Source: Endomicrobium sp. (GTDB taxonomy: Bacteria > Elusimicrobiota > Endomicrobiia > Endomicrobiales > Endomicrobiaceae). Taken from it: a stretch of 52,716 bases of DNA. The DNA lies in the NCBI GenBank assembly GCA_031290155.1, contig JAITOB010000011.1, positions 1 to 52,716 of the forward strand. Direction: 5' to 3'. The number at the start of each line of letters is the position of its first letter. Position 1 is the first letter of the stretch. Of this stretch, positions 1-52,716 are shown one piece after another. The notes below the pieces were generated by a model. It was not told the DNA's origin. It saw only the letters and a list, made by a program, of their open reading frames with translations, and ran no database searches. Both the position numbers and the translations under genes were made by a program.

Positions 1-79
1 CGGACAAACTACATACCCATTCCAACGTTGCTTCACAAAATAATCACGACACTTTTCTTCTGTGTCATACTCTTTTCAT
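1..79 (-). mobile_element. IS1595/ISXO2-like transposase, N-terminus only, cut by window edge
   Basis: Reading leftward, a start codon at 79-77 follows an AAAGG ribosome site. One base later in frame the translation runs EYDTEEKCRDYF then VKQRWNGYVVCP and leaves the window. This matches the N-terminal zinc-ribbon region of ISXO2/IS1595 transposases (a Cys, an RW pair, then CP of a CxxC). The start and the body are in different frames: the ATG is followed by four A where three would join them, so this copy carries a one-base frameshift, or slips. The same sequence with the same frameshift recurs at the right end. The catalytic DDE part is outside the window, so family assignment rests on about 25 residues. 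Confidence 0.6.
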
Positions 80-119
80 TTTTCCTTTTATTATGAAATC
101 ATTTATATACCTGGGCCTG
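20..119. repeat. 100-bp inverted terminal repeat, left copy
   Basis: Positions 20-119 are the exact reverse complement of 52617-52716. The unit is the end of an IS1595-like element (tip GGTATATAAATG reading toward the element interior) plus the 8 bases CAGGCCCA outside it. In this copy those 8 bases are the 3' end of the tRNA-Ile2 gene. Identity stops exactly inside the tRNA acceptor stem (position 120). The right copy runs to the last base of the window, so the repeat probably continues outside; this is the pattern of a contig broken at a multicopy element. Confidence 0.9.
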
Positions 120-185
120 GTAGGACTTGAACCTACGACCATTCGATTATGAGTCGAGTGCTCTAACCAACTGAGCTACAGGCCC
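112..185 (-). tRNA. tRNA-Ile2 (anticodon CAU, lysidine type)
   Basis: The minus strand folds as a 74-nt cloverleaf: acceptor GGGCCTG with CAGGCCC, D arm TAGCTCAGTTGGTTAGAGC, anticodon loop CTCATAA, T arm with GGTTCAAGTCC, discriminator A. The anticodon is CAU, but the arm (ACTCGA, loop, TCGAAT) resembles E. coli ileX tRNA-Ile2 rather than initiator or elongator tRNA-Met. TilS is expected to change C34 to lysidine so that it reads AUA. CCA is not encoded. The 3' end coincides exactly with the boundary of the IS-like repeat. The C27-A43 pair at the top of the anticodon stem is a mismatch. Confidence 0.88.
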
Positions 186-626
186 GATGCAGTGTTAATA
201 CATGTTCAAGGTTATACTCAAAAAATAAGTTCAAGTCAAATTTTTACACTTGCTTGCTTGTTTATTTTGTTTTTCATTTTTATTGCTGCGATATTATTAA
301 TCTATGTTTACATCTGATATTGGCTTTGTAAATTGTATAAGCCGAACTTTTAATTCAACGTTGCTTTAAACTAACAGATATTGCTATGAAAATAGACGAA
401 ACAATACTACCTCAAATAACATTAAATCTCCGTCTTTTAGCAATATATAACACCGCACATTTTGCAGCGTAATTGACAGCGTAGGAATTACAGTTGTATA
501 ACCGCCTGATACTTCTAAAGCTAAAGACGATAAAACTTATAAGCCGGCTGATTATATGAAAGACTGCAGAATGCTATTATTTTGCTGATCCATGTATTTA
601 TGAGTTTTGCTTTACAAAAATTACAA
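186..626. other. Gene-free stretch, probably eroded sequence
   Basis: No frame stays open long enough to support a gene. Short plus-strand peptides around 380-580 (for example KDDKTYKPADYMKDC) look like pieces of a former gene but match no family I can name. No tRNA or clear terminator is visible. Confidence 0.5.
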
Positions 627-871
627 TTATTTATATTTAATAATTAATAAAGTAGTTATTCCGCAAAATATTAAAGCTGAAATCATGCCAAACAACAACC
701 GATAATCGCGATGTATATGCATGTAAAATTGAAAATACTTGGTATTGTATTGAACCCGACAAAAGTTGCCGTCGACACTCCTTCAGCGCTCTTGGTTTTA
801 TATATATTTATGTTATAGTAAAAATTAGTTCTATACAATTTATTAAAAAATCGCACATTAGTCACCTCCAT
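627..871 (-). pseudogene. Possible PQ-loop (SemiSWEET-like) membrane protein remnant
   Basis: On the minus strand the peptide YKTKSAEGVSTATFVGFNTI resembles the PQ-loop block of SemiSWEET-type transporters; the dead SemiSWEET gene at 38152 has WKTKSAKDISIEMFIIN in the same place. A hydrophobic tail (GMISALIFCGITTLLIIKYK) appears in another frame before a stop at 627, so at least one frameshift is needed. The usual Pro-Gln before the loop is not visible. The assignment is weak, resting on one short block and the hydrophobic tail. Confidence 0.3.
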
Positions 872-893
872 TAATGAATTAGAGTTAAGATGG

Positions 894-2786
894 TTATTTT
901 ATATCTTTAAGCCACTCTTTTTCACTGCTTTCGCTTGCCATTCTCCAATCTCCGCGCGGAGATAAAGAGATTGTTCCTATTTTTACGCCGTCAGGAGTGC
1001 AATTACGTTTAAACTGATTTGAAAAAAAGCGTTTTATAAAAACTCTAAAATGTTTTTTTATTTCTTCTTTTTTATATATTCCTTTAAAAGCTTTGCAGGC
1101 AAACATAAGCGTTTTATCCGGATTCTGCCCAAAGCGTATCGTATAATACAAAAAGAAATCATGGAGTTCATAAGGACCTATCAATTTTTCAGTTTTTTGT
1201 GAAATTTCACCGTTATCCGACGGAAGAAGCTCAGGACTTATTTCCGTATTTAAAATATCAGTTAAACTTTTTTTATATTTGTTGATTCTTTCTGATTCAT
1301 AAGATATAAGATATTTTACAAGAGTTTTAGGAACTGACGAATTTACAGCGTACATAGACATATGGTCGCCGTTATAAGTACACCAACCAAGCGCATTTTC
1401 AGACAGATCTCCCGTACCTACAACCAAACCTTTTTCGGCATTTGCTATATCCATTAGTATCTGCGTACGCTCGCGGGCCTGAGAATTTTCATAAGCTGTA
1501 TTTTTTTCGCTGCTATATTTTATGTCTTTAAGATGTTTTTCAATAATATCTGTAATCGGAATTTTTCTAATTTGTATTTCAAACGCTTCCTCAAGTTTTG
1601 ATACATTTTTCACAGTCTGGCTGCTTGTGCCTGGTCCGGGCATGGTAACAGCTATAATATCCTTTTTGTTTTTTTCTAAGATTTCGTAGCTTCTTAATAT
1701 AACTAAAAGAGCAAGACAGGAATCAAGTCCGCCTGAAACGCCTATTACAGCATTAAGCCCAGTAAGTTTTAATCTTTCTGCAAGCGCTCTTGACTGCATT
1801 TGAAGGATAAGTTCTGCGCGGGCAGATATTGATTTTAAATCATCCGGGACAAAAGGAAGAGGCGGAATATAACGCACAATGGCGGCGCTTGCTTCATTAA
1901 AATTAAATTTAACTATACGGTATCCGCTGCTTAAAGTATTTTCAAAAACATTAAGTCTTCGCCGCTCATAAGCAAGTTTTTGAGTGTCTATCTCGCATAT
2001 TGTCAATCCGCTTGTGAAAAGTTCGCTTTCATCAAGAATTTCTCCGTTTTCAGCTATAATACGATGGCCTGAAAAAATAATGTCGCTTACAGATTCGCCG
2101 GTTCCGGCGGAAGCATAAAGATAACCCGAAGCTAATCGGCCGCTTTGGGATTTTATGAGCGTTTTTCTGTAATCGCTTTTACCTATAAGTTCGTTTGATG
2201 CGGAAAGATTTACTATAATTGAAGCTCCTGCCTGTGCATAACGGTTTGACGGCGGGGAGACGATAAACATATCCTCACATATTTCCGCTGCAATTTTAAC
2301 ATTATCATTGCTTTCTGCTTCAAGGATTATATCTGTTCCGAAAAATGCCGCCTGTCCGCATAATTCGATTGAACTTGAAATATTTTTACCTGAACTAAAA
2401 TGGCGGAGTTCATAGAACTCAGAGTATGTAGGCAATGCTGTTTTAGGTATAACTGCAAGAACTTTTCCGTTTTGAAAAGCAACAGCGCAGGAATACAATT
2501 TTCCTTTTGCCCATATTGGAGAACCTACAAAAATCAAAATTTTTTTTCCTACGGTAGCTTTACAGATTGCGGTTAAGGCATTATTGGCAGAATGTTTAAG
2601 AATATCAGACAAAAATAATTCGCCGCAGGTATAACCTGTCACGCACAATTCAGGAAAAACTAAAAGTTCCGCGCCGGAAGAGTTTGCTTGTTTTATCAAC
2701 TTTACTATTTCCACAGCATTTGCCGAAGGGTTTGCTATGTTTATATTCGGTGTTGCCGCAGCCGTTTTAATAAATCCGTATTTCAT
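894..2786 (-). CDS. nadE: Glutamine-dependent NAD+ synthetase
   Basis: Makes NAD+ from nicotinate adenine dinucleotide, ATP and glutamine-derived ammonia. The N-terminal half is a nitrilase-type glutaminase: FPELCVTGYTC carries the catalytic Glu and AEICEDMF carries the Cys. The C-terminal half is the ATP-dependent synthetase with the P-loop GVSGGLDSCLAL and the GTGDLSENALGW region. About 630 residues is usual for the two-domain form. I chose the start at 2786 because AGAGG lies just upstream; an in-frame ATG eight codons earlier has no ribosome site. Together with nadA at 46.4 kb it supports NAD synthesis. It lies downstream of the dead crcB on the same strand. Confidence 0.95.
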   Translation of the reverse strand: MKYGFIKTAAATPNINIANPSANAVEIVKLIKQANSSGAELLVFPELCVTGYTCGELFLSDILKHSANNALTAICKATVGKKILIFVGSPIWAKGKLYSCAVAFQNGKVLAVIPKTALPTYSEFYELRHFSSGKNISSSIELCGQAAFFGTDIILEAESNDNVKIAAEICEDMFIVSPPSNRYAQAGASIIVNLSASNELIGKSDYRKTLIKSQSGRLASGYLYASAGTGESVSDIIFSGHRIIAENGEILDESELFTSGLTICEIDTQKLAYERRRLNVFENTLSSGYRIVKFNFNEASAAIVRYIPPLPFVPDDLKSISARAELILQMQSRALAERLKLTGLNAVIGVSGGLDSCLALLVILRSYEILEKNKKDIIAVTMPGPGTSSQTVKNVSKLEEAFEIQIRKIPITDIIEKHLKDIKYSSEKNTAYENSQARERTQILMDIANAEKGLVVGTGDLSENALGWCTYNGDHMSMYAVNSSVPKTLVKYLISYESERINKYKKSLTDILNTEISPELLPSDNGEISQKTEKLIGPYELHDFFLYYTIRFGQNPDKTLMFACKAFKGIYKKEEIKKHFRVFIKRFFSNQFKRNCTPDGVKIGTISLSPRGDWRMASESSEKEWLKDIK

Positions 2787-2874
2787 TAGTCCTCTGTATT
2801 TAAATAACATTTTTTAAATTGTATTAAATCTTAAAACGTATGAACAGATGATTTAAAATTTTATAGTATGGATT

Positions 2875-3216
2875 TTATTTTACAACAAATTTGACAAAAA
2901 CGTATCCCAGCCAAAAATCCGACAGAGGCATTACAATTGAAAAAATTAAATATAGAAATCTGCCTGTAAAATTATTATTTTTATAAATTTGAAAATTCAA
3001 AAGAAAAAGATGAAAATGTCGTGAATCCTCCCAGAAAACCTACAAGTAAAAACTGCTTGATATTCCCATAAGGAAACATCCTAAAAAGTTTATAATAATT
3101 ATAGTAGAAGGAATTCCTCCCCCCATTTGCTTAAAGATAAGAATTCTGACAGCAAAAATCTAAACAAAGCTCCGAAGGCTCCTCCAAAAAAATACAACAA
3201 TTGCCGCTGACATCAT
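2875..3216 (-). pseudogene. crcB: CrcB/Fluc fluoride channel, broken
   Basis: CrcB proteins are small membrane channels exporting fluoride. The minus strand holds the family blocks in order but in shifting frames: GGAFGALFRFLLS near the start, INFLGCFLMGI, then VGFLGGFTTFSSFSFEF (the diagnostic GGFTTFS block), and a last helix ending FVKFVVK at 2875. At least three frameshifts separate them and the first frame hits a stop within 20 codons. Start at 3216 is by position of the N-terminal block, about ten bases after AGAGG. It sits between priA and nadE on the same strand. Not translatable as it stands. Confidence 0.8.
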
Positions 3217-3237
3217 ATTCAATAAAATCCTCTTTTC

Positions 3238-5223
3238 TTATGTTAAATCTGAAGGCATAATTTCTATACCTATAAAAGCTCCTGGCAATTGTTTGGAGTT
3301 TTCTAATAACTCCATAAGCTTTATTATATTTTCTTTACAGCCTTTAATTATTATGTGTTTTCTGTAAATATTATTCATTTTTGAAATATATGCCGTTGCC
3401 GGACCTAAGAGTTTTAATCCCAGCTTATACTTTTCAACTAAATCTATAAGAATGGAAAAAAGTTTTTCAGAGATTTCCTCTGCTTTTTTTTCATTTTTAT
3501 TTTTTATTGAAATCTTTGCTATATCGCAATAAGGCGGATAAAATAATTGTTTTCTTTGTTCTATTTCAGTCCTGTAAAAAGATAAAAAATCATGATTTTT
3601 TGCATACTCTATTGCATAATGTTGCGGATGATTTGTTTGAACTATAACTGTACCGTTTATATCTCCTCTGCCGCTGCGGCCGGAAACCTGTGTAATAAGC
3701 TGAAAGGTTCTTTCCACCGATTTAAAATTTGGAAGATACAGCGATGTATCTGCATCTATAACGCATACTAAGCTTGCTTTTGGAAAATCAAAACCTTTTG
3801 CTATCATCTGTGTTCCAAGCAATATATTGTATTCTTCATTTTTCATGCCTTTGTAAGCTTTTTCGTAATTAGTTTTTAAAGATGCCGTATCTCCGTCAAG
3901 TCTGAAAATTTTTGCATTTTTAAAAAGTTTTATTAATTCATCTTCAACTTTTTGAGTGCCTGTACCGAAAACTGCTATATCTTTACTTTTACACACAGAA
4001 CACGTTGGAGGGAAGTTTTTTATTTCGCCGCAATAATGACATTTTAGCAAATCTGGATTTTTGTGAAAAACCATTGAAATAGAACATTTTGGGCACTGGT
4101 AAACATTTCCGCATTTTCTACACATAATTGTTGGAGAGTACCCTCTGCGGTTTAAGAAAACAATTATTTGTTCTCTTTTTGACAAGGCTTTTGATATTAA
4201 TTCTATTGTTTCAGGAAGGAGTAAATTTGATTTAAATAATCTGTTTTTTAACGTTAAAACTTTTATTTCGGGTAGTTTTCTTTTATCTATTCGTTCATTT
4301 AATTCTACGAGAGTTAATTTCTTTTCCAATGCGTCTTTGTAACTTTCAAGCGAAGGGGAAGCTGAACCAAAAATCACAACCGCATTGTTGTATCTTCCGC
4401 GCCATTTGGCAATTTCTCTTGCATCATAAGACGGTTTTTGTTCTTGTTTATAAGTTTGTTCATGTTCTTCATCAATAATTATCAAACCCAGGTTTTTAAA
4501 CGGAGAGAATATTGCCGATCTAGCTCCTATAATTATTTTTATGTTGCCGTTTTTCATTTTTAAAAATAGGATATATTTTTCAATGTTGCTTATTCCGCTG
4601 TGCCACAAACCGATATTTGTCCCGAATCTTTTTGTCATAATGTCTGCAAATTGAACTGTAAGAGAAATTTCAGGTATAAGCATTATCGCACTTCTGTTTT
4701 GTCTTAAAGCATATTCTATAGAGTTTATGTACACTTCAGTCTTGCCTGAAGCAGTTACTCCGTGAAGAAGAAAACCTGCAAAAGAATTCTTTTGCAGGTT
4801 TTCTTTTATTAAATTAACGGCGTTAACCTGGTGTATGTTTAGCACGTGCTTTTCATATGATATTTCTTCGTCTGTGATTTTATTTTTTACAATTCTTTTT
4901 GGAGATTTCATTGCTGCGGGAATGATTGATGCAAGCGCTTCGCCCAGTGAACACACATAATTTTTTGAAATATAATTCGCAAGTTCCGTTGTTTCTTTAG
5001 TTATAAGAGAATCTTTGTCTATAACTTCAATAATTTGCTTTAATTTCAAAGTGTTTTTGTCTGTAAGATTTTGGTAGGAAATTACGTAAGCGGTTAAAAT
5101 TCTTTTTCCAAATTGTACTTTAACCCTTTTCCCAACTATATTTGCCGGATTAATATTTTCAGGAGGAAGATAATAAAAGATTTTGTTTAAGGGAACAGGG
5201 ACAGCTACTTCTAAAACTATCAT
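3238..5223 (-). CDS. priA: Primosomal protein N', replication restart helicase
   Basis: PriA reloads the replisome at stalled forks. At 661 residues it is slightly short of the E. coli length but complete. Seen: N-terminal DNA-binding domain (LEVAVPVPLNKIFYYL), Walker A GVTASGKTEVY, DEEH Walker B, and the paired zinc-binding cysteines (CRKCGNVYQCPKCS, then CHYCGEIKNFPPTCSVCK), followed by the helicase motif GTQMIAKGFDFP and QVSGRSGRG. The start overlaps the stop of the uracil-DNA glycosylase gene (ATGA), showing translational coupling. Confidence 0.97.
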   Translation of the reverse strand: MIVLEVAVPVPLNKIFYYLPPENINPANIVGKRVKVQFGKRILTAYVISYQNLTDKNTLKLKQIIEVIDKDSLITKETTELANYISKNYVCSLGEALASIIPAAMKSPKRIVKNKITDEEISYEKHVLNIHQVNAVNLIKENLQKNSFAGFLLHGVTASGKTEVYINSIEYALRQNRSAIMLIPEISLTVQFADIMTKRFGTNIGLWHSGISNIEKYILFLKMKNGNIKIIIGARSAIFSPFKNLGLIIIDEEHEQTYKQEQKPSYDAREIAKWRGRYNNAVVIFGSASPSLESYKDALEKKLTLVELNERIDKRKLPEIKVLTLKNRLFKSNLLLPETIELISKALSKREQIIVFLNRRGYSPTIMCRKCGNVYQCPKCSISMVFHKNPDLLKCHYCGEIKNFPPTCSVCKSKDIAVFGTGTQKVEDELIKLFKNAKIFRLDGDTASLKTNYEKAYKGMKNEEYNILLGTQMIAKGFDFPKASLVCVIDADTSLYLPNFKSVERTFQLITQVSGRSGRGDINGTVIVQTNHPQHYAIEYAKNHDFLSFYRTEIEQRKQLFYPPYCDIAKISIKNKNEKKAEEISEKLFSILIDLVEKYKLGLKLLGPATAYISKMNNIYRKHIIIKGCKENIIKLMELLENSKQLPGAFIGIEIMPSDLT

Positions 5224-5960
5224 ACTTCGCCTGCATCTAAATAATGCATAACTTTTTTCACATCTTCCCAGACGAATTTTTTTAAGTTCGGATTTCTTAA
5301 AAGAGCTGAAGGATGGTATGTGGGCATAAGTTTTATACTTTTATATTCTTTAAAATTGCCTCTTAATTTACTTATAGGCACTTCAGTGCTTAAAAGACCT
5401 TTTGCGGAAGAAGCCCCTAGAGTTACAATAATCTTAGGTTTGACAATTTCAATCTGCATATCCAAATACGATCTGCACATTTCCATTTCTTCAAGAGTCG
5501 GAGGTCTGTCATTTGAGCGTTTTTCAGGGTTAAACGGATCAATCATAGGGTGACATTTTACTATATTTGCTATATATACTGTTTCTCTTGTCTGTCCCAT
5601 TGCTTCAATAATTTTTGTCAACAGTTGTCCTGCCCTTCCTATGAAAGGTTCTCCTTTATGATCTTCGTCATATCCCGGACCTTCGCCTATGAACATTAAA
5701 CTGGCGTTTGGAGATCCTGTGCCAAAAACCGCCCTTAAACGAGTATTGCCTAAATGACAATTTTTACAAATATTAACTTTTTCTTTCAATACTTCAAGTT
5801 TTTCTTTAGGTCCTGAAATTTTATGAGAAAAAGTTTGTTGTTCATCTGATGCAGCGTTTAACACAGAAATTTTATAAATTTCATTTTCTCCCCAGTTATT
5901 ATATTCTTCAAGAGACCTTTTTGTCAGCTTTAATATTGTTAAATAATCTGATAGTTTCAT
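5220..5960 (-). CDS. Family 4-type uracil-DNA glycosylase (Fe-S)
   Basis: Removes uracil from DNA. The 246-residue protein has the family 4/5 signature: CKNCHLG with two cluster cysteines, GEGPGYDEDHKGEPFIGRAG as the active-site loop, NIVKCHP with a third cysteine, CRSYL with the fourth, and TYHPSALLRNP with the catalytic-site His. The Glu-Gly-Pro-Gly form and four cysteines favour family 4. The N-terminal 60 residues are variable. The gene overlaps coaB by 53 bases upstream and priA by four bases downstream, so it belongs to one transcript. Confidence 0.92.
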   Translation of the reverse strand: MKLSDYLTILKLTKRSLEEYNNWGENEIYKISVLNAASDEQQTFSHKISGPKEKLEVLKEKVNICKNCHLGNTRLRAVFGTGSPNASLMFIGEGPGYDEDHKGEPFIGRAGQLLTKIIEAMGQTRETVYIANIVKCHPMIDPFNPEKRSNDRPPTLEEMEMCRSYLDMQIEIVKPKIIVTLGASSAKGLLSTEVPISKLRGNFKEYKSIKLMPTYHPSALLRNPNLKKFVWEDVKKVMHYLDAGEV

Positions 5961-6564
5961 TTATAATTTTTTCCGCAACTATTTTTTTGTCCTTATTTTT
6001 TATCTCTATAACGGAGCCGTCCGTATTTATAATATATGCCGTAGTATTATCTGAACCGATTGACTCATTGGCGTTGGCTGTTATTAAATCAAGATTTTTA
6101 TTTTTTAATTTCATTTTAGCATTGTTTATTAAATTTTTAGTTTCAAGTGCAAACCCGGTAACAATCTGATTTTTTTTATTTTTTCCGCAATATTTAATAA
6201 TATCAGGATTTTGGGTAAACTCTATTAATATTTTTTTACTGCTTTTCTTTATTTTGTGTTTATAAATTTTGACCGGTCTGTAATCTGAAACAGCCGCCGC
6301 GCTTATGATAATATCTGACTTTTTAAAATTCAATTTTACCGCTTTAAACATTTCTAAAGCGGTTGTAATTTCCATAAGCTTTACATTTGAAGGGAATGTA
6401 TTTGCCGGTCCTGAAATAAAAATAACGTTACATCCTTTTATTAAAGCAGCTTCAGCGAGAGCATTTCCCATTTTTCCAGAAGAGTTATTGCTTATGAATC
6501 TAACCGGATCTATATATTCTTTGGTAGGTCCAGACAAAATTAGAAATGTGAGTTTTTTTGACAT
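5908..6564 (-). CDS. coaB: Phosphopantothenate-cysteine ligase (CoaB half)
   Basis: Joins cysteine to 4'-phosphopantothenate in CoA synthesis. The 218-residue product begins KLTFLILSGPTKEYIDPVRF and continues NNSSGKMG, the nucleotide-binding start of the CoaB domain of the usual CoaBC fusion; SAAAVSDYRP and GFALET are further family blocks. Here it is a separate gene, 25 bases after the coaC stop, with its own ATG and a moderate AAAGG site. It overlaps the next gene by 53 bases. Stand-alone CoaB occurs in some bacteria, so this is a split form rather than evident damage. Confidence 0.9.
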   Translation of the reverse strand: MSKKLTFLILSGPTKEYIDPVRFISNNSSGKMGNALAEAALIKGCNVIFISGPANTFPSNVKLMEITTALEMFKAVKLNFKKSDIIISAAAVSDYRPVKIYKHKIKKSSKKILIEFTQNPDIIKYCGKNKKNQIVTGFALETKNLINNAKMKLKNKNLDLITANANESIGSDNTTAYIINTDGSVIEIKNKDKKIVAEKIINETIRLFNNIKADKKVS

Positions 6565-6589
6565 TAATTATTTAAACCTTTTACTATAT

Positions 6590-7132
6590 TTATTTAAGGT
6601 TAATTATAGATGATATGACAACTTCGACAGGGGCAAGTCTGCCGTCTCCATAGTCGCCGCAGGCAAGTTCTCCTTTTTCAGGCATAATAAAATTATACCC
6701 GTAATCTTTTAGAGTTTTGATATTAGTCTGTGTAGCTTGATGATTAAACATATTAGTATTCATTGCGGGGCATATTAAAATGTCGGCTTTTGAAGCAAGC
6801 ACGGTGCATGACAGTAAGTCATCTGCTCTACCGTAAGCAAGTCTTGCAATTATATCGGCTGTGGCCGGGACAATTACAATAACATCAGCTTTTTTAGCAA
6901 GCGAAATATGTTTTATTTCCCATTCATCTGGAATTTCAAACATATCTTGATAAACTTTATTTTTTGACAAAGTTTGTAAAGTGAATAACGTTATAAATTG
7001 AGAGCCGCTTTTGGTTAAAATACATTCAACATTTGCTTTAAGTTTAACAAGCTGTCTTATTATATCACAGCTTTTATATGCCGCGATGCATCCGCAAATG
7101 CCTAAAATAATATTTTTATTTTCTATAACCAT
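6590..7132 (-). CDS. coaC: Phosphopantothenoylcysteine decarboxylase (CoaC half)
   Basis: FMN-dependent decarboxylation of phosphopantothenoylcysteine, the step after CoaB. The 180-residue flavoprotein has ILGICGCIAAYKSCDIIRQL (FMN-binding start), the central His in KHISLAKKADVIVIVPATA, PAMNTNMF (substrate-binding Asn) and EKGELACGDYGDGRL (the flap with the catalytic Cys). It ends with a clean stop where a CoaBC fusion would run on. Same operon as gmk upstream and coaB downstream. Confidence 0.92.
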   Translation of the reverse strand: MVIENKNIILGICGCIAAYKSCDIIRQLVKLKANVECILTKSGSQFITLFTLQTLSKNKVYQDMFEIPDEWEIKHISLAKKADVIVIVPATADIIARLAYGRADDLLSCTVLASKADILICPAMNTNMFNHQATQTNIKTLKDYGYNFIMPEKGELACGDYGDGRLAPVEVVISSIINLK

Positions 7133-7265
7133 TGCTTTTCCAAAATATTTAGATATTACAAATTCTTACTGTTACATATTTAATTAACACAATTAAATTA
7201 TAATACCGCGCGAAACGACTTCGATTATTATTTTTGAACTTCAGATTTGAATTTTACTTCTTTTT

Positions 7266-7484
7266 TCATTTTTTTTTTTGTATTTCTTCAATTTTTTCAT
7301 GCGTTGCAACATTTGTGACGACTTCAATTAACGCTTTATTTATAAGCTCGGCTTGCGTAAGTTTCCTGCAATCTTCATTATGTCTTATTATTTCAATCCA
7401 TTCTAATGCAAGTTTTACTATCTCATATCTTCCAAGCTGCGATGTTGATACAGTTGAATCTAAATACATTTCAATTGATGCCAT
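7266..7484 (-). CDS. rpoZ: Omega-like small subunit of RNA polymerase (putative)
   Basis: A 72-residue protein lying between gmk and coaBC, where rpoZ is found in many bacteria. The block STSQLGRYEIVKLALEWIEI and the helical region LTQAELINKALIEVVTN fit the omega fold (Tyr-Glu-Leu-Val-like helix, then a conserved small helix). Sequence similarity is low, so context carries much of the call. It ends in a run of nine A coding Lys before TGA; a one-base change there would extend the tail by about a dozen charged residues. The start follows the gmk stop by three bases. Confidence 0.6.
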   Translation of the reverse strand: MASIEMYLDSTVSTSQLGRYEIVKLALEWIEIIRHNEDCRKLTQAELINKALIEVVTNVATHEKIEEIQKKK

Positions 7485-7487
7485 TCT

Positions 7488-8114
7488 TTATCTCCCGTTA
7501 GTAAAATACGCTTTATCTTTTTGAATTTTATATTCTAAAGATTGTATAATTATCTTCACTGCGCGTATAGCACTATTTAAATTTTTATTTATAACCAGAT
7601 ATTCATATTTATGAATATATTCTGATTCTTTTTTTGCATTCTTAAGACGTATGTTTATTATTTCTCTGCAGTCTTTATTTCTTGCAATAAGTCTGTTTTC
7701 AAGAGTTTTTAAATCCGGTGTTATTATAAAAATCATACAAGCGTTAGGGTACTGTTTTTTTATGCTTACAGCGCCTTGAACGTCAATTTCTAAAAGTATG
7801 TTTCTTCCAGCTTTTAGTACCTTACGTAATAATGTTTTTAAAGTGCCGTAATAGTGGTCGTGTACCCTTGCCCATTCAGTAAATTTCTTTTCTTTAATCA
7901 TTTTTTTGAATTCAGGTTCATTAACAAAAAAATATTCTCTGCCGTTTATTTCGCCTTTTCTAGGCGGTCTTGTAGTATATGATACTGAATAGAATATATT
8001 TTGGCTGCTGCTGACAACAGCCTCACATATGCTGGATTTACCTGCCCCTGAAGGCGCAGAAATGATTATTATGTTGCCTGATGATTTAATAGGATTGTTT
8101 AATTTTTTATTCAA
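7488..8114 (-). CDS. gmk: Guanylate kinase
   Basis: Phosphorylates GMP to GDP. P-loop SAPSGAGKSS, GMP-binding block SYTTRPPRKGEINGREYFFV, and the lid/catalytic region LEIDVQGAVSIKK are all present. The frame is open to an ATG at 8159, but that would begin inside tRNA-Pro; a TTG at 8114 gives 208 residues, the normal family length, and I prefer it although no strong ribosome site precedes it. It lies 20 bases downstream of tRNA-Pro and is followed by the omega-like gene after three bases. Confidence 0.93.
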   Translation of the reverse strand: MNKKLNNPIKSSGNIIIISAPSGAGKSSICEAVVSSSQNIFYSVSYTTRPPRKGEINGREYFFVNEPEFKKMIKEKKFTEWARVHDHYYGTLKTLLRKVLKAGRNILLEIDVQGAVSIKKQYPNACMIFIITPDLKTLENRLIARNKDCREIINIRLKNAKKESEYIHKYEYLVINKNLNSAIRAVKIIIQSLEYKIQKDKAYFTNGR

Positions 8115-8134
8115 CTTAAAAATCCACAAAAATA

Positions 8135-8208
8135 TCGGGAAGGTGGGACTTGAACCCACAACCTCCTGCTCCCAAAGCAGGCGCGATAGCCAATTACGCT
8201 ACTTCCCG
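8135..8208 (-). tRNA. tRNA-Pro (anticodon UGG)
   Basis: Minus-strand cloverleaf: acceptor CGGGAAG with CTTCCCG, anticodon stem CCTGC/GCAGG around loop TTTGGGA, T arm GGTTCAAGTCC, discriminator A. CCA is not encoded. Its 5' end overlaps the last codons of the broken rdgB by about ten bases and its 3' end is just upstream of gmk, so it appears embedded in the operon and would be cut out of the transcript. Confidence 0.95.
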
Positions 8209-8782
8209 GTTAATTCTTTTATAATTTCTCTAGCTTTTTGCAAAGCTTTTGCTCTATGGCTTACAGAATTTTTGATTTCAGAACTAATTTCTGCAAAAAT
8301 TTTTCCATATTTGGGAATATAAAACAAAGGATCATGCCCGAATCCGTTAATCCCTCTAATACAGCATCTTATTATACCAAATATTTCTCCATATGCCAAA
8401 GATATTTCGCCGTCAGGACCTGCAATTGCTATTATTGTCCTGAATTCTGGTACGCCTCCTAACATTTTAAGAAGTTTTTTATTGTTATCTTCATAAGAAC
8501 ATTTTTCTCCGGCATATCTTGCGAAATAAACTCCTGGGGGCGCTTTTTAAGTAATCAACTTCAAGACCAGAATCGTCTGCAATAGTCCATTTTTTAAAAA
8601 ATTTGGCTGCTTCTATTGCTTTTTGACGCATTTTCTTCAAGTGTTTTGCCGTCTTCTGTTGTTACAGGATAATTAGGAAAGGATGTCATAGGTATAATTG
8701 TAATGTTTAAATCTTTTAAAATTGATTTTATTTCTTCCGCTTTACATTTATTCAAAGTGGCAAGAATTAATTCGTTTATCAT
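8199..8782 (-). pseudogene. rdgB: Non-canonical purine NTP pyrophosphatase (RdgB/HAM1), frameshifted
   Basis: The intact enzyme hydrolyses dITP/XTP. Blocks appear in order in three frames: LILATLNKCKAEEI and DGKTLEENAS at the N-terminus, then AIEAAKFFKKW and ADDSGLEVDYLK (substrate-binding ADDSGL), then GVYFARYAGEKCSYEDN, GFGHDPLFYIPKYGK and SEIKNSVSHRAKAL. The frame breaks fall at short A runs, at about 8630 (TCAAAAAGC) and 8547 (TTAAAAAGC). All catalytic blocks are otherwise well kept, so loss is recent, or the indels are sequencing errors or slippage sites. Its start overlaps the rph stop (ATGA) and its end overlaps tRNA-Pro. Confidence 0.88.
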
Positions 8783-9477
8783 TTTAAAATTCCGTTTAAC
8801 GCTTTCTTTTGCGCGTCTATAACTTGTTTTATACCTGCGTATGCCATATTCAAAAGTTTGTCTAGCGTTTCCTTAGAAAACGGTTCTCCTTCAGCAGTTC
8901 CCTGTAACTCAATAAATTTGCCTGAAGTCGTCATTATAATATTCATATCTACATCTGCATTATTATCTTCTTTGGCAGATAAATCTAAAATTTTTTTACC
9001 ATTGTCATAAATACCTACGCTTACAGCTCCGATATAATCTCTCAGGGGAATCTCTTTTATAATTTTTTGTCGTTTTAATTTCTGTAATGCTAAAGCTAAG
9101 GCAATAAAGCCTCCGTTTATTGAAGCTGTTCTTGTTCCGCCATCAGCCCGTATGACATCGCAGTCGATAGTTATTGTGCGTTTACCCAGCTTATTTAAAT
9201 CAACAGCTGCCCTTAAAGATCTGCCTATAAGACGAGATATTTCCTGCGCCCTTCCACCGTTAGAAAGTTTTCCTCTTGAAGATCTTTCGCTGCACGATCT
9301 TGGAAGCATTGCATATTCTGCAGTTATCCAGCCGTGAGTACCACCTTTATGTTCTACAAAAGGCGGTACTTTTTCTTCAACGGAAGCCACGCACAAGACT
9401 TTTGTTTCTCCCATTGAAAACATACATGAACCTTCTGCGTGTTTTAAATAATTTTTAACAATTTTAATTTTTCTCAT
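8779..9477 (-). CDS. rph: Ribonuclease PH
   Basis: Phosphorolytic 3' trimming of tRNA precursors. Family blocks: [26 protein letters not shown] split over residues 11-36, [27 protein letters not shown], and [18 protein letters not shown] with the phosphate site. At 232 residues the N-terminus is about ten residues short: the usual R.DGR segment before RKIKI is missing and an in-frame stop lies 11 codons upstream of the ATG. That segment may have decayed. The rest is clean, so it may still act. First gene of the rph-rdgB-gmk run. Confidence 0.9.
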
Positions 9478-9630
9478 TAAATACCGTTCCCAAAATAATC
9501 TATTTTAACTCCGCTAAAATAATTTTAATTTCAATTTAAACCGTAATACCGTTATCTATTTTTATTATTTTAATACGCAATGTAATCGTGCATTTTAATG
9601 GCAGAGTAATATAAAATATCTTTTATAAAC

Positions 9631-12279
9631 CTATTCTAAAAATTTTAAAGTTCCATTGATTTTTTCTATTTTTAATTTTGCTTCATTAAGCCTTGTTTTA
9701 ATTTTTTCTATTTCAGTGTCTGGAGCTTTTTTTATAAAATTTTCATTATCCAAATTTAAAGTTATTCTATCAACTTCCTGCTTTGCAAAACCAATTTTTT
9801 TCATAAGTCTTGCTTTCTCTTTTTTAGTATCAATAAGCCCTTCTAAAGGTAAAAATATTTCAAAACTTCCTGTAATGGCAAGCGCAGAATTTTTAGGTCT
9901 TTTCATATTTTTGCAGAACTGTATTGTACTTATTTTAGCAAGTTGTTTTATATAGTTTTCATTTTCTTTTACTATTGTTTCTTTATTATCTTCTAAAACG
10001 TTAAATAGTGCTTCAAGTTTTATAGCCGGCGAAATATTCATTTCGCTTCTTAACGTTCTTATGTTTACAATTATATCTTGCAGAACTTTCATTTTTTCAA
10101 TAGACTCTGCATTACCGTTTTTAACTTCGAATAAAGAACTCTCGCTTAGTGTTTTAATATTGCTGGCTTTATTTAATATCTGCCATATTTCTTCAGCTAT
10201 AAAAGGCATTATGGGCGATATAAACTGCAAAGTTGATTTCAATATATGCACAAGCATTGAAAGAACCTGCTTTTTTGTGTTTAAGTTTGTTGACAATATG
10301 CGTATCTTTGAAAATTCTATATACCAGCTGCAGTATTTTGTCCAAAAGAAATCGTAAATCTCTCTTACAGAACTGTCAATATTATAAGATTCATACGCGG
10401 CTTTAACTTTTGAGACAGTATTTGCAAATTCTGTTATAATCCAGTAGTCAGCAAGCTCAGACAACTGAATATCATTATCAAGTTTATCGATACCTTCAGA
10501 ATTCATTATTATAAATCTTGACGCATTCCATATTTTATTTGCAAAATTTCTTGCCGTTAAGAATAATTCGTCTGAAATCTGCAAATCTCTTCCGGGAGCT
10601 GCAACTTGTGCCAGCGCAAATCTCAATGCGTCAGTACCGTATTGACTCATAATTACCATAGGATTAACAACATTTCCCAGAGATTTTGACATTTTTCTGC
10701 CATGTTTGTCTTTTAATATTCCATGAATAAACACATCGTTAAAAGGAATGTTTTTCATAAATTCCAGACTAAACTGCACCATTCTTGCAACCCATAAATA
10801 TAAAATATCGTGTCCTGTAACTAAAACCGATGTAGGATAAAAATATTTTAAATCTTCATTATTATCATCTTCTCCCCAGTTAAACACGCTCATCGGCCAT
10901 AAAGCCGAAGAAAACCAAGTGTCTAAAACATCTTCATCCTGAACAAAATTTTTACCTTTGCAGCAGGAACATTCTACAGGTTTATCAAATGAAGCTATTG
11001 ATTTACAATTATTTCTATTTCCTTTTTCGTCAACACAATAGTAAACTGGTATCCTATGTCCCCACCATATTTGACGGCTTATACACCAGTCTCTCAAATT
11101 TTCAAGCCAAACAATATAAGGTTTTTTCCATGATTTAGGATGAAATGAAGTTATGCCGTCATTTGCCGCTTCAACTGCCTTTTTAGACATTTCTGTTACG
11201 TTTAAAAACCATTGTTCTGACATCAAAGGTTCTATTTTTGTAGAACACCTGTAACACTTTCCAACTGAATGGGTATAATCTTCTGTCTTTACTAGCGAAC
11301 CTATTGCATCTAAATCCTTAACAATTTCTTTTCTTGCTTCTTCAGTATTTAATCCCTGATATTTTGACGGGACGTTTATCATTGTGCCGCCAGCGTTTAT
11401 TATTTCTATTATGTCTAGTCTGCTTCTTTTTGCTATATCATTGTCGATTGTGTCGTGGGCAGGCGTAACTTTAATTGCTCCTGTGCCGAAAGATTTGTCA
11501 ACCATGTAATCTGCAACTATTTTTATTTCCCTGTTTATTAAAGGAAGGGTTATTGTTTTTCCTACTAATTTTGTATATCTTGCGTCATCTGGATTTACCG
11601 CGACAGCTGTATCTCCAAGTATAGTCTCAGGTCTTGTTGTTGCAACAATAACATATTCCTTAGAATCTTTTAAAGGATATTTTATATGCCAGAGACTGCT
11701 TTTTTCATTTTCATACTCAACTTCTATATCGGAAAGTGCCGTTGAGCAACTTGGACACCAGTTTACAAGTCTTTTCCCTCTATATATAAGTCCCTTATTA
11801 AAAAGATATATGAAAGATTTTTTGACAGCTTTTGAACGGCTTTCATCCATTGTAAAAGCTGTTCTGTCCCAATCTAAACTGCAGCCGAATTTTTTTAATT
11901 GTTCTAATATTATATCGCCGGTTTCAGCTCTCCATTGCCACACTTTTTCTAAAAATTTTTCGCGTCCTAAGTCATATTTTGTCTTGCCTTCTTTTTTTAG
12001 AAGTTTTTCAACAACATTTTGTGTGGCAATCCCCCCGTGATCTGTTCCAGGCACCCACAAAGTGTTATATCCCTGTAGTTTTTTAAACCTTATTATTATA
12101 TCCTGAAGAATATTATCTAAGGCATGACCCATATGAAGAGATCCGGTCACATTAGGCGGCGGAATAACTATGGTAAAGGGTTTTCTATTTTTGTCAGGTT
12201 TTGTAGAAAATATCTTGTTTTCTATCCAGTATTTATACCATTTTGCTTCAACTTCTTTAAAATTATAAATCTTTTCCAT
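9631..12279 (-). CDS. valS: Valyl-tRNA synthetase
   Basis: Charges tRNA-Val. The 882-residue class I synthetase has PPPNVTGSLHMGHAL (HIGH-type motif, residues about 40-54), the CP1 editing domain (ATTRPETILGDTAVAVNP and a THSVGKCYRCSTKIEPL zinc site), GHDILYLWVARM, and HGRKMSKSLGNVV (KMSKS). The C-terminal coiled coil (ARLMKKIGFAKQEVDRIT onward) is typical of ValRS. ATG follows AAGGA. It stands alone, 150 bases upstream of rph, which may share its transcript. Confidence 0.98.
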   Translation of the reverse strand: MEKIYNFKEVEAKWYKYWIENKIFSTKPDKNRKPFTIVIPPPNVTGSLHMGHALDNILQDIIIRFKKLQGYNTLWVPGTDHGGIATQNVVEKLLKKEGKTKYDLGREKFLEKVWQWRAETGDIILEQLKKFGCSLDWDRTAFTMDESRSKAVKKSFIYLFNKGLIYRGKRLVNWCPSCSTALSDIEVEYENEKSSLWHIKYPLKDSKEYVIVATTRPETILGDTAVAVNPDDARYTKLVGKTITLPLINREIKIVADYMVDKSFGTGAIKVTPAHDTIDNDIAKRSRLDIIEIINAGGTMINVPSKYQGLNTEEARKEIVKDLDAIGSLVKTEDYTHSVGKCYRCSTKIEPLMSEQWFLNVTEMSKKAVEAANDGITSFHPKSWKKPYIVWLENLRDWCISRQIWWGHRIPVYYCVDEKGNRNNCKSIASFDKPVECSCCKGKNFVQDEDVLDTWFSSALWPMSVFNWGEDDNNEDLKYFYPTSVLVTGHDILYLWVARMVQFSLEFMKNIPFNDVFIHGILKDKHGRKMSKSLGNVVNPMVIMSQYGTDALRFALAQVAAPGRDLQISDELFLTARNFANKIWNASRFIIMNSEGIDKLDNDIQLSELADYWIITEFANTVSKVKAAYESYNIDSSVREIYDFFWTKYCSWYIEFSKIRILSTNLNTKKQVLSMLVHILKSTLQFISPIMPFIAEEIWQILNKASNIKTLSESSLFEVKNGNAESIEKMKVLQDIIVNIRTLRSEMNISPAIKLEALFNVLEDNKETIVKENENYIKQLAKISTIQFCKNMKRPKNSALAITGSFEIFLPLEGLIDTKKEKARLMKKIGFAKQEVDRITLNLDNENFIKKAPDTEIEKIKTRLNEAKLKIEKINGTLKFLE

Positions 12280-12550
12280 TTTAAATCCTTATGGATTATA
12301 AATCATCATCATATGCGGATTATAATTTACAATTGATAATAATAAAATAACAAGACTCAAGATTATACCAAAATTTCTTGTTTTTGTATAATTATGTATG
12401 CGATAAGTTGTTTTAGCGGCCGTTTTACATGCGGATAACAGTATATTTATTGTAATCAGAACGTTAGATAATTGAATTATATATTGGTCATCATAAATTT
12501 AATAGTAAAATTAAATTCGTTCAGCATAGCAAAATGAAGAGGTCATTATA

Positions 12551-13247
12551 GAAACCAGGGCAGTGTTAATCAGCGGAATTTCAAGAGGAATAGGTAAAGA
12601 ACTTGCATTGTCTTTTTCAAGAAATGGCTGGAATGTATGCGGATGTTATAAAAATAATAAACCGGAATATATGATTCCAAACTCTAAGTTTATAAAAGCT
12701 GACATATCAAAATATGAAGAAGTAAAAGAATTTATAAAAAGCTCAATAACGGATTACAGTAAGATTGATTGTGTTATAAATAATGCATCAATTACTATGT
12801 CTTCAACTATATTTAAAATGACCGAGGATATTTGGGAATCAGTTATTAGAACAAATTTAAATGGAACTTTTTATATGCTTAAGGAAGCATTAAGCGCAAT
12901 GATAAAACAAAAAAGCGGTTCAATAATCAATATTGCATCAATATCAGCGTTTAAATCTTGTATCGGCGATTCAAATTTATTCAGCTTCAAAATCGGGAGA
13001 TATATCTCTTACAAGAACAGCCGCGAGAGAAGGCGGGCATTTCGGGATAACTGTTAATGCGGTTTTACCGGGTTTCCACTTAACAAATATCGGTAGTAAT
13101 GCAAGTAATGATTATATAAAACGGTTAACGCGGAAGTGTTTTAAATATTACGACAGATATTAAAGAGCTTACCGGTTTTATTCTTTTTTAGCTGAAGTAA
13201 AAACAGTTTCCGGACAAATTTTCAACTTTGATTCAAGAATAATATAA
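12551..13247 (+). pseudogene. FabG-like 3-oxoacyl reductase (SDR), broken, biotin locus
   Basis: Short-chain dehydrogenase remnant: glycine motif SGISRGIGKELALSFS, NNAS motif (VINNASIT), Ser region GSIINIASISAF, then in a second frame the catalytic YSASKSG and ITVNAVLPGF, then a third frame ending SGQIFNFDSRII at 13247. At least two frameshifts. Where the start should be, an AGAGG site is followed by ATTATAGAA rather than ATG. It is the first gene of a plus-strand run leading to fabF-like, bioF, bioD and bioA, so it probably served the pimeloyl branch; a general FabG is equally possible from sequence alone. Confidence 0.8.
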
Positions 13248-13257
13248 AAGCATTAAA

Positions 13258-14326
13258 ATGGAAAGGTAAAATAGTTAAAGAAATTGAAATTGGCATTACT
13301 GGATATAAGTGTTTCGCCTTTGGGAATAGGCAAGGAAATAAACTGGCAAGGCTTATCAAATCTGAATCGCAAGTCAGTTATGACGAGCGGCACGGCATAT
13401 ATGCCGCGTCTATTTGCGGTTTTGAAATGCGGGATGATTACGCCAGTATGAAATGACAAAAAAGCAGTTTTTGAAGCATTGAATGAAGCTGGCATAAAAA
13501 ATTCAGGCTATAAGGAAAATCGAATCGGATTTTGCGTGGGAGAAAGTAAAATAAATCCTTTTAACAAGATTTTTATTTTGAAAATACGCTCCTAGAAAGA
13601 TTAAGAAAACATTCCGTTATAACCGCGGTTATATGCTTGCCCTGTCGGTAGCATGCGTTACTGGCGTGCTCACAATTATAGAAGGTTGTAAACTCATAAA
13701 AAACGGATTATGCGATGCAGTTATATGCGGAAGTTCTGAGAAACTTCATTACATCCGCTCTATATTGCGGCATTTAAAAATATGAAAGTCTTAACCAAAT
13801 GCAAACCGAGTCCTTTTGATAAAAATAGAAGCGGTTTTGCGGTATCCGGAGAAGCATGTTTTGTTATAATTGAAAATATAAAAAAGCTTTGAATAGAAAA
13901 ACGAAAGTTTATTGTAAAATTGAAGACTGTGCAAATGGAATATATTCTGCCAGTTCTTTATCTATAAATTCATATGAAAAAATGAAAAGTATCGTACAAA
14001 AAAACAGTCTGGACGCAACTGCATGATTATATACATGCGGTACAAGATTTAACGATTATTATGAAAGCATGGCTGTTTTTGAAAGTTTTAAAAATGCCGG
14101 TAAAATTCCTTTAAGCTCTACAAAAGCGACTATAGGTCATATGCTTGGAGTTTCTGGAATACTAGAAGCTGCTTTTTCTGCGCTTGCTATAAATAATAAT
14201 ATTGTTCCTCCTACTTTAAATTTTATGCAGACCGATATAAATTTGGGATTAGATTATACTCCGAATAAGGCAAGAGAAGAAATTATAAATTCCGCTTTAT
14301 CTCTTTCTTTTGGCTTTGGCGGGTAG
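13258..14326 (+). pseudogene. FabF-like 3-oxoacyl-ACP synthase, broken, biotin locus
   Basis: Ketosynthase blocks in several frames: ITG then SVSPLGIGKEINWQGL at the N-terminus, LSVACVTGVLTIIEGCKLI with the active-site Cys (ACVTG for the usual ACATG), GLCDAVICGSSE, CKPSPFDKNRSGFAVSGEA, and in the last frame STKATIGHMLGVSGILEA (KxxxGH motif with the catalytic His) and the C-terminal SLSFGFGG. The second catalytic His region (around TCGTR) lies across a nonsense/frameshift near 14030. It lies between fabG-like and bioF remnants, suggesting a role in making the pimeloyl thioester; that role is inference from position. Confidence 0.8.
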
Positions 14327-14421
14327 GGCGCCGCCTTTTTTTAAAAAACTTTTATCATAAATTATTCTGAAAGTATATTCAGTATATGTTTTTCCCGGTA
14401 TTTTCAATTACTTAATGCTAT

Positions 14422-15523
14422 ATGCTCAACAAATGTCAAATTCAGGTAATCAATATAAATTTAAAAGGGGTTAACGGAAGAAAATTTATAAATTTTTCAT
14501 CAAATAATTATTTGGATCTCGCCGGAAATAGAGAGATAGGGGGCAAAAGTTGTAAATACTGTTGAAAAATACGGGTTTGCAGGCGCTTCATCTCGCATGC
14601 GCAAATCTTTAATTCATGAAGAATTGGAAACAGCTCCTGTCGCGTTTAAAAAATAAGCAAACTTCACTTTATTTTTCCAAGCGGATATCAAACTAATGTA
14701 GGAGTTATAAGCGCGCTTATGTCGAATGAAAAAGAATCCTGCATAATAATTGATAAACTGAATCATGCTTCGCTCTGGGACGGAGCGAAACTTGCAGGTG
14801 CTAGAGTTTTGTTTATGAACACTGTGATATGAATTCGCTTGAAAAAATTCTTCAACGAACGTGTGAATATAGAATGAAATCAGTAATAACAGAACCTGTT
14901 TTTTCTATGGACGGAGATTTTACGCCTTTAAAAGATTTACAATATTGTGCCAGCGATATGATGCTGTGAGTATGGTTGATGAAGCGCATTCAACAGGGGG
15001 TTTTCGGGAAAGAAGGCAAAGGACTTGCTGAATTTTTTAACGTTGAAAATAAAATAGATACAATTGTCGGTACGCTTTCAAAAGCTTTTCCTGTGCAGGA
15101 CGGTTCTGTCTGCAGTTCCCGCAAACTTATTGATTTTTTAATTAATAAAAGCAGAGCTTTCATTTACACGACGGCAGTTTCTCCTATTATATGCGCTGCT
15201 GCATTAAAATCTTTGGAAATTATAAAAAGAAGCGATGACAGGAGACAACATTTGCATACACTGTCTAAAACATTAAAAAATAAACTGAATAGCTTGGGTT
15301 TTAATACATTTAAATACGCAATCGCAAATAGTGCCAATTATGACCGGCAGTATTGAAAATACTATCAAAATATCGGCATCTTTGCTGAAAAAAGGAATTT
15401 ATATTCCGCAATAAAGCCCCTACGGTTCCTAAGGGCAAATCAAGGATAAGAGTACCGCTTACATCAGGACACACTATTGAAGACATTGAAAAGCTATGTG
15501 ATGATATACACTTGATTTTATAA
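14422..15523 (+). pseudogene. bioF: 8-amino-7-oxononanoate synthase, broken
   Basis: BioF condenses pimeloyl thioester with alanine, the first committed ring step of biotin synthesis. Remnant blocks: FINFSSNNYLDLAGN, GFAGASSRMRKSLIHEELE, FPSGYQTNVGVISALM, DKLNHASLWDGAKLAGA, VITEPVFSMDGDFTPLKDL, VDEAHSTG, TLSKAF (PLP lysine), then APTVPKGKSRIRVPLT near the end. At least six frameshifts or stops. The family Gly-Gly after the lysine is replaced by VQDG. Clearly dead; followed convergently by the DJ-1 gene. Confidence 0.88.
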
Positions 15524-15572
15524 AATATTATTCAATATGCGAAAAATTTTAGAAAAATATAATAATTTAAAA

Positions 15573-16082
15573 TTAGTTTTTGACTGCGCGCAAGACAGCA
15601 TTAGCAAAATCTTCTGCAGCTTCAGGCCCGTTTGCAGTTATAATATTTCCATCAATTTCCAAAGAGGCTCCGGTATACGAAGCGCCTTTTTCTATCAAGG
15701 TTTCTTTTCCATCAACAAAAACAGTCGCTTTTTTACCATTTAGAATACCTGAGTTTGCGAGAATTACGCCTGCTATACATATTGAAGCAATAGGTTTATC
15801 CCGTTTAAAAAAATTATTTGCTAGTTTTAAAGCGCAAGGATTGTCAAAGAATATATTAGCTCCTGCTCCACCGACATATACTATCGCGTCAAAATCGTCA
15901 GAATTAACATTTTGAATTAAAACAGTACTTATTGTTTTATATCCGAATCTTCCTGTAAGTTCTCCAGTTTTTACGCTTGCAGTTATTACTTCAATACCAG
16001 CGTCTTCAAGAACTTTTTTAGGTTTATAATATTCTTCATCTCTAAACATTTCAGGAGCTGTTATAAATACAACCTTTTTCAT
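15573..16082 (-). CDS. DJ-1/PfpI family protein
   Basis: A 169-residue intact class I glutamine amidotransferase-like protein. VVFITAPEMFRDEEYYKP is the N-terminal strand with the conserved Glu, IVYVGGAGAN the central strand, and ASICIAGVILANSG the nucleophile elbow with Cys. The C-terminal NGPEAAEDFANAVL is typical of the DJ-1 branch. Members act as chaperones, deglycases or proteases; I cannot choose. ATG follows AAAGGACATAAAA. It lies 12 bases after the dead cyclophilin on the same strand, so they formed a two-gene unit set into the biotin locus on the opposite strand. Confidence 0.9.
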   Translation of the reverse strand: MKKVVFITAPEMFRDEEYYKPKKVLEDAGIEVITASVKTGELTGRFGYKTISTVLIQNVNSDDFDAIVYVGGAGANIFFDNPCALKLANNFFKRDKPIASICIAGVILANSGILNGKKATVFVDGKETLIEKGASYTGASLEIDGNIITANGPEAAEDFANAVLRAVKN

Positions 16083-16094
16083 TTTTATGTCCTT

Positions 16095-16597
16095 TTACTT
16101 TTCAATAATGATGCTTTTAATTACAACAGGATTAACAGGTTTGTCAGAAAAATCAACTTTAACTCTTGATATTTTTTTATTATCTCAAGTCCTTCGGCAA
16201 CATATCCAAAAATGGTATGATTGCCATTAAGCCACGGAGTTTGAACTTCAGTTATAAAAAATTGTGAACCGTTTGTATCCGGGACCGGCGTTTGCCATAG
16301 CTAAAATTCCCGGTTTGTCAAATTTTAATGAAGGAGATATTTCATCTTTAAATTTATAGCTCGGACCGCCCGTTCCCGTTCCGAGAGGATTTCCGCTTTG
16401 TATCATAAATTCAGGAATGACTCTATGAAAGGCTAGACCGTCATAAAACTTCTTTGTTGTTTTTTGCCAGTATAAGGATCAATAAATTCTTTTGCGCCTT
16501 CTGAAAGTTCCACAAAATTTGCTACTGTAAGCGGAGTATTTTCTGGAAGAAGTTTAATTTTAATTATTCCTAATGAAGTTTCAATCAAAGCATTCAT
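16095..16597 (-). pseudogene. Cyclophilin-type peptidyl-prolyl isomerase, frameshifted
   Basis: Prolyl isomerase remnant. Blocks in order: [55 protein letters not shown] (catalytic Arg and Phe), [21 protein letters not shown] then [10 protein letters not shown] in another frame, TPWLNGNHTIFG, and VKVDFSDKPVNPVVIKS. About three single-base frameshifts (near 16458, 16280 and 16170, two of them in A/T runs). Residues are otherwise well kept, so either recent loss or sequence errors. No signal peptide is seen, so the cytoplasmic type is likely. Confidence 0.88.
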
Positions 16598-16689
16598 TTT
16601 ATTTCTCTTTCTATTTAATTTATTTTAACTGGAGTATTGTATCATAATTTGACTTATAGACGCATTGTTTTTAAAATAAGTCGTAAGAT

Positions 16690-16884
16690 ATTGAATTGGA
16701 TAAATAAATTTGATCTTCCTGTTATTATAGTTGCGAGATTTGATTTGGTACTCTTAACCATACGCTGCTTACAGTTGAAAAATTAAAAAGAGACAAACAA
16801 AAAGTTTTAGGAATTATGTTAAGCAGCAAAAGAAATAAAAATGATATTTCGACTCGCTCTAATTCTGCGGTTATACAAAAATAA
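16690..16884 (+). pseudogene. bioD: Dethiobiotin synthetase, C-terminal remnant
   Basis: The peptide KFDLPVIIVARFDLGTLNHT, with LLTVEKLKRDKQKVLGIML after it, is the middle-to-late part of BioD (DLPVILVA..GLGTINHTLLT block). The N-terminal P-loop half is absent and the reading frame stops right where bioA begins, implying deletions on both sides. BioD closes the ureido ring of dethiobiotin. Placed between bioF and bioA as expected for a bio operon. Confidence 0.75.
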
Positions 16885-18192
16885 CATTTGACATCCTTTT
16901 ACGCAGATGGCAGACTGGATCAACGACGATCCTAACATACCTTTAATAATAGAAAAGCAAGAGGTTCGTATTTATATAATATTGACAGTAAAAAATATCT
17001 AGACGGAGTCTCTTTCCTATGGGTAACTCTTTTAGGACACAGAAATATTAAAATAGATAAAATGATAAAAAACAAATTAATAAAGTTTCGCATACAACTT
17101 TTCTTGGACTGCCGCACAAACCTGCAATAGAGCTGTCTGAAAAGCTTTTAAAAATATTGCGTAATAATTTAAAGTTTTTTATTCAGATAATGGTTCTACA
17201 GCCGTGAAAGTTGCGTTAAAAAGATCTTGTCGGTATTGGCAGTTTAAAAATGAGAAACGAAGGATTTTTTTATCTTTAAAAAATGCGTATCATGGAGATA
17301 CTATAAGCGCTGTTTCAGTGGGAGGCACAAATTATTCCATTCAAGGTTTAAATATTTATTATTTAACAGCTACTTTACAATGTTTCCTTACTGTTATAGA
17401 TGTAATTACAGAAAAAATGGAATAGAATTTCATTTAAATGCAAAAAACTTTAAAGAACATAATATACAATTGGGTTGTAGCGGAGAATGTATAAAAGAAG
17501 TTGAAACGGTCCTTGCAAAAATAATAAAGAAATTGCTGCTAACTATTATCGAACCTCTTAATCAGGATGCGTCAGGTATGATAGTAATGCCTCCAGGTTA
17601 TCTAAAAGAATACTCGGATATTTGTTAAACGATATTCACTGCGATGAAGTTACTGCAGGATTTGGAAGGACAGGGAAGATGTTTGCAGTAGAGCATGAAA
17701 ATATTAAACCAGATTTTACGTGCGTATCAAAAGGCATAACAGGCGGCTATGTACCCTTGGTTGTTACCGCAACAAATGAAATTTATAATGCTTTAGGTAA
17801 ATATGGAGAATTTAAAACTTTTTCGGGTATTCTTGTACCGCAAATCCGTTTGCAGTCGCTGCCGCAAATTAAGTTCTTGACGTATTAAAACAGGATAAAA
17901 TCATCTCTAAACTTCAGCCTAAATTAAATATTTAAAAAAAGAACTTGCGTTATTGTCAAAACATAATAAAGTTGGCAATATCAGACATTGTGGCGTAATG
18001 GCAGGCATAGAAATTGTAGAAGACAAAAAAACAGGCGCAAGAATCCGTGCTAATATACGAAACACGGAGTTATAATAAGAAATCTGGCGATACGCTTGTT
18101 TTATTTTCACATCTTACAATGACAAACCAAGAAATATTATAAATAATAAATGCAATTAAAACAGAATTAGATAATCTAAACTTTAACAATTA
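16869..18192 (+). pseudogene. bioA: DAPA aminotransferase, broken
   Basis: BioA makes 7,8-diaminopelargonate. Remnant blocks: HPFTQMADWINDDPNIPL at the start, [97 protein letters not shown] (PLP lysine), and RHCGVMAGIEIVEDKKTG near the end. At least eight frameshifts or stops. With bioF, bioD, and fab-like remnants it shows complete loss of this biotin locus. Confidence 0.88.
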
Positions 18193-18257
18193 AACAAGTA
18201 AAAAATTATAGATTGCTTATATGGTGCTTGTGCTTATTAATTCGTATGGTTCTGTAT

Positions 18258-18774
18258 CTATAATCTATCTTCCAGTTCTGTTATCATATTATTTTGTTCT
18301 TGCAAGTTATATCCTAAAAATCTATCTAAAAGCTTTTTAACTTCTTCAAGCGTTTTTCGCAAACATAATGAAAGGTACCTTTACAACACTTGTCATAACG
18401 ACCTTTATTTAAATCAGCCTTGCCCTGTCTACGTTATCCATGGCAGTTTTATACATATTAACAGTTTTTTTGTTAGTGAAGACTTATCAGTTTTTACATA
18501 TATAACTGGCGATGGAATTTCATAATAATCCTGCAGTAGATATATTACATAAGACGATTCTAGCATTACATTCTCATCTAAGAAATACGGGAATAATTTT
18601 TCTTAAATCTTGAATAGAATCTCGGCGTCATAAATCTTTACCAATCTTATTATTTATTTGTCCTAAATATTTTAGAATTCTTTTGACTACCCACAATCTG
18701 CAGTTAGCGCGAGTATTGCCGGCATTGAATTTGTTGCTATATTTATCAGCCACACAAAAATGACCGTATTCCAT
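18258..18774 (-). pseudogene. Unrecognised protein family, remnant copy A
   Basis: On the minus strand, peptides in changing frames form a recognisable family with copy B at 19191-19839. Shared block here: NAGNTRANCRLWVVKRILKY then LGQ, KIGKDLW and LRK. Copy B has NCGLYSVKRLMHHLGQ, KISKDLW, LRK at the same spacing. The tail here, CEKRLEEVKKLLDRFLGYN and onward, is coiled-coil like. No family known to me fits. Several frameshifts and stops. What protein this was cannot be told by eye. Confidence 0.4.
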
Positions 18775-19190
18775 ATTATTTGAAGAGGAGTTGTATAAAT
18801 TCTTCTAAAATAGTATTTACAGTCGCGGTTTCATAAGAAAGGATTTTTTAACCTGGAACTGGATGAAGGAAGCAAATTATAACATAGTTTACCCATAATT
18901 AATTCTTGCATACCTTTCTAATTATTTGCAATATCTGTAAAAAACAATACAAATACAAAAATATAAATTTTTGTATTTAAAACATATTAAACTTAGCATG
19001 GTATTTACAATCTTAAATACTGAGATTTATAGAGTTTTGTAAAATGATTAAATATTTTTATTGATTCATTAAGATAAAATAAAAATTACTATAATTTATT
19101 TTTATATCTTATAATGATAAGTCAGAAAATATCAAAAATAATAACTTCAATTTAAAAAGATTAAATAACCTGTAAAACTTGACATATATC
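18775..19190. other. Gene-free AT-rich stretch between two remnants
   Basis: Very AT-rich, with no sustained open frame on either strand. The minus-strand piece up to about 18900 may be the eroded N-terminus of copy A. Nothing else is recognisable. Confidence 0.5.
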
Positions 19191-19839
19191 TTATAAATTT
19201 TTTACGAATGAAACTGGAGTCATTCCTAAAAAATATCTATAAAATGTACTTTCGTTTTTATTCAGCGACTGGATTAGCTACTCATGAATTTCACTATAAA
19301 GTTCATCATTAGATGATGGTGAAAGGATTAAGTATGTATCACTGTTTTTAACTCTTACTTCTAATTTGTTAATTACTTTTTGTTTTCAGCTATATTTAAA
19401 TCCTTTAATGTGTCAGACGGTCCGATAAAAGCTCTCACGCGAACTATAGTCTAGTTCCTTTTGGCATTTTGTTCGGCAGTATCGGAACTGTTTTAGCCAA
19501 CTTATAAAATTCAATTATTTTTTTGCATCTTTTAGGGTATCGTTTTATTTTATCACTAGATTTATAAGCAATTCTACAGTATTCGTCAGGAATATCTAAA
19601 CGAGGCATTAATTGTATAAGCACATCCATATATATAAATTCATTTTAATTTTCGTCTTTTGGATTTTTAAATATATTTGCAACCATTTTTCTTAATTCTT
19701 TATCAGAGTATTTATACCATAAATCCTTGCTAATTTTACCAGTTTGTCCTAAATGATGCATAAGTCTTTTCACAGAGTAAAGTCCGCAATTTTTATAAGT
19801 CTGGCCATTATTATATCCATCATAATGAAAATGATTAGG
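19191..19839 (-). pseudogene. Unrecognised protein family, remnant copy B
   Basis: The minus strand reads, across frames, YKNCGLYSVKRLMHHLGQTG, KISKDLWYKYSDKELRKMV, then MDVLIQLMPRLDIPDEYCRI, then RAFIGPSDTLKDLNIAENKK, INKLEVRVKNSDTYLILSPS, and ends TFYRYFLGMTPVSFVKNL at 19191. The first two blocks match copy A. It begins inside the C-terminal part of the dus remnant, so a deletion or recombination probably joined the two. Function unknown; at least three frame breaks. Confidence 0.4.
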
Positions 19840-20336
19840 ATGCAGTTTTGGGTTATATTAATAATTTCGGGTGCGAGATTTTGACCCGGCAGGAGACCTG
19901 TTCGTATTTTAATTGTTACAGGAATTTCAACGCTTTTTACAACAGATTCTAAAATTTCAAAAATATGTTTTTCATTGTCAAGAAGTTTTACTCCTGCACA
20001 TGCTTTTACAATTTTCTTTACGGGACATCCTAGATTTATATCTATAATGTCAGCCCTTGTATCTCTAATAATTTTTGCCGCTTCAGACATATTGTAAGCA
20101 CCGCCTCCAAAAATCTGAACTGCAACAGGTTTTTCTTGATTTGATATCTTTTAAAGTTTTTTTTTGTTTTTTCGTCGTTATGTATAAGCGCTTTTGTCGA
20201 TGTCATTTCTGTATATACAAGACCCACTTCGCCGTTTTTTGCAAGATGCTGTAAAGGCATAATCGGTTATGGCAGCCATAGGAGCAAGAATAATACTGTT
20301 GCTAAGTTTAATATTTCCTATCTGTAATTTTTGCAT
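19840..20336 (-). pseudogene. tRNA-dihydrouridine synthase (Dus), truncated
   Basis: Starts KLQIGNIKLSNSIILAPMAA with ITDYAF following, the FMN-binding start of DusB-type enzymes, then after frameshifts GLVYTEMTSTKAL, EKPVAVQIFGGG, and DIIDINLGCPVKKIVKACAG (the catalytic Cys region; the usual Gly-Ala-Gly is shifted), and PVTIKIRTGL. The HGRT block and everything after are missing; the sequence runs into copy B of the unknown family. Two or more frameshifts plus a C-terminal loss. Dus enzymes reduce uridines in tRNA D-loops. Confidence 0.82.
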
Positions 20337-20426
20337 TTTATTATTTATGCGATATGAATTCCGCAGTTTGATATGTTTTCAAAAATTATATGCGCTTTAA
20401 TAATTAATACTCAAAAATTTAAATTT

Positions 20427-21452
20427 TTAATTCCAATTTGTAAGCTTGAGACAGGCGGATGACTTTAATTCATTTTGATTATATTTCAAACCGCATTTTT
20501 TTTGCTTTAAATACGCCGCACGGGCAATCATTGCGGCATTATCCGTACAATAAATAATAGACGGAACAAAAACCTTTATTTTATTTTTTTGCCCTGTTTG
20601 TAAAAACATTGTTCTTATCAGCGAATTTGCACTTACTCCGCCGCCTAAAACAATTTGCCGTAAATTAAACTCTTTTGCAGCTGCAAAAGATTTAAAGCAA
20701 ATCGTTTCAGCCAAAGCCTGCCTGAAAGAAGCGCAAATATCGTTCAAATGTTTTCTATTGTTAGCAGGATTTTCCTTTAAATAATTTAAAAGAGCTGTTT
20801 TTATTCCTGAAAAGGAAAAATCCCAGCTTCCTTTCAAATAAGGTCTTGTGAATTTAACCGCCTTGGGGTTTCCTTTATCTGCTTTTTTGTCTATGACAGG
20901 ACCTCCCGGATAAGAAAGCCCCAGCATTTTAGCGGCTTTGTCAAAGGCTTCGCCTGCGGCGTCGTCTCTTGTGTTGCCAAGTATTTTATATTTGCCAAAA
21001 TCTTTGACTATAATAAGCACTGTATGCCCACCGGAGATTATCACGCTTAAAAAAGGCGGTTTCACAGATTTATTTTCTATAAGAGCAGAGTATATATGAC
21101 CTTCTAAATGGTTTACAGGTATTATGGGTTTTTCATAAATACAAGCAATGGATTTTGCAGCTACTGCTCCTACAATCAAAGATCCCGCTAGCCCCGGTCC
21201 TGCTGTAAAAGCTACAGCATCTATTTGTTGAGCAAAATCAGTAAAAGTTATACCGGCATTTTTTAAAGCTTTATATATTACTGAATTTATATTTTCTATA
21301 TGTGCCCGGCTTGCAAGTTCCGGAACAACGCCGAAAAACTTAGAATGTGTCTTTATCTGTGAAGAAATTACAATAGAGTTTACTTTTGTTCCATCTAAAA
21401 CTACAGCCGCAGAAGTTTCGTCACAAGAAGTTTCTAGCGCAAGAATATTCAT
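20427..21452 (-). CDS. tsaD: tRNA N6-threonylcarbamoyladenosine synthase subunit TsaD
   Basis: Transfers threonylcarbamoyl to A37 of ANN-decoding tRNAs. The 341-residue ASKHA-fold protein has LALETSCDETSAAVV, PGLAGSLIVGAVAAKSIA, the metal-binding NHLEGHIYSAL, ISGGHTVLI, DDAAGEAFDKAAKMLGL, and GGGVSANSLIR. Length and blocks are normal. It is the last gene of the ftsX-envC-ctpA-(small protein)-tsaD run, 53 bases after the small protein. Confidence 0.97.
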   Translation of the reverse strand: MNILALETSCDETSAAVVLDGTKVNSIVISSQIKTHSKFFGVVPELASRAHIENINSVIYKALKNAGITFTDFAQQIDAVAFTAGPGLAGSLIVGAVAAKSIACIYEKPIIPVNHLEGHIYSALIENKSVKPPFLSVIISGGHTVLIIVKDFGKYKILGNTRDDAAGEAFDKAAKMLGLSYPGGPVIDKKADKGNPKAVKFTRPYLKGSWDFSFSGIKTALLNYLKENPANNRKHLNDICASFRQALAETICFKSFAAAKEFNLRQIVLGGGVSANSLIRTMFLQTGQKNKIKVFVPSIIYCTDNAAMIARAAYLKQKKCGLKYNQNELKSSACLKLTNWN

Positions 21453-21505
21453 ATTTCAAAATTAACCTTTTGGAGACTTTATAGTGAATTTCATTAAAGC
21501 ATTAT

Positions 21506-21943
21506 TTAATTAGTGATAAATTTTTTATAATTTATAAGGGTTATATTATAGTAATTTCTGTTTGGTGAATAAAATTTATATGTTATCGAACCGTCAAGAT
21601 TGTTTGTCTTGCTTAAACCTATTTTCATAGAACGGGCGACGCTTTTAAAACTTGTTTCGAAAGATTGGGTATTATTACCTGTTTTAAGTTTTATAGTCTT
21701 ATAAAATTCGTTCCACTTAGATGTTTTTTTAGTCCTTTCTCTTATATATTGAGTTAAAATATCATTTTGAACAACTCCGTTTGCGACTAAAACATCTACT
21801 ATTCTTTTATCGAGAAGCACGTCCATAGATATTCTACGTTTTTGTACAGATTGCATAGAAAACCATATTCCTATACCGCACAAAAACAGTATTATTAAAT
21901 ACGCTTTAGTCCATATACTTGTTTTTTTTGCTTTATTTGCCAC
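21506..21943 (-). CDS. Small membrane-anchored protein of unknown function
   Basis: A 145-residue protein starting at GTG after GGAG. A charged N-terminus (NKAKKTSIWTK) precedes one hydrophobic helix (AYLIILFLCGIGIWFSM), so it is probably anchored with most of it outside the cytoplasm. The rest is basic and polar with no motif I know. In other bacteria the place after envC and ctpA often holds a divergent polysaccharide deacetylase whose N-terminus also begins with a membrane anchor; this could be the stub of such a gene, but no deacetylase block is visible. Confidence 0.65.
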   Translation of the reverse strand: MANKAKKTSIWTKAYLIILFLCGIGIWFSMQSVQKRRISMDVLLDKRIVDVLVANGVVQNDILTQYIRERTKKTSKWNEFYKTIKLKTGNNTQSFETSFKSVARSMKIGLSKTNNLDGSITYKFYSPNRNYYNITLINYKKFITN

Positions 21944-22024
21944 AATGTTCTCCGTATGTGCAAAATATTAATTAAATTGCTTTAGCAGCAATTTTGATTT
22001 ATCCTTTATCTATTAAAACTTATG

Positions 22025-23344
22025 CTATTTGTTCTTCTTGTTCTTTTTATTATCTTTTTTGTTTGTATTTATTAAAACCGCTGAAGACTCTATCATTTCA
22101 GTAACTTTATTTTCTTTTATAATTGATACGGCTTTATTCAAAACATTGTCTTGCAAATCTTCCGCTTTATCTGTCTGAACGACAACCGGTTTAATATTTT
22201 TGTTTTGTGAAAAAAGCATATCGCTATAAGTATAAAGCTTTATCTCTTCTTCTATGCTGATTTCAACTTCTACATCAGGAGTTATACCGTTTTCTGCGTT
22301 TTTATTATTAGAATGATTGATTGGACGTCCGGACGGAAGATAATATTTTGCAGTAGTAAGCCTTAGAGCTGTTCCGTCAAGTAGAGGTTTAATAGTCTGA
22401 ACGCTTCCTTTTCCAAATGTATTGGCTCCTATTATTAAAGCTCTTTTAAAGTCCTGCATTGACCCGGATACTATTTCCGATGCAGAAGCCGAACCTTTGT
22501 TTACAAGTATAACAAACGGTATATCGGAAAACTCGCCGTTTCCGGTTGTAAAATATTCTTTTTTAGTATCCTCAGCTCTTCCTTTTGTGGTAAGGACAAT
22601 TGTCTCATCTTTTACAAATAAACTAATTATTTTTATTGCAGAATCTAAAAGTCCGCCGGGGTTATTTCTCAAATCCAAAATTAAAGCTTGAATATCCTGC
22701 TTTTTATAATTTGAAAGCGCTTTTTTAATATCTTCAGCGCTTTGCGCATTGAATTCGGTAAGTCTTATATATACTATGCCTTTATCAAGCATAGTTGTTT
22801 TTACCGTTTCAATTTTTATTTTTTCTCTTACAAGGCTAAATTCAATTTCATCTAAAGAATTATCTCTTGAAATTACAATTTTAACCTCTTTGCCGGCTTT
22901 GCCGCGCATTAGATTTACAGCTTCGTCGCTGGACATTCCTATAGCAGATTTATCATCAATTTTTACAATCCTATCTTCCGGCAAAATGCCGGCTTTGTAT
23001 GCAGGCGTTCCTATTAAAGGCGATACGACTGTTATAAAATCATTTTTAATCGTAATGCAAAGTCCAACGCCGCTAAAAGCGCCTTCTGTTTCATCTTGCA
23101 TTTTTTTATATGCTTTTTCTTCCATATACTGTGAAAACGGATCTAACGTAGCGACAACTCCTTTAATAGCGCCAACCGCTAAATCTTTAGGGTTTGTCTT
23201 AGAAATATATTCTGTGTCTATTATTTCCATAATATCTATCATTAATTTAAGCTTATCGTATGTTTCATCTCCCGAGGCGAATGAATTTATCCCATAAAAA
23301 ATTAAAATCGTTCCGACAAATATAATTTTTCTTCTAAAATGCAT
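22025..23344 (-). CDS. ctpA: S41 carboxyl-terminal processing protease
   Basis: Periplasmic serine/lysine protease that trims proteins at their C-terminus, often acting on envelope enzymes. Seen: signal-like helix after RRK, the S41 start VVATLDPFSQYMEEKAYKKM, PDZ domain (SGVGLCITIKND, PLIGTPAYKAGILPEDRIVK), then the protease core LDLRNNPGGLLDSAI, NKGSASASEIVSGS (Ser) and GANTFGKGSVQ (Lys). I chose the ATG at 23344, preceded by GGAGATAAAG, over ones 12 to 39 bases upstream that lie inside envC. The Lys-rich tail (last 15 residues) is unusual. Confidence 0.95.
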   Translation of the reverse strand: MHFRRKIIFVGTILIFYGINSFASGDETYDKLKLMIDIMEIIDTEYISKTNPKDLAVGAIKGVVATLDPFSQYMEEKAYKKMQDETEGAFSGVGLCITIKNDFITVVSPLIGTPAYKAGILPEDRIVKIDDKSAIGMSSDEAVNLMRGKAGKEVKIVISRDNSLDEIEFSLVREKIKIETVKTTMLDKGIVYIRLTEFNAQSAEDIKKALSNYKKQDIQALILDLRNNPGGLLDSAIKIISLFVKDETIVLTTKGRAEDTKKEYFTTGNGEFSDIPFVILVNKGSASASEIVSGSMQDFKRALIIGANTFGKGSVQTIKPLLDGTALRLTTAKYYLPSGRPINHSNNKNAENGITPDVEVEISIEEEIKLYTYSDMLFSQNKNIKPVVVQTDKAEDLQDNVLNKAVSIIKENKVTEMIESSAVLINTNKKDNKKNKKNK

Positions 23345-23364
23345 CTTTATCTCCATAAAATATT

Positions 23365-24561
23365 TTATTTTGCCTTGAGCCAAAGTATTGGATTATCAGG
23401 AACATTTTTATATCTTATTTCAAAGTATAAAACGCTGTTTTTACCGCTGCCAAGTTCTGCAATAATCTTTTCTTTTGAAATTTCTTCTCCTTCTTTTACA
23501 AGTATTCTGCTTAAAAGACCATAAACGGCAAAGGTTTCATTCTCGTGATCTATTATAACAACTTTACCGTAAGAACGGAACTGTCCTGTAAAAACTACAA
23601 CTCCAGAATTAATACTCTTTACTTTGCTGAAATTAGCGGCATTTATTTTTATTCCGTTGCTTATTATATAAGTGTCAAGTTCTGGATGTTTGTTTCTGCC
23701 GAAGTTGAAAATAACTTTTCCATCTACAGGCCACGGAAACGATTTTCTTCTTTTTGCTTCTATGGATGCCGGACTTGCCTGCTTTTGTCTGTTTGCCGCA
23801 TTTATTTTATTTATTAAATCTTGCAATGCTTTTGCGCTGTCATTTAAAGCTTTTATTTCCCTTTCTGCCGCAAGTCTCTTGTTTAGTGTTGTTTTTAAAG
23901 ATTTATTTTTTTCTTGAAGCATATTTTTATGCCCGGCTGCTAGTTTATTTTCCTGCTGTTGTAAATTTAAAAGATTTTTTTTTGATTCTTCCCATTTTTT
24001 TATATTTAATGCCGAAACGGCGGCCGATTTTTTTATATTTTCAAATTTTTCTTTTTTATATTCTAAACAATTGCGTCTTATCTTGTATTCTATTGGATTT
24101 TGTTCATAAGAAAACCTGAAAGTCATTTTATTAAAAAATTCTATCTCGGCAATCATTGCAATATTCAAATCGGCGCTTTTTGCAGAGGCATCATTATAAC
24201 TTTTTGAAAATTTTTTCAAATTAAACTGTGCGGTTTTGATGTCCGACATACATTTTTCAAGGTTTTTTTCAGTTTGTTCTATATTATTATTAAGGATTTG
24301 CATTTCTTTTTGAAAATTTTTTTCTTTAAGGATGAGTTTATCCTTTTCTAATTCTTTTTCTTTCAATGATTTTTTAATTTCATAAAGTTTTTGCGAGTGT
24401 AATTGAGGGTTTTCATTTATTGCGGCATATGATAAAAAAGGGCAAAATAATAAAAAAATCAAAAAGGATCTTTTTAAAATAAAATTAACGTAAAAACTCC
24501 AAACAGACATACGATTTTCTATCAATAATAGGCAAGCCTTACAGTATATTGTTATTTTCAT
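23365..24561 (-). CDS. EnvC-like coiled-coil protein with degenerate LytM domain
   Basis: About 398 residues: an N-terminal hydrophobic signal (SFLIFLLFCPFLSYAA around residues 32-47), a long coiled coil (residues about 55-250) and a C-terminal LytM/M23 domain (SFPWPVDGKVIFNFGRNKHP onward). The zinc ligands of active M23 enzymes are missing: the HxH place reads YGLLSR and the last strand LYFEIR. That is the EnvC/NlpD pattern, in which the domain activates cell-wall amidases. The ATG at 24561 sits two bases after the ftsX stop; a later ATG at 24510 would give a more usual signal peptide. It pairs with FtsX. Confidence 0.88.
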   Translation of the reverse strand: MKITIYCKACLLLIENRMSVWSFYVNFILKRSFLIFLLFCPFLSYAAINENPQLHSQKLYEIKKSLKEKELEKDKLILKEKNFQKEMQILNNNIEQTEKNLEKCMSDIKTAQFNLKKFSKSYNDASAKSADLNIAMIAEIEFFNKMTFRFSYEQNPIEYKIRRNCLEYKKEKFENIKKSAAVSALNIKKWEESKKNLLNLQQQENKLAAGHKNMLQEKNKSLKTTLNKRLAAEREIKALNDSAKALQDLINKINAANRQKQASPASIEAKRRKSFPWPVDGKVIFNFGRNKHPELDTYIISNGIKINAANFSKVKSINSGVVVFTGQFRSYGKVVIIDHENETFAVYGLLSRILVKEGEEISKEKIIAELGSGKNSVLYFEIRYKNVPDNPILWLKAK

Positions 24562-24562
24562 A

Positions 24563-25300
24563 TCATTCTAATATAACTCCAAGAGCAGCAGTAAAAGATA
24601 TTATTGATGCTATTGGTGCGGCATATATTGACAAAGGATAATGTACATAAGCGCAGACAGCCCATAAAATAAGAAAACCAAATGCCGAAGATGACAAATA
24701 CAAAAAAATATTTGTAATGAGTTTTCTTGTATTTTCACTGTCTTCTATGATAAAAAATATACATTTTAAAATAAATAATATAAAAACAGCAATCATAAAA
24801 ATAAAAAATATTTTTAAATAAAATAGTAATAAATTTTTAGTTTTAACGCAGTGTTTAAAAAGCGAAGCATCAAACACTATCTCATCAATGCCGGTTATTT
24901 TACTCAACGTATTTTTCATCTCTGCAAGAAATTTTTCATCAGGAATAGATTTAGGAACAACTACAGCGTACGCTTGAATTGCTTTCAAATCATTAATAGC
25001 AACAAGGTTTTTTAAAAATGGATTTTTTTCAACAGCTTGCAAATATGCTTTCTGGTGATCTACATATTCTTTTACTGATAAAATTTCAGCAGCTTCAATT
25101 TCTGCGGCTGCAGATGTATTATCTTTAAAGTTTTTGTCAAAAAAAACAATTATTTTAACATCATTAGACAATCTAGAAGCATAATCTTTAATTTGATAAT
25201 AGTGATTTGACGCTAAAATGCAAAAAGCGCAAAAAGATGCAATGCCAATAAACTTTAAAATTTTAGATACCGATTTTATTCTAGATTTTTTATTTTTCAT
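24563..25300 (-). CDS. ftsX: Cell division protein FtsX (ABC permease-like)
   Basis: FtsX transmits division signals across the membrane to EnvC-type amidase activators. The 245-residue protein has one N-terminal helix (IGIASFCAFCILAS), an extracytoplasmic domain with KIIVFFDKNFKD, a block near IDEIVFDASLF, and three C-terminal helices ending PIASIISFTAALGVILE. I chose the ATG at 25300 after TGGGG. Its ATPase partner FtsE is not seen upstream: that space holds a dead glgA. FtsE must be elsewhere, or FtsX works without it. Confidence 0.85.
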   Translation of the reverse strand: MKNKKSRIKSVSKILKFIGIASFCAFCILASNHYYQIKDYASRLSNDVKIIVFFDKNFKDNTSAAAEIEAAEILSVKEYVDHQKAYLQAVEKNPFLKNLVAINDLKAIQAYAVVVPKSIPDEKFLAEMKNTLSKITGIDEIVFDASLFKHCVKTKNLLLFYLKIFFIFMIAVFILFILKCIFFIIEDSENTRKLITNIFLYLSSSAFGFLILWAVCAYVHYPLSIYAAPIASIISFTAALGVILE

Positions 25301-25324
25301 ATTAACCCCACACAAGCACGCTTC

Positions 25325-26176
25325 AGTACTGTTTTTTAGATATCGTATTCAATCGCCGATTTATCCTATGAAAAATTGTCGTTAAAACGTTATTCATTAA
25401 GATATTCCAGTTCTCTTTATCTTGAAAAATTATTTTGGATTTAAGTATTTGTCTATACAAAGTCCTCGCCGTAAGATATGTTAAACATAAACCCATTACC
25501 TTTTTATAAAATGATTGTACAAACTATCGTATCGGAAAGTTCTCCTGTGCGGTTTGCTATCGGAATGGCGCCATAAGCCAAAGCTATTATCTGGCTTAAA
25601 CCGCAAGATTCAAATCTTGAAGGCGTTATATATCCGTCGCTGCCAGCATAAATTTTATGCGCAAGATTTTCATTGTACTCAAAGGGAATAATACGTCTGT
25701 TTTAGGCGTTTTTGAGACGGTTTTCTAAGCTGGTATTGTCCATATTCTAAAATTACAAACTGTATATTTTTATCTTTTAATCTATAAACAGTATCAATTA
25801 TAATATCAAAACTGCATAGTTTCTGTAAAGCAATTTTATAAAGTTTTTTGCCGAATAAATCGTTTTATAATAATTTGATTCAATATTTTATCTGTTTTTT
25901 TGGGCTCCAATAAACTATAGTCTATGCCGGTTAATAGGCTTCAGATACCGTATTAATACGACTTTCATATTTTTACCGTTAAATTCAAGTGGGACTTACT
26001 GTAGAAACTGCATCGGCTAAAGCACTACCGCGCGTTATAAAATTAACGTTATTATAGAACTTAAGTTTATCATATGTAAAATCTTCCCATAAAAAACCGG
26101 CAGAAACGACAGTATCTTGTCCAAAACTACTTTGATAAGCTATTTTGTGTTCTGAAGCAATCATTGCAATATTCAT
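25325..26176 (-). pseudogene. glgA: Glycogen synthase, broken and partly deleted
   Basis: Remnant blocks of bacterial GlgA: MNIAMIASE at the start, DKLKFYNNVNFI with ADAVSTVSPT (matching the KGGIVYADAVSTVSPTYA region), then after large losses [20 protein letters not shown] and [20 protein letters not shown] with ELSDTI, NGFMFN, and DKSAIEYDI near the end. Far too short for a 480-residue enzyme, with many stops. It indicates former glycogen storage. It lies directly upstream of ftsX. Confidence 0.82.
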
Positions 26177-26258
26177 TAATTTCTCTTAAAATTTTTGTTT
26201 ATTTTTATCAAAGAAGTCTGTTTACTGTTTACATATAAAACCAATAAATAATATTTTT

Positions 26259-26620
26259 TCATTTTAAAAGTTTATTCATTTTGTTTATGAGTTCATCTAT
26301 ATTAAACGGTTTTAAAATACAGTCATCCGTACCTTGCGCAAGCGGTTCATCAATATGAATAGTGGAATCACTAGTAATCATAATAATCGGCAATTTGCTG
26401 AAACTTTCATTTGATCTTATATCTTTTAATACTTCAAACCCGTTTTTTCTAGGGAAATTTATATCGAGCAAAACTAAACCCGGTTTTTAGCATTAACATC
26501 TCAAAAATAAATCCGCCGGTTGCAGCTTTTACAACATCAAAATTTAGATATCAACATTAACTCAATAGATTCAAGAAATGTCATATCATCGTCAATAATC
26601 AATAATTTTTTCTTATTCAT
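26259..26620 (-). pseudogene. Response regulator receiver domain, broken
   Basis: A single receiver domain with at least one frameshift. LLIIDDDMTFLESIELML carries the acidic pocket, then in another frame LLDINFPRKNGFEVLKDI carries the phosphoacceptor Asp, followed by PIIMITSDST and KPFNIDELINKM with the conserved Lys. No output domain follows. The break lies around 26480-26560. Confidence 0.82.
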
Positions 26621-26629
26621 AATTTATTA

Positions 26630-27094
26630 CTCCACTTTTTTATAACGACAAATAAAATAAATAAGAGTGTATCCCCCCCTATAGTTTTTTTCGGCAGAAT
26701 TATTAAAATATTAGTGCACAAATACCGTAATTACGCTAAACAATATGCCGACAATTAAAAATGATAAAACCCCGAATCCGTAAAGAACGAGCTTGTCATA
26801 TTGATATTATAACTTCTATATTAAAAATTCAAAAAATTACAAGGCTCTATTTTAAAAAAATCTCGGTGGACTCCATATTTTACAGCCTTATTGCATTTTC
26901 AATAATACCTGAAATTTTCAAAAACCAACTGGAATATTCAAACTCAAAAGTCATTAATCTCTACTTTCAATATTGTTTACAGCTTCTCTCTTACCGTATC
27001 TCAATGTAATTCAGATTTATTTGCCTCTGCTATTTTACAGCATTACGGTCTTTTTTGAAGCTGTGCCAAATAAGTATAAAATGAACAGCGGCTT
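26630..27094. other. Stretch without a recognisable gene
   Basis: The plus strand at 26761-27009 stays open for 82 codons but the translation has no family resemblance and no ribosome site. A minus-strand piece with IIENAIRL is too short to call a histidine kinase. Probably eroded DNA between two dead signalling genes. Confidence 0.4.
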
Positions 27095-29196
27095 TTAATT
27101 CATTTTTATATTAGCTAATTCCTCCTTATAATTAATTATACTGTGAATTTCTTTATTATGTAATTCATTGTTTTTATAGGAATCTAATCTTAACTTTTTA
27201 GAATTTTTCTTTACTGTTATCGTTATTTTTAAAACTATAGAAAGTATAAGAATAAATACCCCCACCCTCCGAGAAAAATATTTTACGATATTCTGATTTA
27301 TACTTATTAATTCCATGTACTCCCGTGTGTGAGATGGGTTTCCTAAAAACATAAGCTACATATCAAGATCTTTAATAATTTTCGCATTTGTATTTATTAT
27401 TTGCAAGGTATTGTTCAAATCCACGAATAATATATTAAGTTTTCCTGTGTTGAAAGCATCAACAATTAAAGGAGATGATGTAATAGAAACATTGCTTGCT
27501 TTTACTTCTGCAAGTACTTCAAACTCTCTGCGTTTTGTGTTGTTTTTGACAATCACTATTTTGCCGCCTTCTGTCACGATAACAAAATCGCATTGTCCGT
27601 CTTTATCAAAGTCATACTTTGTCGGCGAAGCGATAATTCTTTTTGCGTCAGGCAGTTGGAGTTTCCATAAAAGTTCGCCTGCAGGATACTCTGTTTTTCC
27701 TTTTAAATTATAAATTGCTCCATTTGCAGAACCGCAAAAATATCGCCGTCCTCAATTAAAGGAGAAGCATTGTGTTTGAGGTTTTCAGACGGCGATGGTT
27801 CGACAGAGAATATCCATAAAACGTTAGAGTTTACAACGTCTATTGCAGAAATATATTGCGGAAATTTGTCTGCACTGCAACATCAGGAATACCATCGCCG
27901 TTTATATCCCCTACTGCTGGCGCAGCGGTAATTGAATGCGTTTTGCCGATTTTTGCGATATCTATAACTTTCTTTTTTCTTATTTTTCCATCTATTAAAT
28001 AAACTTGTCCTTTGTTATTTACAACAATTACTTTTAGAACTGTGTCTTTTGTCTGATATAAAACCGGACTTGCATACAAACGGCCTTCAATGAATTCTGT
28101 ATATTTTTCATAATCGTTGTCGTAACCTGCATTATAAATAAAATTAATCCTGTCGACTTCCGAGCATACGACTATATCCATCCATTTTGTCATTTCCCGT
28201 TAAATCTGCAACCAAAGGAGTCATTCCGGAAATTGCTCCCTCTAAAATCTCTTTTCTTGTAATTTCAATTTCACCGATCAGACCGTCATAAATAAGAAGC
28301 ATTGGGGATTCTGATAAAACAATTATATCTTTTGTACCATCATTATTTATGTCAATTGACATTGGAGAAGTTATATTTGAATTAAATATTTCAATCGGTT
28401 TCCATAAATTTTTGCCGGTTTTAAACTCCCAGCCGTATAGAAAACCGGCAGAAGCAAGCATAATAATGTCATTTTTCCGTCTCCATTTATATAGCCTGCT
28501 GCCGGAGTAGAAGTAATATCATATTCATCGGAATGTTTTGAAGGAATATCCTTTTAAAATCATTGTTTAATTCGAGCGACAGTTTTGACTATAGCTGGCA
28601 AGAATAGACATCCTTGAGCATCCGAATGCAGCAAGAGCTAAAGATATAAGAACAACAACTGTCGTCGATCTTATAAATTTCAATAAAGAACACGTTGTTT
28701 TCTAGGAAAAGAATAATCCTCGTTTTTAGAGTTTGCAAATCTGAATATAGATCTTCCTATTGAAACTTCATCTCCCAAATTAATATTTACAGCCTTTAAC
28801 TGTCCTATTTTAGTGCCGTTTACGGTAATTCCTCAGTACTTCCAACATCTTTAATCACGTAATCTTTTCCGTTAAATGATTTTTGCATGTTTTTTTTGAA
28901 ACTGGCATATCATCGGCAAGAATTATATCGTTTTCAATACCTTCAGACGAGAACTGTTCTCTGCCTATAAAAGTATCAGTATTTTTAACGGAATATTTTT
29001 TACCTGTAAATTTACCGTATATTCCGAGTAAATAATATTTATTATCATTTAAAATAGCACAATGGCAATCGGAAATGCCTTTGTATTTTAGAACTATATC
29101 GTTCTCTTTTGCGTCGCCCACGAAAATTTTTGATTTACGTTTTAAAATGTACTCGCCTAATATCTCTTCTTTCTTCTTAAGCAACAGCCGTGCAAT
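27095..29196 (-). pseudogene. FHA-TM-VCBS/FG-GAP repeat membrane protein, broken
   Basis: Order: two FHA-like segments (KIFVGDAKENDIVL and SDCHCAIL; then IGREQFSSEG with ENDIILAD), a membrane helix (TVVVLISLALAAF), and several VCBS/FG-GAP repeats with calcium-loop patterns DINNDGTKDIIV and DINGDGIPDVAV, ending WLMFLGNPSHT and a last helix (VGVFILILSIVLKI). Breaks include several frameshifts, one TAG at 27356-27358 in place of an expected Trp codon, and ATT in place of ATG nine bases after AAGGAG at the start. FHA domains bind phospho-threonine, and the gene directly follows the dead Ser/Thr kinase, so they probably worked as a pair. Confidence 0.8.
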
Positions 29197-29209
29197 TTTT
29201 ATATACTCC

Positions 29210-31924
29210 TTAATATTTCAAAGATTTTGCGCAGTTGACGCAAAATCTTAATTTTCTTCCTGCAGGGATTGTATTAGCATATCCACAATAAGGGCAAACA
29301 ATTACCTGTATTTTTTCTGTTGAATCGATTTTGCTGGTCTCTTTTGTAGATTTAGGTATAAAATTAATTGTCTTTTCTTTTTTTTTGTAACAATTGTTTT
29401 CGGTGCCGACACAGAAGATTGTAAGTTTATATTTACTGTTTATTATACCGATACTCGGTGCAATTGTGCTTTGCGCTGATGAAGATATTAAAGTTATTTC
29501 TTTACATTATCAGTATCGGATAATGCATTAATATTAAATTGCTGTTCTATAAAACCTTATAAATTATAAATATGCGTTTCCGCAAGCATAAACAACAGAT
29601 ACGCTTAATAGAACTTTTACATAGTCCATTTCCGCAGTTATGGAATCAATATTTGTAATATCTTACGTCATTTTTACACAAGGTTCAAATTTATTAGCAG
29701 TAAAAGTAAATTGATATTTGCCTGCCGAAAGGGATAATACTACTGGTTTACTGCTGTTTATATTTTTTGTTTCCTTGAATTCTTCTCCGTTAATTTGAAG
29801 TTTAGCATTAAAAAATTCCGATGAGTTTTTTTGCTTTTACTCTAAAAGAAATATTTTATCCATATGCACCTTTAATTCATTTGGAGTATCTGGAGAAACT
29901 GTTATTTGTTCCAGTAGTTCGCCGTAATGTCCTTGAGGATCAAAGATTTCTTTGTATATGCCTGACTTCATATTACTTTATATTGATTATCAGAGGCGTA
30001 ACTCCTCTGACTGGCGGCTCACCCTCTATATGTATCGTCATTTTTTGTGGATCGGATGAAAATGAAAATAATTTATACGTATATCCTTTTATGCTGAATA
30101 TGTTTTCTCCGTTAATATTTTTAAGTTCTGTTTCCTAATAATCCTTGTCTATGTCGTCAAACATATCATCTTTATTTGATTTTGAAAAATTTATATTGCA
30201 CTGTTCGTGTTTTATCTCTTTTGCACCGGAACTAACATCTCATAACCGGACAAATTAAGTTTTACGGTATGTTTGCCTGCCGTAAGCTCTATTCTACAGG
30301 GAGTTACTTCAAACTTATTATCATCAACATAAACTTCTACGGCTTGCGGTTCTGGATTTACATCAAGTAAAAGGTCAAACATAATTTCTATTTTTGTCTG
30401 TTTGGCTTTGTCAAGTTTTGTTCTTTCATTAATTCTAACTATTCGTTGTACCGGTTTAAAACCGTCTTTTGTCGCCGTAACAATATAAGTTTGCGGTTTT
30501 ACTTTTCTTAAAGATATAGGCATTTGAACTATTATTTTGAATAATGGCATTGCCTTCTTTGGTTTTCATACTAACGACATCAGGCGGATTTATGCTGGAG
30601 TAAATATATCTTCCCAAAGGAGTAATCTGTATGAAAAAAGTATCTAACCCCAGAAACATTAAAAATGTCAAAGTTAAACTAATTAGAATTTTTATTAATT
30701 TAATTCTTAACTTTTTAAATTTATTGACAATCCAGTCGCCAGTTTCTTCAAAAACAGTTGTGGATATATTCTGCGGCTGTGTCCAACGCTTAAAGATTTT
30801 TGAGTTTCATTATCTGAAACCCGCTGGCGCGGCTATAATTTTTGATCTCGGAAATTATCTTTTGGCAATTTAAAAGTTTCTCCAATAATGAAATCACTGC
30901 AAGTAATTTTAGTGATTGTATTATCCGATTTTATTTTTTGCCTGTCTAATGATTTAACAAGGTTTGCCATATTGTTTGAGGCGGTTAATTCTTTTTCCAT
31001 TGCCTTAGAAATAAACAAGGATAAATCCGCCGCAAGTTCTTCGGGTTCAACATATTTTAAAACTTTGTTCAAATCGCGGCACATTTCTATAGCTGATTCA
31101 TAACGCAGATTATTTTCTTTTTTAAGAGTTTTTACAATGATACCGGAAATTTCCGAGGGAAAATCTAAATCTTTTAATAAATTTATATCGAATTCAGCGT
31201 CTAAGATATTAGATTAATTGCTTTATTATCTCCCGTATAAAGTTGTTTTCCGGTTAATATTTCGTAAAAACTAATCCTATTGAAAAATGTCAGAGCGATG
31301 ATCTATATCGCTACCTCCTCTTATCTGCCCAGGCGACATATAAGAATATTTGCCGGCATAAATTTTATTTATATCGTTGTTTGTTTCGTTTAAAATTTTT
31401 GCAGTGCCAATAATCGCTTAACTTTACGCTTCCTTCAAAAGAAATAAGAACATTGTCCGGGAAAATGTCTCTATATACTATTTTGTACAGTTCGCCTGTT
31501 ATATGTGCGGTTTATATAATCTATTGCTTTAAGCATGCCGATAGAAATTAAAGTTGAAAACTCCCATGGAATTCTAATCTGGAATTGGCTGCATCTTTCA
31601 ATTAGACTTTTTAAATCTGTGCCGTTTATAAAATCCATTAAAATATAATAGAAGTGTTGCTGCCCTTAAAAATCTGTTGGACTCTTACTGTATTGTCGTG
31701 TATCAGGTTTTTGCGATAAGAGCTTCTTTATAAAACATTTCAATAAATCTTACATCCGCAAACTCGCTTGAAAGCTCTTTTATGGTGATAAAATTTTTCA
31801 AACTAAAATCATAAGCCTGTCATACAACGCCGAATCCGTCTTTTCTAATTTTTTTGACCATAACATACTGTTCATTAATAAACAAATCTAAGTTTAAACT
31901 TTCTTGAGATTGTTTATCAAACAT
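29210..31924 (-). pseudogene. Ser/Thr protein kinase with PEGA repeats and zinc ribbon, broken
   Basis: Blocks in order across many frames: MFDKQSQESLNLDLFINEQY at the start, KKIRKDGFGVVY (glycine loop), YRDIFPDNVLISFEGSVKL (catalytic loop, with HRDIKPDN changed to YRDIFPDN), GKYSYMSPGQIRGG (APE region, Glu to Gly), IDHRSDIF, a membrane helix, PEGA repeats (VTATKDGFKPVQRIVRIN; VDDNKFEVTPCRIELTAGKH; INGEEFKETKNI with LSAGKYQFTFT), and a final zinc ribbon VCPYCGYANTIPAGRKLRFC with VNC. PEGA domains are extracytoplasmic surface-binding modules; here they would follow the kinase and helix. Whether the ribbon belonged to the same protein is inferred from the unbroken order. Confidence 0.8.
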
Positions 31925-32032
31925 TTATGTTCGTCCTTTCTGTCAAATTTATTGTATGCAGTTTTACATTTTAATATACTTACAAGTTTTATTGTTATAC
32001 TGCACATTGCATTGATTTTCAACAATGTTGAT

Positions 32033-32671
32033 TTATTCTTCTTTAGTAGTTTCTGATAAAATGTCACCGCCGGCATTTTCGTTCATATTTCTATTATCGA
32101 AAGGCAGTTCAGGCTCGTGGATATTATCTGTCTGCTGCAAATCTTTTGCCATGTCTTCAATCAGAGGTAGTTCGCTTAGATGAGCAAGTCCGAAACGTTT
32201 TAAGAATTCTTGTGTTGTTCCGTAGAGTAGAGGTCTTCCCAAAGTTTCTTTTCTGCCTGTGATTTTTATTAATTTTCTTTCAAGCAGAGTATCTATAACT
32301 CCGGAAGATTCAACTCCTCTAATTTCATCAATTTCAATTCTTGTTATGGGTTGTTTGTATGCAATTATTGCCAGTGTTTCAAGAGCCGATGGAGAGAATT
32401 TCAAAACAGTTTTTTCTTTAAGCAGTTTTTTTATCCAAGGAGAATATTCAGGTTTTGTAGCAAAAATCCAGCCGTCCGCAACAAATTTAATTTCATAAGG
32501 TTTATTTAAATTTGCGTATTCTTCTTTGAGTTCGTATAAAATATTTTCTAGATTATTGATATTTTTATAATCTGCTTTTAATATATCTTTTAACTCTTTT
32601 AAATTTAAAGGTCTTTCAGAAACAAAAAGCAACGCTTCTAAAATTTTTTTGATTTCGAAAATTGGCATCAT
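32033..32671 (-). CDS. scpB: Segregation and condensation protein B
   Basis: Winged-helix partner of SMC and ScpA in chromosome condensation. The 212-residue protein has EALLFVSERPLNLKELKDIL, the core SPSALETLAIIAYKQPITR and IDEIRGVESSG, then GRPLLYGTTQEFLKRFGL, all typical. The acidic Asn/Glu-rich tail (last 35 residues) is variable in the family. ATG-ATG start after AGGA. Downstream of scpA on the same strand. Confidence 0.96.
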   Translation of the reverse strand: MMPIFEIKKILEALLFVSERPLNLKELKDILKADYKNINNLENILYELKEEYANLNKPYEIKFVADGWIFATKPEYSPWIKKLLKEKTVLKFSPSALETLAIIAYKQPITRIEIDEIRGVESSGVIDTLLERKLIKITGRKETLGRPLLYGTTQEFLKRFGLAHLSELPLIEDMAKDLQQTDNIHEPELPFDNRNMNENAGGDILSETTKEE

Positions 32672-32822
32672 ATTCCTCGCTAGTTACTTTTATAACTTAA
32701 TATTTATAAACATAATCGCACTTTTTAAAAATGACAGCATAAATTTAAGGTAAATCATTATTATTGTCCTGACTAATTCCAAGTCGGGAACTACAACGGA
32801 CTTTGAAAGTTTATCCGACTCA

Positions 32823-33569
32823 TTATTTTTTTCTGCATCTGCAAAAACATTTTTTATTATTTTCAAAGCTGATTTCATTGTAAACTCTATAGATTCTTAT
32901 TTCAGAAAACAATACAGATTGTTTTGCGGTAATCTGTCTATTTTTCACGAGTTCTAAAACAGCCATAAAACAGACTATTAATGCCATTTTACTGCACTGC
33001 ATTTTTAATATTTCAGTAAAAGAAATATACTGTTTTCCTTCCAAAACATCAAGAATTTCTCTAATCTTTATTTCAATTGGAATTTCCTGACACATAATTT
33101 CCTTTATATTTTCAGGCAGTGCTTTTAAAGCTTCGCGAAAGCTACTCATCAAATCAAAGAGCGTAACTTCTAAAACGAAGTCCTGTTTACTTATTACAGG
33201 GACAGGTCTGTAATAAATCTGTGAATTTTCTATAATTTTATACGATAAAAATTTTCCTACTTCTTTATATTTTTGATATTCAGACAGTCTATTTTTAAGT
33301 TGACACAAAAAATCATCATCTTCATCGTCTTTTTTATTATCTGACGGAAGGAGACCTCTGGCTTTTATCTGCATAAGAGTAGATGCCATAATAAGGAATT
33401 CGCCTGCCACATCAATATTAAGCTCTTTCATTAAATCAATACAGGCTAAATATTCAGAGGTTATATCTGCTATTTTTATCTCGTTAATTTCTAAATCATT
33501 TTTTTTTATGAGATGTAAAAGAAGATCCAAAGGCCCTTCAAATATGTCAGTATGTATTTCATAACCCAT
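32823..33569 (-). CDS. scpA: Segregation and condensation protein A
   Basis: Kleisin subunit of the SMC complex. The 248-residue protein has the N-terminal SMC-binding block IFEGPLDLLLHLIKKNDLEI, ASTLMQIKARGLLP, and a C-terminal winged helix (ALIVCFMAVLELVKNRQI, then EIRIYRV). About 20 residues after EIRIYRV (ending in a Cys/Arg/Lys-rich tail) look non-native and may come from a shifted or lost stop. It is 11 bases after trpS and about 150 bases before scpB. Confidence 0.93.
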   Translation of the reverse strand: MGYEIHTDIFEGPLDLLLHLIKKNDLEINEIKIADITSEYLACIDLMKELNIDVAGEFLIMASTLMQIKARGLLPSDNKKDDEDDDFLCQLKNRLSEYQKYKEVGKFLSYKIIENSQIYYRPVPVISKQDFVLEVTLFDLMSSFREALKALPENIKEIMCQEIPIEIKIREILDVLEGKQYISFTEILKMQCSKMALIVCFMAVLELVKNRQITAKQSVLFSEIRIYRVYNEISFENNKKCFCRCRKK

Positions 33570-33580
33570 AATTGATAATC

Positions 33581-34555
33581 CTAAAATTTTAACGCTTTAT
33601 GTATTTCTTCCATTGTTTTATTTGCGGTTTCAACAGCTTTTTTGCATCCTGCTTCTAGAATTTTCTTTAGGTATGCTTTATCGGAAATCAGATCTTTTCT
33701 TCGTTCAGCTAAAGGACGCATAAATTCAACGAGCATTTCCAGCAGTTGTTTTTTACATTCTACGCAGCCTAATGTTCCCGCTTTGCATTCTTCTTTTCTT
33801 TTTTTGGGGTATTTATCAAATATTTCGTGAAATGCAAAAACTATACAGCCGTCGGGATGACCCGGGTCGGTTTTTTTAATTTTTAAAGGGTCTGTAAACA
33901 TATTTTTAACTTTATTTTCTAAAGCATCATTATTTTCTCCGAGTAAAATTGAGTTGCCGTAAGATTTTGACATTTTTCTTCCGTCTAAACCTAGAACTCT
34001 TGCGGTTTTTGTAAGCATTTCTTTTGGTTCAATAAGGGTATTGCCGTAAAAATTGTTAAATCTTCTTGCTATTTCGCGCGTAAATTCCACATGCGAGAGC
34101 TGATCTTCCCCTACAGGGACAATATCGGCTTTATATAATAAAATATCTGCGGACTGTAAAACTGGATATCCTAAAAATCCGTAATTGTTTAGATCTTTAT
34201 TCTTAATTTCATTTATCTGCTCTTTATAAGTGGGACATCTCTGCAGCCAGCCTAAAGGAGTTATCATTGAAAGTATTAGAAACAACTCGCTGTGATATAA
34301 TATTTTTGATTGTCTAAATATTATGCTTTTTGCCGGATCTATCCCTGCAGTAATCCAATCGGCAACCATTTCCAAGGTGTTTTCATCGACTTTGGAAGTA
34401 TCAGCATAATCAGTAGTTAAAGCATGCCAATCTGCCGACATATAGTAACATTCACAGTCGTTTTGAAGTTCAACCCAGCTGCGTAAAGCACCAAAATAAT
34501 GTCCTAAATGAAGTCTTCCTGTAGGGCGCATGCCTGATAAGACTCTTTTATGCAT
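33581..34555 (-). CDS. trpS: Tryptophanyl-tRNA synthetase
   Basis: Charges tRNA-Trp. 324 residues, class I: SGMRPTGRLHLGHYFGAL (HIGH-type), SADWHALTTDY, PVLQSADILLYKADIVPVG, EDQLSHVEFTREIARRFN, and GRKMSKSYGNSI (KMSKS). The insert with CKAGTLGCVECKKQLLE near residue 270 is common in this enzyme. Second gene of the M50-trpS-scpA-scpB order. Confidence 0.97.
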   Translation of the reverse strand: MHKRVLSGMRPTGRLHLGHYFGALRSWVELQNDCECYYMSADWHALTTDYADTSKVDENTLEMVADWITAGIDPAKSIIFRQSKILYHSELFLILSMITPLGWLQRCPTYKEQINEIKNKDLNNYGFLGYPVLQSADILLYKADIVPVGEDQLSHVEFTREIARRFNNFYGNTLIEPKEMLTKTARVLGLDGRKMSKSYGNSILLGENNDALENKVKNMFTDPLKIKKTDPGHPDGCIVFAFHEIFDKYPKKRKEECKAGTLGCVECKKQLLEMLVEFMRPLAERRKDLISDKAYLKKILEAGCKKAVETANKTMEEIHKALKF

Positions 34556-34779
34556 ATTATTCCTTTTTTCAAATTTCTTATTTTATTTATTCAAAACATT
34601 AAACGCTTTTATTCAGCCGGGACTAAAGTTATCTTTAAAATAGATTTTCACACTGTTTAAATGCAACAAGATTTCAATGTTTGAAAATGACAAAAATGAT
34701 AGACATTTTGGTATGACGCACTATCTAAAACTTTACAAAACCGTAGATACCAAACATTAAAAAACAATTCCACCTAAAT

Positions 34780-35403
34780 TTATCGTAAAAAATTTATTGC
34801 GTAAGATATAAATTTCAATGTAATTCCTGATGATAATAATAAAAACAATATTATTAAACAGATATGGGAATTTATGTTCAAGAATTTTGCCGCAATTTTT
34901 GTCGGCAGGAAGTATGTTATAATTTTTGAACCGTCAAGAGGTGGAACAGGTATAAGGTTTACAATTGTAAGAATAATATTCATAGTAAGCATTACGCATA
35001 AAAATGTTTCTATTGCATCGCCAAACCCAAATTCAAAATTAGGGGATTTTTTTATAAGACGTATGCCCGCTGCAGATAAAAGAGAGAGTGCCATGTTAGA
35101 TACGGGACCGGCAACAGAAATAAGAGGAATATCTACTCTTGGGTTTTTTAATTTTCTATAATTTATAGGAACAGGTTTTGCCCACCCGAAAATAACGGGA
35201 ACCTTTAGAATCAACAGCATTGTCGGAACTATAATACTTCCCAACAGCTCTATATGCGGTATAGGGTTTAAGGTAATGCGTCCTGCCATTTTAGCCGTAT
35301 CGTCGCCTCTTAAGTAAGCGACATATGCATGCGCGACTTCATGCACCGCTATTGAAAAAAACAAAATTACAATATATACTATAATGTCTATAGGCAGTAA
35401 CAT
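34780..35403 (-). CDS. Site-2-type (M50) membrane metalloprotease
   Basis: A 207-residue membrane protein of the small M50B group. HEVAHAY (residues 22-28) gives the HExxH zinc motif, and LIPVPPLDGSKI the third ligand Asp. GRITLNPIPHIELLGSIIVP and PVSNMALSLL are typical blocks. Five or six hydrophobic helices. These proteases cut membrane-bound proteins in the bilayer; substrate unknown. ATG follows AAGGATAAAG. A 220-base gap with no recognised gene separates it from trpS. Confidence 0.93.
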   Translation of the reverse strand: MLLPIDIIVYIVILFFSIAVHEVAHAYVAYLRGDDTAKMAGRITLNPIPHIELLGSIIVPTMLLILKVPVIFGWAKPVPINYRKLKNPRVDIPLISVAGPVSNMALSLLSAAGIRLIKKSPNFEFGFGDAIETFLCVMLTMNIILTIVNLIPVPPLDGSKIITYFLPTKIAAKFLNINSHICLIILFLLLSSGITLKFISYAINFLR

Positions 35404-35603
35404 CTTTATCCTTATTGCGTTAATGACTAATACTGTAAAAATCCAGACAATATTAGGATAAATAATTCTATGTTTTTTAGGTTATTTTGTCAATTAAGAT
35501 GGTATAACAATCAATATACGCATTGATTAAAACCTAATTGCTTTTTAGACTACAAAAAGATAAAATACATTCCATTAAGCTATGGTTTTACAGAGGATTA
35601 TAC

Positions 35604-37400
35604 ATGGAAAGAAGATATCAAATAGTAGTTGTAGGGGCAGGGCATGCCGGCTGCGAAGCTTCTTTAGCATGCGCAAGAATGGGTTTGAAGACTTTGGTAA
35701 TAACATTAAATGTTGATTCAATAGCAAGAATGCCTTGCAACCCGGCTGTAGGAGGTATTGCGAAAGGACAAATAGTTAGAGAAATTGATGCCATGGGCGG
35801 TGAAATGGGCTGGATAGCAGACCGAACCGGCCTGCAGTTTAAAATGTTAAATAGTTCGAGAGGCCCCGCGGTTTGGTCGCCAAGAGCCCAATGCGATAAA
35901 GAACTTTACTCAAATTTAATGTCAAAATCTCTCCAAAACCAGCAGAATCTTGATATATTGCAGTCTGAAGTCATGGCTTTAGTAATAAAAAATAGAAAAG
36001 CCTGCGGAGTAAAGATAGTAACCGGCGAAACAATAAATGCAGATGCGGTTATTGTAACTACAGGAACTTTTTTGAAAGGGACAATATATCTTGGCAAAAT
36101 GAATTTTGAAGGTGGTAGATTTAATGAGAGACGGGCTTCCTATCTTTCAAAATCACTTGCTGAAGACTGCGGATTGATTCTTGAAAGGTTTAAAACAACG
36201 ACAACTCCAAGAATTAATGCGCTTTCGATAAATTATTCAAAAATGACTGAACAGCCCGGTGATGAAAAGCCGTATCCGTTCTCTCATTTTACGGAAGTTG
36301 AAAAATGGAGAAAAAATTTAAAACAGCTTTCTTGCTGGCTTACTTATACTAACCCGACAACGCACAAAATAGTCGGCGATAATTTGGCTCTTTCCTCTAT
36401 TGACATAGGCGAAGTTAATAGTAAAAGCCCCAGGTATTGCCCTGCCATAGAAGAAAAAATAGAACGTTATCCAGAAAAAACAAGCCACCATATTTTCGTA
36501 GAGCCGGAAGGATATAATACCAATGAAGTTTATCTAAACGGACTCTATACAGGCCTTCCTTTTGATTTGCAGCAGCAAATGATAAACTCAATAGTTGGAC
36601 TTGAAAACGCAAAGATAATAAGATACGGATACGCAATAGAGTACGATTATTCCAGTCCTTTGCAAATAAAGAATACTCTGGAAACAAAAAACGTTGAAAA
36701 TCTTCTTTTGGGAGGACAAATTAATGGAACGACAGGTTACGAAGAAGCGGCCTCGCAAGGTTTTATCGCAGGAGCGAACGCTTGTCTTAAAATTCTTGGT
36801 AAAGCTCCGCTTATTCTTGGACGGAACAAATCTTATATTGGGATACTTATAGACGATATAACGACAAAAGGCGTGGATGAACCTTACAGAATGTTTACTT
36901 CACGGGCAGAGTACAGACTTTCTATAAGAAATGATAACGCTGATTTAAGACTTATGAATATAGGACATTCTATCGGACTTATATCAGATAAAGCATATAA
37001 AAAATTTGAACTGTATAAAAGAACTCTTGCAGATATATATAAAGGCAATATAAAAAATCTATTTACTAACGAGGAATTGTCTCCTTGGTCTATTGAGAAA
37101 GCAAAAGAAGAAGTTTATATTTATAAAAAATATGAGGGTTATATTGAAATTCAATCTAAAATGGCAAATAAAATAAAAAAAAGTGAAGACAGAAGAATCC
37201 CGGAAGATTTTGATTATAACAAATTAGAATCCCTTTCTACAGAAACAAAACAAAGATTTTTTAAAGCGCGGCCGCAGACTATAGGGCAAGCTTCAAAAAT
37301 GTATGCAATAAAACCTTCTGATATTGCAGTGTTAACTATATATCTTGAAAAACAAAAAAAAGAAAGGAAACATAAATACAATGAAAAACAGAATAATTGA
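35604..37400 (+). CDS. mnmG: tRNA uridine-34 modification enzyme MnmG
   Basis: With MnmE it installs the (carboxymethyl)aminomethyl group on wobble uridine. FAD motif VVVGAGHAGCEASLACARMG, then MPCNPAVGGIAKGQIVREID, GLQFKMLNSSRGPAVWSPRA (catalytic region), GTFLKGTIYLG, LLLGGQINGTTGYEEAASQG, and the C-terminal MFTSRAEYRLSIRNDNADLR. I chose the ATG at 35604 after AGAGGA; the frame is open 22 codons upstream but without a ribosome site. 598 residues is slightly short of the usual 620, at the C-terminus. It leads a plus-strand run ending in rsmG. Confidence 0.97.
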   Translation: MERRYQIVVVGAGHAGCEASLACARMGLKTLVITLNVDSIARMPCNPAVGGIAKGQIVREIDAMGGEMGWIADRTGLQFKMLNSSRGPAVWSPRAQCDKELYSNLMSKSLQNQQNLDILQSEVMALVIKNRKACGVKIVTGETINADAVIVTTGTFLKGTIYLGKMNFEGGRFNERRASYLSKSLAEDCGLILERFKTTTTPRINALSINYSKMTEQPGDEKPYPFSHFTEVEKWRKNLKQLSCWLTYTNPTTHKIVGDNLALSSIDIGEVNSKSPRYCPAIEEKIERYPEKTSHHIFVEPEGYNTNEVYLNGLYTGLPFDLQQQMINSIVGLENAKIIRYGYAIEYDYSSPLQIKNTLETKNVENLLLGGQINGTTGYEEAASQGFIAGANACLKILGKAPLILGRNKSYIGILIDDITTKGVDEPYRMFTSRAEYRLSIRNDNADLRLMNIGHSIGLISDKAYKKFELYKRTLADIYKGNIKNLFTNEELSPWSIEKAKEEVYIYKKYEGYIEIQSKMANKIKKSEDRRIPEDFDYNKLESLSTETKQRFFKARPQTIGQASKMYAIKPSDIAVLTIYLEKQKKERKHKYNEKQNN

Positions 37401-38164
37401 TATTTATTTTTTTACAGGTACCGGCAATACATATCTTGCAGCAAAAAAAATTTCTGAAACTCTGAGTAAAAATAAATGTTTCATTACTTTGAACGATATG
37501 ACAAGTCCCGATCCTGAAAAAATAAATTTATCAAACACAATAGAATATGTTTTCCCATTACAGCATGGAACACGTTCCCTGTTGTAAAAGATTTTATAAA
37601 CAATTTGCCGGAGCTGTGGACCGAGGCGTTTTATTTACTGCTATGGGCGATTCTTTTCTTAAAACTGCTGCAAATTTGGCGGTATTCTTAAGAATAAAGG
37701 TTATTTATTAATTGGTGCGCATGGTTTTTTAATGCCCAATAATTTTATATCCGTATGTAAAAGAGACGATAATATTGCTAAAATAGAAAAAGCGTATAAA
37801 AAAATGGAAATTTATACGAAATCGCTTGCAGACGGCGTGCAAAGGCCGAAAAAAACAAATTTGTTTTTTAAAATGTGGTTTTGCAGTCTCAGATTTTATA
37901 ACTAGCAGATGGCGTAAAAATTTGTTTCAAAAAATTATTAAATTTAACATAATTAAGATAGATGCACAAAATGCGGACTTTGCGTTAAGATGTGTCCCGT
38001 TAATATTTCGTTTGAGGAGGAATATCTCATTTTAAGCGGCAGCAGATGCCAGTTATGTATGAGATGCATATCTTTATTGCCCTAAGCATGCAATAAAATC
38101 TTTTTTTAAGAAAGGGTACTATAGAGCATTAGGTGCAGAGGAGATAAGAAAATGGTTTCTTTAG
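37381..38164 (+). pseudogene. EFR1-type flavodoxin/ferredoxin protein, broken
   Basis: Starts inside the end of mnmG (20-base overlap). IDIYFFTGTGNTYLAAKKIS is the flavodoxin FMN-binding start; later, in other frames, CGLCVKMCPVNI-like and SGSRCQLCMRC-IS-LLPKHAIK give the two ferredoxin [4Fe-4S] Cys clusters. The order (flavodoxin then 2x[4Fe-4S]) is that of EFR1 family ferrodoxins, redox proteins of unknown partner. At least five frameshifts. Ends EEIRKWFL at 38164. Confidence 0.8.
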
Positions 38165-38427
38165 AGTTTTTAGGTTTTACTGCAGGTTTTTTTTCACTAT
38201 GGTTTATATGCCTCAAGTGTACAAAACATGGAAAACAAAATCCGCGAAAGATATTTCAATAGAAATGTTCATTATTAATATACTAAGCGTATTATTATGG
38301 ATAACTTACGGCTTAATATCTCGTAAACCTCCAATTTATCTAACAAATATAGTGGTGTTTACTCTTTTCAATTATTCAGATTACTATGATACTAAAATAT
38401 GGCAAAACGCCTGAAGCAAAAAATTAG
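38152..38427 (+). pseudogene. SemiSWEET sugar transporter, two frameshifts
   Basis: SemiSWEETs are three-helix PQ-loop transporters working as dimers. VSLEFLGFTAGFF is helix 1; after a frameshift in a run of eight T (38191-38198) the protein reads VYMPQVYKTWKTKSAKDISI (PQ motif and loop), MFIINILSVLLWITYGLISR and PPIYLTNIVVFTL, and after another shift ITMILKYGKTPEAKN. Residues are well kept, so loss is recent or reflects sequence error. It overlaps the end of the EFR1 remnant. Confidence 0.85.
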
Positions 38428-38435
38428 CGTAAAAT

Positions 38436-39206
38436 ATGATAGCATTGATGAAAAACGAAAAACTTTTTGATGAATTCCAAGATTATGTTCAAAAAAATAT
38501 TATTCCTTTTTTTTCAAAAGAAATCCGCGAAAAATTTGAAATATATTTTGATGAACTTAACGAATGGAACAATATGTTTAATCTTATTTCGTTTAAAAAC
38601 GCAACAGATTTGATATACAGACATTTTTGCGACTCTCTGCACAGCGCAAAAATTATAAAGAGTGTCTTAACAGAATATCATTATGAAAAGTGTTTTAAAA
38701 CTGCAGATGTTGGGACAGGCGCCGGAATGCCTGGAATACCGGTTAAAATTGTACTGCCTAATACAAAACTAACATTAATTGAATCTATAACAAAGAAATG
38801 TAGGTTTCTTGAAAACGTAAATGTAAAACTCGGATTTGATGTAACAATATTAAATGAAAGAGCTGAAGAAATAGGACAAAATCCAGAATATAGGCAGCAA
38901 TATGACTTTGTATTGTCAAGAGCTGTGAGTAAATTTTCTCCCAACCTTGAATTTGCAATACCTCTTTTGAAAATTAACGGTTATTTTATAGTGCATAAAA
39001 CAAAACAATCAGCAGAAAGCCTAGAAGAAGGAATTCCGTCAATTAATAACGCTATCCAAAATCTAGGAACAAAACTGGAACAGATAATTTGTTACAACTT
39101 ACCGGATCATAAGTTAGACTATTGTATTTTGGTTTTTAAAAAATATAAAAATACTCCGGCGAACTTTCCGCGCAGACAAGGCATTCCTGAAAAAAAGCCG
39201 TTATAA
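38436..39206 (+). CDS. rsmG: 16S rRNA m7G527 methyltransferase RsmG
   Basis: SAM-dependent methylation of G527 in 16S rRNA. Blocks: WNNMFNLISFKNATDLIYRH, DVGTGAGMPGIPVKIVLPN (SAM site), TLIESITKKCRFLENV, and YDFVLSRAVSKFSPNLEFA. 256 residues; an ATG at 38448 is an equally likely start, since neither has a clear ribosome site. The C-terminal PANFPRRQGIPEKKPL is the usual RsmG ending. Near mnmG, as in many bacteria, with two dead genes between. Confidence 0.95.
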   Translation: MIALMKNEKLFDEFQDYVQKNIIPFFSKEIREKFEIYFDELNEWNNMFNLISFKNATDLIYRHFCDSLHSAKIIKSVLTEYHYEKCFKTADVGTGAGMPGIPVKIVLPNTKLTLIESITKKCRFLENVNVKLGFDVTILNERAEEIGQNPEYRQQYDFVLSRAVSKFSPNLEFAIPLLKINGYFIVHKTKQSAESLEEGIPSINNAIQNLGTKLEQIICYNLPDHKLDYCILVFKKYKNTPANFPRRQGIPEKKPL

Positions 39207-39339
39207 TATCAAGAATTAATTAATAGGCGCTGAATTTTCATTTTATTTAAATATTGTAATTTATAAAAATATTAACCTTATAACAATTTGTAAAAAGAAA
39301 AAGTTTATATACTGTTCATATAAATAATAGGTATACCGT

Positions 39340-40759
39340 TTATATACGTCTTAGGAAGTATTTTAATAGCATTGCACTTTTCATTAATTTTATATTAGAC
39401 ATATATTCGCTTGTTACAAGAATAGACTGCTTTTGTAAGCTGAATTTTTCTATTATGTCTATACCGTTCATCTCTTGATTTCTAAGCTCGTAATCGGCGA
39501 GTAAAAATATCTTATCTTTTTCTTTTATTAAATTTATAAAATTAACCGCCTCTGTTCCTTTAATAAAGTACTTAGTTAATTTCTTTTAAATAATTTTGAC
39601 GGTGCCTCCAAATATCGTGAACAGATGTATCGTCGTCTAATATTATTACAGTATCATTATTATGCAGAACAACCTTGGCAGCAAACCATTTTGGAGGTGA
39701 CGATTCAGAGAATATAAGAGTAATTTCTGTGCCAATGTTTTCTCTCTGGATTCAATAAGCATTTGAGCGCTCATATCTTTTAATGTGCTTTTATTTGCTA
39801 CATACCTATGCCGTGTCCGCCTTGTTTTGTTGTGCCTACATCAATGTTATTCGTAATTTTGTTAACCATCTCTTAGGGATACCTTTGCCGTTATCTTTTA
39901 TTTTAATTTCAACCTTCTCTTCTTTTACGATAAAATCGATACCTATAATTCCATCTTTGTCTTCCATAACCTCAACAGAATTGTTTAACAGATTGGATAT
40001 CATACGACAGAAATCAGAATAATCACCTTTTATAAATACAGGCTTGTACAGCGGATTTATAGAATACTTAAATATTACATTCATTGCTTTATATTGATAT
40101 CTTTTGCTGCTGAGAACATTGCGTAAATCCAAATTAACACAAATATCCTGTAATGTTTTATTAATATTATTTTTATATTGTCAGTTATTTTATACTTTTC
40201 AAGTAAATCATTTGCAATATTTTCTATGTTTGAAGCGATATTTTTTAAGATGCTGCGTTCTTTTTCAGATAGATTTTGACAATACTGCGTAAGCATTGAC
40301 AAAGTAGTTAACGGAGAGCGAATATCGTGAGCCGCTCGTTTAGTAATAATTTTAATTTCTTCTTGCAATTTATTTTGCACTTCTAATTCTTCATTTTTTC
40401 TGTCTGTTATATCTATTGGAACGCCTATAATGACGATAACACTGCCTTTGTTATCATAAAAGCGGAGATTTTGTTAACATTGTTAAACTTTTGCTATTAG
40501 AAAGAATGGGAGTTTCTATTATTTCTTCCGGCATTTTAGTTTTAATAATTCTTTGATCTGTTTTTCCTAATATCTTGGAAATATGTTTCCACGATAAATC
40601 ATAATCTATTTTTCTATTATATCTTTTGGAGAATTTAGACCTAATACTTCAACCTCCATTTGATTACATTCCAAATAAACTCCGTTAACATCTTTCCAAT
40701 AGATACATCCCGGTGCATATTGTAAAATATTGTTGAGGTAAGATTTGTTCTTTTTTCAT
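39340..40759 (-). pseudogene. PAS-histidine kinase with C-terminal receiver-like segment, broken
   Basis: Order: PAS domain (YAPGCIYWKDVNGVYLECNQ; DIIGKIDYDLSWKHI), H-box KRAAHDIRSPLTTLSML with the phosphorylated His, N-box MISNLLNNSVEVMEDKDGII, G1 IKDNGKGIP, and GTTKQGGHGIG (G2). A further segment, FAAKVVLHNNDTVIILDDDT with SVHDIWRHR, then FLLADYELRNQEMNGIDII, resembles a degenerate receiver. At least six frameshifts or stops. Complex-sensor type; signal unknown. Confidence 0.85.
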
Positions 40760-40828
40760 AAAACAAGCCTTAATTTAATAAGATTTACTTCTAAAATCTT
40801 TACTTTAAAAAATGTAATTAACTAAATG

Positions 40829-40856
40829 GATTGCTGTTTATATATAAACAGCAATC
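40829..40856. repeat. 28-bp perfect palindrome
   Basis: GATTGCTGTTTATATATAAACAGCAATC reads the same on both strands across its full 28 bases; it lies between the end of the dead cyclodipeptide synthase and the start of the dead kinase. As RNA it would form a hairpin with an AU-only tip. No T tract directly follows on either strand, so it is not a clear intrinsic terminator. Confidence 0.75.
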
Positions 40857-41378
40857 ATAGAAATGTCTAGAATGTAAATATGAAAAAATTTCAGATATAA
40901 AATTTTACTGCGTCGTCGTTTGTATTAGTTAAAAATACCTTTGCTGGTTAAAACCCACTTTGAAGTTGTTAAACATCTGTTTCTAAAATTCTCATCGTTT
41001 TCATACAATTTTTTGGAAGGGTTATGAAAATTTAGATATTTTTAAGAATATTTAAATAGACTATTATATGCTCGGCTTCAATTGTTGATAATTGATTTGA
41101 TATAAGAAATATTAGCGTTTTGTTTTTTAAATTCTTGTCTTTTAGTTTTTCTTTTTGCTTTTTTCTTCACTATATCCCACAACCTGAAGCGTATATGATG
41201 AAATTTCATCAGGAATACATACGCTTATCTCTTAGCTCCAGTGAAAAAGTTTCTTTAAATTATCTTCTGTATAAGAACCGTTAAACGGACTAATACCGAC
41301 TAAAGCATGCTCTCTCAAATCAAATATTTTTTCAGATTGTACATTGACACAATTTACAAATGTTAATCCAGCGATCAT
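40857..41378 (-). pseudogene. tRNA-dependent cyclodipeptide synthase (CDPS), broken
   Basis: CDPSs join two aminoacyl-tRNAs into a cyclic dipeptide. The minus strand reads MIAGLTFVNCVNVQSEKIFD, then REHALVGISPFNGSYTEDNL (GIS block with the nucleophile Ser), KKLFHWA, then after frameshifts VCIPDEISSYTLQVVGYSEE (the PD-E...AlGY block), KSKRKTKRQ, LYENDENFRNRCLTTSKWVL (F..d..F block) and DDAVKFYI with EIFSYLHS (the Tyr/Glu catalytic helix). Order and spacing match the AlbC-like family. At least five breaks; not functional. It lies upstream of the kinase remnant and downstream of hisS. Confidence 0.7.
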
Positions 41379-41445
41379 AATGCCCCTTAAGCTGCGACAA
41401 ATCTGGAGCAAGATTTTGATGTTTTATATTATCTTTTATAATTAT

Positions 41446-42693
41446 TCATACTTCATATATAAAACATTCCGCTTGAGTTCTATCACGCATATTTTTTACT
41501 AAAAGTTTACCGTTTTCAAATTCATTTTTGGTAAAAACTACTACTTTAGAAGCTTTTATTTTATCTGCAAATTTCAGCTGATTTGTTAGACTTTCAGTAT
41601 TTTTCGGACCAAAGACAGAAATATCTTTATTATCTTTTAATCCGTTTCTTGCTATTTTTACCGCAAAAGAAAAGGCTTCGTTAAAAAGTTCTTGGTCGGC
41701 AATAGCTACAAAAATTTTTTCAGATATTTTGAAACTATTAAATAATCCTTGTTTTTCAGCTGCAAGCAAAACTCTTTGAGAACCTAAGGCAAACCCAACA
41801 GCAGGGGTATCTTGTCCCCCGAGTTCTTTAACAAGATTATCATATCTTCCGCCTGCCGCAAGAGCATCTTGAGAACCTACGTCTTTTGAACGAATTTCAA
41901 AAACGATTCTTGTATAATAATCCAATCCTCTTACGAGTGTTCCATCAACAGCATAATTGCAATTTGCGCTTTTAAGCAAAGTTTGAACCGTATTAAAATT
42001 ATCTTTACAGCTAACACATAAATAATTAAGCATTTGAGGAGCGTTAGTAAATTTACACGAATCTATTTTACAATCAAGAAGTCTTAGAGGATTTTTTTCA
42101 AGTCTTCTTACGCAGTCCGTGCATAAATTCTGCACAGAGCTAAAATATTTAACTAATGTTTCCCTAAAAAGCGGTCTGCATTTTTGACAGCCCAAAGAAT
42201 TTATATGTATGTTTACTCCATTTATTCCGATAGAAGAAAGTAAATCCTGCGCAAGTATAATGATTTCAGCGTCCGCGGCAGGAGAGGAATTGCCGAAAAA
42301 TTCAGCGCCTATCTGGTGAAACTGCCTGTACCTTCCAGCCTGAGGTCTTTCATAGCGGAACATTTCTCCCGTATAAAAAAATTTACTTGCCGGCATTAAA
42401 ATATCCATTCTATTTTCAATAAAAGACCTTACTAAAGATGCAGTTCCTTCCGGACGCAGTGCCAATTTTCTTCCTTTTCTATCTTCAAAAACATACATTT
42501 CTTTTTCTACAATATCAGTTGTATTTCCTATTGAACGCATAAAAAGAGCCGCATCTTCAAATATTGGAGTTCTTACTTCTTCAAATCCGCGTTTCTTAAA
42601 AATTTCTTTTGCTTTCAACTCTAAAAAACTCATACCTAAAGCATTAATACCCAAAATATCATGCGTTCCGCGCGGAGCTTTATAGTTCATCAT
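41446..42693 (-). CDS. hisS: Histidyl-tRNA synthetase
   Basis: Charges tRNA-His. 415 residues, class II: motif 1 region FEEVRTPIFEDAALFMRSIG, TDIVEKEMYVFEDRKGRKLA, LRPEGTASLVRSFIE, motif 2 GEMFRYERPQAGRYRQFHQI, His-specific VRGLDYYTRIVFEI, and motif 3 GGRYDNLVKELGG with VGFALGSQRV. The Cys-rich stretch (residues about 170-215) is common in bacterial HisRS. Start overlaps the end of the DUF502 gene by 14 bases. Confidence 0.98.
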   Translation of the reverse strand: MMNYKAPRGTHDILGINALGMSFLELKAKEIFKKRGFEEVRTPIFEDAALFMRSIGNTTDIVEKEMYVFEDRKGRKLALRPEGTASLVRSFIENRMDILMPASKFFYTGEMFRYERPQAGRYRQFHQIGAEFFGNSSPAADAEIIILAQDLLSSIGINGVNIHINSLGCQKCRPLFRETLVKYFSSVQNLCTDCVRRLEKNPLRLLDCKIDSCKFTNAPQMLNYLCVSCKDNFNTVQTLLKSANCNYAVDGTLVRGLDYYTRIVFEIRSKDVGSQDALAAGGRYDNLVKELGGQDTPAVGFALGSQRVLLAAEKQGLFNSFKISEKIFVAIADQELFNEAFSFAVKIARNGLKDNKDISVFGPKNTESLTNQLKFADKIKASKVVVFTKNEFENGKLLVKNMRDRTQAECFIYEV

Positions 42694-43384
42694 TATTTTC
42701 CATTATTTTATCTATCTCTTTCTTAAACTTAATATTCAGGTTATTTTTATCCATGCCTATTACTCCTACAGAAATAATAAATTGAAATGCCTGCTCTACT
42801 GTATAGTCTGTAAAAATTATTTCTTCTTCTTTCAACAACATCAAAAAACCTGACGTAGGATTCGGTGTTGTAGGCATAAAAACGCAAAGATATTTTTTAC
42901 CTTTCACCATTTGTTTGCCTGTTAAAAAAGCAACGCTGTAAATTTCTTTATTTGGATAAGGTATAAAAATAACTTTTTTAAAATTTTTTGAGCCGTCCTT
43001 GCCAAATATAAAATTTACAAATTGTCTTGTCGCAGAATAGACTGTTCCTAAAATAGGAAGTTTATTAATAAGATTTTCCATTGAGCGCAAGGTGCTTTTT
43101 CCAAAAACCATGTTTGCAAGGAAACCTAAAATAATAAGACTGATAATTGAAATAAAGAAACTTGAAATCCTTGCTATAAGATGTACCCAGTATTTATCTG
43201 CTACAAAATAGTTGACAATCGGAAAAGTAAAACTGCTCACCCACTTAAAAATAATAGTCATCACAAAAAATGTCAGCCAAAGCGGTATAATTATAATTAA
43301 ACCCGTAATTAGATATTTTCTAATTAAAATTCCAACTTTTTTTTCTAAAGTTTCTCCAGTTTGTTTTTCATTTTCCATAAACAA
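42680..43384 (-). CDS. DUF502 family membrane protein
   Basis: A 234-residue protein with two membrane helices (YLITGLIIIIPLWLTFFVMT; SSFFISIISLIILGFLANMV) and the family core LPILGTVYSATRQFVNFI, FIPYPNKEIYSVAFLTG and VFMPTTPNPTSGFLMLL, which is diagnostic of DUF502. Role is not established; plant relatives are linked to membrane trafficking. It overlaps the phosphohexomutase gene upstream by 17 bases and hisS downstream by 14, a tight three-gene operon. Confidence 0.92.
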   Translation of the reverse strand: MFMENEKQTGETLEKKVGILIRKYLITGLIIIIPLWLTFFVMTIIFKWVSSFTFPIVNYFVADKYWVHLIARISSFFISIISLIILGFLANMVFGKSTLRSMENLINKLPILGTVYSATRQFVNFIFGKDGSKNFKKVIFIPYPNKEIYSVAFLTGKQMVKGKKYLCVFMPTTPNPTSGFLMLLKEEEIIFTDYTVEQAFQFIISVGVIGMDKNNLNIKFKKEIDKIMENNDEL

Positions 43385-44786
43385 AATCCTTTCCTGCTTT
43401 TAAAAGTTTATTTAATTTTGCCTGTGAAGCGGCTTCTGCATACACTCTTACCACAGGCTCTGTGTCTGAAAGCCTAAAACCTATCCATGTATTATCATCT
43501 AAAATAAATTTATGTCCGTCAATAGTTATGCTTTTTTGAATTTTCATACCGGCAACAGCATTTATAGTTTTTGTTTTTAAAGTATTTTTAAAATTTTCCA
43601 TAGTTTCCGGCGGTAAATGTAAATTAAGCCTTGAATTCAAAACTTCACCTGTAAATTTTTTAATATCTTTAAGTATATCTTTTATAGATTTTTTGTTCAT
43701 TGCAATGACTTCTGCCATTAAAAGACATGCCAAAATTCCGTCTTTTTCAGGTATATGGCCTCTTATTGTAAGTCCTCCAGATTCTTCGCCTCCTATTACA
43801 AAATTGCCGGAATTATTTATCATAATGTCGCCGATATATTTAAATCCGACTGGAGTTTCCATAATTTCAACTCCTATTTTTGCAGCAATCTTATCTAAAA
43901 GATTAGTAGTCATAATGCTTTTTGCCGCAATTCCTCTCCAGCTTCTTGTTTTATTTAAATGGTATAAAATAACGGATATAACTTGATTTGGAGTTATAAA
44001 AGTTCCGTCTGCATCTATTATTCCAAACCTGTCGGCATCGCCGTCCGTAGAAAGCCCAAGCTTATAATGTCCATTTTTAATTATACTTAAAAGCTCAGAA
44101 AGATTTTTTTCAGACGGTTCTGGCGCTCTACCGTCAAACATTGTATCTCTGTTTTTATTTATAGTTGTATGGCGTATTCCTGCATCGTCAAGCAGAGCGT
44201 CTAGATAATCGCTGCCCGTTCCATGTAAAACGTCAGCCGCAATTTTAATATTTGACTTTTTTAAAATTTTAAAATCTACAAGTTCTTTTATTTTTTTTAT
44301 GTATGCTGCGCGCGGGTTATAAATTTCTATAATATTACTTTTTATTCCTGATTCCAAAGAAACGGTTTTTATATCCTTGCGACGTATGTAAGAACAGTAT
44401 TTTTCTAATTTTTTTGTAGTTTCAGGAAGAGCAATCCCGCCCCAGGCGGGAGAATATTTTAAACCGTTATATTTGTAAGAGTTATGGCTTGCTGTAAAAT
44501 TAATTCCGCCGGTAAGTTTTGAATTTATAATATTATAAGCTATCACAGGCGTAGGGGTATCTCTTTTGCATAACAATACTTTTATATTGTTTCCCGCTAA
44601 AATCTCTGCCGAAGTTTTTGCAAAATCCTCAGACATAAATCTTGTATCGTACCCGATGATAATAGAAGCTTTTTTGTATTCTTCTTTAATAATATTCGCT
44701 ATAGCTTGCGTGACAATGGCAACATTATCATAAGTAAATTCTTTTGCGATAATTCCTCGCCATCCGGATGTGCCAAACTTAATCAT
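43368..44786 (-). CDS. Phosphoglucomutase/phosphomannomutase family enzyme
   Basis: Interconverts hexose 1- and 6-phosphates. 472 residues with all four domain motifs: IKFGTSGWRGIIAKEF, NFTASHNSYKYNGLK (phosphoserine), STDGDADRFGIID (magnesium loop), GGEESGGLTIRGHIPEKDG (sugar loop), and RLSDTEPVVRVYAEA (phosphate loop). Whether glucose or mannose is preferred cannot be told. ATG follows AAGGA. First gene of the operon with DUF502 and hisS, and preceded by the hairpin element at 44839-44911. Confidence 0.95.
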   Translation of the reverse strand: MIKFGTSGWRGIIAKEFTYDNVAIVTQAIANIIKEEYKKASIIIGYDTRFMSEDFAKTSAEILAGNNIKVLLCKRDTPTPVIAYNIINSKLTGGINFTASHNSYKYNGLKYSPAWGGIALPETTKKLEKYCSYIRRKDIKTVSLESGIKSNIIEIYNPRAAYIKKIKELVDFKILKKSNIKIAADVLHGTGSDYLDALLDDAGIRHTTINKNRDTMFDGRAPEPSEKNLSELLSIIKNGHYKLGLSTDGDADRFGIIDADGTFITPNQVISVILYHLNKTRSWRGIAAKSIMTTNLLDKIAAKIGVEIMETPVGFKYIGDIMINNSGNFVIGGEESGGLTIRGHIPEKDGILACLLMAEVIAMNKKSIKDILKDIKKFTGEVLNSRLNLHLPPETMENFKNTLKTKTINAVAGMKIQKSITIDGHKFILDDNTWIGFRLSDTEPVVRVYAEAASQAKLNKLLKAGKDFVYGK

Positions 44787-44838
44787 CGTTTATCCTTATT
44801 GTTAAACCTAAGAAATTATGTTTTTTAAGAGATCGATA

Positions 44839-44911
44839 ATATGGCAAAACATAGGTTTTGGTCGGTTGCAAATGACATGCCTGAGCATGGTTCCAAAACC
44901 GCCTGCCATAT
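44839..44911. other. Nested inverted repeats, candidate structured leader
   Basis: Three nested stems: ATATGGCA (44839-44846) with TGCCATAT (44904-44911), GGTTTTGG (44854-44861) with CCAAAACC (44893-44900), and CATGC (44876-44880) with GCATG (44885-44889) around CTGA. On the minus strand it would be 50-130 bases upstream of the phosphohexomutase start, as a leader. It matches no riboswitch or ncRNA consensus I know, and SRP RNA was considered and excluded. No gene is seen in the rest of 44787-45180. Confidence 0.45.
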
Positions 44912-45180
44912 ATAACTGCCCGCGTATAACAAATATTTTTGATTTTACTAAAATTGACACGTAAAAGCAAAAAGCCATTTAACCTGTATTTGCCTGTTTT
45001 TAAGAATTCACATCAGTAAAAAATAATATAAACATATCGTGAAATGTATAAGAAGTTGAAAGAAATAATGCAAAATGTATATAATATAAGTTAAAGCAAC
45101 ATTGTTGTTTTTATTTTTGATTAATTTTTATATAAGAATGAATTTAAAAATAATTATTGAGAGCAATAAATATAAGAAAT

Positions 45181-46339
45181 ATGAACACGGAAAAGAAAGC
45201 ATATCCCTTACTTTAGGCACTGAAAATATAAATAAATTATTCTCAATATGCAGTTCCTGCTGTTGTAGCTATGTAGCCACATCGCTTTACAACGTAACTG
45301 ACAGTATATTTATTGGACATGGCGTGGAGTCTCTTAGCGTTATCAGGACATGCTATCACCTTTCCTGTTATGAACTTAGCTGATGCATTTGGATCTTTAT
45401 TAAGTCCTTGGGGCGGCTGCACTTTTGTCGCTTAGGCTTGGACAAAAGAATTATATTGCGGTAAATTATATTCTTGGCGGCGTATTTATTCTAAACATCA
45501 TTATTGGATTGTTGTTTTCTATAATAACTCTTATTTTTTGAGTCCTATTCTGTTTTTTTTTTTTTTTTTTGGCGCAAGCAGTCAGACACTTCCTTATGCG
45601 CATGATTTTATGATTATTATTTTAGCTGGCAACGTAATTACAAATACATCTATGAAATTTATGTGTTCCGTAGGTCATCCGCGAAAAGCTATGTATGCCA
45701 CAATTATAACCATTGTTATAAATTTAATATTGAATCCTTTGTTTATTTTCAAATTTGGCTGGGGAATACAAGGCAGCGCATCAGCTTAGTCTTGGTTTGG
45801 CAGATTATGTTTTTTAACAGCAGTAAAAATCTTATACATTTTAAAAAGGTATTTTTCATTTAAAAAAAGAAATTATAAACGGGATATTTTCTACAGGCAT
45901 GGCGGCACTTTTTATGGACGAGTAGCAGAAGTTTTAAAGAAACCAATTACCGTTGCTGTTGTTGTAATGTTTTTTGGATTTATCTTTGTAGAGCTCTTTC
46001 CGCGTTTAGTTGTATCTGTTTTTACTAGTGAAAAAATCTTATCAATATCACGGTGAGAAAGCTCCATTATGTATTTGTGTGTTTACCGTTTGTAGGTTTT
46101 CAAATGGTAGTGACGACTTTTTTCCAAAGTATCGGCATGGCGCATAAAAGTATTTTTATTCCTTACGCGCAAGGTGCTTTTCCTTGTACCATTACTTATT
46201 ATTTTACCTAAATTTATGAATAACATATCAGGGGGTATGGATTAGTATGCCTATTTCTGATTTAATAGCTTTCTTTGTAGCTGTTTTAATGCTTGCCGTA
46301 CACTGGCGCAGGCGAATATTCCCATTTCAGAATATTTAA
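45181..46339 (+). pseudogene. MATE family efflux protein, broken
   Basis: Blocks in changing frames: LGTENINKLF, ATSLYNVTDSIFIGHGVESL, FPVMNLADAFGSLLSPWGG, LRLGQKNYIAVNYILGGVF, FGASSQTLPYAHDFMIII, GNVITNTSMKFMCSVGHPRK with AMYATIITIVINLILNPLFI, FKFGWGIQGSASA, and the late AEVLKKPITVAVVVMFFGFI. This is the MATE order (GHPRKAM and NLILDPLFI-like blocks). At least eight breaks, including an 18-T run at 45553-45570. The C-terminal third is badly eroded. nadA follows 18 bases later. Confidence 0.87.
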
Positions 46340-46357
46340 TTTTTTGGGAGAATATAA

Positions 46358-47290
46358 ATGGATGAAATAATTGAGAAATTAAACTTTTTAAAGAAAGAAA
46401 AAAATGCTGTTATTCTTGCTCATATATACCAGCTGCCTGAAATCCATGATATAGCGGATTTTGTCGGCGATTCTTTGGATTTAAGCAGAAAAGCTGCTCA
46501 AACCGACGCAGATGTAATAGTATTTTGCGGAGTTCACTTTATGGCTGAAACAGCATCTATACTTAGTCCAAATAAAAAGGTTTTAATTCCAGATGCGAAC
46601 GCCGGATGTCCAATGGCAGATATGATAACAGCTGAAAAATTGAGAAAATTTAAATCGAAGTATAAAAACCCTGTAGTTGTAGCTTATGTAAATACTTCTG
46701 TTGCGGTAAAAGCTGAAAGCGATATATGCTGCACATCCTCAAATGCGGTAAATGTTGTAAAGAGCGCTGCTGCTGATAAAACTGACGGCAGCAGAGATAT
46801 AATCTTTGTTCCAGACAGGAATTTAGGGGGTTATGTTCAACAAATGTCCGGTATAAAAATGAATATTGGGAATGGTTTTTGTCCTACTCATAATAATTTA
46901 ATTCTTCCGGAATATGTATATAAAGCAAAAGAAGAACATCCGCAGGCAGAAGTTTTGGTACATCCTGAATGTCGTTCTGAAGTCATATCATTGGCAGACC
47001 AAATTATGTCAACCGGAGCTATGTGCAGATATGTTGAAAAAAGTAACGTCAAAGAATTTATTATAGGTACAGAAACAGGTATACTATACAAACTTAAAAA
47101 AGATAATCCCGATAAAAACTTTTACCCAATATCATTTCTTTCTGTATGCCCTAATATGAAAAAAATTACGATTGCAAAAGTTTTAGATGTGCTTATAAAT
47201 ATGAAAAATATAGTTTCTGTATCTGAAGATATCAGGCAAAAAGCTTATATTCCAATTTTAAAAATGTTAAAAATTTCTGCTCAAGCTTAA
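46358..47290 (+). CDS. nadA: Quinolinate synthase
   Basis: Condenses iminoaspartate with dihydroxyacetone phosphate to quinolinate, using a [4Fe-4S] cluster. 310 residues: NAVILAHIYQLPEIHDIADF, GDSLDLSRKAAQTDADVIVF, CGVHFMAETASIL (Cys 1), DICCTSSNAV (Cys 2), FVPDRNLGGYVQQM, HPECRSEV, and SVCPNMKKIT (Cys 3). All ligands are present. ATG after GGGAG. No nadB or nadC is seen here, so the upstream and downstream enzymes must be elsewhere; nadE is in this window. Confidence 0.96.
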   Translation: MDEIIEKLNFLKKEKNAVILAHIYQLPEIHDIADFVGDSLDLSRKAAQTDADVIVFCGVHFMAETASILSPNKKVLIPDANAGCPMADMITAEKLRKFKSKYKNPVVVAYVNTSVAVKAESDICCTSSNAVNVVKSAAADKTDGSRDIIFVPDRNLGGYVQQMSGIKMNIGNGFCPTHNNLILPEYVYKAKEEHPQAEVLVHPECRSEVISLADQIMSTGAMCRYVEKSNVKEFIIGTETGILYKLKKDNPDKNFYPISFLSVCPNMKKITIAKVLDVLINMKNIVSVSEDIRQKAYIPILKMLKISAQA

Positions 47291-47423
47291 ATCTGATATG
47301 TATTAAAGAAGTTACTTAAACTTCTGCGCCGTTTTGATACAACCATTGACATTTTATTTTTAGTAATGTGACACAATGGCGTTTCTAATATTATATGTTA
47401 TTTTATTGTTTTATAAAATTTTT

Positions 47424-47616
47424 GGTTCCCGAAAGGGATTAGTGTTAGCGCACTATAAGGAAATTCCGCGAAGAATCGGAAGCATTCCCGATGCTGTAAG
47501 GGAAATACGAAAACCGCAACAATAAATTGTAAAACCATTGTCTTTAAGACGGGAGGGCGCGGTAAGTGGGTTAGACAATGTCTATGAATCCCAAGCCAGA
47601 AAGACCTGCCAACAAA
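47424..47616 (+). promoter_or_regulatory. Cobalamin riboswitch
   Basis: The region contains the B12-aptamer marks in order: GGTTCCCGAAAGGGATTAGT (paired start), GGAAGCATTCCCGATGCTGT where the canonical GCCCCGCAACTGT core lies, GGGAGGGCGC, and AAGCCAGAAAGACCTGCC, the B12-box (canonical AGCCAGGAGACCTGCC). A terminator hairpin follows at 47697. The gene controlled is nrdD, a B12-independent ribonucleotide reductase, now dead. B12-riboswitch repression of the B12-independent isozyme is a known arrangement. Confidence 0.85.
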
Positions 47617-47696
47617 AGTTTAAACATATCGTATTGTTTAAATTATCGCGGATATGATTTAAATTTTATAATCTTTAAGAAATTATAAAAATATGT

Positions 47697-47736
47697 AAAT
47701 CCTTGTCCATATATGCGGACAAGGATTTTTATTTTA
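47697..47736 (+). terminator. Intrinsic terminator, expression platform of the riboswitch
   Basis: AAATCCTTGTCC, loop ATATATGC, GGACAAGGATTT, followed by TTATTTT: a perfect 12-bp stem and T-rich tail, 80 bases after the B12 box and about 30 bases before the nrdD start. Placement implies transcription stops here when cobalamin is bound. Confidence 0.88.
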
Positions 47737-47763
47737 AGCCTTATAAAATTTATGGGAGAATAA

Positions 47764-49488
47764 ATGAAAAGTGAAAGCTTTTTGAATTACATTGTAAAAA
47801 GAGATGGCAGTAGAGAAATATTTAATCCGAAAAAGATCGCCGCAGCCATAGCAAAAGTCGGCGAAGCTACAGGCGAATTCGATTATAAAGTGGCTGGTTT
47901 AAAAACCTTGTCTTTTTTATACGATACTATTGAATATAGGAATCATGCTGTTGAGTATGTTCGGGATATAGTTGAAGAAGTTTTACTTTCTTCCATATAT
48001 AAAAAACAGCAAAAGCGTATATTCTCTACCGTGACCAGCACAATAAAATAAGAGAAATAATGTCTGTGTACAATGTCGATTTGGTTGACCAGTATCTAAA
48101 AAATAGACTGGGGGGGGTAAATGAGAACAGTAGTATGTCTTATTCTCTTCAGGGTCTTAATAATTATATTTCTTATGAAATCAGCAAAATTTATTGGTTA
48201 AATAAAATTTATCCAGAAAATGTAAGGAAAGCGTATATAGACGGAGATTTGTATTTGCATGATTTAGGATTACTCGGTACTTATTGCGTGGGCTGGGATT
48301 TGCAAGATTTATTGTTCAGCGGTTTCAAGAGCGTATCCGGAAAAGCCGAAGCAAAAACAGCAAAACACTTTAGAACAGTGCTTGGACAGATTGTAAACTT
48401 TTTTTATACTCTTCAGGGCGAAAGCGCAGGAGCTCAGGCTTTTTCAAATTTTGATACATTGCTTGCTACTTTTATTTGTTATGACAAACTAAAATATGAA
48501 GAGATGAAGCAGGCTTTACAAGAATTTCTATTTAATGTAAATGTTCCCACAAGAGTTGGGTTCCAAACTCCTTTTACAAATTTAACTATGGATTTAACCG
48601 TTGCTCCGCATTATAAAGATGAATACGCTATAATCGGCGGTAAATATCGGGATGAAAAATACGCTCAATTCCAAAAGGAAATGAATATGTTAAACCAGGC
48701 TTTTTAGAACTAATGCTTAAAGATAATGCTAAAGGAAGAGTTTTTACATTCCCAATACCTAACTATATAATATAACGAAAGAATTTGCGCTTTATGGGGT
48801 ATAACGGCAAAATATGGGGTGCCTTATTTTGCAAATTTTATTAATTCCGATATGAAACCCGAAGATACAAGAAGTATGTGCTGCCGTTTGGATAGATAGC
48901 CGCGAGCTTCAAAAACGTGAAGGTGGGCTTTGGGGCATCCCTCTGACCGGCTCTATAGGAGTTGTTACAATTAATCTGCCAAGAATAGGTTATCTTGCTA
49001 AAAATGATACTAACTTTACGGACAGGCTTAAAATAAATATGAGAATTTCCAAAAATAATTTATATCCGTATATGAGTTTCTATTTGGGAAGGGTTAAGAA
49101 ACGTTTTAACAAATACTGGAAGAATCATTTTTCAACAATAGGCATTGTAGGATTAAACGAAGCTTGTATTAACTTGTTTGGGGAAGGAGTAGGGGGTGCA
49201 GAAGACAAAGCTTTTGGAGAAAAAATATTGGATTTTATGAGAGAAATTCTTACTCAGTACCAACAAGAAACCGGCAATAATTACAATCTTGAGGCTACCC
49301 CTGCAGAAGGAACTTCATACAGACTTGCAAGGATTGATATGCAAAAATATCCTGATATAATTTCTGCAAGTGAGAAAACTAATACTCCGTTTTACACAAA
49401 TTCGAACCAGTTGCCGGTAAATTATACTGCCGATATTTTTGAGAATCTTGATTTACAGGATTCGATGCAGACAAAGTATGCAGGCTGA
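47764..49488 (+). pseudogene. nrdD: Anaerobic (class III) ribonucleotide reductase, broken, C-terminus missing
   Basis: Reduces ribonucleotides under anoxia with a glycyl radical. Blocks: ATP-cone start KRDGSREIFNPKKIAAAIAK, YRDQHNKIREIM, SYSLQGLNNYISYEISKIYW, YLHDLGLLGTYCVGWDLQDL, LQGESAGAQAFSNFDTLLA, NVPTRVGFQTPFTNLTMDL, MCCR, LTGSIGVVTINLPRIGYLAK, and GIVGLNEACINLFGEG. It stops QTKYAG at 49488; the zinc Cys motifs and RVVGYYRPV-type glycyl-radical site are gone. At least five frameshifts plus the deletion. ATG after GGGAG, behind the riboswitch. Confidence 0.9.
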
Positions 49489-49604
49489 AGTATATAAAAT
49501 TATTGCCCCCCTAAACTCGTTTAAGAGTTTATAATGGTTTGTGCTTTAAAATATATTGTTAAGCATCGGTTTTCATGACAAATTTATATTTCGGAGGTAT
49601 AAAA

Positions 49605-50013
49605 ATGACTGTAAATGAAAATACAGTTTTAGATTTTTTAAAAAAGGGAGCCGTTATTGACGGGAGCGGTTATAACAGGCGGCGAACCAACGCTGCATAA
49701 CGATCTGTATGATTTTATAAAAAAATCAAAAATTTAAATTTTCTGATTAAGCTTGACACAAACGGGACAAATCCTGAAATTTTGAAAGAACTTATATGTA
49801 AAAAACTTATAGATTTTATAGCTATGAATATAAAATCGCCCGCTGAAAAATACAAATTATTTTTTTTAAAGGAGATTTAAATTTAATTACGCAGTCGCTG
49901 CATATAATTAAATTTTCAAATATACCGCAATTTTAGAACTACATACGATATGAATATTTTAAATGAATGAAAAACTTAACGACGAATTCAGAATATATTA
50001 TTCAGGAATGTAG
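49605..50013 (+). pseudogene. nrdG: NrdG-type radical-SAM activase, remnant without the cluster motif
   Basis: Activates NrdD by making its glycyl radical. Seen: TVLDFLKK, then AVITGGEPTLHNDLYDFIKK, FLIKLDTNGTNPEILKEL, KLIDFIAMNIKSPAEKYKLF, and a tail to 50013. This matches the middle and end of the anaerobic NrdG2/PflA-like family. The N-terminal CxxxCxxC that binds the iron-sulfur cluster is absent, lost with the end of nrdD in one deletion around 49490-49600. Oddly, a good GGAGGT site and ATG precede the remaining part. Confidence 0.75.
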
Positions 50014-50021
50014 AAATCAAC

Positions 50022-52409
50022 CTATTTTTGCAAAGATTTTATATACGTAGCGGCTCCCATAGCATCTTTAGCGTATGCATCTGCGCCAATTTCTTTTGCA
50101 AATTTTTCCGTCACCGCAGCGCCGCCTATAATGATTTTTATCGGGACATGAACTGAATTTCTTAATTTTACGATTAATTCCATTTCAGGCATTGTAGTCG
50201 TCATTAGGGCAGAAAGTCCTATTGCAATAGGCTCTACTTCGCGAGCCTTATCTATTATTGACTGAGAATCTACATTTATGCCCATATCTATGACGTCAAA
50301 CCCATAGCTTTCTAGTACAGCCCCAACTATATTTTTACCTATATCGTGCATATCGCCTTTAACCGTAGCCATTATAACTTTACCTATGGAAGACTTGTCG
50401 TCTTTTTTTAGAGTAGTCTTTACTATGGCAAAAGCCGCCTGCGCAGCTTGAGCGGACATAATTATCTGCGGTAAAAAATATTCTTTTGAAGCAAACTTTT
50501 CACCTACAAGATTTAGCGCTTTTAAGACATTGTCGTTTACTGTTTTAAAAGGATTAATAATTTGGTCTAAAATGACGGGCACAGACTCTTTATTGCCGTT
50601 TAAAACTGCAAAATAAAGCTGTTTATCTAAAGGAAGTTTTTCTGCCGCAGTTCCTGATATCTGTTTTTTAAAAGAAGCAAAAACTTCCATATATTTAACT
50701 GCGCCTTTATCTCTGTTTTCAAGTAGATTTTTAGCAAAAACGTCATTTATTTTCCAATTTTCATGAGGATTAATAATTGCAAAATCAAGTCCTGCCTCTA
50801 CGGCCATTTTTAAGAAAGTCGAATTTATTGTCTGCCTTGAAGGAAGCCCGAAAGAAATATTAGACACTCCTAAAGCGAGCTTGCATTGAGGATATATTTT
50901 TTTTGATTCTCTCATTGCTTTTAATGTTTCTTGTATTTGTTCAGGCGAAGAGCTTACAGACATAACAAGGTAATCAAAAATAATATTTTTTCTTTCAAAT
51001 CCGTAACTATCGGCAAAATTTAAAATTTTTGCAGCTATCTTTAATCTTTCTTCGGCTGTTTTTGGTATTCCATTATCATCTGTTGTTAAGGAAATTAAAG
51101 CGGCGCCGTACTTTTTTGCTATAGGCAATATTAAATCAAGTTTTTCTCGTTCGCCGTTCACAGAATTAATTATAGGTCTTCCAGTACAGTCTTTAATTGC
51201 CCGTTCTAAAGCTTTAGGATTGCTTGAGTCTATGCATAAAGGAATAGAAACTATCTCCTGTATTTGGTTTACAGCGTTTGTAAGAAGCTTTATCTCGTCC
51301 GCTCTCGGCACTCCCATATTTACATCTAAAAGGTTTGCACCGTCACTGACCTGCGAGCGCGCTTCGTCTTTTACAAGTGAAAAATTCCCATTGATCAATT
51401 CTTCTTGCAGATTTTTCCTGTTTGTAGGATTTATTCTTTCACCTATTACAACAGGTTTCTTAGTTTCATTTATGTCAATAGCCTTTATTCTTGTTGAAAG
51501 AAAATATTTATTTTTTTTGCTGCGTATATTAGGTGCTTTATTTTTTATCTCGCTGGATAAGATTTTTATAAACTCGGGATTAGTTCCGCAGCAGCCGCCA
51601 AACATATTAACTCCGTAAGAGTAAGCTTTTAAACTTGATTCAATAAATTCCTCTTTTGTTTCAGGAAAGTGCGTTTTATGGTTAATTAATACGGGCATAC
51701 CGGCATTAGGTTTAAAAGATACGGGAAGATTTGTATTGTCGCAGAGAACTTTTGCAAGTTCAGCTAAATCCTTAGAGCCGATAGAACAGTTCAATCCCAG
51801 AGCGTCAACATCTAAACTTTCCGCCATTGCAATAAAGCTTTTTAAGTCTGTCCCAGTAACTGTAGTGCCGTCTTTTGAAAAAGTCATCTGAACTATTATT
51901 GCGCCTTTAAAGTTTTCTTTTGCCGCTAAAATTGCCGCTTTCATTTCTTTTATTTCAGTCATTGTTTCAATAATTATAATATCTGCTCCGTATTTCTGAA
52001 GTAGGGACGTTTGAAATGCAAAAGCATCGTAAGCTGCGTCAAAAGATAAATTTCCAAGAGGATCAATATATTCGCCAATTGAGGAGACATCTCCCGCTAC
52101 GATAGTATCTTTAGAAATTTTTCTTATTAAATCAATACCGGACTTTATTATATCGCCAGCCTTGTTCAAAAGTCCGTGATGTTGTAATCTAATAGAATTT
52201 GCTCCAAAAGTATTCGCGAGAACTATATTTGAACCCGCATTTATGTAGGAAGAATAGATATCAGAAATTCTTTCAGGAAATTTAATATTTAACTCTTCAG
52301 GAATTACAACGTTGTCAAGATATTGCTTTTTTTGTAATTCAGTTCCCGTTGCTCCGTCCATTATCAACACACGACTTTTTAATATGTCTAAAAATCTTTG
52401 TTTATCCAT
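50022..52409 (-). CDS. metH: Cobalamin-dependent methionine synthase (MetH, no activation domain)
   Basis: Methylates homocysteine using methylcobalamin and methyltetrahydrofolate. 795 residues: homocysteine domain (MDGATGTELQKK; LGLNCSIGSKDL; GGCCGTNPEFI with zinc Cys), pterin domain (VVIGERINPTNRKNLQEEL; GANLLDVNMGVPRADEI; CIDSSNPKALERAI), cap (LPQIIMSAQAAQAAFAIV), and B12 domain with base-off His in TVKGDMHDIGKNIVGAVLES. The C-terminal SAM-dependent reactivation domain is absent, as in many anaerobes, where a separate activase may serve. No riboswitch is seen in front. Confidence 0.96.
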   Translation of the reverse strand: MDKQRFLDILKSRVLIMDGATGTELQKKQYLDNVVIPEELNIKFPERISDIYSSYINAGSNIVLANTFGANSIRLQHHGLLNKAGDIIKSGIDLIRKISKDTIVAGDVSSIGEYIDPLGNLSFDAAYDAFAFQTSLLQKYGADIIIIETMTEIKEMKAAILAAKENFKGAIIVQMTFSKDGTTVTGTDLKSFIAMAESLDVDALGLNCSIGSKDLAELAKVLCDNTNLPVSFKPNAGMPVLINHKTHFPETKEEFIESSLKAYSYGVNMFGGCCGTNPEFIKILSSEIKNKAPNIRSKKNKYFLSTRIKAIDINETKKPVVIGERINPTNRKNLQEELINGNFSLVKDEARSQVSDGANLLDVNMGVPRADEIKLLTNAVNQIQEIVSIPLCIDSSNPKALERAIKDCTGRPIINSVNGEREKLDLILPIAKKYGAALISLTTDDNGIPKTAEERLKIAAKILNFADSYGFERKNIIFDYLVMSVSSSPEQIQETLKAMRESKKIYPQCKLALGVSNISFGLPSRQTINSTFLKMAVEAGLDFAIINPHENWKINDVFAKNLLENRDKGAVKYMEVFASFKKQISGTAAEKLPLDKQLYFAVLNGNKESVPVILDQIINPFKTVNDNVLKALNLVGEKFASKEYFLPQIIMSAQAAQAAFAIVKTTLKKDDKSSIGKVIMATVKGDMHDIGKNIVGAVLESYGFDVIDMGINVDSQSIIDKAREVEPIAIGLSALMTTTMPEMELIVKLRNSVHVPIKIIIGGAAVTEKFAKEIGADAYAKDAMGAATYIKSLQK

Positions 52410-52597
52410 ACCAATATCCTTTAAATAAGCAGTATGTGAATTTTAACTGCAAATAACAGCAAAGTATAAATTTCCATTACGACATAAACATGCAATTTAT
52501 AGAAAGGATTGACATCTTAACGCCTTAAATAGAATAAAATTAATATAACAATTTAGTCTATCAAATTTGACTCTTTTAAGTCAATAATGTTATAGGT
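52410..52597. other. Gene-free stretch between metH and the IS end
   Basis: No open frame. A plus-strand TTGACA (about 52508) with TAGAAT 15 bases later looks promoter-like but leads to nothing except the IS-like end; it may belong to a lost gene. Confidence 0.4.
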
Positions 52598-52635
52598 ATT
52601 TATATACCTGACACCACAGGCCCAGGTATATAAAT
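52598..52635. repeat. 13-bp inverted repeat: two facing IS-end sequences
   Basis: ATTTATATACCTG (52598-52610) is the exact inverse of CAGGTATATAAAT (52623-52635), with 12 bases between. Taking GGTATATAAAT as the IS tip, this is two tips pointing away from each other, separated by 16 bases (TGACACCA then CAGGCCCA). No transposase is recognisable left of it, so the left tip may be a solo or deleted copy. Confidence 0.8.
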
Positions 52636-52716
52636 GATTTCATAATAAAAGGAAAAATGAAAAGAGTATGACACAGAAGAAAAGTGTCGTGATTATTTTG
52701 TGAAGCAACGTTGGAA
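52617..52716. repeat. 100-bp inverted terminal repeat, right copy
   Basis: Exact reverse complement of 20-119. The same 8 bases CAGGCCCA stand just outside the IS tip GGTATATAAATG, although no tRNA lies beside them here. Identity runs to the window's last base. Confidence 0.9.
52657..52716 (+). mobile_element. IS1595/ISXO2-like transposase, N-terminus only, cut by window edge
   Basis: Same sequence as the left-end copy, on the plus strand: ATG at 52657 after AAAGG, then one base out of frame EYDTEEKCRDYFVKQRW to the window end. Carries the identical extra A after the start. See the left copy for the family reasoning. Confidence 0.6.

Follow-up and report, generated by a model that had tools for sequence, protein, structure and literature searches.

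The window analysed here, a stretch of 52,716 nucleotides from contig JAITOB010000011.1 of an Endomicrobium sp. assembly, holds the remnant of a cyclodipeptide synthase (CDPS) gene, and the surroundings of this remnant are of more interest than the remnant itself: a CDPS-kinase module, partly fused, is intact in sister symbionts and dead in the window. The intact pair in sister species, together with fusions of a related domain to the same kind of kinase, is suggestive of a circuit for chemical signalling that has been lost, and less so of an ordinary antibiotic. The reading preferred here, in which we place middling confidence, is that a self-made cyclodipeptide is sensed by the cell's own cytoplasmic kinase, and that the pair is dead in the window's lineage.

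The CDPS pseudogene lies at 40837..41357 on the reverse strand, as delimited by matches to PF16715 and by a frameshift-aware alignment to intact relatives; the first-pass annotation, which had placed a CDPS remnant at 40857-41378, was correct within about 20 bases. The PF16715 profile matches the window at 41342-41136 (-) with 46.7 bits (E 1.9e-12), against a Pfam cut-off of 27 bits, and again at 41167-40940 (-) with 18.8 bits (E 5.5e-4); the open piece 41411-41232 clears the cut-off by itself (34.2 bits), and none of 14 control genomes was matched. The significant profile score, which that annotation had itself named as the deciding check, confirms the family. The four peptides that it had cited in CDPS order are all found in that order in the reverse-strand translation, HALVGISPFN and IPDEISSYTLQVVGY sharing one frame, and LYENDENFRNRC and DDAVKFYI lying in the other two. 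In the frameshift-aware alignment to the intact synthase of G023 (57% identity, 95/167, covering 41357-40832), an in-frame stop is found at 41234 along with about four or five frameshifts, near 41150, 41043, 40936 and 40893; a further stop at 40840 falls within the poorly aligned, degraded C-terminal tail, which reads 'ILDISMI/LFIYK' where another relative has 'ILNISSSLFVYK'. The N-terminal active-site segment (HALVGISPFN) is still recognisable, the Ser segment alone being clearly kept. With a stop and several frameshifts the window copy has no functional open reading frame, and it is read as a pseudogene of the CDPS family and no working member.

The next gene downstream, in the same order as in the intact loci, is a second pseudogene, a PAS histidine kinase at 39704..40755 (-), which went unmentioned in the first-pass annotation. 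It is recognised by its identity to the intact G020 kinase (55%, 190/343), by kinase query matches at 40752-40189 and 40168-39692, and by a HATPase_c match at 40027-39863; one PAS domain is left and the kinase core is recognisable, and the reading frame shifts about five times and meets a stop at 39800. The two pseudogenes are read as what is left of an operon of two genes, a CDPS followed directly by a soluble PAS histidine kinase. Elsewhere in the window are found a truncated response regulator receiver domain at 26259-26489 (-) (PF00072, E 8.9e-14, one stop) and a remnant at 630-811 (-) that resembles, at 43-61% by tblastn in two frames, the PQ-loop transporter encoded downstream of the G024 and G019 kinases. 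Short broken frames at 37345-38035 (+), the first of which reads 'DIYFFTGTGNTYLAAKKISETL', presumably resemble a decayed flavodoxin/ferredoxin-type (EFR1-like) gene, and a separate short open reading frame at 38199-38414 (+) is PQ-loop-like by eye.

Intact orthologues, which the first annotation proposed to seek in related Endomicrobia, are present in the same genus. A CDPS was found in 12 of 341 Elusimicrobiota genomes, every one of them in Ca. Endomicrobiellum, taken to be the window's genus, whose members are endosymbionts of termite-gut flagellates (PMC11257099). Six carry a full-length open gene (G014, G019, G020, G023, G024 and G049), scoring 154-170 bits against the CDPS profile, and that of G041 is open as far as the contig end. 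For both genes dN/dS is about 0.1-0.4, and about 0.12-0.4 between CDPS copies with moderate dS, which indicates that synthase and kinase are under purifying selection in the intact relatives. An MnmG tree of 36 genomes shows the intact, broken and absent states mixed among closely related genomes, with five changes each, and the genomes that lack both genes grouped together, a pattern that fits old presence and repeated loss; G041 was scored as broken in this tree, although it is only the end of the contig that interrupts its gene. The G020 synthase (L026 9159-9848) is likely a recombinant: its identity to the G041 enzyme is 97% over the first part and falls to 54% in the remainder.

Among active CDPSs the catalytic Ser37, Tyr178, Glu182 and Tyr202 are nearly strict (PMC7566563), and the equivalents of these residues and of Asn40 are present in the intact relatives. 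In overall sequence and fold the Endomicrobiellum enzymes are nearest to the NYH subfamily (AlbC, YvmC, Rv2275; PF16715 / TIGR04539), whose profile and five residues they share; of the NYH trio Asn40, Tyr202 and His203, however, they keep the Asn and the Tyr and have Lys at position 203 (AlbC numbering), as seen in 7 of the 7 enzymes with a readable C-terminus. NYH CDPSs also differ in having a P450 or oxidase gene as neighbour where Endomicrobiellum has a kinase, and the window copy differs from them in being a pseudogene. The AlbC H203A mutant is strongly impaired in activity (PMC5935735). Since position 203 is important in NYH enzymes, the Lys found there means that the activity of the Endomicrobiellum CDPSs cannot be assumed, and it makes substrate prediction from the P1/P2 pockets unreliable. 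An AlphaFold2 model of an intact relative (L018, pLDDT 85) predicts the Rossmann CDPS fold, with TM 0.83-0.87 to the top-ranked solved NYH structures. Judging from residues and model, the intact relatives probably carry out tRNA-dependent cyclodipeptide synthesis.

Wherever the locus is intact, the CDPS is followed by a PAS histidine kinase gene, at a gap of -38 to 22 bp across seven Endomicrobiellum loci. The G023 kinase has two PAS_4 stretches and HATPase_c by Pfam. The H-box is preserved, and none of the kinases has a stretch hydrophobic enough to be transmembrane. A small PQ-loop transporter gene sits after the kinase in G024 and G019, and the Endomicrobiellum operons hold no dedicated output gene. 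The same arrangement is seen on a plasmid of Legionella lytica, where a CDPS with 38% identity (J2N86_RS14205), carrying His at position 203, overlaps a PAS-kinase-receiver-Hpt gene (J2N86_RS14200); this hybrid kinase differs from that of Endomicrobiellum by its receiver and Hpt domains, and its host lineage is, unlike Endomicrobiellum, gammaproteobacterial. On an IMG/VR contig (L080, IMGVR_UViG_3300049926_000093) a CDPS with Asn at position 203 overlaps a PAS kinase gene that is followed by a receiver gene. This contig also holds ParA-like and SSB-like genes, named by eye from sequence, and a phage search with its CDPS as query gave no match. Four other plasmid CDPSs that were inspected have P450, transporter or metal-transport genes as neighbours and no kinases.

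A synthase adjacent to a histidine kinase, as found here, is the layout of a signalling pair. Known autoinducer synthase and sensor kinase pairs, such as Vibrio CqsA/CqsS and Legionella LqsA/LqsS, likewise place the gene for a small-molecule synthase next to one for a histidine kinase, although their synthase chemistry is unrelated to that of CDPSs, and the CDPS-linked kinase, whose signal sensing is putative, is soluble and PAS-based, unlike CqsS and LqsS. A survey published in 2018 counted PAS domains among the non-biosynthetic domains that occur most often near CDPSs, and it suggested quorum sensing (PMC5767969). The first-pass annotation had suggested a signalling or defence role in the host cell; the genomic context, with a soluble PAS histidine kinase as constant neighbour and none of the usual tailoring enzymes seen next to the intact copies, tentatively favours signalling.

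The kinase family is multi-copy in the genus Endomicrobiellum, and in the paralogues L041, L043 and L045 an N-terminal domain without Pfam match stands in frame with the kinase. For the fused domains of group B (alignment A3), the top five PDB profile matches are XYP CDPS chains (E 1.8e-7 to 1.8e-5); the profile of group A (alignment A2) gave no direct CDPS match in the PDB, nor did phmmer searches of the PDB with single group A domains. In hhalign comparisons with a profile of three XYP structures, group A scored 67.1 (best of 100 shuffles 23.7) and group B 83.9 (best shuffled 22.8), and these structures alone were matched, neither group matching the NYH-type alignment or the other group. The XYP CDPSs (Rgry 5MLP, Fdum 5OCD and Nbra 5MLQ) are the closest solved relatives of both groups, which are set apart from them by the fusion to a histidine kinase. 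Group B shares with them Pro203 (12/12) and almost always Tyr202 (11/12), so that homology and the Tyr202-Pro203 pair both place it with the XYP enzymes, but its Tyr178 is mostly Phe, and two of its domains have Lys for Glu182. Group A keeps the equivalents of Ser37, Tyr178 and Glu182 in 16/16, but the Tyr-Pro of the XYP enzymes is replaced (His for Tyr202 and Val/Ile for Pro203, 16/16); with homology coming from hhalign alone, it is classed as CDPS-like and not as an XYP member. By distant homology, the fused N-terminal domains are thus assigned as divergent XYP-type CDPS homologues, and some of them may make no cyclodipeptides, given His for Tyr202 in group A and Phe for Tyr178 in group B. 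Within the phylum both groups are confined to Endomicrobiellum, and none was found in plasmids (by tblastn) or viral contigs. Across 42 congeners the CDPS, the fused domains, the kinase and response regulators are found together, the kinase co-occurring with the CDPS at p = 3e-5 and with the fused domains at p = 1e-10, values and pattern alike being uncorrected for kinship. No description of CDPS-kinase fusions was found in the open-access literature.

Synthase and sensor parts also appear to have moved together. Between G019 and G023 the CDPS C-terminal part is 83% and the last PAS domain 80% identical, while the G019 kinase core is G014/G024-like (68% against 43%), matching the tree position of G019; a less likely source of this mosaic would be a chimeric assembly. 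Across seven genomes the identity of the CDPS C-terminal part tracks that of the last PAS domain (r = 0.61, 65/5040 permutations) and not that of the first PAS (r = 0.06), and for the kinase core r is 0.34 in the five genomes that have one. In these comparisons, of five to seven genomes, the synthase C-terminal part thus changes from species to species in step with the last PAS domain, and the kinase core does not. Additionally, differing CDPS-kinase modules or remnants occupy the secA-lnt intergenic site (L030 9359-11989, L031 9877-11065, L047) in different species, both flanking genes having been named by eye from their sequences. Of the two-gene type, G028 has remnants there and G027 a CDPS remnant, which in G027 lies next to a group A fusion; G042 has group A and a kinase stretch before lnt, as if one module type had replaced another.

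From the co-variation of the synthase C-terminal part with the last PAS domain we infer that the partner kinase senses the product. In the proposed scheme, the intact synthase would take two aminoacyl-tRNAs, join them via its active-site serine and release a cyclic dipeptide. The last PAS domain of the neighbouring kinase would detect this molecule, or the level at which tRNA charging and leakage from the cell keep it, and the kinase would then hand a phosphate to a receiver. Copies with the N-terminal CDPS-like domain in the same polypeptide would provide several parallel synthase-sensor channels per genome. More tentatively, and with somewhat less confidence than in the scheme above, a multi-channel network can be proposed. 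Cytoplasmic histidine kinases that have a CDPS as partner or as part of the same chain would let two-component signalling directly read cyclic dipeptides derived from aminoacyl-tRNA, or the aminoacyl-tRNA supply; species would exchange synthase and sensor parts as a set, much as signal types are switched in quorum sensing; and the network would have collapsed in several lineages, including that of the window.

A different use of the same parts, which we consider unlikely though the strongest of the rivals, is direct sensing of tRNA charging: the CDPS or CDPS-like module would detect the aminoacyl-tRNA supply, and its occupancy or turnover would control the kinase by contact, with the cyclic dipeptide arising on the side or, for group A, never being formed. 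Gcn2, in which a HisRS-like domain controls a kinase, is the model for such sensing, and input domains usually sit N-terminally on a kinase, as the fused domains do. The residues kept by group A, with His at the cyclisation Tyr202, also speak for it, as the AlbC Y202F mutant accumulates dipeptidyl-enzyme (PMC5935735), whereas the two-gene synthase, which has all of S37/N40/Y178/E182/Y202, is a protein of its own, and the co-variation points to the last PAS domain, whose fold is of a type that binds ligands, and not to the kinase core.

Product sensing by the partner kinase must also be weighed against an ordinary secondary metabolite, a cyclodipeptide for host manipulation or competition whose production the kinase merely regulates on another cue. 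We rate this slightly lower still: none of the usual CDPS tailoring enzymes, which the first annotation had proposed to look for nearby, was seen next to the intact copies, the kinase linkage is constant across three unrelated settings, CDPS-like domains are fused to the kinase in single polypeptides, and the synthase and a PAS domain co-vary. That the two genes lie together by accident as the genome decays, or form a selfish cassette with no function for the cell, is very improbable, given dN/dS well below 1 in the intact copies and adjacency in all testable intact loci and two distant elements, even if the pair occurs at several different chromosomal sites and is often decayed.

In the window's own genome (G000, an 85%-complete assembly), every frame that matches group A, group B, the kinase or a response regulator is broken or fragmentary. 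The assembly thus yielded no response regulator in intact form, and an intact copy may lie within its missing part. The loss of every copy found in the window's lineage is, with a confidence neither high nor low, seen as part of ongoing genome reduction. The main text of a 2024 comparative study of these genomes makes no mention of cyclodipeptides, two-component systems or quorum sensing. To our knowledge, the CDPSs of intracellular bacteria have been known for years without a role. The conserved pair, the fusions and the sister species with intact, broken or absent copies make cyclodipeptide signalling directly testable, and if the proposed circuit is right, the window's lineage would offer a clear case of a signalling network lost in endosymbiont genome reduction.
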